Assembly: GCA_902593795.1 (NCBI GenBank)
Contig: CACJJR010000002.1
Coordinates: 62,001 to 126,000 of the forward strand
Length of the DNA: 64,000 nt
Source of the DNA: an uncultured Candidatus Actinomarina sp.
GTDB taxonomy: Bacteria > Actinomycetota > Acidimicrobiia > Actinomarinales > Actinomarinaceae
Direction: 5' to 3'
Shown piece after piece: positions 1 through 64,000 of the stretch. The translations under genes and the position numbers were made by a program. Numbering within the stretch: the first letter of the stretch is position 1; each line of letters starts with the position of its first letter. Under the pieces are notes generated by a model that saw only the letters and a program-made list of their open reading frames with translations, had not been told where the DNA came from and made no database searches.

Positions 1-2
1 TA

Positions 3-62
3 TTCTTTTTAATGGGCATGGAAATTAGAGCAATTCAAACATTAGGTTTAGGACTTAATTAA
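3..62 (+). CDS. 3' end of an unidentified CDS truncated by the window edge (...FFLMGMEIRAIQTLGLGLN*)
   Basis: Open frame 3 to the window start, stop codon overlapping the next ATG. Confidence 0.4.
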   Translation, partial: FFLMGMEIRAIQTLGLGLN

Positions 63-769
63 TGGCATATAGAGTTCTAAATGATGATTTGACATATGCA
101 AATATGAATACGGACCTACCTAAAGTTTGTTTTTTACATGGATGGGGAGGAAGTGGTAAAGATTTCAGTAAAATTGATTCTAATTTTGAATATATTACAT
201 TTGATTTACCAGGATTCGGCAAATCAGTACCCTTTCAAATTAGTTTCTCACCAAAACAATATGCAGAATATCTGAATAAATTAATCCCTGATTCGGTTGA
301 AATTATTGTTGGACATTCATTTGGTGGAAGAGTTGCAGTTCACTTATCTCAATTAAAAGAATATAAAAAACTTGTAATAATTGCTGCGCCTCTCATAAGA
401 AGTAAAAAAACTAATAATAGTTTTTCTATTTACAAAGTATTTAAATTTTTAAATAGAATCAATCTAATTAGTGATGTTTTTCTTGATGAAATGAAAAATA
501 AATATGGATCAGAAGATTATAAAAAAGCAAATAAAGTTTTAAAGGATACATTAGTTATGGCAGTTAATGATGATTTATCAACTATTCTTCCAAATATAAA
601 TACTAAAGTTAATTTAATTTATGGTGAAGATGATTTAGTTGTTCCCATCAGAGTAGGTATCGACTCAAGTAGTATAATTCCTGATTCTGAATTAACGATA
701 ATTCCTGATGAAGGTCACAATATGCTAAGAAGTAGTTCTGAAAAAATTATTGAGATAATCAAAAAATGA
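62..769 (+). CDS. alpha/beta hydrolase
   Basis: FLHGWGGSGKDF, GHSFGGRVA nucleophile elbow, GHNMLRSS His motif. Confidence 0.8.
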   Translation: MAYRVLNDDLTYANMNTDLPKVCFLHGWGGSGKDFSKIDSNFEYITFDLPGFGKSVPFQISFSPKQYAEYLNKLIPDSVEIIVGHSFGGRVAVHLSQLKEYKKLVIIAAPLIRSKKTNNSFSIYKVFKFLNRINLISDVFLDEMKNKYGSEDYKKANKVLKDTLVMAVNDDLSTILPNINTKVNLIYGEDDLVVPIRVGIDSSSIIPDSELTIIPDEGHNMLRSSSEKIIEIIKK

Positions 770-2289
770 ATTTAATTTATATCGTTGTTATATTTTTGCT
801 CACCTTGAGCTCATGTATTAGTTCTGTTCGATGGGGTAGAGTTGCACAAAGAGAGCATTACATACCCGGATATGTCACAAAGTTTTATTTTAGATGGGTT
901 AGATTAGTTCCATTTAATAATCTTTATTTCTTCTTTTGTTTAGTTTTGATGTTTTCAAGCTTATGGTCACCTTTTCCAGCAATAATATTAGCTGTAATCA
1001 CTCTATTTACTCCTGTGGGTTTAAATTTCCAATATAGAACCACAAAAGTAAATATGACGCAAAGACTAAAAAGGTTAAATCTGACTTACTATTTGTTAAT
1101 AATTATTGTTTCTTTTGTTTCGATATATATGGATCTTGGTTATTTTTTGGCAATGTTAGCTAATCTATTCTCCTTCTATGTTTATGATCAATCTCTTAGA
1201 ATTACTAAAGGGTATGAAAAGAACACATCACAAAAATTTATTGATGACGCAGAGAATGAATTAAAAAATTTTCAAGGACCTATTGTTGCTATTACTGGAT
1301 CATACTCTAAAACTACAACTAAAAATATTTTGTCTCAAATTTTATCCCAAAAAAATAAAACTTTTGTGACACCCGAAAGTTTTAATAATCGCCTTGGTAT
1401 AGCAAAGGCAATTAATGAAAATTTAAAACGTGATGATGAAATTGCAATTGTAGAAATGGGAACTTATGGATTCGGTGAAATTAGAGAAATGTGTTCATGG
1501 GTCAGGCCTCACATATCTGTTATTACTGGAATTGCTCCTGTTCATTTAGAAAGAATGAAAACTCTTGAAAATATTCTTGATGCTAAATCTGAAATAGTTG
1601 ACCTTACTGGATCTGTTGTAATCAATGGAGACGATGAGCTGCTGCTTAACCAAGCAAGACTTTGGACCGCACAAAAAATGGTTATAGATTGTTCAACTAC
1701 TTCGGAAAGAGCTGCTGTATATGTGGATTATGAAAATGGAATTCATAAGGTTTACATAGGTGGTGAGTTTATTGGAAACATAAATGCACCAAAAATATTA
1801 CAATTGTCTATTTCTTTGTCAGTAGGGGTAATGGTGTCTCTTGAAATGGATGTTAAAACTTATATTGAAAAAATTGATGCTTTAGAAAAAACTGATCACC
1901 GACAAACTATTATTCAAGGAACTATGGGACAAACTATCATTGATAATTCGTTTAATTCTAATCCAGTTTCTTGCATTTCTTCACTTGAAGTACTTGATGA
2001 AATTGAAACCGAAGGTAAGAAATACCTTATCACCCCTGGAATGGTTGAACTAGGTTCTGAACAGTTTAGTTACAACTATGAATTTGCACATATTGCTAGT
2101 GAAGTTATCGATGAAGCACTTATCGTTGGTTTCACCAATAAAGGCCCTCTTATGCTTGCGTTTGAGGAGAATAAAATTCCTGTAAAATATTTTAAAAATA
2201 GAGATTTGGCAGTTTCTTATCTAAACTCTGTTGTGAAAGATAATGACGTTGTACTTTTTGAAAATGATTTACCAGATCACCATCCATAA
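766..2289 (+). CDS. Mur ligase family protein (MurF-like) with N-terminal transmembrane region
   Basis: About 150 aa hydrophobic N-terminus followed by VAITGSYSKTTTKNIL P-loop and VEMGTYGFGEI; next to ddl. Confidence 0.75.
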   Translation: MNLIYIVVIFLLTLSSCISSVRWGRVAQREHYIPGYVTKFYFRWVRLVPFNNLYFFFCLVLMFSSLWSPFPAIILAVITLFTPVGLNFQYRTTKVNMTQRLKRLNLTYYLLIIIVSFVSIYMDLGYFLAMLANLFSFYVYDQSLRITKGYEKNTSQKFIDDAENELKNFQGPIVAITGSYSKTTTKNILSQILSQKNKTFVTPESFNNRLGIAKAINENLKRDDEIAIVEMGTYGFGEIREMCSWVRPHISVITGIAPVHLERMKTLENILDAKSEIVDLTGSVVINGDDELLLNQARLWTAQKMVIDCSTTSERAAVYVDYENGIHKVYIGGEFIGNINAPKILQLSISLSVGVMVSLEMDVKTYIEKIDALEKTDHRQTIIQGTMGQTIIDNSFNSNPVSCISSLEVLDEIETEGKKYLITPGMVELGSEQFSYNYEFAHIASEVIDEALIVGFTNKGPLMLAFEENKIPVKYFKNRDLAVSYLNSVVKDNDVVLFENDLPDHHP

Positions 2290-2292
2290 AAT

Positions 2293-3375
2293 ATGACTGA
2301 TACATTAGCAGTAATATTTGGTGGTCCTTCAGACGAACATGATATTTCTATTCTGACTGGATTGCAGAGTTCGAGAATATTATCTAATAAATACAATATT
2401 TTAAATATATATTGGACAAAAGATAATAAATGGTACCTTGTAGATCAAAATCTTGAATCTATTGACTTTCTCGACGGTGATAAAATTTTAAAAAAGGAAT
2501 TAACAATAAAATATGATTCAATCCCTGGTTTTTATTTAAAAAGGAAAAAAGTTGAATTTAATATTGCTGTAAATGCATGTCACGGTGGTCCTGGAGAAGA
2601 TGGAACTTTACAAAGCTTTTTAACATTACTTGGAATAAAATATACGGGACCTACATTAACGACATCACAAATTGGAATGGATAAGTATATTTTCTTCACA
2701 CTAATGAAAGAAATGGGTATATCGGTATTGGAGAAACATCTTGTGATACAAAATTCTAATCCTAAATTTGATGGCCCTTATATACTTAAACCTCGGTTTG
2801 GAGGTTCTTCGATTGGAGTAGAAGTAGTTGAAGATTACAATACCGCCTTAAAGCTTACAGAAAATTCTAAACTTTATACCCAGGGAGCTACTGTAGAAAA
2901 ATTTTTAGAAAATTCTGAAGATTTATTAGTTGGGGTAAGAACTTATCCACAGGTCGATTTTTCTGAAATTGAGAAACCAATAAGGACCAATAATTATGAT
3001 TTATTTTCTTATAACGATAAGTATCTTGACAATGGAGGACTTGAAGGATCTAAAAGAGAATTGCCTGCAAATATAGATAAGAAAACTGAGAAAATAATTA
3101 AAGATATACTTTTTAAATTTTTAGAAATAATAGAAATAAAAGGAATATCTAGGGTAGATTTTTTGATGCACGAAGAGGAAATTTATCTGAATGAGGTAAA
3201 TACAATACCCGGAAGTCATGCATTGTATCTTTGGCAAAATATTGGCAAAAGTAAATTTGACTTACTAAATGATATGGTTGATGAGGCAAAATTAAATACT
3301 AATTATTGGAGTACAGGCGGTTCTGATGGTATCGCTCTAAAAAGTGCAAAAGATATTCAAAGTAAATTAGGATAA
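2293..3375 (+). CDS. ddl: D-alanine--D-alanine ligase
   Basis: VIFGGPSDEHDISILTG, CHGGPGEDGTLQ, RVDFLM...NEVNTIPGSH. Confidence 0.92.
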   Translation: MTDTLAVIFGGPSDEHDISILTGLQSSRILSNKYNILNIYWTKDNKWYLVDQNLESIDFLDGDKILKKELTIKYDSIPGFYLKRKKVEFNIAVNACHGGPGEDGTLQSFLTLLGIKYTGPTLTTSQIGMDKYIFFTLMKEMGISVLEKHLVIQNSNPKFDGPYILKPRFGGSSIGVEVVEDYNTALKLTENSKLYTQGATVEKFLENSEDLLVGVRTYPQVDFSEIEKPIRTNNYDLFSYNDKYLDNGGLEGSKRELPANIDKKTEKIIKDILFKFLEIIEIKGISRVDFLMHEEEIYLNEVNTIPGSHALYLWQNIGKSKFDLLNDMVDEAKLNTNYWSTGGSDGIALKSAKDIQSKLG

Positions 3376-3381
3376 AAGTTA

Positions 3382-4017
3382 ATGCATGGAATTTATTGGG
3401 ACTGTGATGGAACCCTCATGGATACAGAAACTTCTTACGGTTTAGCTTGGAAAGAACATTTAAAAAGTTTTGGTTTAGATATATCCGAAAAAGAAACGAG
3501 GCAGTGGGTAGGAGTTGATGATAGGTTAGTCCATAGCTTTTATACAAAAATAGTTGATTTAGATAATTTTGAAGAAACTATGGATTCTTTAGGAAAAATT
3601 ATTGAAGGAACCTTAAATGAAAGATTACTATTTCAAGATGCAAAAGATGTATTGATTGAAGCTAGTGATAGGGGCTGGGTTTCCGCATGTGTTTCTGCTA
3701 GTCCATACGAGTTACTGAAAAATAAATTAATTAAAGCAAATATATTTGATTATTTTTCATTCGTTATTGGAGGTAATTTGGTTGAACGTAATAAACCATA
3801 TCCAGATATTTACAATAAAGCAATAGCTGAGCTCCAAACAACTAAAAATATAGTTATTGAAGACAGTCCTCCAGGGATTGCAGCTGGAAAAGCATCAGAT
3901 ACTTATGTTGTTGCTGTCGATAGGGGAATATTTTCAGAAACTGAATTAAGTAGAGCTGATGTTATTGTAGACAATTTAACGATTGATGTTATTGAAAAAG
4001 CTTTTAATAGCTTATAA
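3382..4017 (+). CDS. HAD-superfamily hydrolase
   Basis: DCDGTLMDTE motif; IEDSPPGIAAGKAS motif. Confidence 0.85.
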   Translation: MHGIYWDCDGTLMDTETSYGLAWKEHLKSFGLDISEKETRQWVGVDDRLVHSFYTKIVDLDNFEETMDSLGKIIEGTLNERLLFQDAKDVLIEASDRGWVSACVSASPYELLKNKLIKANIFDYFSFVIGGNLVERNKPYPDIYNKAIAELQTTKNIVIEDSPPGIAAGKASDTYVVAVDRGIFSETELSRADVIVDNLTIDVIEKAFNSL

Positions 4018-4070
4018 ACACTAAAGAAATTTAAAATAAACTACATAACTGACTTAGGCGCAATTCTAGA

Positions 4071-4493
4071 CTAAGACAAAGAAAGAACTAATACCGGGAT
4101 CTTTCTTGAGGTTCTTACCTGATAATTTGAATAACCTCCTTTATTCATATAGTCCATTTTGTGCCACCACTCTTCTCTTTCATCGTCAAAAACTTCTCTT
4201 GCGATTGCATTAAATTTATTTTTCCCAATTTGGATTTCACACTTTGGATTAGATATTAAGTTATGATACCAACCAGGATTAGTTGGGCTCCCACCCTTTG
4301 ATGCTACTAAGCATATTTGTTCTGCTTCTTTCATAAATACAAGTACATTTTTTCGTAATAAATTTGTTTTTGCTCCTGTTGAGTAAAGAATTAAACATGG
4401 TCTTCCCTGTAAAAATTTACCAATTCTTCCATTTGAATAGATATATATATAATTGTGAAAAAATAAAAATAAAAATATTAGATATCTTCTCAT
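4071..4493 (-). CDS. deazaflavin (F420)-dependent nitroreductase/oxidoreductase, Ddn family
   Basis: GRIGKFLQGRPCLILYSTGAKTN...VASKGGSPTNPGWYHNLISNP pattern of Ddn/DUF385. Confidence 0.78.
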   Translation of the reverse strand: MRRYLIFLFLFFHNYIYIYSNGRIGKFLQGRPCLILYSTGAKTNLLRKNVLVFMKEAEQICLVASKGGSPTNPGWYHNLISNPKCEIQIGKNKFNAIAREVFDDEREEWWHKMDYMNKGGYSNYQVRTSRKIPVLVLSLS

Positions 4494-5689
4494 ACTTTTA
4501 ATTTAATCTTTTTTTTCCATGAACTATAACTAGATGGATAGAAATCTATTGGTTCAGCAAGTCTTTGTGCTGGAAATTCAACTGATGGAATATTTTGCAT
4601 AGTTATTTCACGATACTTAGGTACGGGTGCAAAAGTAGATGCAAAATATTTATTATTAAGATATTCTTTTGGATCATCTAAGTGGACTTCAAGTTCTTTT
4701 TTATTGTTAATTTCCTTTAGGCAATCTAATAAAAAATTTATTCTTTTTGTAGATAATTGTAATTTGTTAAGTAAATTGATATCAAATATAAATACGATAG
4801 GCAGTTCGTTGTAAAAACTGGCTGCAGGATCATTGTCTCCTAGTGATTCTCCTGTAATCCAAACAAATGATGGTTTACTTTTTTCATTTTCTTTTGTAAA
4901 TTGTGGTCCAAATATTCTTTCATTATGTAAATCTATATTAATTTCCAACTTCTCAGTGATTGATGTTTGTGGCCATTCCTGTATTGGGCAGTTATTTTTT
5001 AATTCGCAACTATTACATAATTCTGGTGCACGTTTCTCAACCTGAAATTTTGAAAATCCGTATGGTTTGCCAGTTTGTGAACCCATTACCCATTGCCATC
5101 CAAGTCTGTTTGCAAATCGCGAACCATCAATAAGATGTTTAAACATATAATCTTCAATTTTATTCCAGTTTTGACCATTTCTTAATGAGTTATGTGATGC
5201 GTACCACATACGAGTTTGATTAACCATATATCCTGTACTTTCAAGTTCTTCTTCAATTGTTGATATACATTTCATTCCTTCGTATAAATCTATATTTAAA
5301 TTGGGTATTTCGACTTTATAATTTAAATAATTGGATGATTTTTTCCCAACTATTGCATATAAGTGTCTCGAAAACTCCTGCCACAAGAGCTCATCTCGAA
5401 ATTTTGTTTTATCTTTATATTCAAAGTTCTCAACAGCATTCCAAACATCATTAAGGCCTAATAATCCATGTCGAATATATGGTGAAAGGTACGAAGAGCC
5501 TCTTTTACTTTTTGGGTATACATTATTTCTCTTAGTTGCGTATTTATCAATGTTTAATTGATTTAGAGCAGTATCAGCGTTTGATTGCCCACCTTTTAAA
5601 AAAGGAGTAGTGTAATTGTCACAACATAAATTTGTAAAATGATCATTTATTATTTGTTCATTTTCTAATCGCAGATTAATTAAAGACAT
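4490..5689 (-). CDS. photolyase/cryptochrome-like FAD-binding protein, apparently circularly permuted
   Basis: N-terminal half matches the FAD domain (SSYLSPYIRHG, ELLWQEFSRHL, TGYMVNQTRMWYAS, HLIDGSRFANRLGWQWVMG); C-terminal part resembles the antenna alpha/beta domain (SFVWITGESLGDNDPAA...IVFIFDINLL...LSTKRINFLLDCL...LDDPKEYL). Confidence 0.8.
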   Translation of the reverse strand: MSLINLRLENEQIINDHFTNLCCDNYTTPFLKGGQSNADTALNQLNIDKYATKRNNVYPKSKRGSSYLSPYIRHGLLGLNDVWNAVENFEYKDKTKFRDELLWQEFSRHLYAIVGKKSSNYLNYKVEIPNLNIDLYEGMKCISTIEEELESTGYMVNQTRMWYASHNSLRNGQNWNKIEDYMFKHLIDGSRFANRLGWQWVMGSQTGKPYGFSKFQVEKRAPELCNSCELKNNCPIQEWPQTSITEKLEINIDLHNERIFGPQFTKENEKSKPSFVWITGESLGDNDPAASFYNELPIVFIFDINLLNKLQLSTKRINFLLDCLKEINNKKELEVHLDDPKEYLNNKYFASTFAPVPKYREITMQNIPSVEFPAQRLAEPIDFYPSSYSSWKKKIKLKV

Positions 5690-5698
5690 TAATATTTT

Positions 5699-5914
5699 CT
5701 AATATTTGTCTTGTCCAATTCGGATATTTACAATTGTTGGTATTTCATCTCTTTGTTCTATATCGAAGTTAACCCGTTGTCCTTGCCTAAGTGTTCTAAA
5801 TATAGAACCTTTTAAAGATCCTGGAGCTAAGAAGACTTCTGTTTTGTCGGTGTCAAGTATGACAATGCCGTTACCAGTATTTGGATCATAGGATTTAACA
5901 ACACCCTGCGCCAT
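5699..5914 (-). CDS. cold-shock-domain-like protein (divergent)
   Basis: [21 protein letters not shown]...EVFLAPGSLKG...LRQGQRVNFDIEQ follows the CSD pattern. Confidence 0.65.
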   Translation of the reverse strand: MAQGVVKSYDPNTGNGIVILDTDKTEVFLAPGSLKGSIFRTLRQGQRVNFDIEQRDEIPTIVNIRIGQDKY

Positions 5915-6150
5915 TAAACTTTTTCGCCCCTAGTTCTTATTTCTTTAACTACTGACTCAATTCCACGTCTATCTATAATTTTGTTGCCTTTTGTACTAAC
6001 TTTAAGTTTTACCCACCTATTTTCGCTTCCAAGCCAATATTTTTTAGTTTGTATGTTTGGCTTGAACCAACGGTTGTTTCTTTTATGTGAAAAAGAAACA
6101 CGCTTACCTGATCTTGGCTCTCTTCCAGTTACTTGGCATCTATTCGACAT
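5914..6150 (-). CDS. rpmB: 50S ribosomal protein L28
   Basis: [34 protein letters not shown]. Confidence 0.93.
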
Positions 6151-6235
6151 TTTGTTTACCTCTAAATTACAACTTTAACTATAACTAATTTATTAATTTG
6201 TAGGTACTTTCATTTTAAAACTTTTTAGGTATTGT

Positions 6236-8362
6236 TTGATTGTGGTTGAAAGAAGCGTAACTTATTTAAATAATATAAAGCTGGATTCATTAAAAGGGTT
6301 CGGAGAAAAGAGATATTCAAGTTTAAAAAAAAGCAATCTTTCATCTATAGCTGATCTACTCAGATTCTTTCCTAAAAAGCACATTGATAGATCAAAAATT
6401 AAAAAAATTGTCGAAATAAATGACTCAGATATTGATAAAGAAGTAACGATGATTGGCAATATTTCAAAAGTATCAGTATTTACTACTAGATCTAGACTGA
6501 GAATAACTACTCTCTCTATTTCTGATAATTCTGGAAATGTAAAAGCTAAATGGTTTGGGCCCCAATATATTGAATCTCGTTTTAAAGAGGGAGATGATGT
6601 TGCTTTATCAGGTAAACCAGATATTAAAAAAACAGGCTCAATTGAGTTTAAAAATCCTACAATAGAAAAATTTGCAGACATTGAAGAATTAAATGAAACA
6701 GGTTCGTTGATACCAATTTATCCAAAAATTGATGGTATTTCTAGTGCAGTAATTAGAAAAGCTTTGAAAGAAGTTTTACAGATTGTTAATTCTCCAAAGG
6801 ATGAATTTCTTCCAGGTATAAAAGATGTTATCCCTCAAAAAATTTTACAAAAATACTCAAAGATTTCTAGAACTGAAAGCTTTCAGGCAATACATTTCCC
6901 AAAAAACATTAAAGAATATAATCTAGCAAAAGATCGCTTAGCATTAGATGAGTTTTTATACCTAAGATCAATTTTTGAAAATTTAAAATCTGAATTTAAA
7001 AATAAAAACAAAGGCCCAATATACAAATTTAATGATATCGATATAAATAATTTTATTTCCGAATTACCTTTTAAACTTACTAATTCTCAAATAAATTCTT
7101 ATCAAGAAATATTAGAAGATTTGACAAATACTTTTCCAATGAAAAGACTTTTACAAGGTGACGTTGGCTCTGGTAAAACTGTAGTTGCAGCAATTGCCGT
7201 TTATGCTGTGGTTAAATCTGGATTTCAAGTAGCTTTTATGGCGCCTACAGAAGTATTAGCCGAGCAGCATTTAAAGTCCATAAGTGAATTTTTAAAATAT
7301 TCAGATATTGATATATATTTTCTTTCTTCGTCTGTAAAAGATAGAGATAATGTTTTGGAAAGTATATCTACAGGAAAACCAGGCCTCTATATTGGAACTC
7401 ACGCATTAATTCAAGAAAAAGTTCTTTTTTCTAATTTAGGGTTAGTAATAATTGATGAGCAACAAAGATTTGGAGTAGATCAAAGAAAGAAACTTATTAC
7501 TGATTCAGATATTGTTCCGGACCAATTGGTGATGACTGCGACACCAATTCCTAGAACGACAGCTTTGTCCATTTATGGAGATCTTGATATATCTTCTATA
7601 AATGAGTTACCTCCTGGTAGAAAAGAAATTATTTCTTACTTATTCAACGGGTTAAAAGGGGATAGCAACCTTGTATTTGATAAATGTAAAGAACACTTAA
7701 ATCAGAACTCACAAATATTTGTAGTTTGTCCTTATATTGATGAAAGTGAAAACTCTGATATTCAAGCAGCTGAAATAGTCTATAAAGAGTATAAAGAAAA
7801 GTTTGAAGATAAAAATGTAGCTTTACTGCATGGAAAAATGCATTATGAGGAAAAAGAAAAAATAATGAACGACATGACAGAATATAAGATAGATATCTTG
7901 GTGTCAACAGTAGTAATAGAAGTAGGAATAGACATCCCGAATGCATCCCTGATGGTTATAGAAAGTGCTGAAAGATTTGGGCTTAATCAGCTTCACCAAT
8001 TGAGAGGAAGAGTTGGTAGAGGTGAAAAACAGTCTGAGTGTATATTTCATATCACAAAAAAGAAATCACTTAGCACAATAAGCGAAGATGGAAAAAAGAG
8101 ATTAGAAGCGATTGTTGAACTTAGTGATGGTTTTAAGCTGTCTGAAATAGATTTAGAAATAAGAGGAGAGGGAAAAGTTACCGGTAAAAACCAATCTGGT
8201 AGGTCAGATCTTAAAATTGCAGATTTAAGGTATGACTATAACTTGTTACTTGAGTCAAAGAAAATTCATGAAGAAATAAATGGAACTGATGAATCAATTG
8301 AAATATTTCAAGAAGCAAAATTATTATTTCCAAATTATTTTGCTGCTGAAGGCACAACATGA
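6236..8362 (+). CDS. recG: ATP-dependent DNA helicase RecG (TTG start)
   Basis: LLQGDVGSGKTVVA, DEQQRFGVDQR, TATPIPRT, QLRGRVGRG. Confidence 0.93.
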   Translation: MIVVERSVTYLNNIKLDSLKGFGEKRYSSLKKSNLSSIADLLRFFPKKHIDRSKIKKIVEINDSDIDKEVTMIGNISKVSVFTTRSRLRITTLSISDNSGNVKAKWFGPQYIESRFKEGDDVALSGKPDIKKTGSIEFKNPTIEKFADIEELNETGSLIPIYPKIDGISSAVIRKALKEVLQIVNSPKDEFLPGIKDVIPQKILQKYSKISRTESFQAIHFPKNIKEYNLAKDRLALDEFLYLRSIFENLKSEFKNKNKGPIYKFNDIDINNFISELPFKLTNSQINSYQEILEDLTNTFPMKRLLQGDVGSGKTVVAAIAVYAVVKSGFQVAFMAPTEVLAEQHLKSISEFLKYSDIDIYFLSSSVKDRDNVLESISTGKPGLYIGTHALIQEKVLFSNLGLVIIDEQQRFGVDQRKKLITDSDIVPDQLVMTATPIPRTTALSIYGDLDISSINELPPGRKEIISYLFNGLKGDSNLVFDKCKEHLNQNSQIFVVCPYIDESENSDIQAAEIVYKEYKEKFEDKNVALLHGKMHYEEKEKIMNDMTEYKIDILVSTVVIEVGIDIPNASLMVIESAERFGLNQLHQLRGRVGRGEKQSECIFHITKKKSLSTISEDGKKRLEAIVELSDGFKLSEIDLEIRGEGKVTGKNQSGRSDLKIADLRYDYNLLLESKKIHEEINGTDESIEIFQEAKLLFPNYFAAEGTT

Positions 8363-8895
8363 GGATATTAGCTGGTAAGTATAAATCAAAAAAAATTCAA
8401 ACTATTAACAATTCAAATACAAGACCAATGATGAGCAAAGTGAGGGAAGCAATTTTTAATTCATTACAATTTTTAATTGAAGATAAAGAGGTACTTGATC
8501 TTTATGCTGGCTCTGGAAGTTTGGGAATAGAAGCTATCAGCAGGGGAGCAAAGTTTGTTACTTTTGTAGAAAAGTCAAAAGAATGTATAGATGTATTAAG
8601 TAAAAATCTTAAAGAGCTTGATATTAATTTTATAATTACAAACACAGCCGTAGAAACGTTTATCAAATCTTCTATTAATACTTACGATATTGTATTTTAC
8701 GACCCTCCTTTTGAAATGGGCTCTGATAAAGTCGAAAATGAGATAAATAATTTAGTTGAGATAACTAGAGTTGACAGTTTTGTAGTTGTTCACAGACATA
8801 AAGCATCATCAGAAATTGAATTTTCAAAAAATTATGAAATACATAGAGAAAAAAATTATGGGCAAAGTAAAATTATAATATTGAGGAAACTATGA
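8359..8895 (+). CDS. rsmD: 16S rRNA (guanine(966)-N(2))-methyltransferase
   Basis: MRILAGKYKSKK, TRPMMSKVREAIFN, DLYAGSGSLGIEA, YDPPF. Confidence 0.9.
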   Translation: MRILAGKYKSKKIQTINNSNTRPMMSKVREAIFNSLQFLIEDKEVLDLYAGSGSLGIEAISRGAKFVTFVEKSKECIDVLSKNLKELDINFIITNTAVETFIKSSINTYDIVFYDPPFEMGSDKVENEINNLVEITRVDSFVVVHRHKASSEIEFSKNYEIHREKNYGQSKIIILRKL

Positions 8896-9356
8896 AAATT
8901 TTAATTCCAGGCTCATTTGATCCACCAACAAACGGTCATATAGATGTTATAAATAGATGCGCAGATATATTTTCAGATATAGTCGTAGGTGTAGTCGTAA
9001 ATCCATCAAAAGATTCGTTATTCTCACCTGAAGAGCGCTCTTCAATTCTTGAAGAAATTTATGAAAACAAAAACAATGTAAAAGTTGAAAGTTTCGAAGG
9101 GCTTTTAGTTGATTTTGCTACTTCACAATCTGTGGATGCAATAGTAAAAGGTCTTAGAGCTATGACTGATTTTGACTACGAGTTTCAAATGGCACAAGCA
9201 AATTCAACGTTAAAAGGTTTTGAAACTATCTTTATACCTTCCTCCCCAGAGTATGGTTACTTATCTAGTTCAATGGTCAAGGAAATACATTCTTATGGAG
9301 GAGATATTTCTTCTTTAGTACCAAAAAATGTTTTAGAAAAAATGAAAAATGTCTGA
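8892..9356 (+). CDS. coaD: pantetheine-phosphate adenylyltransferase
   Basis: ILIPGSFDPPTNGHIDVI, YGYLSSSMVKEI. Confidence 0.93.
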   Translation: MKILIPGSFDPPTNGHIDVINRCADIFSDIVVGVVVNPSKDSLFSPEERSSILEEIYENKNNVKVESFEGLLVDFATSQSVDAIVKGLRAMTDFDYEFQMAQANSTLKGFETIFIPSSPEYGYLSSSMVKEIHSYGGDISSLVPKNVLEKMKNV

Positions 9357-9852
9357 ACCTAAAATTAATTTTGAGGATTTAGCAAAAGGAAAAATCTCAA
9401 TTGAATTAGTAGATAAATTAGAAAATTTGAGATTAAGTCTTGAGTCAAACACACTAACTGGAAGGGTGAATAAAAAAGAGATTATAAAAAGCATTGATGA
9501 AATTATTGATACCATCCCAGTAGAGTTAAGGACAGCAAGATGGATTGTTAGAGAACAGGAATCATTTATAAGTAAAGCGCAGGATGAGGCAATTTCAATT
9601 GTAGAAGATGCTAACAAAGAATCAGAAAAATTAATTGAAGAATCTTATGTTCTCAAAGAGGCAGTTATTGAAGCTAATGCTATAATAAAACAGTCTGAGC
9701 TAGAGTCACAATCCTATAGGGCAACTATAGAAGACGCTGTAGATAACAAGATGGAAGAGATTCAAAATAAAATTAATCAGTTAAATGAATTTTTAGACCA
9801 GGAAAGATCAAAGCTACGTCAACCAAGAGATATTGACAAACCACAACAATGA
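9349..9852 (+). CDS. coiled-coil protein of unknown function (DivIVA/ATP-synthase-b-like)
   Basis: Predicted long helix; overlaps coaD and abuts the yceD gene. Confidence 0.5.
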   Translation: MSEPKINFEDLAKGKISIELVDKLENLRLSLESNTLTGRVNKKEIIKSIDEIIDTIPVELRTARWIVREQESFISKAQDEAISIVEDANKESEKLIEESYVLKEAVIEANAIIKQSELESQSYRATIEDAVDNKMEEIQNKINQLNEFLDQERSKLRQPRDIDKPQQ

Positions 9853-10346
9853 TCCTTGATGCAAAAGTTAAGTCTACGGACCAGACTATATTTAAAGATA
9901 AAAAAATTATTGAAAGAAAAGGCTACCTTCCAATAAACTACGGTAATAATTTTATTGATAACAGTGATGAGATAACACTATTCACCGAACTTGAGTTTCA
10001 AGATGATTTATTATCTGTACAAATCAAAATAGATTTTAGTTATAAAAGAATCTGTGTAAGGTGTTTAAATCCATCCAGTAACAATGAGATAAATGAATTA
10101 AGTTCAAAAGTGAATATTTATGAAGAAAATGACTATGAGCTTAATCATGATGACGAATATTTTGACTTAGAACCTATTATTTCTGAAATGATTATTGATA
10201 AAATGCAAAATAATTTTGTCTGCAGTAATGAATGTAAAGGACTTTGTACGTATTGTGGTATTAATTTAACAAAAAAGACATGTAATTGCGAAGAAAAAAA
10301 CTTAAAAGAAAGTCCATTTTCTTCTCTAAGTCAGCTAGATTTGTAG
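9849..10346 (+). CDS. DUF177/YceD family protein
   Basis: RICVRCLNPSSNNEI, CxxxCKGLCTYCGINL; immediately upstream of rpmF. Confidence 0.8.
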   Translation: MILDAKVKSTDQTIFKDKKIIERKGYLPINYGNNFIDNSDEITLFTELEFQDDLLSVQIKIDFSYKRICVRCLNPSSNNEINELSSKVNIYEENDYELNHDDEYFDLEPIISEMIIDKMQNNFVCSNECKGLCTYCGINLTKKTCNCEEKNLKESPFSSLSQLDL

Positions 10347-10363
10347 TTTGAAAGGAATTAAGT

Positions 10364-10546
10364 ATGGCAGTACCTAAGAAGAAAATGTCTAAGTCAAGAA
10401 CTAGACGTAGAAAAGCAACTCATAAAGTTTCCAAGCCACATTTCGTAGTTGATCCTGAGACTGGTGTTGCAAAGCAGTCTCATAGAGTTAATCCTAATGA
10501 TGGAACTTATAACGGGCGACAAGTTAAAGAACCCGAAGTAAGCTAA
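10364..10546 (+). CDS. rpmF: 50S ribosomal protein L32
   Basis: MAVPKKKMSKSRTRRRKATHK. Confidence 0.95.
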   Translation: MAVPKKKMSKSRTRRRKATHKVSKPHFVVDPETGVAKQSHRVNPNDGTYNGRQVKEPEVS

Positions 10547-10553
10547 AAAAATT

Positions 10554-11525
10554 ATGAACACTATTGCCGTCGATGCAATGGGTGGTGATTCCGCACCTGT
10601 AGAGGTAGTCAAAGGCGCAATTAAAGCTAAAGAAGATGGCGTTAATGTTGTTTTGTGTGGTGATGAAAACTTAATTAAACCATATTTAGGTTCTACTGAA
10701 ATTCCTGTATATCACTATCCTCAGGTTATTTCAATGGATGAGGATCCATTAAAAGCCATAAGAGCAAAAAAAGAAGCATCGATTGTTGGATGTATGCAGC
10801 TATTAAAAGAAAAAAAAGTAGAAGCAGTTTTCTCTGCAGGCTCAACTGGAGCAACACTAATAAGTGCAATCACTATCTTGGGTAAACAAAAAGGGGTAAT
10901 TAGACCAGCTATAGCATCTATTCTTCCTAACTCTGATTCAAGTGTTATATTGCTTGATTCAGGTGCAAGTCTGGATGTCAAACCAAAAATATTGTATCAA
11001 TTTGCTGTAATGGGTTCAAAGCTTGCTGAAGTTTTACTTGAACTAGACAACCCAAGAGTTGGTCTTTTAAATAATGGAGAGGAAGAGTCAAAAGGAAGAG
11101 ATTTAGAAAAATCTGCTTATAAACTTTTATCTTCAAGTAATTTAAATTTTATTGGCAATGTCGAAGGTAGAGATTTTGCAACTAAAAAAGTAGATGTATT
11201 TGTTACAGACGGCTTTACAGGAAATGTAGTTTTAAAAACACTTGAAGGAACTGCAAAGCTCCAACAAAAACTAATTTCTGATTCTTTAAGTAATAACCTA
11301 TTTAAACCATTGCTACCTATTGTCAAAAATGCCTTTAAGCCTGTAAAAGACAAGCTGAATCCAGATAAAACTAATGCATCATATTTACTTGGAGTTGATG
11401 GCTTAGTAACTATAGGTCATGGATCTTCCAAACAGGAAGCGATTAAAAATGGAATAAAGTACACGAATAATTCAATCCAAAAAGATTTTATTGGAAAGTT
11501 TTCTGAAACATTAAATGAACTATGA
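10554..11525 (+). CDS. plsX: phosphate acyltransferase PlsX
   Basis: IAVDAMGGDSAPVEVVKGA, VFVTDGFTGNVVLKTLEG. Confidence 0.94.
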   Translation: MNTIAVDAMGGDSAPVEVVKGAIKAKEDGVNVVLCGDENLIKPYLGSTEIPVYHYPQVISMDEDPLKAIRAKKEASIVGCMQLLKEKKVEAVFSAGSTGATLISAITILGKQKGVIRPAIASILPNSDSSVILLDSGASLDVKPKILYQFAVMGSKLAEVLLELDNPRVGLLNNGEEESKGRDLEKSAYKLLSSSNLNFIGNVEGRDFATKKVDVFVTDGFTGNVVLKTLEGTAKLQQKLISDSLSNNLFKPLLPIVKNAFKPVKDKLNPDKTNASYLLGVDGLVTIGHGSSKQEAIKNGIKYTNNSIQKDFIGKFSETLNEL

Positions 11526-12199
11526 ATGACATTTCAGATTTAGAAAAAAATATTGGATACAAATTTAAAGACAATAAGTATTTAAAAATAGCTTTAACTC
11601 ATAAATCATATTTAGATGAGTATCCAGACCATCAATCAAATCAAAGATTTGAATTTTTTGGTGATGCAATATTAGATTTTGATCTTACCGAATATTTGTT
11701 TAAGAAATATCCTGATTTAGATGAAGGAAGTTTAACTAAAATTCGATCAAGCGCGGTGAACCAGTTCTATTTAGTAAAGCTAGGTAGAAAAATAAATATT
11801 GGAAAGTATTTATTTTTAAGTAAAGCTGAGGAATCGACTGGTGGAAGGGAAAAAGACTCAATTTTAGAAGATGCATTAGAGGCACTTATTGCTGCACTAT
11901 ATTTCGATGGGGGACTAAGTGCGGTAAATGATTTTGTGTCAAAATTTATATATCCAAGTATAAAAGAGTTATCGTTAAATCCAGGACAGAAAGATTACAA
12001 AACTAGACTACAAGAATATCTTGCAAAACAAGGACTAAAGGTTAAGTATGAAGATACATCACACGGTCCGGACCATGACAAAAACTTTTCTGCAAATGTA
12101 TTATTAGATGAAAATGTTATTGGCAGTGGAATTGGTAAATCAAAAAAATCAGCTCAACAATCTGCTGCTAAAGATGCGTTAAATTCATTAAATGCCTGA
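11522..12199 (+). CDS. rnc: ribonuclease III
   Basis: NQRFEFFGDAILDF, EDALEALIAALYFDGG, C-terminal dsRBD. Confidence 0.94.
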   Translation: MNDISDLEKNIGYKFKDNKYLKIALTHKSYLDEYPDHQSNQRFEFFGDAILDFDLTEYLFKKYPDLDEGSLTKIRSSAVNQFYLVKLGRKINIGKYLFLSKAEESTGGREKDSILEDALEALIAALYFDGGLSAVNDFVSKFIYPSIKELSLNPGQKDYKTRLQEYLAKQGLKVKYEDTSHGPDHDKNFSANVLLDENVIGSGIGKSKKSAQQSAAKDALNSLNA

Positions 12200-12986
12200 G
12201 TTACCAGAAGTCGAGTCTGTACGAAAAGTACTTGAAAATTCATTATTACATCAAAAATTAAATAGATACAAAATAACCGATAAAAGAATAAATAGATTTA
12301 ACGTTTTAAATCCAAAAAATATTGGTGTGCTTAATGACATTATAAGAAAAGGTAAAATTCTACAATTTAAATTTGAAAATATTTCCTTCTTATTTCACCT
12401 CGGTATGAGTGGAAGACTTGCTCTAAACAGTTCTAAAAGTAAACACACTCATGGAATATTTAATTTTGAAAATGATATTTTGTTATTTGATGATATTAGA
12501 AAATTTGGATATATAAAAATATTGAAAAATGATGAAGTTCATAATCATTTTGATAGCATTGGTCCAGATTCACTTAAATTAACTCAATCAAGCAAAAATA
12601 AAATTTTACAAAAAGCAAATAACAGTTCTGTTGAAATAAAAAAATTTTTATTAAATCAAAAAAATATAAGTGGATTAGGAAATATTTATGTAAATGAAAT
12701 TCTATTTTTATCCAAGGTCAATCCTTTTTTGTCTACATTCGAATTAACTAGTGATACTTGGGAAACTATTTTTTCAAATATAAGAAAAATTCTGAAAAAA
12801 GCAATTAAAAATAATGGAACAACATTGAGTGATATGACATATTATTTACCTTTAGGTGACTACGGTAATCATCAGAATAACTTATTAATTTATGGAAGAC
12901 ATATATGTTTTTCTTGTTCTGGAAAAATTGATAAACTATTTATAGATTCAAGAGCTACTTATATGTGTTATAAATGTCAGAAATAA
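12192..12986 (+). CDS. mutM: formamidopyrimidine-DNA glycosylase
   Basis: MPELPEVESVRKVL, GLGNIYVNEIL, C-terminal CFSCSG...CYKCQK zinc finger. Confidence 0.92.
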   Translation: MPELPEVESVRKVLENSLLHQKLNRYKITDKRINRFNVLNPKNIGVLNDIIRKGKILQFKFENISFLFHLGMSGRLALNSSKSKHTHGIFNFENDILLFDDIRKFGYIKILKNDEVHNHFDSIGPDSLKLTQSSKNKILQKANNSSVEIKKFLLNQKNISGLGNIYVNEILFLSKVNPFLSTFELTSDTWETIFSNIRKILKKAIKNNGTTLSDMTYYLPLGDYGNHQNNLLIYGRHICFSCSGKIDKLFIDSRATYMCYKCQK

Positions 12987-13909
12987 ATAACTTAACTGTC
13001 AATATCTATAGAGATGGATTCGTTGAATCTTCACATGAAGTTAGTTTTTATTCAAATTTCAAATCATCAAATGATTATTTTTTCCCACGTTCAGCAGTTA
13101 AGCCAATGCAAGTAATGCCATTGTTGATTGAAGCTTCAAAACAAAACGTAGAATTTAATTTAAAAGAAATAGCGTTATTCGCTTCTTCCCACTCTGGACA
13201 AAATGAACATACTGATTTTCTACAAACAGTTGCAAATAAATACGAAATTAGTTTAGATAATCTTGAATGTGGTCCTCAAAGACCCTTTCATGAAGAAACC
13301 GCAGATTCGATTATTAGAAAAGGTGACAATTTTACAAATTTACATAATAACTGTTCTGGAAAACATTTGTCGATGCTTATATTTGCAAAAATACTCGGAG
13401 AAGATCCAAATGAATATTGTCAATTAACTCACAAAACACAAGAAATTATTAAAGATTATTTTATTAGAATATTTGATACTAATGACATTGGGTTTGGTAT
13501 TGATGGATGTGGACTACCCGCTATTAAATTAAAAGTATCTAATTTTTTGCAATCAATACACACAATGCTTAATAGTTCTCATTCTGAAGTATGGAATAAT
13601 GTATTTTCAGCATATATGCAGTATCCGATAATAATTGGAGGAGAGCAGCGCACAGATACAAACATAATTACCAATTCAAAACATAATCTAATGGCTAAAT
13701 CAGGAGCAGAAGGTGTTTTATTTGTGAGTGATAATAACGAATCTTTAGTTTTTAATTGTAAAGATGGCAGCAAAAGAGGTGTTGATTTAGCAGCTACCTA
13801 TTACTTATATAAAATAGGTTGGATTTCTAAAGAGCCATATAAATATATTGAGAATACCTTAATTTTTAATAAGCAAAATATTCGCGCAGTAGAAATAGAA
13901 GTAGTCTAA
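12974..13909 (+). CDS. L-asparaginase II family protein
   Basis: FPRSAVKPMQVMPLLIEA, LFASSHSGQNEHTDFL, NNCSGKHLSML, GIDGCGLPAI. Confidence 0.85.
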   Translation: MSEINNLTVNIYRDGFVESSHEVSFYSNFKSSNDYFFPRSAVKPMQVMPLLIEASKQNVEFNLKEIALFASSHSGQNEHTDFLQTVANKYEISLDNLECGPQRPFHEETADSIIRKGDNFTNLHNNCSGKHLSMLIFAKILGEDPNEYCQLTHKTQEIIKDYFIRIFDTNDIGFGIDGCGLPAIKLKVSNFLQSIHTMLNSSHSEVWNNVFSAYMQYPIIIGGEQRTDTNIITNSKHNLMAKSGAEGVLFVSDNNESLVFNCKDGSKRGVDLAATYYLYKIGWISKEPYKYIENTLIFNKQNIRAVEIEVV

Positions 13910-13975
13910 AAAAAATTAGAAAATAAGAAATTTATCTTATTTATTACTAATATGTAATTAACAACAGGGTAATAA

Positions 13976-16621
13976 ATGTATTTAAAATCATTAGATATTA
14001 ATGGGTTCAAGTCTTTTGCTGAAAAGACAAATATTCAATTATCAGAGGAAGTTAATGTAATTGTTGGGCCTAATGGTTCAGGAAAATCTAACGTCGTCGA
14101 TGCTATTTCATGGGTACTTGGAACACAGAGTCCGGCAACACTAAGAACAAATAAAATGGAAGATGTAATCTTTGCGGGAACTGAAAAGTTGGCTGAAAAA
14201 GGTTTTGCAGAAGTATATTTAAATTTTGAAGTAGATGAAAAGAAATTTAATGGAAATTCTGAAATATCTATAGGTAGAAAACTTTTTAGAGATGGTACTT
14301 CCGAATACTTTATGAATGGTTTAAATTGTAGGCTATTAGATATACAAGAGTTTTTAAGTGAAGTTGGTATCGGTAAACAACAGCACGTCATCATTTCACA
14401 AGGCCAAATTGCAGAGATTCTAAATTCCAAACCTGAAGATCATAGGCTTACTATTGAAGAAGCTGCTGGGATACTTCCATTAAGGTCAAAAAAAGAAAAG
14501 TCTTTGAAAAGGATAGAGTCTGGAGATAAAGAAATTAAAAGAGCTAAAGATGTTTTACGTGAAATAAAAAAACAACTTAAACCCCTTCAAGAGCAAGCAG
14601 AGCAGGCAAAACTTCATGAAGAGATAACTAATCAACTCAGAGACAATAATGTAAAACTTAATGTTTATCTTTATAAAAACTTTAAGCAAACTGTTGATGA
14701 ATTAAATAAGACTGATAAAAAACTTTCTTATGAAATTAGTAATACTGAATCAATAATTTCATCATTAAAAGAAGAAAAATACAAAATTAATAACAACCTC
14801 GATGATGGAATTTCTATAGGTTCAACATTAAAAGATTACTCATCAAAAATGAATAACATTACCGAACAATTTAGATCTATTGCTCAAGTCGCTAATGAAA
14901 GAAAAGATAATCTCGAAAGAGAAGACTTTAAAAATTTAGAACAAATAAATAATATTACAAAAAAAATTCAACAGAATACAAATCAAATAAATTCATTATC
15001 TACACAACTAGTTACGAAACAATACACATTAAAAAATTTACAATCTAGTTATGATGATTTAAAAAATAGTCTCGAATCTGTTATAAAGAAATCATCAGCT
15101 TCAATTGAAGTTAATGAAGCTTTGCTTGAAATTGAAATTAATTCATTGCAAATAGAGATTAATGAAACAAATGAAATCTTAATCAGGTTTAATGAAAATT
15201 TACATCAATGGGAAAATGATGTTATTGAGACAGAAAAATTAGTATTAGATTTAAATAATGATTTAAATGAAGCAAATATATATCTTGAATCAAAAAATGA
15301 ATATGTTAACTACAACAATGAGATTCTTAGTAGAGAATTAGATTCAACAAATAAATCGATTGCTAAATTAACAAATCAAAATAATTTAATTCAAAATCAA
15401 TTAATTGAAAAACAAGAATTACTCTCTGGAATTAATGAAAATGAAACATTCAAATTAGACATTAATAATCAAAAAATTATTTTGGAAAATCAGATAAGCG
15501 AAATAGAAAAACAAATATCTTTAGTATCTAATCAGTTAGTCTCTTCACAAGAGAGAATTAAAAATTTAACAGAACAAAATGTTGAATTTAATAATGACAT
15601 GAAAAATATAACATCAAATAATTTCTCTAATTCAAAAGATGAATTGTCTAACCTTGTTGATGATATTAAAAATTACATTAACTTCTCGAATAAAGCTTCT
15701 GAATTATTGGATATTAAATCAGAAGAATTTGATACAAAATATGGGAATACAAATAAAAAATTGCAAAATATAGACAGTGAAATAGAAGACTTAAATAAAA
15801 AATATTATGAGTTAAAGGATACTAAGACATCTAATGTAATTAAATTATCAGAAAATCAAAGTGCATTAACAAATAATTATTCTACTTTGAAAAATATATA
15901 TGGTCTTGATGAAAAAGATGTAGAAAATTATTCTATTGATGGTTTAAATCAAGTTGATTTACAAAATGAAATAGAAAAGAATGAATCAAGCTTAGAGCAA
16001 ATTGGAACGGTTAATTATTTAGCTAAAGAAGACTTTGAATCGTTAAATGATAGGTTTATTGAAATCACAAAAAATATAGAAGATCTTAAATTAGCCAAGA
16101 AGGAACTCGTTTCGCATATTAAAGAAATTGAAAATGAAATTGAATTTAGAATTGAATCTTCGTTCAATTCTATTTCTGTACACTTTTCAGAAATATTTGA
16201 AACATTATTTCCTGGCGGCAAGGGTTCTTTATCATTTACAGATAAAGAAAATATTTTAGAAACTGGAATTGATATTTCAGTTCAACCAAAAGGTAAAAAA
16301 GTTAAAAAATTGAGCTTATTGTCCGGTGGAGAAAGATCATTAGCAGCGATAGCATTTCTTTTTTCAATATTTAAGTCATTTCCTAGTCCATTTTATATTC
16401 TTGATGAGGTCGAAGCTGCACTAGATGATGCTAATTTACACAGAATGATTAATTTACTTAAACATGTCAAAAATGATGCTCAATATATTATTGTTACACA
16501 TCAACAACAAACCATGCATGCTGGAGACGTACTATATGGAGTTACCATGGAGCCTGGATCTGGCTCAAGAGTTTTTACAAAAACAAAAGCAGACTTCGAA
16601 GAATTAATTAAGAAATCATGA
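13976..16621 (+). CDS. smc: chromosome segregation SMC-like ATPase, short, no recognisable hinge
   Basis: FKSFAEKTNI, VGPNGSGKSNVVDAI, LSLLSGGERSLAAIAFLF, FYILDEVEAALDD; 881 aa. Confidence 0.87.
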   Translation: MYLKSLDINGFKSFAEKTNIQLSEEVNVIVGPNGSGKSNVVDAISWVLGTQSPATLRTNKMEDVIFAGTEKLAEKGFAEVYLNFEVDEKKFNGNSEISIGRKLFRDGTSEYFMNGLNCRLLDIQEFLSEVGIGKQQHVIISQGQIAEILNSKPEDHRLTIEEAAGILPLRSKKEKSLKRIESGDKEIKRAKDVLREIKKQLKPLQEQAEQAKLHEEITNQLRDNNVKLNVYLYKNFKQTVDELNKTDKKLSYEISNTESIISSLKEEKYKINNNLDDGISIGSTLKDYSSKMNNITEQFRSIAQVANERKDNLEREDFKNLEQINNITKKIQQNTNQINSLSTQLVTKQYTLKNLQSSYDDLKNSLESVIKKSSASIEVNEALLEIEINSLQIEINETNEILIRFNENLHQWENDVIETEKLVLDLNNDLNEANIYLESKNEYVNYNNEILSRELDSTNKSIAKLTNQNNLIQNQLIEKQELLSGINENETFKLDINNQKIILENQISEIEKQISLVSNQLVSSQERIKNLTEQNVEFNNDMKNITSNNFSNSKDELSNLVDDIKNYINFSNKASELLDIKSEEFDTKYGNTNKKLQNIDSEIEDLNKKYYELKDTKTSNVIKLSENQSALTNNYSTLKNIYGLDEKDVENYSIDGLNQVDLQNEIEKNESSLEQIGTVNYLAKEDFESLNDRFIEITKNIEDLKLAKKELVSHIKEIENEIEFRIESSFNSISVHFSEIFETLFPGGKGSLSFTDKENILETGIDISVQPKGKKVKKLSLLSGGERSLAAIAFLFSIFKSFPSPFYILDEVEAALDDANLHRMINLLKHVKNDAQYIIVTHQQQTMHAGDVLYGVTMEPGSGSRVFTKTKADFEELIKKS

Positions 16622-17010
16622 ATGATCAGGAATTAGCTGATTTAGCTCGGGAATCTGCAAAAAAAGCCTATGCTCCTTATTCAAACTTTAGAGTTGGTGC
16701 AGCACTAATTACTGATTCAGGCAATATCTACACAGGTTGCAATATAGAAAATGTCTCATATCCTGCAACAGTTTGTGGTGAGGATGTGGCTGTTTTAAAG
16801 GCTATATCTGATGGTGAAACAAAAATTGATATACTTGCTGTTGCTTGTATTGATGCTGTTGATCATCCGATTTTTCCTTGTGGGGTATCAAGACAGCGTA
16901 TGGCTGAATTTGGAACCGAAGAAGTAATTGTTGTTTATAAAGATGACTTTAAAAAATATAAATTTGATGATATTTTACCTTACAATAATAAGATACAGTT
17001 TAAAGACTAG
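16618..17010 (+). CDS. cdd: cytidine deaminase-like protein
   Basis: AYAPYSNFRVGAAL, GCNIENVSYPATVCGEDVAVLKAI, PCGVSRQRMAEF. Confidence 0.85.
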   Translation: MNDQELADLARESAKKAYAPYSNFRVGAALITDSGNIYTGCNIENVSYPATVCGEDVAVLKAISDGETKIDILAVACIDAVDHPIFPCGVSRQRMAEFGTEEVIVVYKDDFKKYKFDDILPYNNKIQFKD

Positions 17011-17013
17011 TTA

Positions 17014-17931
17014 TTATAAATTATCGTTTAGCTTAGGGATTACACTTAAAGTATCGCCAACTATACCAAGATCAGCTAATTGAAAAATTGGCGCTTCTTC
17101 GTCTTTATTTATAGCGATAACATATTTTGAATCTTTCATACCAACTTGATGTTGTGTGGCTCCAGATATTCCACACGCAATATAAACATCCGGTTTAACA
17201 GTTTTTCCTGTCTGACCTACTTGTTGTGAGTAAGGCATCCATCCAGCATCTACAATTGCTCTTGTACCACCAATAGCAGCATTCAGTTTTGTAGCTAAAG
17301 TCACTATCATTTCTAAATTTTCTTTATCAACCATACCTCTTCCAGCAGAAATCACAACTTTAGAATCTTCTAGTTGTGGGCCTGATTTTTCTTCAATATA
17401 AATATCAAAAACTTCTATGTCTGAATTATCTACATCAATTGTTTCGTAATCAGTATTAAGTTCGACTTCTGCAGGATCAAAAGCCTTAGGTCTAATTAAA
17501 AGTAAAGAATGATCTGAGTTAATTTTTGCTTTATAAAGGCTTTCACCACCATTAATTGAATTCACAGTTGAAATTTTGCCATCATGTAAATCAAAGTCAA
17601 TAACATTTGATATTGGGCTACTGTTTAAATCTACAGAAATAAATGAAATCAAATCTCTACACATATAGGTTGAAGAACCTAAAATTAACTTAATATCTTC
17701 GTTTTTAATAATTTCTGTAATTTTAGAAGCAACTTTCGAAAAATTTAACGAACTATTCGATCTTTTAATGTAAGTTTGCTTAGTCTCATTTAATCCAATT
17801 GTGGGGGTGTCATCACTACCAACTGTAATTACTTGGGTTTCTAATTCCATAGATTTTGCTTTACCTAAAATTTCTAACGTACCAGAACTTAGATTATTAT
17901 TTATAATTTCGCCAATAATTAATGTTTTCAT
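17014..17931 (-). CDS. etfA: electron transfer flavoprotein alpha subunit
   Basis: VISAGRGMVDKENLEM, GGTRAIVDAGWMPYSQQVGQTGKTVKPDVYIACGISGATQH. Confidence 0.93.
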   Translation of the reverse strand: MKTLIIGEIINNNLSSGTLEILGKAKSMELETQVITVGSDDTPTIGLNETKQTYIKRSNSSLNFSKVASKITEIIKNEDIKLILGSSTYMCRDLISFISVDLNSSPISNVIDFDLHDGKISTVNSINGGESLYKAKINSDHSLLLIRPKAFDPAEVELNTDYETIDVDNSDIEVFDIYIEEKSGPQLEDSKVVISAGRGMVDKENLEMIVTLATKLNAAIGGTRAIVDAGWMPYSQQVGQTGKTVKPDVYIACGISGATQHQVGMKDSKYVIAINKDEEAPIFQLADLGIVGDTLSVIPKLNDNL

Positions 17932-18677
17932 ATTACTTTTAACTCTCTCAATTTATTAACTATTTCTTGATACGCTTCACCTTCATCAATGATTTTTTCT
18001 CCAGCCTTTGAACTTTCAACTGTATCAACATTTAAAAATTCAACATTCTGCTCAGAAACAATATTCAAATCACCTAGGGATATTTGTTCAATAGGTTTGG
18101 ATTTGGCTGCCATTATGTCTTTAAAATTTGGATATCTTGGTTCAACACCACCTGCTGTTACAGAAATTACACATTTTTCAGGCATATTTACTTTTTCCGA
18201 ACCTTCTACAGTTTGTCTAGTCAATGTTATATTGTCTCCAACTTCAAGACCTTTTACGTAAGAAATACACTCTACATCTAAAAATCGAGAAACTTGTTGA
18301 GGAACAGTTCCAGAATATCCATCGGTTGATTCTGTACCAAAAATTACAATATCAGCAGTTAAAGATTTTGCTAGTTCGCTAAGAACATTAGCAGTCTTTA
18401 GAGAATTTGATCCTTTTAAGGAGTCGTCATCAACATAAATAGCTTTATCAGCACCCATTTGAAGTGCTTGCTGAAGGCCTTTCTGTGTACCTGCGGGACC
18501 CATAGAAATAATTGTTACTTCCGCATCAAACTTTTCTTTTAATTGAAGTGCAACTTCAATTCCATATCTGTCTGTATCATCTAATACTTGTTCGTCTGGT
18601 CTATTTATTATTCCATCAGAATATGTAACTTCATTAGCTGGATCCGGAATTTGTTTAGCGCATACTGCAATTTTCAT
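17928..18677 (-). CDS. etfB: electron transfer flavoprotein beta subunit
   Basis: MKIAVCAKQIPDP, LQQALQMGADKAIYV, SVTAGGVEPRYPNFKDIMAAKSKPI. Confidence 0.92.
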   Translation of the reverse strand: MKIAVCAKQIPDPANEVTYSDGIINRPDEQVLDDTDRYGIEVALQLKEKFDAEVTIISMGPAGTQKGLQQALQMGADKAIYVDDDSLKGSNSLKTANVLSELAKSLTADIVIFGTESTDGYSGTVPQQVSRFLDVECISYVKGLEVGDNITLTRQTVEGSEKVNMPEKCVISVTAGGVEPRYPNFKDIMAAKSKPIEQISLGDLNIVSEQNVEFLNVDTVESSKAGEKIIDEGEAYQEIVNKLRELKVI

Positions 18678-18699
18678 ATTTATATATTAATTTACGTAA

Positions 18700-19524
18700 T
18701 TAATTATCTAAATTCAATTCTGATAAAAATTCTTTCATAAAACCTTGTAATTTTTGTTTTGATAAATCAGCAATTTCAACAACTTCCTCATGATTCAATG
18801 GATTTTTACTTATTCCAGCCGCAAGGTTGGTAACCAATGAAAAAGCACTAACCTTCATACCTGCATGTTTTGCTGCTATCGCTTCAGGCACTGTTGACAT
18901 TCCGACTAGGTCTGCTCCAATGTTTTTAGCAAATTGTACCTCTGCAGGTGTCTCATAGGAAGGACCTGTAAACCATGCATATATTCCTGTTTTGAATTCA
19001 AAATGATTTTTTGATACTTCTTTTGCTAATTTTTGAAAACCTTTGTCATAGATTTCAGACATATCAGGAAATCTAGGACCAAAGTTTTCAAGATTTTTAC
19101 CAATGAGTGGGTTATTACCTGTTAAATTAATGTGATCACTGATAGAAACTATATCACCTGGTTCGTAAGTATTCGAAATTCCTCCTGCAGCATTTGTTAA
19201 AATAAGATTTTGAACACCAAGTAATGAAAATGTACGAATTGGAATAACTAGATCTTGTATAGGGTAGCCTTCATAATAATGCGCTCTTCCTGATAAAATA
19301 GCGGTTAATTTTTCATTAATCGATACGATTGAAAGCTTGCCTGCATGTCCTTCAACCGAAGGTGTTAAAAAATTAGGAATATCTTTGTAATCTATTTGAT
19401 GCATGGGCTCATAATTTTCCTCAAATCCACCCATCCCAGATCCTAAAATAATCATGGTTTCTATTTTCTTATTGCTTATTACTTTGTCGATAAAAGCTTT
19501 AGATTCATTTATTTTTTCTATCAT
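18700..19524 (-). CDS. purine-nucleoside phosphorylase
   Basis: LGSGMGGFEENYE, GHAGKLSI, GRAHYYEGY, LTNAAGGISN. Confidence 0.9.
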   Translation of the reverse strand: MIEKINESKAFIDKVISNKKIETMIILGSGMGGFEENYEPMHQIDYKDIPNFLTPSVEGHAGKLSIVSINEKLTAILSGRAHYYEGYPIQDLVIPIRTFSLLGVQNLILTNAAGGISNTYEPGDIVSISDHINLTGNNPLIGKNLENFGPRFPDMSEIYDKGFQKLAKEVSKNHFEFKTGIYAWFTGPSYETPAEVQFAKNIGADLVGMSTVPEAIAAKHAGMKVSAFSLVTNLAAGISKNPLNHEEVVEIADLSKQKLQGFMKEFLSELNLDN

Positions 19525-19545
19525 TACATATTTAAGATTAATAAT

Positions 19546-20697
19546 CTATATTTGATTTAAAAAGCTTTTACCTGGGAATATATTTTCTAAATTGAAAAAT
19601 TCTGCAATTGTTGATGCAATATTTGTGAACCCTTCAACATCGCCTATATATTTTGCTTTTCCATTTATTTTATATGCCACAAATGGAACATATTCTCTTG
19701 AATGATCAGTCTTACCATCAGTAGGGTCAGTACCGTGATCTCCTGTAAGTATGAGAAGATCATCTTTTTGCATATTCTGCATTACTATTTCTAAACTGTT
19801 GTCGATTAGCTGAAGACCTTTGTAGTAACCTACTGGGTCTTCTCGATGACCATAAAGCATGTCAAGATCAACTAAATTTACAAAAGTAAAATTATGTTCT
19901 CCTGATTTAATATCTTCAATTAAAATATCCAAACCATTTTGATCGCCTTCGGTATGAACATCGTTGTGTAAGTAGTTGGTTCCAAATAAATCAGCAATTT
20001 TTCCAATGGCGTAAGTTTTGAAATTATTTTTAAATAAGTAACTTAGTATTGTTTCTCCAGGTGGATTCATTCCGAAATCTTTTCTGTCATAAGTTCTCGT
20101 AAAATTTCCAATGGAGCCTAAAAACGGTCTAGCGATAACTCTACCAATGTTATACTCATCACAATATTTTCTCGCAATTTCACATATTCTATATAAATCC
20201 TTTAAGCTACAAACATCTTCATGAGCGGCAATTTGAAATACAGAATCTGAAGAAGTATATAAAATTAATTCTTTTGTTTTTAAATGATGTTCACCAAGAT
20301 TTTCAATTATTTCGGTACCCGATGCAGATATATTGCCAATAAATTTACAATTTGCTTCTTTTTCTATTTGTTCCATTAGTTTTTGTGGAAATCCATTTGG
20401 AAATGTTTTAAATTCTTTTTCGGTTATCAAACCTGCTAATTCCCAATGTCCAGTTGTTGAATCATTTCCAATAGATAATTCTGATAACCTTCCGACTGTT
20501 CCTATATGCTTAGTTTCCATTCCTTTTACATTTGTAATTTTTCCGAATCCTAGTCTGTTGAAATTTGGTAAGTTAACTCCATCAATATGTTTTGCAACGT
20601 TACCAAGGGTGTTTGCGCCTATATCGTCATATTCATTTGCATCAGGAGCCTCTCCAACACCTAGAGAATCAATTACAACTAAGAAACATCTTTTCAT
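19546..20697 (-). CDS. deoB: phosphopentomutase
   Basis: VIDSLGVGEAPDA, NDSTTGHWELAG, LTGDHGTDPTD. Confidence 0.93.
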   Translation of the reverse strand: MKRCFLVVIDSLGVGEAPDANEYDDIGANTLGNVAKHIDGVNLPNFNRLGFGKITNVKGMETKHIGTVGRLSELSIGNDSTTGHWELAGLITEKEFKTFPNGFPQKLMEQIEKEANCKFIGNISASGTEIIENLGEHHLKTKELILYTSSDSVFQIAAHEDVCSLKDLYRICEIARKYCDEYNIGRVIARPFLGSIGNFTRTYDRKDFGMNPPGETILSYLFKNNFKTYAIGKIADLFGTNYLHNDVHTEGDQNGLDILIEDIKSGEHNFTFVNLVDLDMLYGHREDPVGYYKGLQLIDNSLEIVMQNMQKDDLLILTGDHGTDPTDGKTDHSREYVPFVAYKINGKAKYIGDVEGFTNIASTIAEFFNLENIFPGKSFLNQI

Positions 20698-21320
20698 TAG
20701 GTGGTTCCGAAAAGCCTGTCTCCCATATCGCCTAGTCCAGGAACTATGTACCAGTTTTCATTAAGCTTTTCATCGATGTTTGCAGTAACCAATGTTATGT
20801 CATCATGTTCTTTTTCCAATCTGGAAATTCCCTCAGGTGAAGATATTACTGTAAGAGCAATGATGCTTTTAGGGCTGTGCTCTTTAACTTTATCTATTGC
20901 AAATGATAATGACCCACCTGTAGCAAGCATTGGTTCAAGAATAAATACATTTTTATTTTCAAGATTTGGTAAATTTTCGTAATAGTACTCCGGAGTTGCT
21001 GTTTCCTCATTACGCTGAACTCCTATGTATCCAAATGAAGTATCTGGTAGTAAATTTTTCACACCATCAACTAGTCCAAGTCCTGCTCTTAGGACAGCTA
21101 TAGCTACGTTTTCATTTTCTATTTCAAAACCCTTAGTTTTTGTTAATGGAGTTTCAATTGTTTTATTTTTTGTTGATATATTCTTAGTACCTTCGATAAA
21201 TAATAAGTAAGACAATTTTGAAGAGTATTCTCTAAAATTTTCAAAGTTTGTTTCTTTATCTCTAATAATTGTTAAATAGTGATCTTTAAGTGGATGAGAT
21301 ATTTCAATTATTTGCATCAA
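20697..21320 (-). CDS. upp: uracil phosphoribosyltransferase
   Basis: VLRAGLGLVDGV, LEPMLATGGS, IVPGLGDMGDRLFGT. Confidence 0.94.
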   Translation of the reverse strand: MMQIIEISHPLKDHYLTIIRDKETNFENFREYSSKLSYLLFIEGTKNISTKNKTIETPLTKTKGFEIENENVAIAVLRAGLGLVDGVKNLLPDTSFGYIGVQRNEETATPEYYYENLPNLENKNVFILEPMLATGGSLSFAIDKVKEHSPKSIIALTVISSPEGISRLEKEHDDITLVTANIDEKLNENWYIVPGLGDMGDRLFGTT

Positions 21321-21444
21321 AATCAGATTAGCAAAACATTAAATCTTTTCTAGTTATTTTTATGAAGAAGTTAATCTAATTAAAGTACATTTTATGTTTT
21401 ACATCATGTAATATAATGTATTGCTATTTAAATAAAGGAATTTA

Positions 21445-21849
21445 ATGCCTGTAAGAATAAGACTTGCTCAAAGGGGCAAGAAAAAAAACAGAACATTTAG
21501 AGTTATTGTCGCTGACTCTAGGTCACCTAGAGATGGTAAATTTATTGAAGATTTAGGATATTACGATCCACATCATAATCCCTCAATGGTTGAAATTGAT
21601 GTAGATAAAGCAGTATCTTGGCTTGATAAAGGCGCACAACCTTCAGAAAGAGCACAAAAAATATTAGAAATTTCTGGAGCATGGGCGCAATGGCGTTCTA
21701 CTAAGGGTGAAGTGGTTTCCATACCACAAGCTCCAGAAGAAAAAATTAAAAGTAGTTCTAAAGCAAATAATAAACAGCAAGATGAAAATTTGGATGAAGA
21801 GGTTATTAATGACTCATCAGAAGAAGCCTCTAGTAAGGAAGAAGAATAA
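21445..21849 (+). CDS. rpsP: 30S ribosomal protein S16
   Basis: MPVRIRLAQRGKKKNRTFRVIVADSRSPRDGKFIEDLGYYDP. Confidence 0.95.
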   Translation: MPVRIRLAQRGKKKNRTFRVIVADSRSPRDGKFIEDLGYYDPHHNPSMVEIDVDKAVSWLDKGAQPSERAQKILEISGAWAQWRSTKGEVVSIPQAPEEKIKSSSKANNKQQDENLDEEVINDSSEEASSKEEE

Positions 21850-22100
21850 TGGCATCTGGAACAATTGTTAAAAATGTTGTTGAGTATATTGTTAATCAAA
21901 TTGTCGAAGATACTAAATCTGTAAAAGTTGATGTTGCAGACTCTGATGATGAAAATGTAACAATAGAAGTTAGAACTTCACCTGATGACATGGGAAGAGT
22001 TATTGGTAAAAGAGGAAGAGTCGCAAGAGCAATTAGAACTGTAGCACAAGCTGCAGCTGATGAAGAGGGATTACAATCCTCTGTAGAATTTATTGACTAA
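21849..22100 (+). CDS. KH-domain RNA-binding protein KhpA
   Basis: MGRVIGKRGRVARAIRTVAQAAA; located between rpsP and rimM. Confidence 0.9.
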   Translation: MASGTIVKNVVEYIVNQIVEDTKSVKVDVADSDDENVTIEVRTSPDDMGRVIGKRGRVARAIRTVAQAAADEEGLQSSVEFID

Positions 22101-22572
22101 TCATAATTTATTTCTTGTAGGCAAATTAGGCAAACCACACTCTTTAAAAGGGTATCAGTATATAAATATTGAATATTTTTTTCGTAACTTTGATTTAAAA
22201 AACACTCAATTTTTAATTGATGGTAAAGATTTTGTAGTCGAAGATTTTAAAACACATTTAAAGAATAGAAATTTGATTAAGTTTTACTCCTATGATTCTA
22301 TTGAGTCAATTAATAAATTAAGAAACAAAACAGTCAAAATTAGTAGTGATGAAACTAATTTATTTATTAATGAAGAAAATTTGCCATGGCCGGGCTTTTT
22401 TATTGGTCATGAATTAAAGAAGGATAATTATAATTTAGAAAGTTATGAAGTTCTAGATAATATTTACTTTTGCAAAATTAGTGGTATTGAAATGAGCGTT
22501 CCGTACAACAGTAATTTTTTTACTTTTAATGACGGTGAATTATCTTTATTGGATAGTAGTTTAACTGTTTAA
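22093..22572 (+). CDS. rimM: ribosome maturation factor RimM (divergent, TTG start)
   Basis: LVGKLGKPHSLKGY N-terminus plus syntenic position. Confidence 0.75.
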   Translation: MTNHNLFLVGKLGKPHSLKGYQYINIEYFFRNFDLKNTQFLIDGKDFVVEDFKTHLKNRNLIKFYSYDSIESINKLRNKTVKISSDETNLFINEENLPWPGFFIGHELKKDNYNLESYEVLDNIYFCKISGIEMSVPYNSNFFTFNDGELSLLDSSLTV

Positions 22573-23271
22573 CCATTCAAATAATTTTATACTTACAGGA
22601 TCTTCTAGCATATTTTCAGGATGCCACTGGACTCCTATTGCATCCCAGTTATTTGTAAGTTCAATTCCCTCAATAACTCCATCTGGAGATTTAGCAGTTA
22701 TTTTTAAGTCTTGACCTAGGTCGTTTATAGCTTGGTGATGAATTGAATTAACTTTTATTTCATTTTCTCGAATTATTGAAAATAACTTAGAATTACTCTC
22801 TATATTTACATCGTGGACATGCGAACGAGCATCTTTGAAAGGCTTTTCATGGTCAACTTCAGTAAAACCATTATCTTTTAGATCTTGATAAAGTGAACCA
22901 CCTTTATAGATATTAAGTAATTGATGTCCTCTGCAAATAGCAAGAGTTTTAACATTATTCTCTTCTGCAGATTTAAGCATAGCCAATTCTGTATGATCTC
23001 TATGGTCTGAAATTCTTATGGTTTTCTCTATCTTCTCTTCTCCATAAGTCTTAGGGTTAATGTCACCACCACCTGAAATTACAATTGCATCAAATTTTGA
23101 TACGTCTACTGTTTTTGAGTTTGCATGAGGTCCAAAAATTACAGCATTATTTCCTAAAATGTTGCATGCTTTAACAAAATCGTTATTTATAACAACACAC
23201 GATATATTACCGGGGGCCATTTCTACATCTTTTAAGCCGGTAGATATTCCTATTAATTTACTCATGGACAA
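22561..23271 (-). CDS. class I glutamine amidotransferase-like (gamma-glutamyl-GABA hydrolase family)
   Basis: VISGGGDINPKTYGE, LAICRGHQLLNIYKGGSLYQDL, GVQWHPE. Confidence 0.87.
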   Translation of the reverse strand: MSMSKLIGISTGLKDVEMAPGNISCVVINNDFVKACNILGNNAVIFGPHANSKTVDVSKFDAIVISGGGDINPKTYGEEKIEKTIRISDHRDHTELAMLKSAEENNVKTLAICRGHQLLNIYKGGSLYQDLKDNGFTEVDHEKPFKDARSHVHDVNIESNSKLFSIIRENEIKVNSIHHQAINDLGQDLKITAKSPDGVIEGIELTNNWDAIGVQWHPENMLEDPVSIKLFEWLNS

Positions 23272-23674
23272 AGATACACTGAACTTCTACACAAACATTT
23301 AATGGTAAACTTGCTACACCTACCGCTGAACGTGTCGATTTTTCACTAAAAAATTCTGATAATTTATCTGTAAATCCGTTTAAGACATTTGCATGGTCTG
23401 TAAACCCTTCATTTGCATTTACAAAACCAATTACATTAACAGGTTGAAGGTTTTCAATAGATCCGTGTTTTTTAATTGTTGCTAATGTTAGTTCAGCACA
23501 TAGTTCAGCAGCTTTGTAGCCATCATCAATTGAAACTTCAGATGGTATTTTTCCTATAAATTTTTTTTGTTCTGTAATAGGCACATGTCCTGATGTATAG
23601 ACATAGTTACCAATTTTCTTATAAGTAACATAATTACCAATTGCTTCTGGAGCTATTGGTAAATCTTTACTCAT
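23258..23674 (-). CDS. RidA/YjgF family protein
   Basis: GNYVYTSGHVPIT, RSAVGVASLPLNVCVEVQCIF. Confidence 0.87.
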   Translation of the reverse strand: MSKDLPIAPEAIGNYVTYKKIGNYVYTSGHVPITEQKKFIGKIPSEVSIDDGYKAAELCAELTLATIKKHGSIENLQPVNVIGFVNANEGFTDHANVLNGFTDKLSEFFSEKSTRSAVGVASLPLNVCVEVQCIFVHE

Positions 23675-24671
23675 TATTTAAGAGATTTCCAATAAGATCT
23701 ACAACTCTATTCGAATATCCCCACTCGTTGTCATACCAGCAGACTACTTTAATATGATTCCCATCTAATAATTGTGTTGATGAAGCGTCATAAATGCTTG
23801 AATGTGGATTATTTAAAATATCAGTCGATACAAGAGGAACTTCAGAATACTCTAAAATACCCTTGAGCTCATTATCTGCAGCCTGCTTCACAGCTTTATT
23901 TACATCCTCTATTGAAACATTTTTTTCTAACTCAACTACTAAATCAACAACACTTCCATCTGGTACAGGAACCCTCATAGCCATTCCATCTAATTTTCCA
24001 TTTAAATCAGGTAAAACCATACCAACAGCTTTGGCTGCACCTGTTGATGTAGGAATAATATTTTGTGTAGCACTTCGACCTCTTCTAAAATCACTGTGTG
24101 TCGTTTCAGCTAATGCTTGGTCATTAGTGTAAGCATGCACTGTAGTCATAAGACCAGATTTGATTCCAAAATTATCATCTAGTACTTTAGCTATTGGGGC
24201 TAGGCAATTAGTAGTACAGGATGCATTTGAAACAATTTTATCATCTGGTTTTAAGTCTTCGTCATTTACACCTAGAACTATAGTTGCATCGATTTCATCT
24301 TTAGGTGGAACGGTAAGTAATACTTTTTTAGCACCAGCAGCTAGATGCTTATTTAGTGATTCATTATCTCTAAAAATTCCTGTTGATTCAATGACAACAT
24401 CTATATCTAATTCGCTCCATGGAAGTTCAGCTGGATTTTTTATTGAAGTAAGCTTAATTACTCTATCTCCAACTAAAAGTTTGTCTCCATCAACTCTTAC
24501 ATCACTTTCTAAAATACCCATTACAGAATCGTGTTTTAGAAGATATGCAAGATTCTCATAGTTACCAAGATCATTAATGGCGACAATATTGACATCTGAA
24601 TCGTTCTCAACAATTATTCTTAATATAGAACGTCCAATTCTTCCAAAACCGTTTATGGCAACATTACCCAT
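23667..24671 (-). CDS. gap: glyceraldehyde-3-phosphate dehydrogenase
   Basis: INGFGRIGRSILR, SNASCTTNCLAPIAKVL, WYDNEWGYSNRVVDL. Confidence 0.96.
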   Translation of the reverse strand: MGNVAINGFGRIGRSILRIIVENDSDVNIVAINDLGNYENLAYLLKHDSVMGILESDVRVDGDKLLVGDRVIKLTSIKNPAELPWSELDIDVVIESTGIFRDNESLNKHLAAGAKKVLLTVPPKDEIDATIVLGVNDEDLKPDDKIVSNASCTTNCLAPIAKVLDDNFGIKSGLMTTVHAYTNDQALAETTHSDFRRGRSATQNIIPTSTGAAKAVGMVLPDLNGKLDGMAMRVPVPDGSVVDLVVELEKNVSIEDVNKAVKQAADNELKGILEYSEVPLVSTDILNNPHSSIYDASSTQLLDGNHIKVVCWYDNEWGYSNRVVDLIGNLLNNE

Positions 24672-25679
24672 TTACAACACCTGTCCAAGCTTTTTAATAG
24701 TATCGATGATTCTAGCTGCATAACCCCAACCATTATCAAACCATATAATGAGTTTAATTTTTTTATTATTTATACCCATTGTAGCTAATCCATCTACGAG
24801 CCCAGATAGCGTACTTCTTACAACATCAGATGAAACAATTGGATCATAGGTTATTCCAATAATATCTTTCAAGTCTGAATCCGAAGCTTTTTCAATTATT
24901 TTATTAATGTCCTCAATGCTGCATTCTTTCGTAATATCTACTGTTAGATCTACTGTGCTTCCATCAGGAATTGGAACAGTCATTGAAGAAGAAGCAATTT
25001 TATTTTTAATAAAAGGAAGAACATTTGTTACTACATCAGATGATTTTGTAATACTTGGTATGATATTTTCACCAGCTGCTCTGTTAAGCCTAAAACCTTC
25101 ACCCGCAACATCGGCTAATCGATTTGAATTTGAGTAACCATGTATAGTTGTCAGGAATGCTCTTTCAACTCCTAATTCATTATGTAGAACTTTAAGAATA
25201 GGAGCTACTGCATTAGCTGTATTAGATCCGAGGGAAAATGAACTGGAGTTCATATCTACACTGTCATCATTTGCACCAGGTACATATATTTGTATATCTT
25301 CAAAGTTTTCCGGAGTAGATGCAACAATAACTTTTTTACAACCTTTAGATAAATGCTCTTCAACTTCATTTTTTGTTTTAGGTTTACCGGTAGCAAGAAT
25401 TACGATATCAGTATTTAATTCAGCCCAATTTGCTTCATTACCATTTTTCCAAGAATTAAATAGTATTTCTTTTCCGTTAACGATAATTCCTGTTTCTGAT
25501 TCTTCAATTTTGGCATCAAGTTTTCCATATATTGAGTCGTACTTTAACAAGTAAATTAAATTTGCTTTATCAGCAGTATCAGAGATAGAAACAATATTTA
25601 TGGCTTCATCACCTAACGTTTGTCTAAATAGGTCTCTACCTATTCTTCCAAACCCAACTAATGAAATATTTGTCATCAA
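24672..25679 (-). CDS. GAPDH paralog lacking the catalytic Cys
   Basis: VGFGRIGRDLFR and WFDNGWGYAARIID retained; SxxSCTTNC is replaced by SLGSNTANA. Confidence 0.87.
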   Translation of the reverse strand: MMTNISLVGFGRIGRDLFRQTLGDEAINIVSISDTADKANLIYLLKYDSIYGKLDAKIEESETGIIVNGKEILFNSWKNGNEANWAELNTDIVILATGKPKTKNEVEEHLSKGCKKVIVASTPENFEDIQIYVPGANDDSVDMNSSSFSLGSNTANAVAPILKVLHNELGVERAFLTTIHGYSNSNRLADVAGEGFRLNRAAGENIIPSITKSSDVVTNVLPFIKNKIASSSMTVPIPDGSTVDLTVDITKECSIEDINKIIEKASDSDLKDIIGITYDPIVSSDVVRSTLSGLVDGLATMGINNKKIKLIIWFDNGWGYAARIIDTIKKLGQVL

Positions 25680-25745
25680 CCCTCACAAGATTATTGAATA
25701 ATTGTTGTTACAATCAACTAATAATATACCTTAAAACAATAATTT

Positions 25746-26867
25746 ATGACAGATTTAACAAGAAATATTAATAATTCAATATTTGGATCTATCTCTACTG
25801 ATGAACTTCTTGCTGAAGCTTTTGCGAAAAAAAAGGAATACTTTGGCAACAACATAACATATAGCCCTAAAGTATTTATTCCATTAACAACCATGTGTAG
25901 AGATAATTGTGGGTATTGTACATTTGTAAAATCACCTAAAGAGGGTGGAACTTATTTAAATCAAGATGAGGTTAATTCTATAGCAAAAGCCGGTGATGAT
26001 ACGGGTTGCTATGAAGCTTTATTTACTTTAGGCGATAAACCAGAACTTAAATGGGATTATGCTTTAACCCAACTTGAGGAATTAGGTTATTCCTCAACTC
26101 ATGAGTATCTAGTTAGCTCAATGAAGAATGTAAATGAAAAATATAATCTATTTCCTCATGCAAATCCTGGTTTGATGACCCAACTAGAAATTAAAGAATT
26201 AAAAAAATACTCACCATCTGGTGGAATTATGATTGAATCATTTTCTAAAAATATTTATGACAAAGGAAAAGCTCATTACAAAACAAATACTAAATACATC
26301 GATTTAAGGTTAGAAACCCTCAATAATGCTTTTATAGAAAAGTATCCTGTTACAACTGGATTACTACTTGGTTTAACTTCTACAAAAGATGAAATTATAA
26401 ATGATATATCAAATTTAATTAGTTATTTAAATGAGAACTTAGCAATACAGGAAGTAATACTTCAAAATTTTAGAGCAAAGAAAAACACATTAATGAGGAA
26501 TAGTTCAGAAATAACAAACGATTTATTTTTAAGAATCATTGCAACTACTAGAATTTATGCACCTTCACATATTTCTCTTCAAGTTCCACCGAATCTTTCA
26601 CCAGATATAATGAAATTTTTAAAAAGTGGTATTAATGATTTAGGTGGAATATCACCATTAACAATAGACTGGGTTAATCCAGATCATTTATGGCCAAATA
26701 TTAAAAAATTAGAATTAGATATTTCAAGCACAGGACAAGTACTTAAAAAGAGGCTTCCTGTTTACCCTGAATTCATAAAAAAAGAATGGTTAAATAGTAA
26801 AATATTTGAAAAAGTTAATAATATTATTGATACAGATGGATACCCAAGAGAAACAAATGAATCATAA
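25746..26867 (+). CDS. cofG: FO synthase subunit 1 (CofG-like radical SAM)
   Basis: FIPLTTMCRDNCGYCTFVKSP; GGISPLTIDWVNPDHLWP. Confidence 0.9.
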   Translation: MTDLTRNINNSIFGSISTDELLAEAFAKKKEYFGNNITYSPKVFIPLTTMCRDNCGYCTFVKSPKEGGTYLNQDEVNSIAKAGDDTGCYEALFTLGDKPELKWDYALTQLEELGYSSTHEYLVSSMKNVNEKYNLFPHANPGLMTQLEIKELKKYSPSGGIMIESFSKNIYDKGKAHYKTNTKYIDLRLETLNNAFIEKYPVTTGLLLGLTSTKDEIINDISNLISYLNENLAIQEVILQNFRAKKNTLMRNSSEITNDLFLRIIATTRIYAPSHISLQVPPNLSPDIMKFLKSGINDLGGISPLTIDWVNPDHLWPNIKKLELDISSTGQVLKKRLPVYPEFIKKEWLNSKIFEKVNNIIDTDGYPRETNES

Positions 26868-28692
26868 TATTTCATTTCTGAGAATAAGGCCGTGCGATAA
26901 CGATAATGAAATATATTTAAATTCTAGAAAAAAAGAGGGAACTTCAGGATTCTTATTAAAAGAAGAATTAAATCTCGACATAAACGAAATACATAAAAAG
27001 GGATTTCAAACTTTATCAAGAGATTTAGAAATTAATTCTGATGGCTGGTTAATTAAAGATAGTAACTGGAAAAAATTTCAAGAAATCAACCCAAAAAGAT
27101 TAATTTACTTATATAAAGACAACAAAGAAAGCGCGCTTGAAATTATAGATAGATTGAGCCCTTACACAATCTTGATATCTAAAACATCAGATTTAGATTT
27201 TATTAAATCTATTAATACAAAAGTAAAATTCATGACTTCTGTATATGTAGACACAGTTGAAGATGCAATTAAATTTATTGATAGTGGAGTATCAGATCTT
27301 TTGCTTAGAGATTGGAGTTCTGAACAAATTGAAGAGTTACAAGGTGTTGAAAGGTTAAATGTCTATGAAAGAACTCTTCTATCACCTATTTTTTCAATTG
27401 ATGAGGCTCGAGATGAATTCGATAAAGAGAGATATTTCAGATATTTGAATACTAGAAATGTTAGGGGGTTTAGAAGAGAAAAAACAGAATGGTCACCTGG
27501 TAGCGGTAAAAATATCCCAAAATTAAACAATTTTGTATTTAATAATAAAAGCCAAATAAATCATTCAGATATTGATCTAATTCTAAAAAGCGTACTAGAT
27601 GGTTATCAAATATCAGATGAAGAACTAAAACTACTTTTTAAAACAGCCGGTGAAAAAATAAATGATATAGCGAATGTTGCTAATGAGTTAAATTTTCTGA
27701 AGAATGGAAATAATGTATCTTACGTAATCAATCGAAATATAAATTACACAAATCAGTGTTATTATAAATGCGGTTTTTGTGGATTTTCAAAAGGGCCAAA
27801 CAGTTTGAATCTTAAAGAAAAACCATATTCTATAGATATTGAAGAGGTTGTAGCTAGGTCTACTGAGGCTTATAGTATGGGTGCATCGGAGGTTTGTTTA
27901 CAGGGAGGAATACATCCCGAATATACTGGTGAGTTTTATTTAAAAATGGTTAGAGATATCAAAAAGTCAGTTCCTGAGATGCATATTCATGGTTTTACTC
28001 CTCTAGAAATATGGCAGGGTGCAGAAACAATTAACATGGATATAGAAGGATATTTAAAACTACTTAAAACTGCCGGGCTTAATACTTTGCCTGGCACAGC
28101 CGCTGAGATACTTGATGACAGAGTAAGAAAATATTTATGTCCTGATAAAATTACATCTGCTCAATGGGCTTATGTAATGGAAGTTGCACATAGTTTAGGA
28201 ATAAAATCTACAGCAACAATTATGTTTGGTCATATAGACGATATCGATTCATGGGTAAATCATTTCTCATTAATTAAAAATATACAAGATAAAACAGGAG
28301 GATTTACAGAAGTAGTACCACTTCCATTTGTTCATATGGGGTCGCCAATATACTTACAAGGTAAAAGTATGCCTGGCCCAACTTGGGATGAAGTAGTACT
28401 TATACATGCTCTCGCCCGGATTTATTTTTCAAATATAATTGATAATATTCAAGCTAGTTGGGTTAAGTTAGGACATGATGGCGCTGGAAAACTTCTTCAT
28501 GCCGGAGTGAATGATCTCGGAGGTACTCTTATTAATGAAAATATAAGTAGGGCATCTGGTGCTGATCATGGTCAAGAGACAACAGAAGATGAATTTATTC
28601 AAATTATAGAATCGAATAATAAAAATCCTGTTTTAAGGAATACTCTTTATACAAATTTTAAAGAAACTAAAAGTACTTTAGAAAATAGATGA
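26857..28692 (+). CDS. cofH: FO synthase subunit 2 (CofH-like radical SAM) with extra N-terminal domain
   Basis: YVINRNINYTNQCYYKCGFCGFSKGP, EVCLQGGIHPEYTG; ATG at 26857 (MNHNISF) preferred over the 26806 ORF start. Confidence 0.88.
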   Translation: MNHNISFLRIRPCDNDNEIYLNSRKKEGTSGFLLKEELNLDINEIHKKGFQTLSRDLEINSDGWLIKDSNWKKFQEINPKRLIYLYKDNKESALEIIDRLSPYTILISKTSDLDFIKSINTKVKFMTSVYVDTVEDAIKFIDSGVSDLLLRDWSSEQIEELQGVERLNVYERTLLSPIFSIDEARDEFDKERYFRYLNTRNVRGFRREKTEWSPGSGKNIPKLNNFVFNNKSQINHSDIDLILKSVLDGYQISDEELKLLFKTAGEKINDIANVANELNFLKNGNNVSYVINRNINYTNQCYYKCGFCGFSKGPNSLNLKEKPYSIDIEEVVARSTEAYSMGASEVCLQGGIHPEYTGEFYLKMVRDIKKSVPEMHIHGFTPLEIWQGAETINMDIEGYLKLLKTAGLNTLPGTAAEILDDRVRKYLCPDKITSAQWAYVMEVAHSLGIKSTATIMFGHIDDIDSWVNHFSLIKNIQDKTGGFTEVVPLPFVHMGSPIYLQGKSMPGPTWDEVVLIHALARIYFSNIIDNIQASWVKLGHDGAGKLLHAGVNDLGGTLINENISRASGADHGQETTEDEFIQIIESNNKNPVLRNTLYTNFKETKSTLENR

Positions 28693-29324
28693 ATTTATTT
28701 AATGTAATTACACTTTTTCCTAATCTTATTGAAGAATGGAAAAATAGCGGCATTATTCATCAAGCTTTAAAAAATAACATAATAGAAATCAACTCAATAA
28801 ATCTAAGAGATTATGGTATTGGTACCTATAAACAAGTTGATGATGCTCCATATGGGGGAGGTCCAGGTATGGTTTTAATGCCTGAACCATTGGACAGTGC
28901 AATAAATTCAACAAATGTAACTGTTAATGTTTTTTTAACCCCCTCAGGCACACAGTTAGATGAATCAATGATTAATGAATTACTTGAGTTTGACTCTATT
29001 AATTTAATATGTGGACGGTATGAGGGATTTGATCAGAGAATTTTAGACTTACACTCTGATTATGAAGTTTCTGTTGGGAAATCAGTCGTTTCAGGGGGTG
29101 AAGTTCCTGCAATGTATTTGCTAGAAGCATTAATTAGAAAAATTCCAAATGTATTAGGAAATCCAGAATCTCTAATTAATGAGACTTTTACAGATAACAA
29201 AGTAGATTATCCCGTTTACACAAGACCTGAAACATATAAAGATCTAGAAGTTCCTGATGTACTTTTATCTGGTAATCACCAAAAAATAAATGAGTGGAAA
29301 AAGAATAATTTAAAAGACATATAA
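28689..29324 (+). CDS. trmD: tRNA (guanine-N(1)-)-methyltransferase
   Basis: DDAPYGGGPGMVL, CGRYEGFDQR, VSGGEVPAMYLLEALIRKIPNVLGN. Confidence 0.95.
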   Translation: MNLFNVITLFPNLIEEWKNSGIIHQALKNNIIEINSINLRDYGIGTYKQVDDAPYGGGPGMVLMPEPLDSAINSTNVTVNVFLTPSGTQLDESMINELLEFDSINLICGRYEGFDQRILDLHSDYEVSVGKSVVSGGEVPAMYLLEALIRKIPNVLGNPESLINETFTDNKVDYPVYTRPETYKDLEVPDVLLSGNHQKINEWKKNNLKDI

Positions 29325-29361
29325 ACTTAACTTACTTATATAATTCTCAACTGGAGTAACT

Positions 29362-29706
29362 ATGGACTTAATTAAAAGCATTGAAAATGACTATTTAAAA
29401 GAAGATTTACCTTCATTCAATTCCGGTGACAGCATAAAAGTGAATGTAAAAGTTTCTGAAGGTAATAGAGAAAGAATCCAGTCATTTGAAGGTGTAATTA
29501 TTGCAATAAATGGTGTAGGTGTAAATAAAACTATAACCGTAAGAAAGCTCTCATTTGGCGTTGGGGTTGAAAGAATATTCCCAGTTCATGCACCGATAGT
29601 TGATTCAATTGAAGTTATTAGAAAAGGTAAAGTTAGACGATCTAAGCTTTATTATCTTCGTGAACGTGTCGGTAAATCTGCAAAAATAAAAGAAGATCGA
29701 AATTAA
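29362..29706 (+). CDS. rplS: 50S ribosomal protein L19
   Basis: [49 protein letters not shown]. Confidence 0.95.
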
Positions 29707-29754
29707 ACTTACCTCATTATAAAAAAATTTTTTAAAACATTATTTACGATAACT

Positions 29755-30303
29755 TTGGCTGTTTTGGCAGCTACATTAGTTAGAACTTTTTTAATTCAGA
29801 TCTACTACATTCCTTCTTCATCTATGGAGCCAACATTACAAATTGATGATAGAGTTTTAGTTCTAAAAAATACCTTTATTGAAACTGATATCTCTTCAGG
29901 AGATGTGGTTGTTTTCTATAGTCCGCAGACAGTATTTAAAGATGATTACATTGAAGAGTTTGTTGAATCAATTCAAATCTGGAAACTAACAAATAACGAT
30001 ACATATTTAAACACGGCGTTAATAAAAAGAGTTGTTGCAAGCAGTGGTGATGAAGTAATTATTAAAGAATCTGGAGAAGTTTATGTAAATGGAAATAGAT
30101 TTACAGTTTTAAACATAAATGAAGGAAGATATTTTAAGGAACAAACATATATTGTTCCAACAAATGAAATATTTGTTCTTGGCGATAATAGAGTAAATAG
30201 TCAAGATTCTAGATATATCGGAACAATTCCTAATAAAAATATTGTAGGTAAAGCAATATATGTGGTTTTTCCATTCGATAACTTTAAAAATATCGATGAT
30301 TGA
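29755..30303 (+). CDS. lepB: signal peptidase I (start uncertain, probably further upstream)
   Basis: YYIPSSSMEPTLQIDDRVLV, LIKRVVASSGDEV, FVLGDNRVNSQDSRYIGTI. Confidence 0.9.
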   Translation: MAVLAATLVRTFLIQIYYIPSSSMEPTLQIDDRVLVLKNTFIETDISSGDVVVFYSPQTVFKDDYIEEFVESIQIWKLTNNDTYLNTALIKRVVASSGDEVIIKESGEVYVNGNRFTVLNINEGRYFKEQTYIVPTNEIFVLGDNRVNSQDSRYIGTIPNKNIVGKAIYVVFPFDNFKNIDD

Positions 30304-30883
30304 AGATAATATATGGGAAAAGGACCCTGAAAAATACATTATAGGATCTGATGAAGTTGGCAGAGGATCTTTTGCTGGACCTATTTGTGCCTCAGCTGTA
30401 AAAATAAACTACAATCAACTTTATTTGCTCGGTAGTGTTAAAGACTCAAAAAAATTAAGCCCAAAAAAAAGAGAAGAAATATTTGAAATAGTTTTGGAAA
30501 ACGATATTGAATACTCTTTCGAAGAAGCTTCAAATACATACATTGATAATTTTGGTATAAAAAATGCTAATGAAAAAGTATTGAATGATTCAATCTCAAG
30601 TCTATACACAGGAGCTGAAATTGTTTATGTAGATCATTTTAAAATTAAAAATTTTAATGCTGTCTCAATTGTAAGGGGAGAGGACAATTGTCGAGCAATT
30701 GCTTTAGCTAGTATTATTGCCAAAGTATTAAGAGATAAACTTATGGTTGATTTCTCAAAAGATTTTCCTGAATACTTTCTTGAAAAAAATAAGGGATATG
30801 GAACTAAAGAACATAGGCAGGCAATATTTGATTATGGAATGTCAAAGATACACAGAAAGTCTTTTAGTTTAAAGCCCATGTAA
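30296..30883 (+). CDS. rnhB: ribonuclease HII
   Basis: IIGSDEVGRGSFAGPICASAV, KDSKKLSPKKREEIF; ATG at 30296 preferred. Confidence 0.92.
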   Translation: MIEDNIWEKDPEKYIIGSDEVGRGSFAGPICASAVKINYNQLYLLGSVKDSKKLSPKKREEIFEIVLENDIEYSFEEASNTYIDNFGIKNANEKVLNDSISSLYTGAEIVYVDHFKIKNFNAVSIVRGEDNCRAIALASIIAKVLRDKLMVDFSKDFPEYFLEKNKGYGTKEHRQAIFDYGMSKIHRKSFSLKPM

Positions 30884-30971
30884 TAACGATAACCGTCAGT
30901 ATTAGAGCTGCAATCATATTCAAGTAATCAGTTTTGTTTGCTTTGTAAGGTTTATTTGGATCAAATCCCAT
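30864..30971 (-). CDS. small single-pass membrane protein, 35 aa (MGFDPNKPYKANKTDYLNMIAALILTVIVITWALN)
   Basis: Manually translated ORF, below the ORF-track cutoff; basic N-terminus plus one hydrophobic helix; fills the rnhB-enoyl-CoA hydratase gap. Confidence 0.6.
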   Translation of the reverse strand: MGFDPNKPYKANKTDYLNMIAALILTVIVITWALN

Positions 30972-31008
30972 ACTTACATTCTAAATTAAAATATATTAAA
31001 CTCTAAAT

Positions 31009-31764
31009 ATGGTTTTAGAAACACAAAGTATTAACAATACAAAATTAATTCAATTTAATGATAAAGAATCGTTAAACGCAGTAGGTGCTGATGATTGGAA
31101 AGCATTAAAAGAAGAAATAGAATCTTTCGAAAGAAGCGAACTTAAGTATCTTGTCATAAAGCATATAAATGGAAATTATTCAGCTGGTGCTCAACTAGGT
31201 GAAAATATAAATGCATTAATGGAAGATGTATCAAATGCGGCTGAAGCCTTATGGAATTGTAAAAAGCCAGTCATATCTCTTGTAGATGGAATTGCAGCTG
31301 GTGCGGGTTCCAATATGATGTTATTGAGTGATTTCATAATTGCTACTCCAGAAACTAGATTTATAGAAGTATTTGTAAGGAGAGGCTTAGTTGTTGATTT
31401 TGGTGGATCATGGGTACTTCCTAGAATTATTGGTATTCAAAAAGCAAAATCATTAATGATGACATCAAATGAAATTAATGGAGATGAGTTAAATAACTTA
31501 GGTATTCTTTATAAGTTGTGTAAAAGTGAAGATATGGATGATGAATTCAATTCTTTAATTGAGTCTTTAGATAAACAAAGTTTTATTTCCATATGCATGG
31601 TTAAACAACAAATTAGAGAGGGTTTAGATAAAACATTTACTGAATCTCTTGATTTAGAAACAATAAACCAAAACAAAAGGTTTCTACACTCAGACGCTGC
31701 AGAGGGAATGGCCGCATTTCTTGAAAAAAGAGCTCCGAATTATAAAAATACATTAGATGAATAA
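31009..31764 (+). CDS. enoyl-CoA hydratase/isomerase family protein
   Basis: SAGAQLGENI, CKKPVISLVDGIAAGAGSNMMLLSDF. Confidence 0.85.
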   Translation: MVLETQSINNTKLIQFNDKESLNAVGADDWKALKEEIESFERSELKYLVIKHINGNYSAGAQLGENINALMEDVSNAAEALWNCKKPVISLVDGIAAGAGSNMMLLSDFIIATPETRFIEVFVRRGLVVDFGGSWVLPRIIGIQKAKSLMMTSNEINGDELNNLGILYKLCKSEDMDDEFNSLIESLDKQSFISICMVKQQIREGLDKTFTESLDLETINQNKRFLHSDAAEGMAAFLEKRAPNYKNTLDE

Positions 31765-31835
31765 TAAAAATTTATAATTATTCATTTATATGTATTCTTA
31801 TGCAATAATCAATACGTAAGAAAACGGAGGTTTAA

Positions 31836-32723
31836 TTGAAAACTAAAAAATCACTCCTATTAATTTTTGTTCTCGCATTAGTTGCGACTGCCTGTGGTGG
31901 TGGCTCAGCAACCCCTTGTGATGAAGTAGAAATTACAACTGGAGAAAATGGTTTACCAGATCTTGATGGATGTGAGTTCACATTTGCTGTTGAGAATGCT
32001 TATTTACCATTTAACTATATTGATGCAGCTGATGGAGAAGCAAAAGGTTGGGACTATGATGTCTTTAATCATATGGGCGAATTAATGAATTTCGTACCAG
32101 TTTATGTTCCAGCAGCATGGGATGGAATGATTCAAGCTGTTGCTGATGGTCAATTCATGGTCGCAGGTGATGGAATCACTATAACCGCTGAAAGAGATGA
32201 AATTATTGATTTTTCAGATGGATATATTAATTTAGCGCAAAGAGTACTTGTAGCATCTGGCAACACTGATATTACAAGTATTGATGATCTCAAAAATGGC
32301 GACTATACAGTAGCTACTCAAAAAGGTACAACAAACTATGAGTTTGCAGTTTCTGAGCTTGGTGAAGATAAAGTTAAAGCTTTTGATGACTTCAACTTTG
32401 CTATCCAAGCCGTTATCTCTGGTGATGCAGATGCATCAATCATTGATGAAACAGCTGGATTAGGATACATGGGAGCTAATAAAGACCAAGTAAAATTGGT
32501 TGGTGGCGATCTAACTTCAGAACAACTTGGTTTCGCATTTCCTAATGGAAGCGCATTAGTTGATGTAGTTAATCAAGGATTAGCAGCTATGAAAGACAGT
32601 GGAAAATTAGCAGAAATTAATGCTAAGTTTTTCTCACCTGACTTTTCAGTAACTTATGATGATATCGCTGAATGTGATGAAAACATTCCAGAAGAATATC
32701 TACCAGAGGACTGCGAAGTTTAA
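31836..32723 (+). CDS. amino-acid ABC transporter substrate-binding lipoprotein (TTG start)
   Basis: Lipobox LVATACGGG; SBP_bac_3 pattern with YLPFNYIDAADGEAKGWDYDVF, VATQKGTTNYEF. Confidence 0.9.
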   Translation: MKTKKSLLLIFVLALVATACGGGSATPCDEVEITTGENGLPDLDGCEFTFAVENAYLPFNYIDAADGEAKGWDYDVFNHMGELMNFVPVYVPAAWDGMIQAVADGQFMVAGDGITITAERDEIIDFSDGYINLAQRVLVASGNTDITSIDDLKNGDYTVATQKGTTNYEFAVSELGEDKVKAFDDFNFAIQAVISGDADASIIDETAGLGYMGANKDQVKLVGGDLTSEQLGFAFPNGSALVDVVNQGLAAMKDSGKLAEINAKFFSPDFSVTYDDIAECDENIPEEYLPEDCEV

Positions 32724-32752
32724 GTAAGAAACTACTTAATATATAAATTTGT

Positions 32753-32778
32753 AATAGGCACGGAATTCCGTGCCTATT
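32753..32778. promoter_or_regulatory. 26-bp perfect palindrome between substrate-binding protein and permease genes (mRNA hairpin)
   Basis: AATAGGCACGGAATTCCGTGCCTATT is identical to its reverse complement. Confidence 0.7.
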
Positions 32779-32796
32779 GCTTTATTATGGGTACAA

Positions 32797-33552
32797 ATGA
32801 AATTAAAAAATCTATTTAAACCAGATAATTGGTGGATTCTAATTTTAAGTGGCGTAATAGCTTATATGCTATTCATGATTTATTCTGAACCAGAATACAA
32901 CAAGGCATTTAACTTTATACTTCCAGGCCTTTCAATAACTTTTTTATCAACCATTATTTCATTTATAGTTGCACTATTTCTTGGTTTAATTTCAGGTATT
33001 GGAAGAATATCTAAAAATAAATTTGCAAGTACTATTTCTAGAACATACATTGAATTTATTAGGGGTGTTCCCGTTCTTATACTAATTTTTACAATCGCTT
33101 TTGTTGTTGTAGTTAGAGGAGCTGAATTTTTCAATATTAACAATGGTAATGTACCAATGTTAGTCAGAGCAATTATTGCACTTTCTGTCTTTTATGGAGC
33201 ATATATAGCTGAAGTTTTTAGAGCTGGAATTGAATCTGTTCCAAAAGGTCAAAGAGAGGGTGGTTCATCATTAGGACTATCCGAAAGACAAGTTATGCGT
33301 TACATTGTCTTGCCTCAAGCCTTTCGCAATATGCTTCCGGCTCTAGGAAATGATTTCATTTCTATGATGAAGGATTCATCATTGTTGTCAGTATTAGCTG
33401 TTGAGGATCTTACATACAGAGGAAGACTTTACTCTGGCAGTACATTTAGATTCGCTGAGACATATCTAGTACTTACTGTAATGTATTTAATTATTACACT
33501 CATTCTGTCAGGACTACAGAGAAGACTTGAGAAAAGACTTGAATCTAAATAA
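32797..33552 (+). CDS. amino-acid ABC transporter permease (ORF opens at 32770; ATG 32797 preferred)
   Basis: YIEFIRGVPVLILIF, AYIAEVFRAGIESVPKGQREGGSSLGLS EAA-type loop. Confidence 0.9.
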   Translation: MKLKNLFKPDNWWILILSGVIAYMLFMIYSEPEYNKAFNFILPGLSITFLSTIISFIVALFLGLISGIGRISKNKFASTISRTYIEFIRGVPVLILIFTIAFVVVVRGAEFFNINNGNVPMLVRAIIALSVFYGAYIAEVFRAGIESVPKGQREGGSSLGLSERQVMRYIVLPQAFRNMLPALGNDFISMMKDSSLLSVLAVEDLTYRGRLYSGSTFRFAETYLVLTVMYLIITLILSGLQRRLEKRLESK

Positions 33553-34396
33553 CAAGAACAATCAAGCGGAGATTTTGAATCAATATTTAGATTCACTCCA
33601 GAAAATAAAAAATTATTCACCCAACACAATTAAGTCATACAAAAATGATATTCAACAATATTTAAATGAAGATATTACTTTGGGTGAATTTGCTGAGTAT
33701 TTAAAAATATGTTCCAAGAAGGAATACACAAAATCAACAATTAATAGAAAAATTACATCAATTAATACATTTTTAAATTGGTGTATTGAAAAAAAATATT
33801 TTGACAACACCGCTCTCAAGTCTGTTAGAAGTTTAAAAAATGAAAAAAAACTGCCAAATATACTTTCAGCTAATTACATAAATGAATTATTAGATGGATT
33901 ACCAATTAAAGATGACAAAGACATAAGAGATAAAGCAATTCTTGAACTTATGTACTCTTCGGGTTTAAGAGTTAGTGAGGTAAGTGACCTAACACTTAAT
34001 GATATAAAAAAAAATAGATCTGTAAAAGTAATTGGTAAAGGAAATAAAGAAAGGGTTCTACCTTTAACTTCAAGAGCTTATGAAGCGATAAACAGCTATA
34101 TTAAATATTCAAGAAAAATATTTATAAATCAAAAATCATATTCTTACATATTTCTTGGCGTAAGGGGAGGAAAGCTTAGTGATAGGGAAATCAGAAGGAT
34201 TGTCAAACTTAGAGTTGGAACGTTCCCACATAGCTTACGTCATACTTTTGCGACGCACTTACTAGATGGTGGTGCAGACTTAAGGATAGTTCAAGAACTT
34301 CTTGGCCATAATGACCCTAGTACAACTCAAATTTATACACATGTTTCGAAAAAGCAGATGAAAAAAAAATATGAACAATCTCATCCTAGGGGTTGA
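33527..34396 (+). CDS. tyrosine recombinase XerC/XerD-like
   Basis: LMYSSGLRVSEVSDL, HSLRHTFATHLLDGGADLRIVQELLGHNDPSTTQIYTHVS. Confidence 0.9.
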   Translation: MRKDLNLNNKNNQAEILNQYLDSLQKIKNYSPNTIKSYKNDIQQYLNEDITLGEFAEYLKICSKKEYTKSTINRKITSINTFLNWCIEKKYFDNTALKSVRSLKNEKKLPNILSANYINELLDGLPIKDDKDIRDKAILELMYSSGLRVSEVSDLTLNDIKKNRSVKVIGKGNKERVLPLTSRAYEAINSYIKYSRKIFINQKSYSYIFLGVRGGKLSDREIRRIVKLRVGTFPHSLRHTFATHLLDGGADLRIVQELLGHNDPSTTQIYTHVSKKQMKKKYEQSHPRG

Positions 34397-34397
34397 A

Positions 34398-34416
34398 TAA
34401 TACTGCATTGGTATTA
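34398..34416 (+). terminator. weak hairpin TAATAC-TGCATTG-GTATTA followed by a T-rich stretch
   Basis: 6-bp stem followed by GAATTTTATT, just after the xer stop codon. Confidence 0.35.
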
Positions 34417-34437
34417 GAATTTTATTGAAAATAGACA

Positions 34438-34498
34438 CCACATTTACAAGTTTCCTTGGTGAACGAAAGTTTGGAAACCGCTTAGGCAAGAAATGTGG
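34438..34498 (+). ncRNA. structured rpsB leader RNA
   Basis: Nested pairing: CCACATTT/AAATGTGG (34438-45/34491-98), GTTTCC/GGAAAC (34450-55/34473-78), GAAC-GAAA-GTTT (34461-72). Confidence 0.6.
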
Positions 34499-34524
34499 GA
34501 TGAATTAACCAAAGGAGAAAGTAG

Positions 34525-35235
34525 ATGTCTACATCAATGAAAGACCTGCTTGAAGCAGGCGTTCATTTTGGCCATCAAACACAGAGATGGAATCCCAAAA
34601 TGGATAAATATATTTATGGCGCTAAAAGTGGTATCCATATTCTTGATTTAAGAATTACTTATGACGCTATCGAGCAGGCACAAGAATATGTTCAAAAACT
34701 TGTTGCTAACAGTGGAAAAGTTTTGTTTGTTGGAACTAAGCCACAAGCACAGCAGGTTATCGAAGATCAGGCAATAAGAGCAGACATGCCTTACGTCAAT
34801 TTTAGATGGCTAGGCGGTATGCTAACAAATTTCAAAACTATTATTAAAAGAGTTGTATATCTTAAAGAATTAGTTTCTCTTGAATCTTCTGGTGAGATAA
34901 ATGCATATACGAAATCAGAAAGATTGAAAATTAAACGTGAGATTGAAAAACTAAATAAATCAATTGGTGGAATTGTAAATCTTAATAAACTTCCAGATGC
35001 TATTTTTGTTGTAGATTTAGCTAATGAAACAACAGCTATAACAGAAGCTGTAAAGCTTGGTATACCAGTTATAGGATTAGCTGACTCAAATGTAAATCCA
35101 GAAGGTGTTGAATTTTTAATCCCAGGAAATGATGATGCAATAAGATCAATTGAGTTGATTGCCTCCGCAATTGCTGATGCTTGCTTAAAAGGTTCTGGAA
35201 AAAGAAAAGAAGTAGAGAACAAGGAAAACGAATAA
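34525..35235 (+). CDS. rpsB: 30S ribosomal protein S2
   Basis: LLEAGVHFGHQTQRWNPKM, RWLGGMLTNFKTI. Confidence 0.96.
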   Translation: MSTSMKDLLEAGVHFGHQTQRWNPKMDKYIYGAKSGIHILDLRITYDAIEQAQEYVQKLVANSGKVLFVGTKPQAQQVIEDQAIRADMPYVNFRWLGGMLTNFKTIIKRVVYLKELVSLESSGEINAYTKSERLKIKREIEKLNKSIGGIVNLNKLPDAIFVVDLANETTAITEAVKLGIPVIGLADSNVNPEGVEFLIPGNDDAIRSIELIASAIADACLKGSGKRKEVENKENE

Positions 35236-35843
35236 TGACTATTTCAGCTTCGGATGTAAAAAAGTTAAGAGACATGACTGGTGCCGGAATGATGGATGCA
35301 AAAAAAGCATTGTCTGAAAGCTCTGGTGATTTTGATAAAGCAGTTAAATTTTTAAGAGAAAAAGGTTTAGCTGACTCAAAAAAACGTGCTGATAAAGATG
35401 CTAATCAAGGAACAATTGGAGACTATATACATTATCAGCAAGATAGAGCAATTTCTGGAGTATTAGTTGAGTTAGCCTGTGAAACAGACTTCGTCGCAAA
35501 ATCAGATGAGTTTAAAAATGTTGCTAAACAAATAGCAATGCATGTTGCTGCTTTAAAACCAGAGTTCGTAAATATTGAAGATGTACCAGAGAACAGAATT
35601 GATGAAGAAAAAGATATCATCCAAAAGCAATCTGAAAATGAAGGCAAGCCAGAAGAAGTTATTTCAAAAATAGTAGAAGGCAAAATATCTTCCTTTTATA
35701 GTGATTATGTATTAAATGAACAAACATTCTGCAATCCTGAATTTTACGAAGGTCAGGTTGGCACTATGATCGAAGAACTTTCTGGAAAATTAGGTGAAAA
35801 AATATATATTAAAAAATTCTCGAGACTTGAAGTAGGTGCATAA
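35235..35843 (+). CDS. tsf: elongation factor Ts (ORF opens at 35181; ATG 35235 preferred)
   Basis: ASDVKKLRDMTGAGMMDAKKAL, VELACETDFVAKS. Confidence 0.95.
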   Translation: MTISASDVKKLRDMTGAGMMDAKKALSESSGDFDKAVKFLREKGLADSKKRADKDANQGTIGDYIHYQQDRAISGVLVELACETDFVAKSDEFKNVAKQIAMHVAALKPEFVNIEDVPENRIDEEKDIIQKQSENEGKPEEVISKIVEGKISSFYSDYVLNEQTFCNPEFYEGQVGTMIEELSGKLGEKIYIKKFSRLEVGA

Positions 35844-35846
35844 AAG

Positions 35847-36548
35847 ATGAGCAGGGTTCTTCTAAAATTGTCCGGAGAATCATTTGCTGATACTGAAAGC
35901 AATTTTGGTATACAACCAGATATTATTGAAAGAATTGCATCTGAAATTACTGAAGCAAGTCAAAAAGGGATTCAAATAGGTGTTGTAGTAGGTGGAGGTA
36001 ACTTTTTTAGAGGCGTTCAAGAATCTGCAAAGAATATGGCACAAGCGAATGCTGACTATATGGGTATGTTAGCTACTGTAATTAATGCTGTTGCTTTAAA
36101 AGATGCTTTAGATAAAAATGGAATCCAAACAAGAGTTCAATCAGCGATTACCATGACTGCTGTTGCTGAACCATATATAAGATTAAGAGCTATAAGGCAT
36201 CTTGAAAAAGGTAGAGTAGTTATCTTCGCTGCTGGAACTGGAAATCCTTACTTTACAACTGATACAGCAGCTTCTTTAAGAGCTGCAGAAATTGATGCTA
36301 ATTTAATGCTCAAATCTACAAGAGTAGATGGTGTTTTTAATGAAGATCCAGAAAAAAATAATAATGCAAAAAAATATGATGAAATTACCTATAAAGAAGT
36401 GGTCTCAAGCAAACTTAAGGTAATGGATTTAACAGCCATTACACTTTGCGAAGAGAATGAAATGCCAATACGTGTTTTTGATGGCACTACGCCAGGAAAT
36501 ATATACAAAGCTTTAACTGGTGAATCAATGGGAACTTTAATAAAATAG
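35847..36548 (+). CDS. pyrH: UMP kinase
   Basis: [34 protein letters not shown]. Confidence 0.95.
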
Positions 36549-36552
36549 GTTT

Positions 36553-37104
36553 ATGTCCGAAGTATTAATTAAAGAAGTAGAAAGCAAAATGCTCACTACG
36601 GTTAATCACCTTGTAGATGATTTTTCAACTATAAGGACAGGAAGAGCAAATCCTTCTTTGGTAGATAAGTTAACTGTTGAATACTATGGTACAAAAACAC
36701 CGATGCAACAATTAGCATCGATATCGGTTCCAGATCCAAAATTGCTAGTTATACAACCATTTGATAAAAGCGCGCTTGAAGAAATTGAAAAATCAATTAT
36801 GAATGCAGATATTGGACTAAATCCTACAAATGACGGAGAAGTCATTAGGATTCCTATTCCTCCACTATCAGAAGAAAGAAGAAAAGAATTAACCAAAGTT
36901 GCTTCTAAGGCATCCGAAGAAGCAAAAGTATCAATTCGAACACATAGACGTTTTGGTATAGATGAAATATCTAAATTGAAAGATGATCATTCTGCAGATG
37001 CTATAAAACGTTTAGAAACTCAGGTACAAGATCTAACAAATAGTTTTGTTATCAAAATAGACGAGTTGCTATCGGTAAAGCAAAATGAACTTCTTGAAGT
37101 TTAA
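36553..37104 (+). CDS. frr: ribosome recycling factor
   Basis: FSTIRTGRANPSLVDKLTVEYYG, PIPPLSEERRKEL. Confidence 0.95.
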   Translation: MSEVLIKEVESKMLTTVNHLVDDFSTIRTGRANPSLVDKLTVEYYGTKTPMQQLASISVPDPKLLVIQPFDKSALEEIEKSIMNADIGLNPTNDGEVIRIPIPPLSEERRKELTKVASKASEEAKVSIRTHRRFGIDEISKLKDDHSADAIKRLETQVQDLTNSFVIKIDELLSVKQNELLEV

Positions 37105-38005
37105 AAAATACTTAATGTCAGACAATGAAGGAACATTCTGGCCTGGATATATTGAGTTACCTGAAGAGGAAAATTTAGAAGACAGTTCTAATTTTCAAAA
37201 TGATAAAAATGAAAGCAGATTTACTTTAAACCCCAGAATATACACAGGTTTAGGACTTCTTTTATTAGTAGCTGTTTTGTTTCTTAATCAAACTTCAGCA
37301 TTTATATTATTAGTTTTAGTTGCGTTAATCTCTACTAAAGAATGGTTTGATATATTTGACTATGGAATCATAATTCCATATCCATTATTACTTTATTCTT
37401 CATTAGCTCCATTAGTGATTGCTTACTTTTATGGTTTAGATAATATTCATGTCCCTTTGTTTATCTTTCCAATAGGAGTCATTGTCTACACAGGTACTTT
37501 TGTTTCATATGGTATCTATGAGAAATTTGGTAGTTCTTATTTATTTCTTATTTGGTTTGGAACAGGAATAGCTTCAATCGGTTATGTTTTACAAAATTTA
37601 GGACCTTTGTTTACATTTTTAGCATTAATTTCAATCTCACTATCAGATATTGCAGCTTATGAATTTGGGAAAAGATATGGTAAGAGAAAACTTTCTGAAT
37701 CTATATCTCCAAATAAAACTATAGAAGGATTTTTTGCTGGGTTACTTATTGGTTCTTTATCAATGTTTATTGTCTTAAACAATTACTTTGAATTGGATTT
37801 TATTCCGACTTTACTTGTTTCTTTAATATTTATACTTTTTGGTGTCTTGGGAGATTTATTCGAATCGAGAATAAAAAGAACTCTAGAAGTTAAAGATTCT
37901 AGTGATTTTCTTCCTGGACATGGGGGTGTTCTAGACAGGGTAGATTCCCAAATATTAAGCTTTCCCGTACTGGTTCTTTTTATTCAGTTTTTAGATTTAA
38001 TTTAA
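37085..38005 (+). CDS. cdsA: phosphatidate cytidylyltransferase
   Basis: Multi-TM; SPNKTIEGFFAGLL, LGDLFESRIKR...DFLPGHGGVLDRVDS. Confidence 0.92.
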   Translation: MNFLKFKKYLMSDNEGTFWPGYIELPEEENLEDSSNFQNDKNESRFTLNPRIYTGLGLLLLVAVLFLNQTSAFILLVLVALISTKEWFDIFDYGIIIPYPLLLYSSLAPLVIAYFYGLDNIHVPLFIFPIGVIVYTGTFVSYGIYEKFGSSYLFLIWFGTGIASIGYVLQNLGPLFTFLALISISLSDIAAYEFGKRYGKRKLSESISPNKTIEGFFAGLLIGSLSMFIVLNNYFELDFIPTLLVSLIFILFGVLGDLFESRIKRTLEVKDSSDFLPGHGGVLDRVDSQILSFPVLVLFIQFLDLI

Positions 38006-38024
38006 ATAGTGTAATAATTAAAGT

Positions 38025-39128
38025 ATGAATGCTTTTTTAACTATTGCTTTATTGACACTTTTTGTGGTTTTACATGAATTAGGTCACTATATATCTGCTA
38101 AAAGGTCAAAAATTGCTGTTTCAGAATTTTTTGTTGGATTTGGTCCAAAATTATTTTCTTTTAAAAAAAATGATACGGAGTATGGGTTAAAAGCACTTCC
38201 TTTAGGTGGTTATGTAAAAATACCTGGAATGGATGAGAATGAAGAAGTTGATGGCTATGAAGCAGAAGAATTATTCCACACTGCTACGTGGACAAAAAAG
38301 CTCTATATTGCTTCTTCAGGTATTATTGTAAATTTTTTATTAGCATGGTTAATTTTGTTCTCTATTTTTACTTTTTATGGCGTTGAACAACCAACATTAG
38401 AAATAGAAACTATAGGAGTTTCTTCTGTTGACCCTTTGACTGAAGCGCCATCATCTATTGCTGGTTTAAAGGTAGGGGACGTAATAACATCTTTTAATGG
38501 CAATGAAGTTAATTCGTGGAATGAACTTGTAAGCTATATTGAAGTAAATCCAAATAAATTTGTATCAATTGGTTATTTTAGAAATAACCAAAGTTATTTA
38601 ACAACTACAACTTTAGAGTCCAGGATAATCTCAAACACGGAATCAGGTTATTTAGGGGTTTCACCAAAAATTCAAAATCAGAAACTGGGAATTATTGAAT
38701 CAATATCAGCTACTACATTAGTAGAAATAGAAATGACAAAAGCTGCTGTAGATGGAATATTCACCCTTTTTAGTCCTCAAAATTTGCAAACATTACTTGG
38801 AACATATTCAGGGGAGATCATTCCAGACGAGGCAAGGCCTCTAAGCCCAATTGGTTTAGCTCAAGCAGGAAATCAAATTGCGGAGGGAGGATATGTTAAC
38901 CTGTTTACTCTTCTTGCATTCGTAAATATATTCCTTGCTGTGTTTAATTCGATTCCATTAGTGCCATTAGATGGTGGCAGGGTAGTTCTTGCTCTTTATG
39001 AGGGAATTACTGGAAAAAAAATACCTGATAGGAAATTGTACCCTTTGGCAGCTGTAGTAATTTTTGTTTTTATTTTTCTTGGAATTACAGCATTTTATTT
39101 AGACATTACACAACCAATTAAGTTATGA
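38025..39128 (+). CDS. rseP: M50 site-2 protease, RseP family
   Basis: VVLHELGHYISAKRS (HExxH), LPLGGYVKIPGM, PDZ region, PLVPLDGGR. Confidence 0.92.
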   Translation: MNAFLTIALLTLFVVLHELGHYISAKRSKIAVSEFFVGFGPKLFSFKKNDTEYGLKALPLGGYVKIPGMDENEEVDGYEAEELFHTATWTKKLYIASSGIIVNFLLAWLILFSIFTFYGVEQPTLEIETIGVSSVDPLTEAPSSIAGLKVGDVITSFNGNEVNSWNELVSYIEVNPNKFVSIGYFRNNQSYLTTTTLESRIISNTESGYLGVSPKIQNQKLGIIESISATTLVEIEMTKAAVDGIFTLFSPQNLQTLLGTYSGEIIPDEARPLSPIGLAQAGNQIAEGGYVNLFTLLAFVNIFLAVFNSIPLVPLDGGRVVLALYEGITGKKIPDRKLYPLAAVVIFVFIFLGITAFYLDITQPIKL

Positions 39129-40345
39129 AAAGTAGAAGAAAAACAACTCAAATTAATGTTGGAAAAATAGGAGTTGGTTCTGATTACCCAGTTTCAGTCC
39201 AGTCTATGACTACAACTAAGACTAGAGATACAGATGAAACATTAGGTCAAGTTTATGAATTAGCAAATAACGGTGCAGACATAGTAAGAGTTACTTGTAA
39301 TGAAATAGAAGCCGCTGAATCACTTGTTAAAATATGTGCAAGAAGTCCAGTTCCAATTATTGCTGATATTCATTTTCAATATAAGTTAGCTCTTGCTGCT
39401 ATTGAAGCTGGCGTACACGGTCTTAGATTAAATCCAGGAAATATTAGAAATGAGCAACAAATCAAAGAAGTTGCAAAAGAATGTCTCAAAGCAGACATAC
39501 CAATACGTATAGGAGTTAATGCAGGATCTCTTGATAAAGATATTTTAGAAAAGTACGGTGACTCTGTTCCAGAAGCGCTTGTAGAATCAGCATTGTTAGA
39601 AGCTAGATATCTTGAAGATGTTGGATTTCATAATATTAAAATTTCAGTAAAACATTCAAATGTTCCATTAATGATTGAATCATATAGATTACTTGCAGAA
39701 TCTGTTGAATACCCCCTTCATCTTGGAGTTACCGAAGCTGGGCCACTACCTGGAGGATTAATTAAGTCTATTGCTGGAATTTCAACTCTTCTGTCAGAAG
39801 GTATAGGAGACACTATACGACTTTCATTAACTACTGATCCTGTTGAAGAAGCAAAATATGGACGTCAACTACTTGAGTATTTAAATTTACGTGAAAGAAA
39901 ATCATTAGATTTAATTGCTTGTCCAAGCTGTGGAAGAGCTGAGGTAGATGTAATAAAAGTTGCTGGTGAGGCCCAAGAAGCTCTTGAAAAAGAAGGACTT
40001 CCAATTCAGGTAGCAGTAATGGGTTGTGTTGTTAATGGACCAGGCGAAGCAAGGTCAGCAGATTTAGGCATTGCTGCTGGAAAAAAAAGAGGACACTTAT
40101 TTATAAAAGGTCAAGTTGTAAAAGTAGTTGATGAACAGGATATGGTCGATGCTCTACTTAAAGAAGGAAGATTAATTGCTGAAGAAGGAATTGAAGCTAG
40201 ACTTGCTGCCGCTGATACTAATGCAGCACAGATTGCTGAAGAGGATGTACAGGCATTATTAAACATTCAAGGTGATATCAACAATTTTGAAGAGAAAACA
40301 AAATCTGTCATAGAGATTACAACAAATAAGGATATTCAAAATTAA
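39125..40345 (+). CDS. ispG: 4-hydroxy-3-methylbut-2-en-1-yl diphosphate synthase
   Basis: PVSVQSMTTTKTRD, ACPSCGRAEVD, VMGCVVNGPGEARSADLGIA. Confidence 0.94.
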   Translation: MKSRRKTTQINVGKIGVGSDYPVSVQSMTTTKTRDTDETLGQVYELANNGADIVRVTCNEIEAAESLVKICARSPVPIIADIHFQYKLALAAIEAGVHGLRLNPGNIRNEQQIKEVAKECLKADIPIRIGVNAGSLDKDILEKYGDSVPEALVESALLEARYLEDVGFHNIKISVKHSNVPLMIESYRLLAESVEYPLHLGVTEAGPLPGGLIKSIAGISTLLSEGIGDTIRLSLTTDPVEEAKYGRQLLEYLNLRERKSLDLIACPSCGRAEVDVIKVAGEAQEALEKEGLPIQVAVMGCVVNGPGEARSADLGIAAGKKRGHLFIKGQVVKVVDEQDMVDALLKEGRLIAEEGIEARLAAADTNAAQIAEEDVQALLNIQGDINNFEEKTKSVIEITTNKDIQN

Positions 40346-40363
40346 AACCTTTAATATATAAAC

Positions 40364-41794
40364 ATGGTTGAAAAGCTTACCCCAATGACAGATGACTTTA
40401 ATGAATGGTATACAGATATTATTCAACAGGCTCAGTTAGCTGATTACTCACCTGTAAAGGGTTCTATGGTTATTAGGCCGTATGGATACTCTATTTGGGA
40501 AAGTGTTCAGTCATACCTTGATAAAAAATTTAAAAATACAGGCCATCAGAATGCTTACTTTCCTCTTTTTATACCAAATTCATTTATTCAAAAAGAAGCC
40601 GAACATGTTGAAGGTTTCTCTCCTGAACTAGCGATGGTTACACATGCTGGAGGTAAAGAACTTGAAGAACCGCTTGTAGTAAGGCCAACATCAGAAACAA
40701 TTATCAACCATATGTTTGCTAAATGGATCAAGAGCCATAGAGATTTACCAATGTTGATAAATCAATGGGCAAATGTAGTTCGTTGGGAAATGCGAACAAG
40801 ATTATTTTTAAGAACATCAGAATTTTTATGGCAAGAAGGCCATACAGCACATGCTTCAGAAGCAGAAGCAACAGAAGAAGCATTAAGAATGTTAGATATC
40901 TACGCAGAATTTGCAGAAAACGCAGCTGCAGTATCAGTAGTAAAAGGAATCAAATCAGCCAATGAAAGATTTGCTGGTGCTACACGAACTTATTCAATCG
41001 AAGCAATGATGAAAGATATGAAAGCATTACAAGCTGGAACATCCCATGAGCTCGGACAAAACTTTTCCAAAGCATTTGATATTCAATTTTCTGATGAAGA
41101 AAATAATCTAAAGTATCCTTATCAAACTAGTTGGGGAGTGAGCACTAGATTAATAGGAATGATAATCATGGCTCATGGTGATGATAAAGGTCTAAATTTG
41201 CCTCCTAAACTAGCTCCATATCAAGTGGTTATTATTCCAATCATTCCTAATGAAGAGTCAAGTTCACTTGTCTTAGAAACTACACAAAAAATTGTAAATC
41301 AAATTAACGGAGAGTTCAGGGTTCACATTGATGATAGAGATAATATATCTCCTGGTTTTAAGTTTAATGAATGGGAATTAAAAGGTGTTCCTTTAAGAAT
41401 TGAAATTGGCCCACGAGATATTGAAAATAATACAGTTGTGTTTTCCAGAAGAGATGGAGTTCAAGGGAAGTTTAATGTTCCTATCTCAGATATAACTACA
41501 ACAGTATCAGAGAATCTAGACGACATTCATAACAAACTCTTAGAAGCATCCAGAATATTTCGTGAGGATAATACCAAACACGTTGAAAATTATGAAGAAC
41601 TTATAAGTAAATTAAAATCTGAACCAGGCTTTGTTACCTGTTACTGGGATGAAAATAGCGAAGATGAAGATAAAGTTAAACAAGAAACAAAAGCAACACT
41701 TAGATGTTATGTTTTAGATCACCAAGAAACAGCTAAAGCTGTAAACAATAAAAAAATAGATGGGAAATTAGCTATTTTTTCAAAAGCTTATTAA
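40364..41794 (+). CDS. proS: prolyl-tRNA synthetase, short archaeal/eukaryotic-like type
   Basis: VVRPTSETIINHMFAKWI, RTSEFLWQEGHTAH, SWGVSTRLIGMIIMAHGDDKGLNLPP. Confidence 0.92.
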   Translation: MVEKLTPMTDDFNEWYTDIIQQAQLADYSPVKGSMVIRPYGYSIWESVQSYLDKKFKNTGHQNAYFPLFIPNSFIQKEAEHVEGFSPELAMVTHAGGKELEEPLVVRPTSETIINHMFAKWIKSHRDLPMLINQWANVVRWEMRTRLFLRTSEFLWQEGHTAHASEAEATEEALRMLDIYAEFAENAAAVSVVKGIKSANERFAGATRTYSIEAMMKDMKALQAGTSHELGQNFSKAFDIQFSDEENNLKYPYQTSWGVSTRLIGMIIMAHGDDKGLNLPPKLAPYQVVIIPIIPNEESSSLVLETTQKIVNQINGEFRVHIDDRDNISPGFKFNEWELKGVPLRIEIGPRDIENNTVVFSRRDGVQGKFNVPISDITTTVSENLDDIHNKLLEASRIFREDNTKHVENYEELISKLKSEPGFVTCYWDENSEDEDKVKQETKATLRCYVLDHQETAKAVNNKKIDGKLAIFSKAY

Positions 41795-41824
41795 AAATCC
41801 CTTTTAATAAGTTTCTATATTTGA

Positions 41825-41830
41825 TATAAT
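41825..41830 (+). promoter_or_regulatory. -10-like TATAAT upstream of rimP-nusA
   Basis: Exact TATAAT in the proS-rimP gap; -35 not clear. Confidence 0.45.
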
Positions 41831-41854
41831 TAAGATTGACAATTTAGCTACGTA

Positions 41855-41881
41855 AAGTGGGAGTCAAGCCCGCTTTTTTTT
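41855..41881 (+). terminator. intrinsic-terminator-like hairpin in the rimP leader (attenuator candidate)
   Basis: AAGTGGG-agtcaag-CCCGCTT followed by a T run, between the -10 and the rimP ATG. Confidence 0.6.
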
Positions 41882-41895
41882 ATGAGGAGGTTTTT

Positions 41896-42408
41896 ATGGT
41901 TTCTGAAATTGAAATCCACCATCAAATTGACTCATATTTAAAAGATGAAAATATGGAGCTATACGACCTAAATATTGTAAATTTTCCTAATATTTCAAAA
42001 ATTGAAGTATTTATATATTCCGTTGAGGATGTAAATATTGGTACTACAACAAGATTAAATAAACAACTAAATAGATTAGTTGAAGATTTGGGATTTGAAA
42101 AGGGCTCATTCGACATGATTGTTTCAAGTCCAGGAATTGAAAGAAAATTGAAAACAAAAAGGCATTTTGAATTATCAGTTAATGAACGTGTAAAAATTAA
42201 ATTGATAGAACCAATTTTAGAACAACATCAACACTCTGTAACGAAACATTATCTGATAGAAGGCTACATTAATTCTGTAGGTAACAATCACATAACACTT
42301 TCCAAAATTTTTCCTCCCATCCTGCTGGATAATTCAAAAATTGAAATTTCAAATGTTAAAAATGCAAAAATAGAATTCAAACAATTTAAAGAAAAAGTAA
42401 AGGGATAA
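41896..42408 (+). CDS. rimP: ribosome maturation factor RimP (ATG 41896 preferred to GTG 41857)
   Basis: FDMIVSSPGIERKLKTKRHFE; precedes nusA. Confidence 0.87.
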   Translation: MVSEIEIHHQIDSYLKDENMELYDLNIVNFPNISKIEVFIYSVEDVNIGTTTRLNKQLNRLVEDLGFEKGSFDMIVSSPGIERKLKTKRHFELSVNERVKIKLIEPILEQHQHSVTKHYLIEGYINSVGNNHITLSKIFPPILLDNSKIEISNVKNAKIEFKQFKEKVKG

Positions 42409-42410
42409 TA

Positions 42411-43445
42411 ATGAAATTAGGTAATGAAAGTAAACAAGCGATTGAATCTTTAGCTCTTGATAAAGGTGTAACAGTAGAAAGTATGTACGAAGCTTTGGTT
42501 TCTGCTTTTCGTTCTGCATATATGAGAATACCTGGAGCTGCAGAAGAAGCTAGAGTTACCCTTAATCCAGATAGTGGAGAGGTCTTAATTTATGCTCAAG
42601 AACTTGATAATGAAGGAAATGTTATCGAAGAATGGAAGGTAGAGCTAGATGAAGATGAATTTGGAAGAATTGCTGCTCAATCTTTTAAACAAATGATGAC
42701 TACTAAAATTCGTGATGCAAAAAGAGCTACGGTTTTAGATGCATACATTGGAAGAGAAGGAGAGCTGATAACAGGAATTGTTACACAGTTTGATCCTAGA
42801 TTTAATCAAACTATTTTAGATCTTCAAGACGCAGAAGCAGTCATTCCATCAGGAGAAAGAGTTCCATTTGAAAGACTTGAAAGAGGTAATAGAGTTAAAG
42901 CACTAATAACTGAAGTTCGAGAAGATGCTAAAGGAATCCCAATAATAGTCAGTAGAAGTAAAGCAGAATTTGTTCAGAGAATGCTTGAACTAGAGGTACC
43001 TGAATTAACTGATGGTACAGTCGAATTAAGGGCAATCGCTAGAGAACCAGGTAGTAGAACAAAAATTGCTGTATTTTCTAATGACCCTAATGTTGATCCA
43101 AAAGGTGCATGTGTTGGATCAAGGGGAAACAGAGTTAGACAAATTGTAAACGAGTTAAGAGGTGAAAAATTAGACGTAGTTGAATGGAGGGAAGACAAAG
43201 TTCGTTTCATTAAGGAAGCTTTGGGACCTGCAGACATAGATGAAGTTGAGATCGATGAAGATTTAAAAACAGCAAGAGTTGTTGTAAAAGATAACCAACT
43301 TTCTCTTGCAATTGGTAAAGAGGGGCAAAATGCCCGTCTAGCAGCTAAGTTGACTGGTTATAAGATTGACATTGTAGGACTTGGAGATTCACCTCAGGTT
43401 GAAGAGTCACCAACCGAAGAAAATTCATCAAACGAGGAAGAATAA
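42411..43445 (+). CDS. nusA: transcription termination/antitermination factor NusA
   Basis: S1 and KH domains: PGSRTKIAVFSNDPNVDPKGACVGSRGNRV, AIGKEGQNARLAAKLTGYKIDI. Confidence 0.95.
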   Translation: MKLGNESKQAIESLALDKGVTVESMYEALVSAFRSAYMRIPGAAEEARVTLNPDSGEVLIYAQELDNEGNVIEEWKVELDEDEFGRIAAQSFKQMMTTKIRDAKRATVLDAYIGREGELITGIVTQFDPRFNQTILDLQDAEAVIPSGERVPFERLERGNRVKALITEVREDAKGIPIIVSRSKAEFVQRMLELEVPELTDGTVELRAIAREPGSRTKIAVFSNDPNVDPKGACVGSRGNRVRQIVNELRGEKLDVVEWREDKVRFIKEALGPADIDEVEIDEDLKTARVVVKDNQLSLAIGKEGQNARLAAKLTGYKIDIVGLGDSPQVEESPTEENSSNEEE

Positions 43446-45479
43446 ATGGCTAAAAAGCGAATTCATCAAATCGCTAAAGAACTGGATCTAGCATCAGCTG
43501 ATATACTTCACCAGGCTAAAGAACTTGGTATTGAAGTAAAAACTGCTTCGTCTGGTTTAACTGAAGAGGAAGAAGAACTAGTTAAATTAGCTCTAGCACC
43601 CGTTGAAGAAGAGAAGGTTTCAGTTGAAGAAGAGAAGGTTTCAGTTGAAGAAGTTGAACAAAACGATAATGAGTCCCAAGAAGAAATAGTAGAGCTGCAA
43701 GAAGAAGAAGCAGTTGTTGAAGATATACAAATATTTGAAGTATCAAAAAATTCATCACCTCAAACATTAAGTTCGATTATAGATATTGATGCCACTCAAA
43801 TAGTGGGTGACCTAATGGGATTAGGAATAATGAAAGCAATAGACTCACCACTAGAAGATAGCGAAATAGAAAAGCTTTTTGAAAAATATAATTTAATACC
43901 GGATTTAATTGATGAAGTAACAATATCAAGAGAAGACATTATTGAATTAAAGAACTTTGAAGATGAACAGGATAATTTAAATTTAAGAGCACCAATTATA
44001 ACGGTAATGGGGCATGTTGATCACGGTAAAACAAGTCTTCTTGATTATATTAGAAATGAAAAAGTTGCAGATGGTGAGGCCGGAGGTATTACACAACACG
44101 TTGGCGCTTACAAAGTAGATTCTGGCGAAACAGGCATAACTTTTATTGATACACCTGGACATGAGGCTTTTACACAAATGAGAGCTAGAGGAGCAAATGT
44201 AACTGATATTGTAGTTCTTGTTGTTGCTGCTGATGATGGTGTTATGCCTCAAACTATTGAAGCAATAAATCATTCTAAAGCAGCAAATGTGCCAATCGTC
44301 GTAGCTATTAATAAATGTGACCTCCCCGAAGCAAATCCTTCAATGATTAAAGCTGAGCTAACAAAATATGAAGTTATATCCGAAGATCTTGGAGGTGACA
44401 CCCCTGTGGTTGAAGTTTCAGCTATAAAAGGGGACGGAATTGATGATCTACTCGAAACATTATCTTTAGTTGCAGAAATAGAAGAACTAAAAGCAAATTA
44501 TAATGCTGAAGCTTCCGGATATATAGTTGAGTCGAGAATGGAAGTCGGTAGGGGAAATGTAGCGACTGTAATTGTAACTAGAGGAACATTAAAGCAAGGT
44601 GATTTCTTATATGCTGGTCAGGCTTTTTGCAGAGTAAAATCTATGTTTGATCATAATAACAAAACACAAAAATCAGTTCAGCCTGGATCGCCAATTGATA
44701 TTATTGGCTGGGATGAATCCCCAACAGCTGGAGATCAATTTGTTGCAGTTAAAAATCAAAAAGAAGCAAAATCTAAGGCTGAGGAAAATAAAAATAAACT
44801 AAAAGAACACGACAATTCATCTTTTTCTGTTGAGTCAAGGGTAAGCGATATGATGAAGCTTTTACAAGAAGGAGAATTAAATACAGTTAATTTAATTTTA
44901 AAAGCTGATACAAACGGATCAGTTGAAGCAATTAGGGATGGAGTAAATAAGCTTGCAACAGATGAAGTAAATATTCAAGTTGTTCATGCTGCAGTGGGCG
45001 GAATAGTTTTATCAGATGTAGATTTGGCTGGTGCAACTGATTCAATGATTATTGGTTTCAATGTAAGACCTGACAGTCAATCCAGAAATATGGCTCAAAG
45101 TAAAGGAATAGATGTAAGAACTTACAATATCATCTATGAACTTCTTGATGACATCTCTGAAGCTGTACTCGGCCAAATGACAATTAAAACTGAAGAAGCA
45201 GTAATTGGCATGGTTGATGTAAAAACTACTTTTAGAGCTCCAAAGGTTGGAGTAGTCGCTGGTTCAATTGTTTCTGAAGGAAAAGTAGAATTAGATGCTA
45301 AGGCAAGATTATTAAGAGATGGAATTGTCATTTATGAGGGAACAATTGTATCTCTTAGAAGGTTTAAGGACAATGTAGAAGTTGTAAATGAGGGACTTGA
45401 ATGTGGTATTGGATTGTCAGATTATAAAGACATTAAAGAGGGAGATACTATAGAAATACTTGCTGAAGTAGAAGTATAA
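43446..45479 (+). CDS. infB: translation initiation factor IF-2
   Basis: [46 protein letters not shown]. Confidence 0.96.
43602..43653 (+). repeat. in-frame 21-nt tandem repeat in the infB N-terminal region (2 full units plus partial)
   Basis: gttgaagaagagaaggtttca repeated, encoding [17 protein letters not shown]. Confidence 0.9.
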
Positions 45480-45488
45480 AAGTGCAAA

Positions 45489-45836
45489 ATGAGTAATCAA
45501 AAACGTGGTGGAAGAATAAATAGAATAAATCCTCTAATTCAAAAAATTATATCTGAAGCATTATTGAGAAATTCTGACCCATCATTAAATAAAGCAACTG
45601 TAACTCATGTTTCTACATCACCAGACTTAAAGAAAGCTATGGTTTTTGTATCTTCTTTGGAGGGAAATGAAGGATCTTTAAAATCATCTCTTGAAAAAAA
45701 CAGAATCAAAATACAAAAAGTAGTTGGTAGAGAAATGACTACTAAAAATGTCCCAAAGATAATCTTTGAAGTAGATAGTACATTTAATAATGTAATTAGA
45801 ATTAATGAACTTTTAGACAGGACTCAAAATGAATAA
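45489..45836 (+). CDS. rbfA: ribosome-binding factor A
   Basis: NPLIQKIISEALL, SPDLKKAMVFVSSL; located between infB and nrnA. Confidence 0.87.
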   Translation: MSNQKRGGRINRINPLIQKIISEALLRNSDPSLNKATVTHVSTSPDLKKAMVFVSSLEGNEGSLKSSLEKNRIKIQKVVGREMTTKNVPKIIFEVDSTFNNVIRINELLDRTQNE

Positions 45837-46770
45837 ATTATTTGATAACATAAATAACTCATCAAATTTAATAACTGGTCACATCAATCCAGATGGTGAC
45901 GCTTTAGGTTCTGCTTTAGCTTTCAAATTAATCTTGGATAGTAAAGGTATTGATTCTGACGTTTGTTTTGATATTAAAGGTAATATTCCATCTAATTTAA
46001 ATCATTTACCAATTAATTTAATTTCTAAAAATGCAAAAGATAAATATGAAAATGTGTTCGTGTTTGACTGTGGAAATTCTCAGCGTCTCGGTGTCTTGGA
46101 GGATATTGCATTAAATTCAAAAAATATTGTTGTTGTTGATCATCATATTGATCCTTCATTTGGAGATATCCAAGTAATTGATCCAACTGCTGCAAGTACT
46201 ACTCAAGTGCTCTACAGAGAAATAATTTCTTCAGATATTGAAATAGACAAGAATATTGCCAATTGTCTCATGACTGGCCTTATTACTGATACTGGTAGAT
46301 TTCAATACTCAAATACGGATTACGAAGTATTTCAAATTGCTTCAAAATTAATGGTCAGTGGTGCTGAATTAACATCTATAAGTGATAATATTTACGGATC
46401 GATTCCTATGAATGCAATTAAGCTTCAAAGCGAAGTACTAAACAGGATTGAACTTTTTGATGATGAGGAGTTGGTTATCTCGTATGTATTACATGAAGAT
46501 TATAAAAAATATAATATTGAATCTTCTGAGATTGATTTTTTAATTGACTCTATTCGATTAGTTAAAGAATCAAAAGTAGCTTTGCTTTTAAAAGAGCAAG
46601 AGGATAAATCGTTTAAGGGAAGTTTGAGGTCTAGAACTAATCTTGATGTCCAACAAATTGCATCATTATTCGGCGGAGGAGGGCATAAAGCTGCATCTGG
46701 TTTTTCTACCACTTTAAGTATGGAAGAAATTACAACAAAAGTTAAAAATGCAATCAGATCACAAACCTAA
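45829..46770 (+). CDS. nrnA: DHH/DHHA1 bifunctional oligoribonuclease/PAP phosphatase
   Basis: GHINPDGDALGSALAF, VVDHHIDP, GGGGHKAASGF. Confidence 0.92.
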   Translation: MNKLFDNINNSSNLITGHINPDGDALGSALAFKLILDSKGIDSDVCFDIKGNIPSNLNHLPINLISKNAKDKYENVFVFDCGNSQRLGVLEDIALNSKNIVVVDHHIDPSFGDIQVIDPTAASTTQVLYREIISSDIEIDKNIANCLMTGLITDTGRFQYSNTDYEVFQIASKLMVSGAELTSISDNIYGSIPMNAIKLQSEVLNRIELFDDEELVISYVLHEDYKKYNIESSEIDFLIDSIRLVKESKVALLLKEQEDKSFKGSLRSRTNLDVQQIASLFGGGGHKAASGFSTTLSMEEITTKVKNAIRSQT

Positions 46771-47629
46771 TTTTTACCTTTTAGATAAACCTAAAACCTG
46801 GACTTCTCAAGATCTTTGTACAAAAATAAAAAAAAATTTTAACTTTAATAAAGTAGGCCATTCTGGAACATTAGACCCTAATGCAGATGGCCTTATGCTT
46901 TTGGCAACAGATAGTTATACAAAATTGTTTGACTATATTGAAAATACAGATAAAACATATAAAGCAACAGCTATTTTAGGATATTCATCACCAACTCTAG
47001 ATGTGGACTCTGATCTTATTTTTCATGAAAATATTAATGCAGTTAGTTTAACAAAAGATATTGAAAATTTTCTAGGAAATTTAGTAGGTGAATCATTTCA
47101 AACCCCCCCTATTTACTCAGCAATAAAAGTAAAGGGAAAGAGACTGTATAAATATGCAAGGCAAAATCAGGAAGTTGATATACCTGTTAGAAAAATTATT
47201 GTAGATAATACAGAGTTATTATCAGTGGAGAGTAACAAAGTAACGTTTCAGATAACAGTAAGTAAAGGAACTTACATCAGAAGCATAGTTGAAGAATTAG
47301 GAAAATCTTTAAACACTGTAGCAATTGTTGAAAAACTTTCAAGAACTTCAATCGGAAATTTAGATATAAATCATAGTAAATTAAATAAAAATATTGAGAC
47401 AATGGATTATAAATCTAACCTTCAGTCTTTAGACTGGAAAGAGGTAATTAATTTGCCAATCTTAGAAATTAATCAAGAAGTGCTTAAGTCAGTTCAACAT
47501 GGACAGTTAATTTTAAGCAGTATGTTCTCAAATCAGGAAAAATATATTTTATCTATTAATAATGATGCTGTTGCAATATACAAACCATTCAATGAAAAAT
47601 ATTTCAAACCAGATAAGGTATTACTATGA
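46748..47629 (+). CDS. truB: tRNA pseudouridine(55) synthase
   Basis: KPKTWTSQDL, KVGHSGTLDPNADGLMLL, KGTYIRSIVEELGKSL. Confidence 0.94.
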   Translation: MQSDHKPNFYLLDKPKTWTSQDLCTKIKKNFNFNKVGHSGTLDPNADGLMLLATDSYTKLFDYIENTDKTYKATAILGYSSPTLDVDSDLIFHENINAVSLTKDIENFLGNLVGESFQTPPIYSAIKVKGKRLYKYARQNQEVDIPVRKIIVDNTELLSVESNKVTFQITVSKGTYIRSIVEELGKSLNTVAIVEKLSRTSIGNLDINHSKLNKNIETMDYKSNLQSLDWKEVINLPILEINQEVLKSVQHGQLILSSMFSNQEKYILSINNDAVAIYKPFNEKYFKPDKVLL

Positions 47630-48519
47630 AAATATTTAAAAATTTTACATCTAACGATTATATTCAAAATGATGTATCTACCACTTGTATAGGCGGTTTT
47701 GACGGAGTACATCAAGGACATCAACAGCTAATGAAATCAGCCAATAAATTTGCCAAAGATTATCAAGTTGTAACTTTTGACACATTACCAAAATTATACT
47801 TCAACAGTAAACACAAACTTCTAACTACAAATGAAGATAAAACTAAATTAATTCAAAATTTCAATCCTGTTAATTTAGTGTTTATTAACTTTGATCATGT
47901 TGTGAAGTATTCACCTAAAGAATTTTGTAACATGTTAGAGATTAATCTTAAAACAAAAAATATTTTTGTAGGTAGCGATTTTAAATTTGGTTTAAATAGA
48001 GAAGGTGATGTTGACTATTTAATCAAACATTTTGGTAATGATTCAATACATATAATCGATGACTATCAATATAAAGATAATAAAGTTTCTTCAACATTAA
48101 TTAAATCGTATCTAAGTGAAGGAAAAGTAGAATTAGCAAACGAATCTTTAGGATATAAATATTCTTTCACTGGAAATGTGATTAAAGGAGAACAAAAAGG
48201 AACTTTGATAGGTTTTCCAACAGCAAACCTAGAAGTTAATAATAATATTCAAATACCAAAAATTGGTGTTTATGAAGTAGATGTAAATATAAATAATTTA
48301 AATTATGCAGGAATAATGAATATTGGGTACAAACCCACATTATCTGAAGATAAAAAACTTAGTTTAGAAGTTCATATTTTTAATTTCAATAATGATATTT
48401 ATAACACTGGTTTAACTGTTAATTTTAAATCGTTTATTAGAGATGAAAAAAAATTCAATAATGTAGATGAATTAATACAACAAATCAATAAAGATATTGA
48501 TAAAATTAATAAAAATTAA
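47626..48519 (+). CDS. ribF: bifunctional riboflavin kinase/FAD synthetase
   Basis: IGGFDGVHQGHQQLM, VGSDFKFGLNREGDVDYL, GFPTANLEV, NIGYKPTL. Confidence 0.93.
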   Translation: MKIFKNFTSNDYIQNDVSTTCIGGFDGVHQGHQQLMKSANKFAKDYQVVTFDTLPKLYFNSKHKLLTTNEDKTKLIQNFNPVNLVFINFDHVVKYSPKEFCNMLEINLKTKNIFVGSDFKFGLNREGDVDYLIKHFGNDSIHIIDDYQYKDNKVSSTLIKSYLSEGKVELANESLGYKYSFTGNVIKGEQKGTLIGFPTANLEVNNNIQIPKIGVYEVDVNINNLNYAGIMNIGYKPTLSEDKKLSLEVHIFNFNNDIYNTGLTVNFKSFIRDEKKFNNVDELIQQINKDIDKINKN

Positions 48520-48561
48520 ATAGTGTCACATTAGATATAGCGGGTATTATTATTGTGTCGA

Positions 48562-48819
48562 ATGAAAACAAACCAAGAAATTATAAAAGAATACGGTAAA
48601 TCTGACACAGATACTGGTTCTACTGAGGTACAGGTTGCTTTGTTGAGTAACAGAATTGATCATTTAACAGATCATTTGAAAACACATAGAAAAGACCACC
48701 ACACAAGAAGAGGATTATTAATGCTTGTTGGTAAACGAAAGAGATTACTTCAGTACCTTCAGAATCAAGACGTGCAAAGATATCGTGATATTATAGATAA
48801 ACTTGGCTTAAGAAGATAA
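48562..48819 (+). CDS. rpsO: 30S ribosomal protein S15 (ATG 48562 preferred)
   Basis: [47 protein letters not shown]. Confidence 0.95.
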
Positions 48820-48825
48820 ATATTT

Positions 48826-48883
48826 GACCTAGCGTTGTTAATTGAGAGCTTTTGTTGAAAGCTGACAATTAATAACCTTGGTC
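48826..48883 (+). promoter_or_regulatory. long hairpin in the rpsO-pnp intergenic region
   Basis: gacctagc-GTTGTTAATTG-ag-AGCTTT-tgttg-AAAGCT-ga-CAATTAATAAC-c-ttggtc: 11-bp and 6-bp stems plus a basal GACC/GGTC. Confidence 0.75.
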
Positions 48884-48897
48884 ACGAAAGAGGTTAT

Positions 48898-51201
48898 ATG
48901 TCGATTGATAATGTAAAAGTAAGTATAGGTAATTCTGAGATAGCTTTTGAAACAGGTAAATTAGCACTTCAAGCTCCAGGATCCGTTGTTGTTACATCAG
49001 GGGATACCAATGTTTTGGTAACAACTGTTGCTAATAAATCAGTAAGAGATGGTATTGATTTCTTCCCCTTAACTGTTGATGTTGAGGAAAGAATGTATTC
49101 TGCTGGAAAAATACCTGGTGGATTTTTCAGAAGAGAAGGTAGACAAACAGAGAAAGCTATTTTAGCTTGTCGTTTAATAGATAGACCATTGAGACCTTCA
49201 TTTAAAGATGGATTTAGATGTGAAACTCAGATTATTGCAACTGTTTTAAGTGTAGATAATGAAAATGAGTATGATATTTTAGCTCTAAATGCTGCTTCAC
49301 TCGGATTGCAATTAGCTGGAGTACCGCTTGAGTCTGCAGTTGGTGCAGTAAGAATGTCATTAATCAATGACAACTGGGTAGTACAAGCAACAAATTCAGA
49401 ACTAGAAGAGTCTGTATTTAATATGGTTGTTGCAGGGAGTTTAAATAATAGTGGCGAAGTAGATATTGTTATGGTCGAAGCAGGCGCAGCAGATGATGCA
49501 TTTAAAAAAATAGATGAAGGTAGTGCCGCTCCATCAGAAAATATTGTTGCTGATGGCATTGACGCATCTAAAGAATTTATTGCAAAATTAATAGAAGCAC
49601 AAAAAGAGCTAGTTGCTAAAAGAGAAGTGCCAAAAGTTGAATGGCCAACAGTAGAAGATTTTTCAGATGATTTGAAAAACAATATAAGTGATGAATTTAG
49701 TACACAAATCGAATCAGCGACAGCATTAACAGACAGAGCTGAAAGAAGCGAAAAGCAGAGTGAACTAGAAGAACAAGTTATTGAAAAATTTCTTAATGAA
49801 GAAGAAGATAATACAAAAGCAATTAAATTAGCATTTAAGTCAATTGTTAAAAATACTGTACGAGATAGAGTCCTGTCTGGTGGACCAAGATTGGACGGTA
49901 GAACACCAACAGATATAAGAAATATATCTGCTGAGATAAACTTGCTTCCTACAGTGCATGGTTCATCTTTATTTCTTAGAGGTGAAACACAAGTCTTAAA
50001 TGTTACAACATTAGGAATGTCAAGACTTGAGCAGATGTTAGATACTATTGACACTGTTACATCAAAAAGGTATATGCACCACTACAACTTTCCACCATAT
50101 TCCACTGGTGAAGCTTATCCTATGAGAGGTCCAAAGAGGAGGGAAATTGGTCATGGTGCGTTAGCTGAGAAAGCTTTAGTCCCGCTAATTCCACCTAAGG
50201 TAGATTTTCCATATACTATCAGAGTTGTAAGTGAGGCAATCTCATCCAATGGCTCTACTTCTCAAGCATCAGTATGTGCATCAAGTTTATCCTTAATGGC
50301 AGCTGGTGTTCCGATTAGAGAACACGTAGCTGGCATAGCCATGGGCTTAATATCAAATGATGATACTTATGTCACACTAACAGATATTTTAGGAGCAGAA
50401 GATGCTCTAGGAGATATGGATTTTAAAGTTGCTGGCACGAGAAATGTTATTACTGCTTTGCAATTAGATATGAAAATAGAAGGGCTACCAGCAGATGTAT
50501 TGAGGAAAGCGTTAAATCAAGCTATGGATGCTAGACATCACATACTTGATATTATGGAAGATACAATTTCCGAACCTGCTGAAAACCTTTCTGGTAATGC
50601 ACCAAGGCTTGAAACTATTGAATTACCGAAAGATAAAATTGGTGAGGTAATCGGTCCAAAGGGTAAAAATATAAAGAAAATCGAAGAGGAAACAGGATGC
50701 TCTGTTGAAATTGATGATGATGGCATTTTAACCTTAGGTTCTACAGAGGAAGAAGCAATAGCTGCTGGTAAAGAAATGGTTATGTTGATTATTGATCCAC
50801 CAGAAGCCGAAGTTGGAGCACAATATGATGGTGAAGTTGTTAGTGTTGCTACATATGGAGCTTTTATTAATATTTTGCCAGGTAGAGATGGTTTACTTCA
50901 TGTATCAAAATTTCACTCAAGTAAAAGAGTAAACAATACTGAAGCTGTTGTATCAGTAGGGGATAAGATCAAAGTCAACGTAGATTCGATTGAAAAAGGT
51001 AAAGTTAGCCTTTCTCCAGTTGAAGACTTAGAAATCCCAGAAGATGCTGAAGGTGGAAGTTCAAAAAACTCTCGAGACAATAAACCTTCTAGATCGAAAA
51101 ATGGTAATAGAAATGGAAGAGATAAAAAGCCTAGTAATAATGAAAAATCTTCAAATAGAAAAAGAGTTTCTTTTGAAGATGAATTTGAAAAAGGTCTCTA
51201 G
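48898..51201 (+). CDS. pnp: polyribonucleotide nucleotidyltransferase
   Basis: RPSFKDGF, GRPKRREIGHGALAEKAL-like block, KH (IGEVIGPKGKNIKKI) and S1 domains. Confidence 0.96.
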   Translation: MSIDNVKVSIGNSEIAFETGKLALQAPGSVVVTSGDTNVLVTTVANKSVRDGIDFFPLTVDVEERMYSAGKIPGGFFRREGRQTEKAILACRLIDRPLRPSFKDGFRCETQIIATVLSVDNENEYDILALNAASLGLQLAGVPLESAVGAVRMSLINDNWVVQATNSELEESVFNMVVAGSLNNSGEVDIVMVEAGAADDAFKKIDEGSAAPSENIVADGIDASKEFIAKLIEAQKELVAKREVPKVEWPTVEDFSDDLKNNISDEFSTQIESATALTDRAERSEKQSELEEQVIEKFLNEEEDNTKAIKLAFKSIVKNTVRDRVLSGGPRLDGRTPTDIRNISAEINLLPTVHGSSLFLRGETQVLNVTTLGMSRLEQMLDTIDTVTSKRYMHHYNFPPYSTGEAYPMRGPKRREIGHGALAEKALVPLIPPKVDFPYTIRVVSEAISSNGSTSQASVCASSLSLMAAGVPIREHVAGIAMGLISNDDTYVTLTDILGAEDALGDMDFKVAGTRNVITALQLDMKIEGLPADVLRKALNQAMDARHHILDIMEDTISEPAENLSGNAPRLETIELPKDKIGEVIGPKGKNIKKIEEETGCSVEIDDDGILTLGSTEEEAIAAGKEMVMLIIDPPEAEVGAQYDGEVVSVATYGAFINILPGRDGLLHVSKFHSSKRVNNTEAVVSVGDKIKVNVDSIEKGKVSLSPVEDLEIPEDAEGGSSKNSRDNKPSRSKNGNRNGRDKKPSNNEKSSNRKRVSFEDEFEKGL

Positions 51202-51202
51202 A

Positions 51203-51718
51203 CTACTTTCTGTTTCCAGTTAACTTTGTTGGATTTGTTGGTTCAGTTGTAACGTAAGCGTCAGGGTTTATTTCTGATACTATTTTAAGAACCTCTTTAA
51301 CCCTTTTTCTTGGTGTTACGCACCATGCGATACTAACTTCGCCATGCATTCCTTCACCATTAATTATGGTTACACCAAAACCTTTTTCTCTTAATTCTCG
51401 AGCAACTTCCATACTGTCAGTATCTTTTGGTGCGAATATTCTTACTACGATATCTCCAATTGCAATCGTGTTCTCTATATAAGATCCCATTATTGTTCCA
51501 GAAGCAAAACCAAGAGCATATCCAAAGATTAAAAGTGGATCATTTAAATCTTGTATAACTCGTGATATGGCAACTACCCAAATAGCTGATTCAATAAAAC
51601 CTAACACGGCACCAAATACTGGCTTTCCTTTGTTTACATAAAGGACTCTTAAAGTTCCTAGTGTTTGATCAAGTAATCTTAAGAAAAAAATTGAGAGTGC
51701 TGCTAATAAGATGTTCAT
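51203..51718 (-). CDS. DUF5698/DUF2179 membrane protein
   Basis: RLLDQTLGTLRVLYVNKGKPVFGAVLGFIESAIWVVAISRVI; GYALGFASGTIMGSYIE. Confidence 0.8.
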   Translation of the reverse strand: MNILLAALSIFFLRLLDQTLGTLRVLYVNKGKPVFGAVLGFIESAIWVVAISRVIQDLNDPLLIFGYALGFASGTIMGSYIENTIAIGDIVVRIFAPKDTDSMEVARELREKGFGVTIINGEGMHGEVSIAWCVTPRKRVKEVLKIVSEINPDAYVTTEPTNPTKLTGNRK

Positions 51719-51736
51719 ATTCGTATTGTAAGATTT

Positions 51737-52471
51737 TTATTGTTTTATGGAGTCAGTTAATTCTTTATATACCTTAGACATTCTTTCGTATGTTTCATCA
51801 ACTAATTGATCTATAGTTTCTTTTGTATATTTTGAAATATCAATTGGCTCAAGTGTATTTATTATTGCTTTACCACTTTTCATAAATTTTTCGCCTCTAG
51901 GCCATATATCACCTGTACCAGCAATCACAACTGGAAGGATTGGAATATTGTTATCAAGGGCTATATGAAAAGCACCGCTTTTAAATGGTAGAAATGCATC
52001 CTTTTTTGCTCTAGTTCCTTGAGGATATACCATAAGTGACCAGCCATTATTAAAAAGTGTTTTGGCTTGTTGATTTATACTTTTGCGATCATTTTTATCA
52101 TTTCTATCAACTTTGATGAAATTAAATGATTTGGCAGCAGTCCTAAAGAAAGGTAGTTTATATACTTCTTTTTTTGCCATAAATACCCATTTAATTTTTA
52201 AATATCTAAATTGCATCATTGGATCTAAATTCGATAAGTGATTTGAAATAACAACATAGGGTTGATTTTTTTTATAATCAATATTTTTTATTAAGGTAAC
52301 TTTTGACCTAGCGGCCCACATCCATGGAATTGTCCAGCTTTGTGCAATATAGTATTTTAATTTAGTGAATTTGTTAAAAAGTCCAACAAACCATATTGAA
52401 TAAGCTACGGGTATTGTGTAAATTCCCATTATTAATAGATTGAACCAGGTAAGTAATTTGTTCTTCAACAT
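51737..52471 (-). CDS. 1-acyl-sn-glycerol-3-phosphate acyltransferase family protein
   Basis: VISNHLSNLDPM (NHxxxxD-like), VYPQGTRAKKD, PVVIAGTGDIWP. Confidence 0.87.
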   Translation of the reverse strand: MLKNKLLTWFNLLIMGIYTIPVAYSIWFVGLFNKFTKLKYYIAQSWTIPWMWAARSKVTLIKNIDYKKNQPYVVISNHLSNLDPMMQFRYLKIKWVFMAKKEVYKLPFFRTAAKSFNFIKVDRNDKNDRKSINQQAKTLFNNGWSLMVYPQGTRAKKDAFLPFKSGAFHIALDNNIPILPVVIAGTGDIWPRGEKFMKSGKAIINTLEPIDISKYTKETIDQLVDETYERMSKVYKELTDSIKQ

Positions 52472-52509
52472 GGTGTAAGTGTAATGTACAATTATTTACA
52501 TAATAAGTT

Positions 52510-53022
52510 ATGTTAGAAAAAATAGAATTAAGAAGGAAACTAAATACTATATCAATGGTCAATTCTTTGCACAACAACAGTGTTATAAGTGAGCTACAGG
52601 ACATTATAAAAAACAAAATTGTGTGTACATATATTCCTCTTGAAAATGAAATTAATATAAATGATTATCTAACTACACAAGCTTTATTAACTACAACCTG
52701 CAATGTTCATAATGAAACGAAGGTATGTGTTTATGAAAAGCCATTAGAAAAAAACAAATATAATGTTTATCAACCAATAAATCGAAAGTTTATAGATGTA
52801 GTTGATGTATTTTTAGTACCTGGAGTAGGATTTGACTTAAAAGGTACTAGGCTTGGCAAGGGTAGTGGAATATACGATCAAATTCTCTCTAAATTTCCAG
52901 ATTCAATTTTTTTTGGAGTAACAGATAGACATCATATAGTTGAACATATTCCTAGTGAATTTCATGATATATCTATGAATGGTTTGATTACACATGATGA
53001 AATTATTTTTATTGATTTATAG
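52510..53022 (+). CDS. 5-formyltetrahydrofolate cyclo-ligase
   Basis: VFLVPGVGFDLKGTRLGKGSGIYDQIL. Confidence 0.85.
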   Translation: MLEKIELRRKLNTISMVNSLHNNSVISELQDIIKNKIVCTYIPLENEININDYLTTQALLTTTCNVHNETKVCVYEKPLEKNKYNVYQPINRKFIDVVDVFLVPGVGFDLKGTRLGKGSGIYDQILSKFPDSIFFGVTDRHHIVEHIPSEFHDISMNGLITHDEIIFIDL

Positions 53023-53034
53023 TATCCTTTAATT

Positions 53035-54075
53035 ATGGATATCAGCGTTAATGTAGGCTATTTTGGTCCACATATTTCTAATGAAAAAAATTTAATAACA
53101 GAATTAGATGAATTAGGTATTTCATGCATATGGACTGCAGAAGCTTATGGCTATGATGCTGTAACTCCGCTTGCATATTTTGCTGCACTTACCAAAAATG
53201 TAAAATTAGGATCTGGGATAATGCAGATTCCTGGGAGGACTCCAGCAATGACCGCAATGACTGCAGCAACAATTGACAAACTTTCACAGGGAAGATTTAG
53301 GCTTGGAGTTGGAGTATCTGGCCCACAAGTTGTAGAAGGTTGGCATGGTGTAGCATATGGTAAACCATTAAAAAAAACTAGAGAATACGTTCAAATTCTT
53401 AGAGATATTCTAAATAGAGACGGGAAAACATCATTTGAAGGGGAGTATTATAATTTACCTTATAACGGTGCAGACTCAACCGGTTTAGGTAAGCCTTTAA
53501 AATTAATAGAGGAACCGCTAAGAAAAGATATTCCAATATACTTAGCAGCGATTGGACCTAAAAATATTGAACTTACTGCTGAAATAGCTGATGGTTGGCT
53601 TCCATTTATGTATTCACCGACGCTTGGAGACAAATTCTTTAATCAGTTTTTAGATAAAGGTTTTGAAAAATCTGGAAATTCTAACAAAAAAGAAGAATTT
53701 AATATATCAGCACCCGTATTTGCAAAACTTTGTGATGAATCCGAAAGGGATGCCTATCTTGCTCCAGCAAGAAATAACTATACGCTTTATGTTGGAGGAA
53801 TGGGAGCAAAAGATAAAAACTTTTATTTTAATTTAATGTGTGAATACGGCTATGAGGAAATTGCTATACAGATTCAAGAATTATATTTAGAGGGAGACAA
53901 AACTCAAGCAGAATCGATTTTTCCTACGGAATTATTAGATGATCTCACATTGGTTGGTTCTAAAGAGAGAATTAAAGAGAAACTAGAGGATTGGAAACAA
54001 TGTAATGTGACTGAGCTTTCTGTCGCTATACCTTTAGACATTGATACAATTAAATTTATTAAGAGCTGTTTGTAA
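53035..54075 (+). CDS. LLM-class (luciferase-like) oxidoreductase, probably F420-dependent
   Basis: WTAEAYGYDAVTPLAYFAALTKNVKLGSGI, GRFRLGVGVSGPQVVEGWHG. Confidence 0.9.
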   Translation: MDISVNVGYFGPHISNEKNLITELDELGISCIWTAEAYGYDAVTPLAYFAALTKNVKLGSGIMQIPGRTPAMTAMTAATIDKLSQGRFRLGVGVSGPQVVEGWHGVAYGKPLKKTREYVQILRDILNRDGKTSFEGEYYNLPYNGADSTGLGKPLKLIEEPLRKDIPIYLAAIGPKNIELTAEIADGWLPFMYSPTLGDKFFNQFLDKGFEKSGNSNKKEEFNISAPVFAKLCDESERDAYLAPARNNYTLYVGGMGAKDKNFYFNLMCEYGYEEIAIQIQELYLEGDKTQAESIFPTELLDDLTLVGSKERIKEKLEDWKQCNVTELSVAIPLDIDTIKFIKSCL

Positions 54076-54582
54076 ATGACTGAATTATCTCCAGAAAATA
54101 TCAACGTATCTACTTGGAAAATCCCAAGCCCACTTGGAATTATAGGTAGCCATGCTAATGGAGAATTTAATGGAATGACAGCTAGTTGGTTTACTCAGAT
54201 CAGCATGGATCCCGCTTTAATTGGAGTTGGTATTGACAACAAGAGTGTAACTTTTTCATTGATGGATCAAAGTGAATACTTTACTTTGAATATGTTTTCA
54301 CCAGAATATACAAAAGTATTTGTAAAATTTTCCAAACCTGCAGAATACACGGATGGCTTCCTTAATAAAGAACCTATATTTTTAACAGAGAATAAAGTTC
54401 CCGTTTTTGAAAATGCAACAGTTTGGTTTGAGTTAAAAACAACACAGAAGATTGATTTTGGTACGCATACTTTATTTGTTGGTGAAATAGTAGATTGTAA
54501 AACACTCAATCCAGAGGAGAGAGTTGCTTATATGGGTGACACACGAATGAAATATGGTGGGGTCCCAAGAGGTGGGCATTAG
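54076..54582 (+). CDS. flavin reductase-like protein
   Basis: GEFNGMTASWFTQISMDPALIGVGIDNKS. Confidence 0.83.
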   Translation: MTELSPENINVSTWKIPSPLGIIGSHANGEFNGMTASWFTQISMDPALIGVGIDNKSVTFSLMDQSEYFTLNMFSPEYTKVFVKFSKPAEYTDGFLNKEPIFLTENKVPVFENATVWFELKTTQKIDFGTHTLFVGEIVDCKTLNPEERVAYMGDTRMKYGGVPRGGH

Positions 54583-54657
54583 TTTACAATTATTTAATAT
54601 TTCCTAAGATTACTTTTTTTATTTAAACCCTATAATTCAAATAACAAGGAGACTATT

Positions 54658-55197
54658 TTGAAAATTAAAAAAGGTGATGTAATAAATGAACTTTCTTTAC
54701 CGTCTGTTGATGGTTCAGTTTTTGACCTAGAGAGTATAAAAGGTAAAAAATCTTTAATTTCTTTTTATCGATATTCTTCATGTCCATTTTGTCATTTAAG
54801 AATTAATGAAACTATAAATAATAAAGAAAATTTTGGAGAAAATTTTGAAACTATTGCGGTATTTAACTGCACATTAGAAAGTTTGCAAAAATCATCTACA
54901 AAGCATGATTCATCTATATATATTCTTGCAGATGAGGAGAGATTTTATTTTGACAAATATAATGTTGAAAAGAGTGGTTTTGGCGTATTTTTAGGATCAA
55001 TTATTGGTTTCTTTAGATTTATGAAAGCAATATTCGTTAAAGGCTTCAATCCACTTACCAGTTTGAGTGGGGCTTTTACTGGCTTACCTGTAGATGTTTT
55101 AGTTGATGAAAGTGGAGTTGTTCAAGACGTTAAGTATGGCAAGACCACTATTGATCACATACCAATGAGTGACGTTATCTCATTTTCAAAAACTTGA
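54658..55197 (+). CDS. AhpC/TSA-type redoxin-like protein (TTG start)
   Basis: SLPSVDGSVFDLESIKGKKSLISFYRYSSCPFCHLRI. Confidence 0.77.
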   Translation: MKIKKGDVINELSLPSVDGSVFDLESIKGKKSLISFYRYSSCPFCHLRINETINNKENFGENFETIAVFNCTLESLQKSSTKHDSSIYILADEERFYFDKYNVEKSGFGVFLGSIIGFFRFMKAIFVKGFNPLTSLSGAFTGLPVDVLVDESGVVQDVKYGKTTIDHIPMSDVISFSKT

Positions 55198-55894
55198 TAA
55201 GTTGAAGAAATATATATATTTATTAATTTCTAATTTATTACTTTTTCTAATTTTTCCTTTAATCCGTTTAATTAGCAAAACTTATTATGAAAAAAATATT
55301 CTTCCAAAATTGATCAACTTTACATGCAACTCTAGACCAATTGACTACCAAAGAAAAAAAGTTATACCAGAAGCAAAAGGTAAAGTTCTTGAGATAGGTA
55401 TAGGCCCAGGTTCTAATTTAAAACATTATGATACAGATAAAGTAATTAGCATACTGGGAGTTGATCCATCTAAGGAACTAAATACTATCGCCAAAAAAAG
55501 AGCTGATAAAAATAATTTAAATATCGAATTTTTAATTGAATCAGCAAGCAACTTATCAGTAGAGTCTGAATCAATTGATACAGTAGTTAGTACGTATGCT
55601 TTGTGCTCAATTCCTGAACCAAATAAAACTCTACAGGAAATCAAGAGAGTTTTAAAAAAGGATGGTGTATTTATTTTTAGTGAGCATGGATTATCACCTG
55701 ACAAAAGTGTATCTTTTGTTCAAAATTCTACTGATTTTTTCTATCCAAAAATTTCTGGTGGATGCCACACAAATAGAGATATTGAAAAATTGCTTTTAGA
55801 AAATAACTTTAATTTGATTGAAATGAATAATATTTATTTACCGGGCACTCAAAAATTTCTGGGATATAACTATTGGGGTAAAGCTACAGTCTAA
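55169..55894 (+). CDS. class I SAM methyltransferase with hydrophobic N-terminus (METTL7-like)
   Basis: GKVLEIGIGPGSNLKHYDTD...GVDPS; CSIPEPNKTLQEIKRVLKKDGVFIFSEHG. Confidence 0.85.
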   Translation: MTLSHFQKLDKLKKYIYLLISNLLLFLIFPLIRLISKTYYEKNILPKLINFTCNSRPIDYQRKKVIPEAKGKVLEIGIGPGSNLKHYDTDKVISILGVDPSKELNTIAKKRADKNNLNIEFLIESASNLSVESESIDTVVSTYALCSIPEPNKTLQEIKRVLKKDGVFIFSEHGLSPDKSVSFVQNSTDFFYPKISGGCHTNRDIEKLLLENNFNLIEMNNIYLPGTQKFLGYNYWGKATV

Positions 55895-56787
55895 TATTTC
55901 ATTATAGATAAAATTGCTTCTACACAACCATTTGGATTATCTTCTTGTAAGAAATGACCTGCATTTTCAATTGTTACATGAGGCATATCTTTGCAACCTG
56001 GAATAAGTTTTAAAAAGGAATTTTCTACTCCAGCAAATATAGGATCTTTATCACTAAATGCACACAAAAAAGGCTTCTCCCATTTTTTTAATTGTTCCCA
56101 AGCAGCTTCATTAGCCTCTCTACTTGGATTCATAGGTGATGACGGAACAATATTAGGAAATTGCCTAACACCTTGCTTATATGATTCATCTGGAAACGGA
56201 GCATTGTATGCGTTTAATGCTGATTGGTCTAGTCCATTAGTTCCATTTCTAACTTGACCTGCTACGTGAAGGTCTTCTTTAGTATTCATAAAATCTTTAA
56301 AGACTAAAAATCCAGTATTTAATGGTGCTTTTCCTGTTGGCAAACCAGTGTTTGCTGCAACTATTCTTTTAAATTTATCATCATATTTTGCAGCTAATCT
56401 TAATCCAATCAAGCCACCCCAGTCTTGACAGAAAAGAGTTATATTTTCAAGATTAATTCCCTCAATCCATTGAGACATCCAGTCTACGAATTCTTCATAG
56501 GTATAGTGATATCTAGATGAGAACTTATCTGATTTTCCAAATCCAGGTAAATCAGGAACAACGACTCTATATCCAGATTCTTTAAGAGGGTCAATCATAT
56601 TTCTGTATAAATAACCCCATGTTGGGTTGCCGTGCATTAAGAGTATGGTTTCTTGTTTATCTGAGTTTTCGTCAATATAGTGAATATCTATATCACCGTG
56701 CCTTGATTTAACTGTATAAAAGTTTTCTTTATATTCCCAATCTTCAATATTTTTAAAATCTTCTAAATTTGTTTTTAATATTTCCAT
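55891..56787 (-). CDS. haloalkane dehalogenase-like alpha/beta hydrolase
   Basis: LLMHGNPTWGYLYRNMI, VVPDLPGFGKSDK, FCQDWGGLIGLRLA, ENAGHFLQED. Confidence 0.8.
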   Translation of the reverse strand: MEILKTNLEDFKNIEDWEYKENFYTVKSRHGDIDIHYIDENSDKQETILLMHGNPTWGYLYRNMIDPLKESGYRVVVPDLPGFGKSDKFSSRYHYTYEEFVDWMSQWIEGINLENITLFCQDWGGLIGLRLAAKYDDKFKRIVAANTGLPTGKAPLNTGFLVFKDFMNTKEDLHVAGQVRNGTNGLDQSALNAYNAPFPDESYKQGVRQFPNIVPSSPMNPSREANEAAWEQLKKWEKPFLCAFSDKDPIFAGVENSFLKLIPGCKDMPHVTIENAGHFLQEDNPNGCVEAILSIMKY

Positions 56788-56819
56788 ACTTCATTATTTT
56801 ACAATATTTATTTTAAATT

Positions 56820-57335
56820 TTATAAATTATGAATAACATTTGTCACAACACCCCAAACGAAAGCCTCACTTTCATGGGGGATGACAATAGGATCATAAGC
56901 ATCGTTTTCCGGCTCTAAAATTATCTTCTTACCTTTTTTGCGATATCTTTTTACAGTAAGCTCATTGTCTACTACAGCTATTACAACTTTTCCATCTTCA
57001 GCTTTTAAGCTTCTATCAACTACTAAGATATCATCTGGAAATATTCCTGCATTAATCATCGACTCTCCCGAAGCTCTCACCAAAAAGGTAGAAGCAGGAT
57101 GTTTTACTAAATATTGATTTAAATCTATCTTGTCTTCCAGGTAATCATCCGCAGGGGATGGGAATCCAGCAGCAACTTTGTTGCTATACATAGGCACTTC
57201 GTACAATCCTTTAGTGATGACTTCAGAAATATATTTCACCTTACTTACAGGAATACGTATAGCTTTTGTCTGTTCCCCATACTTACCTTGACCTTTAGGT
57301 CTTCCGGCTCCTTCTCTTGCTCCACCTCGTGGCAT
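56820..57335 (-). CDS. umuD: UmuD-like S24 peptidase with GGAREGAGRPKG N-terminus (ORF opens at 57377; ATG 57335 preferred)
   Basis: KVAAGFPSPADDYLEDKIDLNQYLVKHPASTFLVRASGESMINAGIFPDDILVVD. Confidence 0.92.
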   Translation of the reverse strand: MPRGGAREGAGRPKGQGKYGEQTKAIRIPVSKVKYISEVITKGLYEVPMYSNKVAAGFPSPADDYLEDKIDLNQYLVKHPASTFLVRASGESMINAGIFPDDILVVDRSLKAEDGKVVIAVVDNELTVKRYRKKGKKIILEPENDAYDPIVIPHESEAFVWGVVTNVIHNL

Positions 57336-57357
57336 AAAATGTCTTTCTTTTTTCTTA

Positions 57358-57375
57358 GAATAGTGTACAGTATTC
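57358..57375. promoter_or_regulatory. near-perfect 18-bp palindrome in the divergent umuD/umuC promoter region, candidate SOS operator
   Basis: GAATAGTGTACAGTATTC, symmetric except at one position pair. Confidence 0.55.
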
Positions 57376-57389
57376 AAAGGAGTAAGTAA

Positions 57390-58655
57390 GTGAATAATAA
57401 AATTTTTGCCCTAGTGGACTGTAATAATTTTTATGCATCCTGTGAGAGGGTATTCAATCCCAAGTTAGAAGGAAAGCCTATTGTTGTACTATCTAATAAT
57501 GACGGATGTGTAGTTGCTAGATCAAATGAGGCAAAAGCTTTAGGCATACCAATGGGAGCCCCTTATTTTAAATACAAACAACTTATCAACAGAAATAAAG
57601 TTCATGTATTTTCATCAAACTACACTTTTTATGGTGACATGTCAGCCAGAGTAATGACTTCACTAAAGTCTCTTGTGAGTGATATAGAGATTTACTCTAT
57701 CGATGAGGCATTCCTTGATATAAGCAGCTTTTACTACTGTGACTTAGAAGAGACTGCTCAAGAAATAAGAAGATTAATAAAACAATGGACAGGTATTCCA
57801 GTTTCTATAGGCATAGGCCCAACAAAGACATTAGCGAAAGTAGCAAACAGACAGGCCAAGAAATACACAGTATCTAATGTTTTTGATATAAGAGACGAGA
57901 CTATAAGAAAAGATGTTTTAAAAGACCTACCACTTGAAGAGATATGGGGCATTTCAACAAGATGGGGTAGAAGGCTTCGCAGAATTGGAATAGACACTGC
58001 TTATGATTTGACACAGGCAAATGCTCGCCATGTTAGAAAAACGATCAGCATTGTAGGAGAGAGGATACATCATGAGCTAAATGGTATTTCCTGCATTGGT
58101 ATAGAAGAGGTGAAGAATAAAAAAAATATCATATCTTCTAAATCATTTGGCAGAAAAGTAATGATGGTAGGTGAGTTAGAGGAAGCTGTTTCCAACTATG
58201 TTGCTAGAGCATGTGAGAAGCTTAGAGCACAGGGTTCGAGAGCACAGGGCTTATATGTATTTTTGAGAACAAGTCCGTTTGTTGATCCAGAGAAAAGATA
58301 TAGCAATGGTATGAGTACTTTTTTCACAATACCAACAAGCAATACTTCAAAGATTGTCAAAGAAGCAAAACATTTAACACGAAAACTCTTTGTGTACGGA
58401 TATGAGTATCAGAAAATTGGCGTAATGTTACTAGATATTACTGGTTCAGAGAATGAGCAGTATAGTTTTTACGAATATGAGAACTATGACCAATCCGACC
58501 GTGTTATGGAGGTACTGGATGGTGTTAATAGTAAATATGGATCAAGTACATTGACGGTGGGAGCACAGGGTATAACAAAAGACTGGAGAATGAAGTCAGA
58601 AAGAAAGTCTGCTGCCTACACAACAAACATGCTTCAAATACCAGTTGTGAAGTAA
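57390..58655 (+). CDS. umuC: Y-family DNA polymerase V catalytic subunit-like (GTG start)
   Basis: [53 protein letters not shown]. Confidence 0.95.
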
Positions 58656-58689
58656 GAAAAGTACGAAGTAATCTGTTTAAATTAAAGAT

Positions 58690-59553
58690 ATGGCTTTAGA
58701 GAATCCATATGCAAATTCACTAGATGGTCTTGAGATAGAAGATCCTGTACAAAGCTTTTTTGATTATTGCAAAAAACGTGAAGCAGTACGTGTAAAAAGA
58801 GAGTCAGGAGAATCATTTCCTTGGAGTGATGATCCAATTTTACAAAAAGGACGCTTTTTAAATGTTTTCAGAGAGGATGACAAAGTAAGTAAATCGATTA
58901 TTGAATTTGCTGAATCAGCAAAAGATGACTTACCTTTGTTAATCCAAGCTTTATTTTTTAGTAGGTGGTGCAATAGAGATTCAACTATAGAACAATTAAA
59001 ACTTGGTGATTTAAGTAATCCAGAAGCTTTAAAAGAAAAACTTATTGGTTTAGAACAATGGGAGAATTACACAGCATACCCAGTAGAAAATTCACACTGG
59101 GATGAAAAGCCATATAGCCGTATAGATGCAGCTACATACAAATTTTATGAAAAAAAAGATGAGTTAACCCAAATCGTTTTAAATTCAAATAAGAATGTTA
59201 TTACTGCTACAAAGAATATAAATAAGCAATTTATGATGAGTAATGACTTCCCAATATTTATGGCTTTAATCGATATTGCTTGGTTTAGAGAAGATGTCAT
59301 ACCAATCACTACGGATGTTCCAACTGGTATTGGTGCAGAGCCATATTTAGACAGGCTCCAAAAGTTTCTAAAATTAAATAGCCACCAGGATGTAGGCCTT
59401 AAAATGATAGAACTCCAGAAAGAATACTGGCCTGATGCTAAAAGAGATTTTTATCCTATTGACATAGAGTATCAGTCTTGTGAATGCAGGAAATACTTCA
59501 GCTATGTGAATGGTACAAAAAAATTTGAGGGAAAAAATCTTTTTTCCATATGA
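58690..59553 (+). CDS. 5-hmdU DNA kinase helical domain / alpha-glutamyl-putrescinyl-thymine pyrophosphorylase-like protein
   Basis: KKREAVRVKRESGESFPWSDDPILQKGRFLNVFREDDKVSKSI and C-terminal IEYQSCECRKYFSYVNG match my recollection of the HMUDK_hel/aGPT-PPlase family signature; no P-loop. Confidence 0.6.
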   Translation: MALENPYANSLDGLEIEDPVQSFFDYCKKREAVRVKRESGESFPWSDDPILQKGRFLNVFREDDKVSKSIIEFAESAKDDLPLLIQALFFSRWCNRDSTIEQLKLGDLSNPEALKEKLIGLEQWENYTAYPVENSHWDEKPYSRIDAATYKFYEKKDELTQIVLNSNKNVITATKNINKQFMMSNDFPIFMALIDIAWFREDVIPITTDVPTGIGAEPYLDRLQKFLKLNSHQDVGLKMIELQKEYWPDAKRDFYPIDIEYQSCECRKYFSYVNGTKKFEGKNLFSI

Positions 59554-59563
59554 TTGAACTTAT

Positions 59564-60793
59564 TTAGGATTTATCCAGACTCTTCCAAATATTTCTTGTG
59601 GATAAATACCATACAAATCCGAATATGAAACCTAATATGGGAAATAGTTTAAATACAAAAAGCACACCGTATACCGTTGCAAGGTATCCAATCATAAGTG
59701 TTGAAATAGTGTTCATTAGAAAATATAAAGAGTAGTCAATACCGGCTATTCTTCCTCTTAGCCTATCTGGTGTTAGCACTTGTAGCCCATATGTAGAAAA
59801 AGCCCACTGTGATCCACCACCAGAATGACCAAAAATTAATAAAAGTACTGTTAAATAAAGAGACATTGAAAACGGTATAAAGAAATAGAACAAACCCCAC
59901 GCCATTATCGTTATTCCGATTGTATTTAGAAGTTTTCCATCACTACTACCAAAAAAATATCTAATTGCTATTGGACCAATTAGCGCTCCTATACCTCTTG
60001 CAGCAAACATAAGTCCTGTACCAAAGTCCCCAGTTTTATAAATATCATATGACAGAACGGTAAACAAAGATAATAAACCACTGGCAGAGATGCTAAATGT
60101 AGCTTTTGTAATAATTAAAGAAAAAATTTCTTTTTTAGAAGCTGCATATTTCAGACCTTCTTTATAACTAATATCTTCTTCCTTTTTATTCTCAGATTTC
60201 TCACTTAAATTTTTATTTATGGAAAACACAATTAAAGCTGAAAGAACAAAACTTAAACTGTCTATTGCAAATAACATATTCCTACTGATTACTGTTGTTA
60301 AATATCCACCAAGACCTGCACCAAGACCAGCCATTACACCCCAACTCGAGAAAAAGATAACATTCGCTTCAGCTAAGTTTTCTTTTTTTACTACATTAGG
60401 CAAAGCAGCATCAGAGGTTGGCATGTACGGTGATCCAGCAACAGAAAGTAATCCAAATGAGAATAAGATAAATACAACACTCTCTGTAGTTACTGCGTAA
60501 AGAATTAATAGAACAGTCAATCCAGACAAAAACTCTGAAATTGCGATTATTTTTTTTCTATCAAATCTATCAGCTAAATAACCACCAAAGCTTCCAAGCA
60601 TAAATAATGGGGCACTTTGAACTACCAAGACAAGAGATGTAATAAAGGGATTCTCTGTAAGTTCATAAATAATACCTAAAAGCGGTACGGTTAGTAACCA
60701 GTCACCACCTAATGTGATTAAACGAGCTGCAAAAAGTTTACGAAAGTTATTATTTTCAGTTAGCAATACTTTATATTTTTGAAAATTTTCCAT
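59564..60793 (-). CDS. MFS transporter
   Basis: About 12 TM; FGGYLADRFDRKKIIA; LRGRIAGIDYS. Confidence 0.87.
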   Translation of the reverse strand: MENFQKYKVLLTENNNFRKLFAARLITLGGDWLLTVPLLGIIYELTENPFITSLVLVVQSAPLFMLGSFGGYLADRFDRKKIIAISEFLSGLTVLLILYAVTTESVVFILFSFGLLSVAGSPYMPTSDAALPNVVKKENLAEANVIFFSSWGVMAGLGAGLGGYLTTVISRNMLFAIDSLSFVLSALIVFSINKNLSEKSENKKEEDISYKEGLKYAASKKEIFSLIITKATFSISASGLLSLFTVLSYDIYKTGDFGTGLMFAARGIGALIGPIAIRYFFGSSDGKLLNTIGITIMAWGLFYFFIPFSMSLYLTVLLLIFGHSGGGSQWAFSTYGLQVLTPDRLRGRIAGIDYSLYFLMNTISTLMIGYLATVYGVLFVFKLFPILGFIFGFVWYLSTRNIWKSLDKS

Positions 60794-60845
60794 AGGCCAT
60801 TCAACTGTAACTGAAATGAGAAATAACTACTATACTTTAACAATA

Positions 60846-61553
60846 ATGAAAACAGCACTAGTAACAGGAGGAACTAGAGGGATAGGCCTCTCTACCGCAC
60901 AAAAATTTATTGAGCAAGGTTGGAATGTATATATTACATCAAGAAAACAAGAAAACCTAGACGCAGTACTTTCAGAAAATCCACAATTAAAAGGATTTGT
61001 AGCACGAGCAGATGACCTTGCTGCAGCAACAGAAACATGTAAAAGTGTAATTGAAGAAACAGGTTCACTTGATGTTTTAGTTAACAACGCTGGCACTAAT
61101 CCATCAGGCGGAAGCTTGCTTGATGTAGAATTATCAGCTGTACAAAAGACATGGGATGTAAATTTAATGGGTCCTTTAATGTGGACAAGAGAAGCTGTTA
61201 AAGCAGGCTTAAAAGAATCAGTTCTAAATGTTTGCTCTGTAGGAGGTATAAGACCGTCACAATATATGGGAGCTTACAATATTTCAAAAGCAGGGTTAAT
61301 TTATATGACAAAGCAACTAGCTATGGAGTTAGCACCAGATGTTAGAGTTAACGGAATAGCTCCAGCAATAGTTAAAACAAAGCTCTCCGAAATGCTTTGG
61401 ATTAGTGATGAAAAAGGCAGTGCAGACCTTCATGCACTTAAAAAACTTGGAGAACCTGAAGATGTTGCTAGTTTAATATATTTTCTTTCAAGTGATGATG
61501 CTTCATGGATCACTGGGGAAGTAGTGACTATTGATGGCGGATTTTTACTTTAA
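60846..61553 (+). CDS. SDR-family oxidoreductase (ORF opens at 60816; ATG 60846 preferred)
   Basis: ALVTGGTRGIGLSTA, VNNAGTNPSGG, GAYNISKAGL, ITGEVVTIDGGF. Confidence 0.92.
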   Translation: MKTALVTGGTRGIGLSTAQKFIEQGWNVYITSRKQENLDAVLSENPQLKGFVARADDLAAATETCKSVIEETGSLDVLVNNAGTNPSGGSLLDVELSAVQKTWDVNLMGPLMWTREAVKAGLKESVLNVCSVGGIRPSQYMGAYNISKAGLIYMTKQLAMELAPDVRVNGIAPAIVKTKLSEMLWISDEKGSADLHALKKLGEPEDVASLIYFLSSDDASWITGEVVTIDGGFLL

Positions 61554-62492
61554 TTAACCTATAAAATATTTAGATAATTCGTTATATAAAGGTATTCCAA
61601 AAATTATATTGAATGGAAAAGTAACACCTAGGCTTAGACCTAAGTAGATTGCAGGATTAGCATCCGGTATTGCGTCTTTTACAACTGCAGGAACTGCTAT
61701 GTAGCTTGCACTAGCTGTGAGCACCATCAGTAATGTAGAGTTACCAACGGATAAGTCAAAATTAATTGAGGCAATCAAAGCAATTAATGATCCTATCAGT
61801 GGTGTTAATAAAGCAAATGCTATTAAATTGACTCCCTTACCTTTAAGTTCTCCAGTTCTTTTAGCAACCCTAGTTCCCATGACAAACAAAAATACATACA
61901 AAATATAATCAAAAATAGTAACTATAAAGATATCTATATTTGAAATAACTGTTTTGTTTACAAAATATCCTACAAACAACGATGAGATTAAAATAATATT
62001 AGGGATTTCTAAAAAAGCAGTTTTGATAGTTTGAAGATTAGTACCTTTGTTAATTTTGTTATGAGTCACTAAATAAAGTGCCATAAAAATTGCTGGAAAT
62101 TCCATTACGACTAAAACTGCAGACATGTAATTATCAAAGTCTTGATTAGTAGTTGATAAATATGCAATAGCTGTAACAAATGTAACAGCACTTACAGATC
62201 CATATGTACCAGAAAGTGCAGCAGCGTCATCAGTGTTGAGTATATTTTTAAGATAAATGTAAGCAATAGCTGGAATTAAAAGAGCAAATAAAATTCCAAG
62301 AGACAACGCACTGATAACATCATTTATAAAACCATTTTCTTGAAGACTCAAACCACCTTTAAGTCCGAGTGCAAGTAATAAATAGTAACCTAAATATTTA
62401 GAAATTGAGTTTGGAAGACTTAATTTAAAGGTAATACCAATGATTATTCCAGAAAGGAATAATATTAGTGCTGGATTAAGTACGGCTTCCAT
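61554..62492 (-). CDS. SbtA-like sodium-dependent bicarbonate transporter
   Basis: NPALILFLSGIIIGITFKLSLPNSISKYLGYYLLLALGLKGGLSL; about 10 TM. Confidence 0.77.
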   Translation of the reverse strand: MEAVLNPALILFLSGIIIGITFKLSLPNSISKYLGYYLLLALGLKGGLSLQENGFINDVISALSLGILFALLIPAIAYIYLKNILNTDDAAALSGTYGSVSAVTFVTAIAYLSTTNQDFDNYMSAVLVVMEFPAIFMALYLVTHNKINKGTNLQTIKTAFLEIPNIILISSLFVGYFVNKTVISNIDIFIVTIFDYILYVFLFVMGTRVAKRTGELKGKGVNLIAFALLTPLIGSLIALIASINFDLSVGNSTLLMVLTASASYIAVPAVVKDAIPDANPAIYLGLSLGVTFPFNIIFGIPLYNELSKYFIG

Positions 62493-62542
62493 TCAAATAA
62501 AAATGATAGTTAGATAATAGATTTGTATTGTCGTATTGAAAA

Positions 62543-63304
62543 TTATTTTATTTTTCTTACTAACTCTTCAACTCTATTGATGTCGACTTTTTTAGCAACA
62601 TCGTTGTCAAATTTGAAACTTGTCCCAACAATTAATATATCAGCTAAATCTTCATAAGCATCTACATTTGAAGATGTAACTCCGGATCCAATTGCAAGTT
62701 TTCCAGTTGGCACAATATTTCTTACTTTTTGTAAGTCTTCAATGTTTATCTCATGCCCTGTACCATCACCAGTTACTATTACAACATCTGCACCTGCTCT
62801 TTGTATAAGTTCTTCAGCATGATTTTCTATCTTTGAACCTGGTGCTGGAACTGCATGCTTTACAAAGACATCAGCATATATCTCAATATAATTATTTAAG
62901 CTTGATTTAAATTGGTTAACTTCATGAGCATCTCCCTCAATGATTCCTTGATCAGTAAACATTGTGTTATTTAGGACATTAATTCGTACGAATTGTGATT
63001 TAGTAGCTTCAGCTATTGCCAAAGCAGAAATACCATCATTCCTTAATACATTAATACCAATTTTAATATCTCTTTCAATTGATAAATTTTCAACAACTGT
63101 TGTGAAGCTTGCAAGGGTTCTTTTAGAGATATTATCTTTTACAAATGGTGTATCTCCAAAATTCTCAACGATAATTCCATCAACACCTCCATAAATTAAA
63201 CTATTTACATCTTCTTGAGCTAGATCAATTATTTCGTCAATTGATAACCGATTAGAAGGGGAGCCAGGCAAGCTCTTTAGATGAACTACTCCGTAAATTT
63301 GCAT
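62543..63304 (-). CDS. BtpA/SgcQ family TIM-barrel protein
   Basis: GVVHLKSLPGSPSN, YGGVDGIIVENFGDTPF, KIGINVLRND. Confidence 0.85.
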   Translation of the reverse strand: MQIYGVVHLKSLPGSPSNRLSIDEIIDLAQEDVNSLIYGGVDGIIVENFGDTPFVKDNISKRTLASFTTVVENLSIERDIKIGINVLRNDGISALAIAEATKSQFVRINVLNNTMFTDQGIIEGDAHEVNQFKSSLNNYIEIYADVFVKHAVPAPGSKIENHAEELIQRAGADVVIVTGDGTGHEINIEDLQKVRNIVPTGKLAIGSGVTSSNVDAYEDLADILIVGTSFKFDNDVAKKVDINRVEELVRKIK

Positions 63305-63999
63305 TATATTTTTACGTGATTTAATTTAACGAATTTTTTAGCAAAGTCACCTTCAGTAGATAATGTTAATTTATGACCTTTTGGAACTCTTCCTGTAACT
63401 ACTCTACACCAATCACTTGCATTACCTTTTATACTATTTTCACTTTGCTCGTTACCAAATTGCCAAGCTTTATATTCTGGTCCAATAAGTTCAATTCTTA
63501 AATCCTGATTCTTAATTTTATTGACTTTGCTTGCTTGCTCTGCATTTAACCATCCAAATAAAGCAACATGTTCAATCCTCACTGTATCTTCATAATCTTT
63601 CTTCATAGCATCATACACATCTAGACTATGAGCCCATGTTTCTGCTAGTTTTGTTACAGCAAATGTGCGGCAGTCAATTTCATTTTTCCACCATGTAATT
63701 TTCTTTCCAGGTGAAGACTTAGCCAGTATCTCAATAACTGATGCTCTTGACATCCTCCACCACTCAATTACATCTTGAGGTCGCATATCGCTACCTCTTT
63801 TTATTGCTTCTTTTTCAAACTTTTCCAGTCCTTTTGGCCCTCTGTATTTATTAAAATCAGAACCTTTTTTCTTCAGTGCATTATGTGCTAAATCTTCAAG
63901 TCCGGCTAAATAGCTTACATGGGCAGTGATATTCCAATTTTTATATGTTGTTTTTGTATTCCAATTCCTAACAGGGATGCTTTGAAGATATTGGTCCAA
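63304..63999 (-). CDS. TIGR03084-like / MDMPI-type metal-binding protein, N-terminus probably beyond window
   Basis: TAHVSYLAGLEDLAHNAL, FAVTKLAETWAHSLDVYDA, ASDWCRVVTGR; open to the window edge. Confidence 0.75.
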   Translation of the reverse strand: MDQYLQSIPVRNWNTKTTYKNWNITAHVSYLAGLEDLAHNALKKKGSDFNKYRGPKGLEKFEKEAIKRGSDMRPQDVIEWWRMSRASVIEILAKSSPGKKITWWKNEIDCRTFAVTKLAETWAHSLDVYDAMKKDYEDTVRIEHVALFGWLNAEQASKVNKIKNQDLRIELIGPEYKAWQFGNEQSENSIKGNASDWCRVVTGRVPKGHKLTLSTEGDFAKKFVKLNHVKI

Positions 64000-64000
64000 T

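Follow-up and report, generated by a model that had tools for sequence, protein, structure and literature searches.

The window, a 64,000-nucleotide stretch from the genome of an uncultured Candidatus Actinomarina sp., encodes a 399-residue protein that is likely a DNA photolyase of reversed domain order, in which CPD repair is the most likely function and light would be collected by a C-terminal antenna pigment, probably 8-HDF. The catalytic FAD domain comes first, carries a putative 4Fe-4S site at its end, and is followed by a shortened antenna domain. In the proposed mechanism, energy from the pigment in the C-terminal domain would pass to reduced FAD, and an electron from the reduced FAD would reach the dimer, which would then split. 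The sequence comparisons show the domain order, the homology of both domains, the invariant cysteines, the CPD-type residues, and a gene for 8-HDF synthase, and from these we infer the cofactor binding, the substrate, and the antenna function.

Gene, locus and occurrence

The open reading frame was found exactly where the sequence-only reading had placed it, and it lies in a minus-strand gene series running from L28 through a cold-shock protein and the photolyase to an F420H2-dependent reductase.

4490..5689, minus strand: reverse-domain-order photolyase gene, 399 aa (open reading frame listing and family members)
4071..4493, minus strand: F420H2-dependent reductase (DDN-like) gene, overlapping the photolyase stop by ATGA (Pfam PF04075, E 1.8e-38)
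5699..5914, minus strand: cold-shock-domain protein gene, just upstream of the photolyase, in the probable operon
5914..6150, minus strand: ribosomal protein L28 gene, probable head of the operon

The four genes probably constitute one operon. Each of the 35 distinct Actinomarina loci that were tested has the ATGA overlap, which suggests that the photolyase and the reductase are translationally coupled. Next to the photolyase relatives outside the genus Actinomarina, the reductase gene was not seen.

Relatives of the protein were identified in 35 of 42 Actinomarina genomes, including its own (an assembly of 1.07 Mb in 11 contigs), and its closest protein relatives are named Candidatus Actinomarina. 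Further relatives occurred in other actinobacteria and on Deinococcus plasmids, and the survey of homologues showed that these share the FAD-first order. The viral-contig scan yielded no relative, and no full-length relative was found in the phage records. Reverse-order proteins of this kind were known from a few cyanobacteria; here, the architecture is a conserved feature of a marine genus of actinobacteria and occurs in other actinobacteria as well, with the relocated antenna domain still recognizable.

Catalytic domain and active site

The catalytic domain and its lesion-side motif were located as follows.

4955..5632, minus strand: FAD-binding catalytic domain, residues ~20-245 (Pfam FAD_binding_7, phmmer to 1owl/1tez, hhalign)
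5207..5221, minus strand: N157-M161, CPD-type lesion-side motif (aligned with N349 and M353 of 1owl)

The FAD-domain motifs cited in the sequence-only reading are present, and profile searches agreed with them. Pfam FAD_binding_7 matched residues 138-208 (E 1.4e-8), phmmer aligned residues 58-205 with FAD-domain residues 233-397 of the class I photolyases 1owl and 1tez, and hhalign matched residues 28-208 to a profile of 13 conventional photolyases with P 2.5e-29. In the phmmer alignment, E100, W103, N157, M161, R160, and D188 corresponded to E283, W286, N349, M353, R352, and D380 of 1owl, residues whose roles we assign partly by what is well established for class I photolyases. N157 was invariant and M161 almost invariant in the family alignment, and N194 was also kept among the residues contacting FAD or the lesion. 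Where (6-4) enzymes have their HH motif, this protein has N157 and M161. Judged by this alignment, the active-site residues are of the CPD type and not of the HH (6-4) type.

Two positions of the FAD pocket are changed relative to class I in the 1owl alignment, R287 to Q104 and D382 to S190; apart from these, the catalytic domain and the contact residues place the protein in the cryptochrome/photolyase superfamily. The alteration of two usually conserved pocket residues, together with the probable operon with a redox enzyme, would suit a cryptochrome-like light sensor rather than a repair enzyme. We regard such a sensor as improbable, as the lesion-side residues E100, W103, N157, and M161 are retained and neither a regulatory partner nor an extra C-terminal tail was seen. 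Nothing pointed to a cryptochrome over a photolyase.

Putative Fe-S site

Four cysteines of the catalytic domain are putative ligands of a 4Fe-4S cluster.

5267..5269, minus strand: C141, the first putative 4Fe-4S ligand among four invariant cysteines (invariant in 74 sequences and alignment A1)
4988..5017, minus strand: C225-x2-C228-x5-C234, other putative 4Fe-4S ligands (invariant in alignment A1)

The spacing of C141, C225, C228, and C234 is 84, 3, and 6, which is nearly identical to that of the Fe-S cysteines C169, C254, C257, and C263 of Synechococcus RS9916 Phr4 (85, 3, and 6; PMC9426592), the first interval differing by 84 against 85. The cluster probably plays a structural role.

Haney et al. 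took the Fe-S site as a hint of (6-4) repair by their reverse-order Synechococcus proteins (PMC9426592), and a predicted Fe-S cluster is indeed common to the window protein and the FeS-BCP (6-4) enzymes. Nevertheless, (6-4) repair is an unlikely function for the window protein, since it has N157/M161 instead of HH, and a separate PF04244 photolyase in the same genome does carry this motif, which makes the (6-4) role look filled in this cell. The spacing of the putative Fe-S cysteines, which we take to differ from that of FeS-BCP, also argues against it.

CPD repair thus stays the favored function, and the other photolyases of the cell bear on it. A PF03441 search of the genome returned two photolyases only, and a class II search revealed a third, class II-like gene, with matches in 34 of 42 Actinomarina genomes. 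The idea that the 399-residue protein is the sole CPD photolyase of the cell was therefore dropped. Next to the class II-like CPD photolyase, CPD repair by the window protein would be redundant in part, unless it favors single-stranded DNA. In the PF04244 photolyase of this genome (L073:2519-4021), the CxxC pair that belongs to the FeS-BCP cluster is apparently missing, and in this the enzyme resembles the Fe-S-less forms reported in Prochlorococcus.

C-terminal antenna domain

The C-terminal third of the protein was assigned by family comparison.

4493..4876, minus strand: shortened antenna (Rossmann-like) domain, residues ~272-399 (hhalign with shuffle control; PDB and Pfam profile matches)

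The Pfam scan gave no match in the C-terminus of the window protein itself, and hence the antenna identity rests on the family and not on the single sequence. A weak second phmmer segment paired residues 295-330, ungapped, with residues 30-65 of the 1owl antenna domain. When the C-terminal regions of 50 relatives were combined in a profile (alignment A3), hhalign matched the profile to residues 5-142 of conventional photolyases with P 9.5e-7. With 22 references the match covered residues 5-134 with P 9e-7, and its score was 49.9, whereas the best of 40 column shuffles reached 20.2. The antenna-like motifs noticed in the sequence-only reading are thus present beyond chance. When the same profile was searched against the PDB, 12 of the 14 matches at E<=10 were antenna regions of photolyases or cryptochromes (best E 0.039), and the other two were antibody chains. 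Pfam DNA_photolyase was matched in 10 of the 50 family members (best E 0.0024). The Deinococcus relatives have the same domain order with a less shortened C-terminal domain, and their antenna match reached P 6.4e-11.

The missing Pfam match in the window protein alone and the modest PDB profile statistics (best E 0.039) could be taken to mean that the C-terminus holds some unrelated alpha/beta domain with a superficial likeness to an antenna domain. This is very improbable given the colinear profile match far above the shuffles, the Deinococcus match, and PDB matches that lie nearly all in photolyase/cryptochrome antenna regions. The C-terminal region is also nearly as conserved as the entire protein (74 vs 78%, 67 vs 67%, and 66 vs 66% in the first relatives), which indicates that it is not debris. 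AlphaFold with an eight-sequence alignment gave a pLDDT of 30 for the full length and 38 for the C-terminal domain, too low for either model to be of use.

Separate tests on both halves therefore supported a shortened antenna domain behind the catalytic domain; as judged from these comparisons, the domain order is swapped within one open reading frame, as had been claimed. An antenna domain on the opposite end provides a natural test of whether docking and energy transfer to FAD survive such a relocation.

Probable antenna pigment

R316 is invariant in the family and aligned without gaps with Arg51 of Synechococcus elongatus PhrA (1owl), which has been reported as crucial to 8-HDF binding; this arginine is not confined to 8-HDF enzymes. 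L320 aligned with Leu55 on the pocket floor of the same enzyme. One gene for synthesis of the pigment and a neighboring candidate were located in the window.

26806..28692, plus strand: cofH gene, Fo (8-HDF) synthase subunit (TIGR03551, 464.8 bits, above the curated cut-off)
25746..26867, plus strand: radical-SAM gene adjoining cofH, cofG candidate read by eye (weak cofH-family match, sequence)

Read by eye, the radical-SAM gene may be cofG, the other half of Fo synthase. Actinomarinales have been reported to produce F420. The Arg51 equivalent and an 8-HDF synthesis gene thus occur in the same cell, and the antenna pigment is probably 8-HDF from the cell's own F420 pathway. The C-terminal domain has only ~130 aa, and some helices of a normal antenna domain are apparently missing; for this reason, the shortened domain may hold no pigment. 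The cofH product has an N-terminal extension of ~260 aa ahead of its radical-SAM domain.

Comparison with known photolyases

The sequence-only reading had started from the premise that the antenna domain comes first in known photolyases. This is outdated, as Phr4/Phr5/Phr6 of marine Synechococcus and Cyanobium (PMC9426592) and NewPHLs (Emmerich 2020, as cited in PMC13274461) are reversed. The architecture is already known, described in 2020-2022 in other bacteria, since the reverse order and the cysteine spacing match those of Phr4/Phr5/Phr6 and NewPHLs are inverted too. The possibility raised earlier that the order matches a well-characterized family was therefore borne out in part, by Phr4/Phr5/Phr6 and NewPHLs.

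In Phr4/Phr5 and the fused Phr6 of marine Synechococcus and Cyanobium, the FAD domain comes first, an antenna-type domain second, and Fe-S cysteines are present (Haney 2022, PMC9426592). Profile comparisons gave the same FAD-first, antenna-type-last order for the window protein, which, compared by published description, also has a near-equal four-cysteine spacing. It differs in being actinobacterial, in its antenna domain of ~130 aa, and in the coupling of its gene to an F420H2-dependent reductase; it is a single gene, like Phr6 and unlike the separate Phr4/Phr5. A phr4-phr5 construct of Haney et al. protected E. coli from UV-C, and the effect of light was not significant.

NewPHLs have an inverted order and act on single-stranded DNA (Emmerich 2020, as cited in PMC13274461). 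The window protein shares their inverted topology: in NewPHLs, including Phr7 of Prochlorococcus, the catalytic domain is first, the second domain is C-terminal, and the residues are of the CPD type. It departs from them in its cysteines, which are invariant in the window family; NewPHLs are without Fe-S cysteines and have a Z-domain, reported to seal FAD, in place of the antenna. When a NewPHL served as query against the phylum, the matches listed were limited to the FAD domain, with no clear NewPHL among them.

The short photolyase-like proteins (SPL) carry an Fe-S cluster and are described without an alpha/beta domain (Xu 2021, as summarized in PMC9649867 and PMC9178010). By this description, the window protein resembles SPLs in its Fe-S cluster (putative here), its CPD-type relationship, and the lack of an N-terminal alpha/beta domain, and differs in having an alpha/beta domain at the C-terminus. 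Both NewPHLs and Fe-S SPLs are reported as CPD photolyases, and the Fe-S SPL class probably shares the reverse-order architecture as well.

With the class I CPD photolyase of S. elongatus (PhrA, 1owl), the window protein has in common a colinear FAD domain, the CPD-contact residues, and the Arg51 equivalent, and it differs in its opposite domain order and in the Fe-S cluster, which PhrA lacks. The prokaryotic (6-4) photolyases FeS-BCP/PhrB likewise have Fe-S cysteines in the FAD domain, but their order is conventional, and the HH motif and PF04244 domain that mark them are absent from the window protein, in which the Pfam scan showed no PF04244.

Possible origin of the reversed order

In a tree of FAD domains, a branch with support 99/84 separated conventional class I/III and DASH sequences from all reversed-order groups, whose side also included a single, very long-branched PF04244 sequence. 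The window family and NewPHLs formed separate groups (each 100/99). When class II and PF04244 sequences were added, the branch uniting the reversed-order groups alone had a support of 55. The trees are consistent with all reversed-order proteins forming one putative clade.

The second domain of NewPHLs was compared using seven plasmid sequences (loci L044, L045, and L114-L118). The Z-domain aligned colinearly with the relocated antenna domain seen in actinobacteria and Deinococcus (P 6e-5; 0 of 100 shuffles scored as high), and with conventional antenna domains alone P was 0.017 (1 of 100 shuffles as high). The Z-domain looks like a decayed antenna domain in this shuffle-controlled comparison, in which a general likeness of Rossmann-type folds may also contribute. 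A plasmid of Persicobacter psychrovividus (Bacteroidota; L123) encodes a reverse-order photolyase-like protein that lacks the four Fe-S cysteines and whose C-terminus gave no significant profile match.

According to a published proposal, the first photolyases were Fe-S proteins that had no antenna domain. What may be new here is that relatives of the Fe-S class put forward as this ancestor apparently do have an antenna domain, moved to the C-terminus. We tentatively suggest that neither the Fe-S short photolyases nor the NewPHLs are antenna-less survivors from the base of the family, and that both descend from one reverse-order ancestor with a full C-terminal antenna domain. Deinococcus would have retained this domain and actinobacteria would have shortened it; in Synechococcus and Deinococcus QL22 it would have become a separate gene, and in NewPHLs it would have decayed to the Z-domain. 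A single origin with later shortening, splitting, and decay is a reasonable reading and not a result, because the branch of reversed-order groups alone is weak (the 55 above) and the Z-domain link is weaker. If the antenna domain of the short forms has indeed been moved or has decayed, these proteins would be poor models of the family ancestor. The split in Deinococcus sp. QL22 was found on a plasmid (L043:3001-4292), where the FAD and antenna domains are encoded by two genes with a 4-base overlap, resembling Synechococcus phr4/phr5.

Follow-up and report, generated by a model that had tools for sequence, protein, structure and literature searches.

The ORF at 58690-59553 on the plus strand of the window (the whole 64,000-nucleotide stretch of Candidatus Actinomarina DNA that was analysed) encodes a member of a separate cellular HMUDK_hel subfamily and not the HMUDK_hel part of a phage-type 5-hmdU kinase. 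The protein (ATG start, 287 aa) is encoded apart from any kinase gene, its four cysteines are invariant in the cellular subfamily, its gene is under purifying selection, and in one Actinomarina clade the gene lies directly behind umuC. Our preferred reading, which we hold tentatively and with rather less than even confidence, is that of a standalone cellular protein that handles DNA bases, carries a four-cysteine metal or Fe-S site, flips bases for excision, alteration or marking, and was recruited behind umuC in one clade. In phages, HMUDK_hel domains are known to assist thymine-hypermodification kinases, and to our knowledge no HMUDK_hel domain has a known catalytic activity by itself. The features of the locus are listed in the table.

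Table. Features of the umuD-umuC-HMUDK_hel locus, in positions of the window
Feature	Position	Strand	Basis or remark
umuD (S24 peptidase family), divergent from umuC	56820..57335	-	profile match; likelier ATG start
Palindrome GAATAGTGTACAGTATTC between umuD and umuC	57358..57375	.	putative operator of umuDC (here + HMUDK_hel) unit
umuC, translesion polymerase V catalytic subunit	57390..58655	+	directly upstream of HMUDK_hel gene
HMUDK_hel-type gene, cellular four-cysteine subfamily	58690..59553	+	PF18723, 39 distinct relatives, AF2 pLDDT 92.6, dN/dS
Cys27	58768..58770	+	invariant in cellular subfamily; phage relatives mostly Ala
N58-V-F-R-E-D-D-K65 family signature	58861..58884	+	N58, F60, R61, E62, D63, D64 invariant, cellular and phage
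Cys94	58969..58971	+	invariant in cellular subfamily; phage relatives mostly Phe
Candidate helix-hairpin-helix (helix 170-181, turn, helix 187-199)	59197..59286	+	inferred from model and fold matches
V-P-T-G-I-G loop (210-215)	59317..59334	+	invariant in 15 aligned cellular members; phage members have PGPG
Cys264-Glu265-Cys266	59479..59487	+	C264 and E265 family-wide; C266 in cellular subfamily only

The ORF is a real gene, because 35 of 42 Actinomarina genomes carry it without internal stops, as a single copy, and dN/dS within the clade was 0.09-0.14, which also places the gene under purifying selection. All eight Actinomarina genomes that were at least 90% complete contained it. The first-pass annotation, made from the letters alone, had likened the protein to the helical domain of 5-hmdU DNA kinases, and the profile search bore this out: PF18723 (HMUDK_hel; curated cut-off, 25 bits) matched with 65.8 bits and an E value of 5.3e-18, residues 20-271 aligning with positions 4-273 of the 281-position profile, and phrog_2396 was matched as well (E 1e-20). 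The parallel likeness to aGPT-PPlases did not hold by sequence, since PF18724 (aGPT-PPlase/ADDT) gave no match and HMUDK_hel was the sole Pfam family up to E 10. No NTPase family matched up to the same E value; the protein therefore has no P-loop, as had been noticed at the outset. The Pfam search gave no match to PF00730 (HhH-GPD DNA glycosylase), NCBIfam gave no match, and a profile search of PDB sequences found nothing.

We aligned 15 cellular and 19 phage members of the family. Over these 34 sequences, 20 residues were invariant, among them N58, F60, R61, E62, D63, D64, R92, N95, D195, G215, W247, C264, E265, and K268, and so were the family signatures NxFREDD, RxxN, and CE..K. The phage 5-hmdU DNA kinases of SP10, phiW-14, and PaMx11 (gp50) thus share with the Actinomarina protein these signatures and D195, together with a PF18723 match above the cut-off and a similar predicted fold. 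The cellular form differs from them in having three extra invariant cysteines, VPTGIG in place of PGPG, an invariant H232, and an NGTKxFEG C-terminus, and the Actinomarina protein has neither a P-loop domain nor an adjoining kinase. In the tree, the cellular proteins formed a separate clade with support of 100/100 on a very long branch.

The cellular subfamily comprised 39 distinct proteins from Actinomarina, Marinimicrobia, Verrucomicrobia, Kiritimatiellae, and Chloroflexi, across which 83 positions were invariant, including H232, D258, and E260 (39/39). Relatives with 84-92% identity to the protein came from Candidatus Actinomarina genomes, and those with 49-60% identity from genomes of the other four groups. 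Among 396 Actinomycetota genomes, the four-cysteine type was found only in the source genome itself; five others contained weak matches of the canonical HMUDK_hel type only. A PIN-domain gene lies immediately upstream of the Kiritimatiellae HMUDK_hel gene (L043:4045-4419).

All four cysteines of the Actinomarina protein (C27, C94, C264, and C266) were conserved in each of the 39 cellular proteins. Of the four, phage relatives retain C264 only; position 266 is mostly Phe or Tyr in them, and no Cys was found at position 94 or 266 in 57 phage loci. That the other three were gained jointly suggests a function shared with C264. The simplest reading of this invariance suggests that the four cysteines form a metal (Zn) or Fe-S site.

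Structural information was obtained by AlphaFold2 prediction from a joint alignment (pLDDT 92.6, pTM 0.89). In comparisons with VIA-align, where Z values of 7-8 often arise by chance with helical models and anything below about 13 may do so, the top match was the phage DNA glycinyltransferase PUGT (8z2n; Z 9.1 over 211 residues, within the chance range for helical models), followed by DUF2419 queuine-salvage structures (Z 8.2-8.8), an AlkA-like 3-methyladenine glycosidase (2h56; Z 7.2), and OGG1 (Z 5.5). Matches in BFVD were the 5-hmdU kinase helical proteins of SP10 and phiW-14 (E 3e-6 to 1e-5), and Foldseek against the PDB gave nothing at E < 1e-3, its best rows being unrelated. The fold matches concur in that the model resembles a glycosylase-like, base-flipping helical fold, with middling Z scores and sequence profiles that do not support it. 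PUGT and the other amino acid:DNA transferases (PF18724; 8z2m, 8z2n) belong, as HMUDK_hel does, to a thymine-hypermodification family, but identity was 8%, PF18724 did not match, and profile-profile comparison with three PUGT-type proteins gave no support (probability 1%). The HhH-GPD glycosylases gave a partial match of the helical fold at the Z scores above, but lack of a PF00730 match was accompanied by lack of profile-profile support against 17 HhH-GPD proteins from relatives (E ~0.4-0.6), by no proven equivalent of the catalytic Asp, and by no recognisable Lys nucleophile. The DUF2419/Qng1 queuine-salvage enzyme differs in showing 4-9% identity and belonging to another family. D258 (in PIDIEY) was considered as the glycosylase Asp, by analogy with PVDVHMW of OGG1, and rejected as unsafe: this position is E, D, or T in phage members, and, judging by how the elements are ordered, the helix-hairpin-helix probably lies earlier (170-199), with no conserved Asp after it at the expected place.

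Next, we compared the gene neighbourhoods of cellular and phage members. A small P-loop protein, mostly with the motif GTSGSGK[ST], was encoded directly upstream of phage-type HMUDK_hel in 33 of the 59 IMG/VR loci listed, and in PaMx11 the order is gp49 (P-loop), gp50 (HMUDK_hel), and gp51 (thymidylate-synthase-like), with the same order in Sonora. PaMx11 gp49 (L082:11423-11992) is annotated as a terminase small subunit, yet it is a P-loop protein directly before gp50 and is probably the kinase subunit. None of 16 cellular loci had a small P-loop kinase next to HMUDK_hel, and gp49 had no credible homologue in the source genome (best E 0.12); the cellular form is therefore no subunit of a split kinase such as phages have. 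No kinase or thymidylate-synthase-like gene was found flanking the cellular loci examined, and the loci outside Actinomarina had no conserved neighbours and no repair theme.

The HMUDK_hel ORF begins 34 bp after the stop codon of umuC, which ends at 58655, exactly the same-strand spacing first reported. By profile search (IMS, IMS_C, and DUF4113), umuC encodes the complete catalytic subunit of Pol V; against NF002955 the protein scored 424.6 bits, slightly below the cut-off of 431. HMUDK_hel adjoined umuC with a constant gap in 18 of the 35 Actinomarina carrier genomes and was placed elsewhere in the other 17, in 14 of which umuC was detected at a separate site. The umuC-linked copies require two changes on the HMUDK_hel tree, and in clade B the gene often follows those for OMP decarboxylase (pyrF) and dihydroorotate dehydrogenase (pyrD). 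In other phyla, umuC was near HMUDK_hel at none of 10 loci (flanks of up to ~5 kb per side); three of these genomes encode UmuC-like proteins (42-49% identity) elsewhere. The linkage is thus real yet lineage-specific, being confined to Actinomarina, so that the survey of homologs proposed with the first-pass annotation found relatives with the arrangement in the genus and none among the 10 loci beyond it. A shared transcript of umuC and HMUDK_hel is plausible in the linked clade, because the two genes lie on the same strand, the 34-bp gap is kept in 18 genomes of the genus, and no terminator-like site was found between them on the plus strand. The proposed co-transcription stands to that extent, whereas a general functional tie between the genes is not supported, given the 17 carriers and the 10 loci of other phyla without it.

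Beyond these observations, we infer DNA binding, base flipping, a metal site, a substrate class, and a reaction as follows. The helical domain would be a relative of the subunit that flips bases in phage 5-hydroxymethyluracil DNA kinases, and its fold would ally it with the group of DNA glycosylases and DNA amino-acid transferases, the kinase partner of the cellular form having been lost or never present. The four clustered cysteines probably coordinate either Zn or an Fe-S cluster, and DNA would be bound via the helix-hairpin-helix-like part. An abnormal thymine, probably oxidised or otherwise 5-modified, would be flipped into a pocket around N58, R61-D64, R92, N95, D195, and E260, and then excised, altered, or marked. 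In one Actinomarina clade, placement of the gene behind umuC would cause lesion handling and lesion bypass to be co-expressed. We regard it as doubtful that the protein represents a new class, namely a kinase-free HMUDK_hel protein in which four cysteines provide a metal or Fe-S centre and which acts alone on modified or damaged thymine and is coupled to Pol V.

Other explanations account for parts of these data. An enzyme acting on nucleotides or nucleosides, which by analogy with the DUF2419/Qng1 queuine-salvage hydrolase would have modified nucleosides and not DNA as the target of its cleavage or clean-up, would agree with the several DUF2419 structures tied with PUGT in VIA-align and with the clade-B copies that follow pyrimidine-synthesis genes; it is unlikely, as the nearest sequence relatives are phage DNA-modification proteins and the pyr neighbourhood is limited to part of one genus. 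Rather unlikely is a non-catalytic accessory or structural protein, such as a DNA-binding partner of UmuC that uses the old base pocket as a binding site only. The position directly behind umuC in one clade would suit such a partner, as would the role of the phage homologue as the non-ATPase partner of a kinase, but most carriers outside the linked clade have no umuC linkage, and charged pocket-type residues are invariant across phyla. The placement of PUGT, a DNA glycinyltransferase, as the best structural match and of phage relatives in thymine-hypermodification cassettes raises the option of an ADDT/PUGT-like transferase that attaches a group to bases of the hydroxymethyluracil type in the DNA of the cell itself or of phages; with no kinase homologue in the genome, no kinase or thymidylate-synthase-like gene beside the cellular loci examined, and no PF18724 match, we judge this quite improbable.

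HMUDK_hel domains were very recently reported as parts of a defence system: a validated anti-phage system of 5-hmdU kinase and thymidylate synthase, which includes a dNMP kinase and in which canonical bacterial HMUDK_hel proteins take part, protects E. coli (PMC13092281). An actinomycete operon (L053:744-3467) matches that system in make-up: it joins the gene of a canonical HMUDK_hel protein (373 bits) to those of a P-loop protein resembling dTMP kinases and of a protein resembling thymidylate synthase. Canonical bacterial HMUDK_hel proteins (L052 and L053) fall into one Pfam family with the Actinomarina protein and, like it, have the CE..K motif and an Asp at the aligned position of D258; however, they score 373-386 bits to PF18723, compared with 65.8 bits, they lack the C27/C94/C266 set, and the L053 gene adjoins its dTMP-kinase-like and thymidylate synthase genes. 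Although this system and the similar operon lend themselves to the idea of a protein attacking phage DNA with modified thymine, which the first-pass annotation had also raised, near-universal presence in the genus (8/8 good genomes) and constraint (dN/dS ~0.1) make defence less likely, PADLOC gave no match, and the kinase and synthase partners are absent. We consider a defence role very improbable; near-universality together with purifying selection looks like housekeeping more than defence.

The subfamily is a distinct and strongly conserved cellular branch that, without its usual partners, has been retained in streamlined genomes of ~1 Mb, that of Actinomarina being among the smallest of free-living marine bacteria. 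This suggests that the modification machinery of phages and the handling of bases in cells descend from one ancestor. If, as in our preferred reading, the protein acts on DNA, it would add a repair or base-processing activity to what annotation now calls hypothetical, and the umuC-linked copies would offer a direct way to test whether base processing is tied to translesion synthesis.

Finally, we focused on the region between umuD and umuC. The palindrome GAATAGTGTACAGTATTC was identical in the 20 Actinomarina loci inspected (15 of clade A and five of clade B), while the coding sequence flanking it varied, and it occurs as one exact copy in the genome. It is a probable operator of the umuDC unit, here together with HMUDK_hel. 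The site before lexA in the same genome, GAACATATGTTC (GAAC-N4-GTTC), is unlike it, and because of this difference LexA/SOS control of the unit is at most putative; the regulator may be other than LexA, namely another S24-type regulator. The umuD ORF as listed (56820-57377) opens with a TTG that lies within the palindrome, and translation more likely starts from the ATG at 57335 (MPRGGAREGAGRP).
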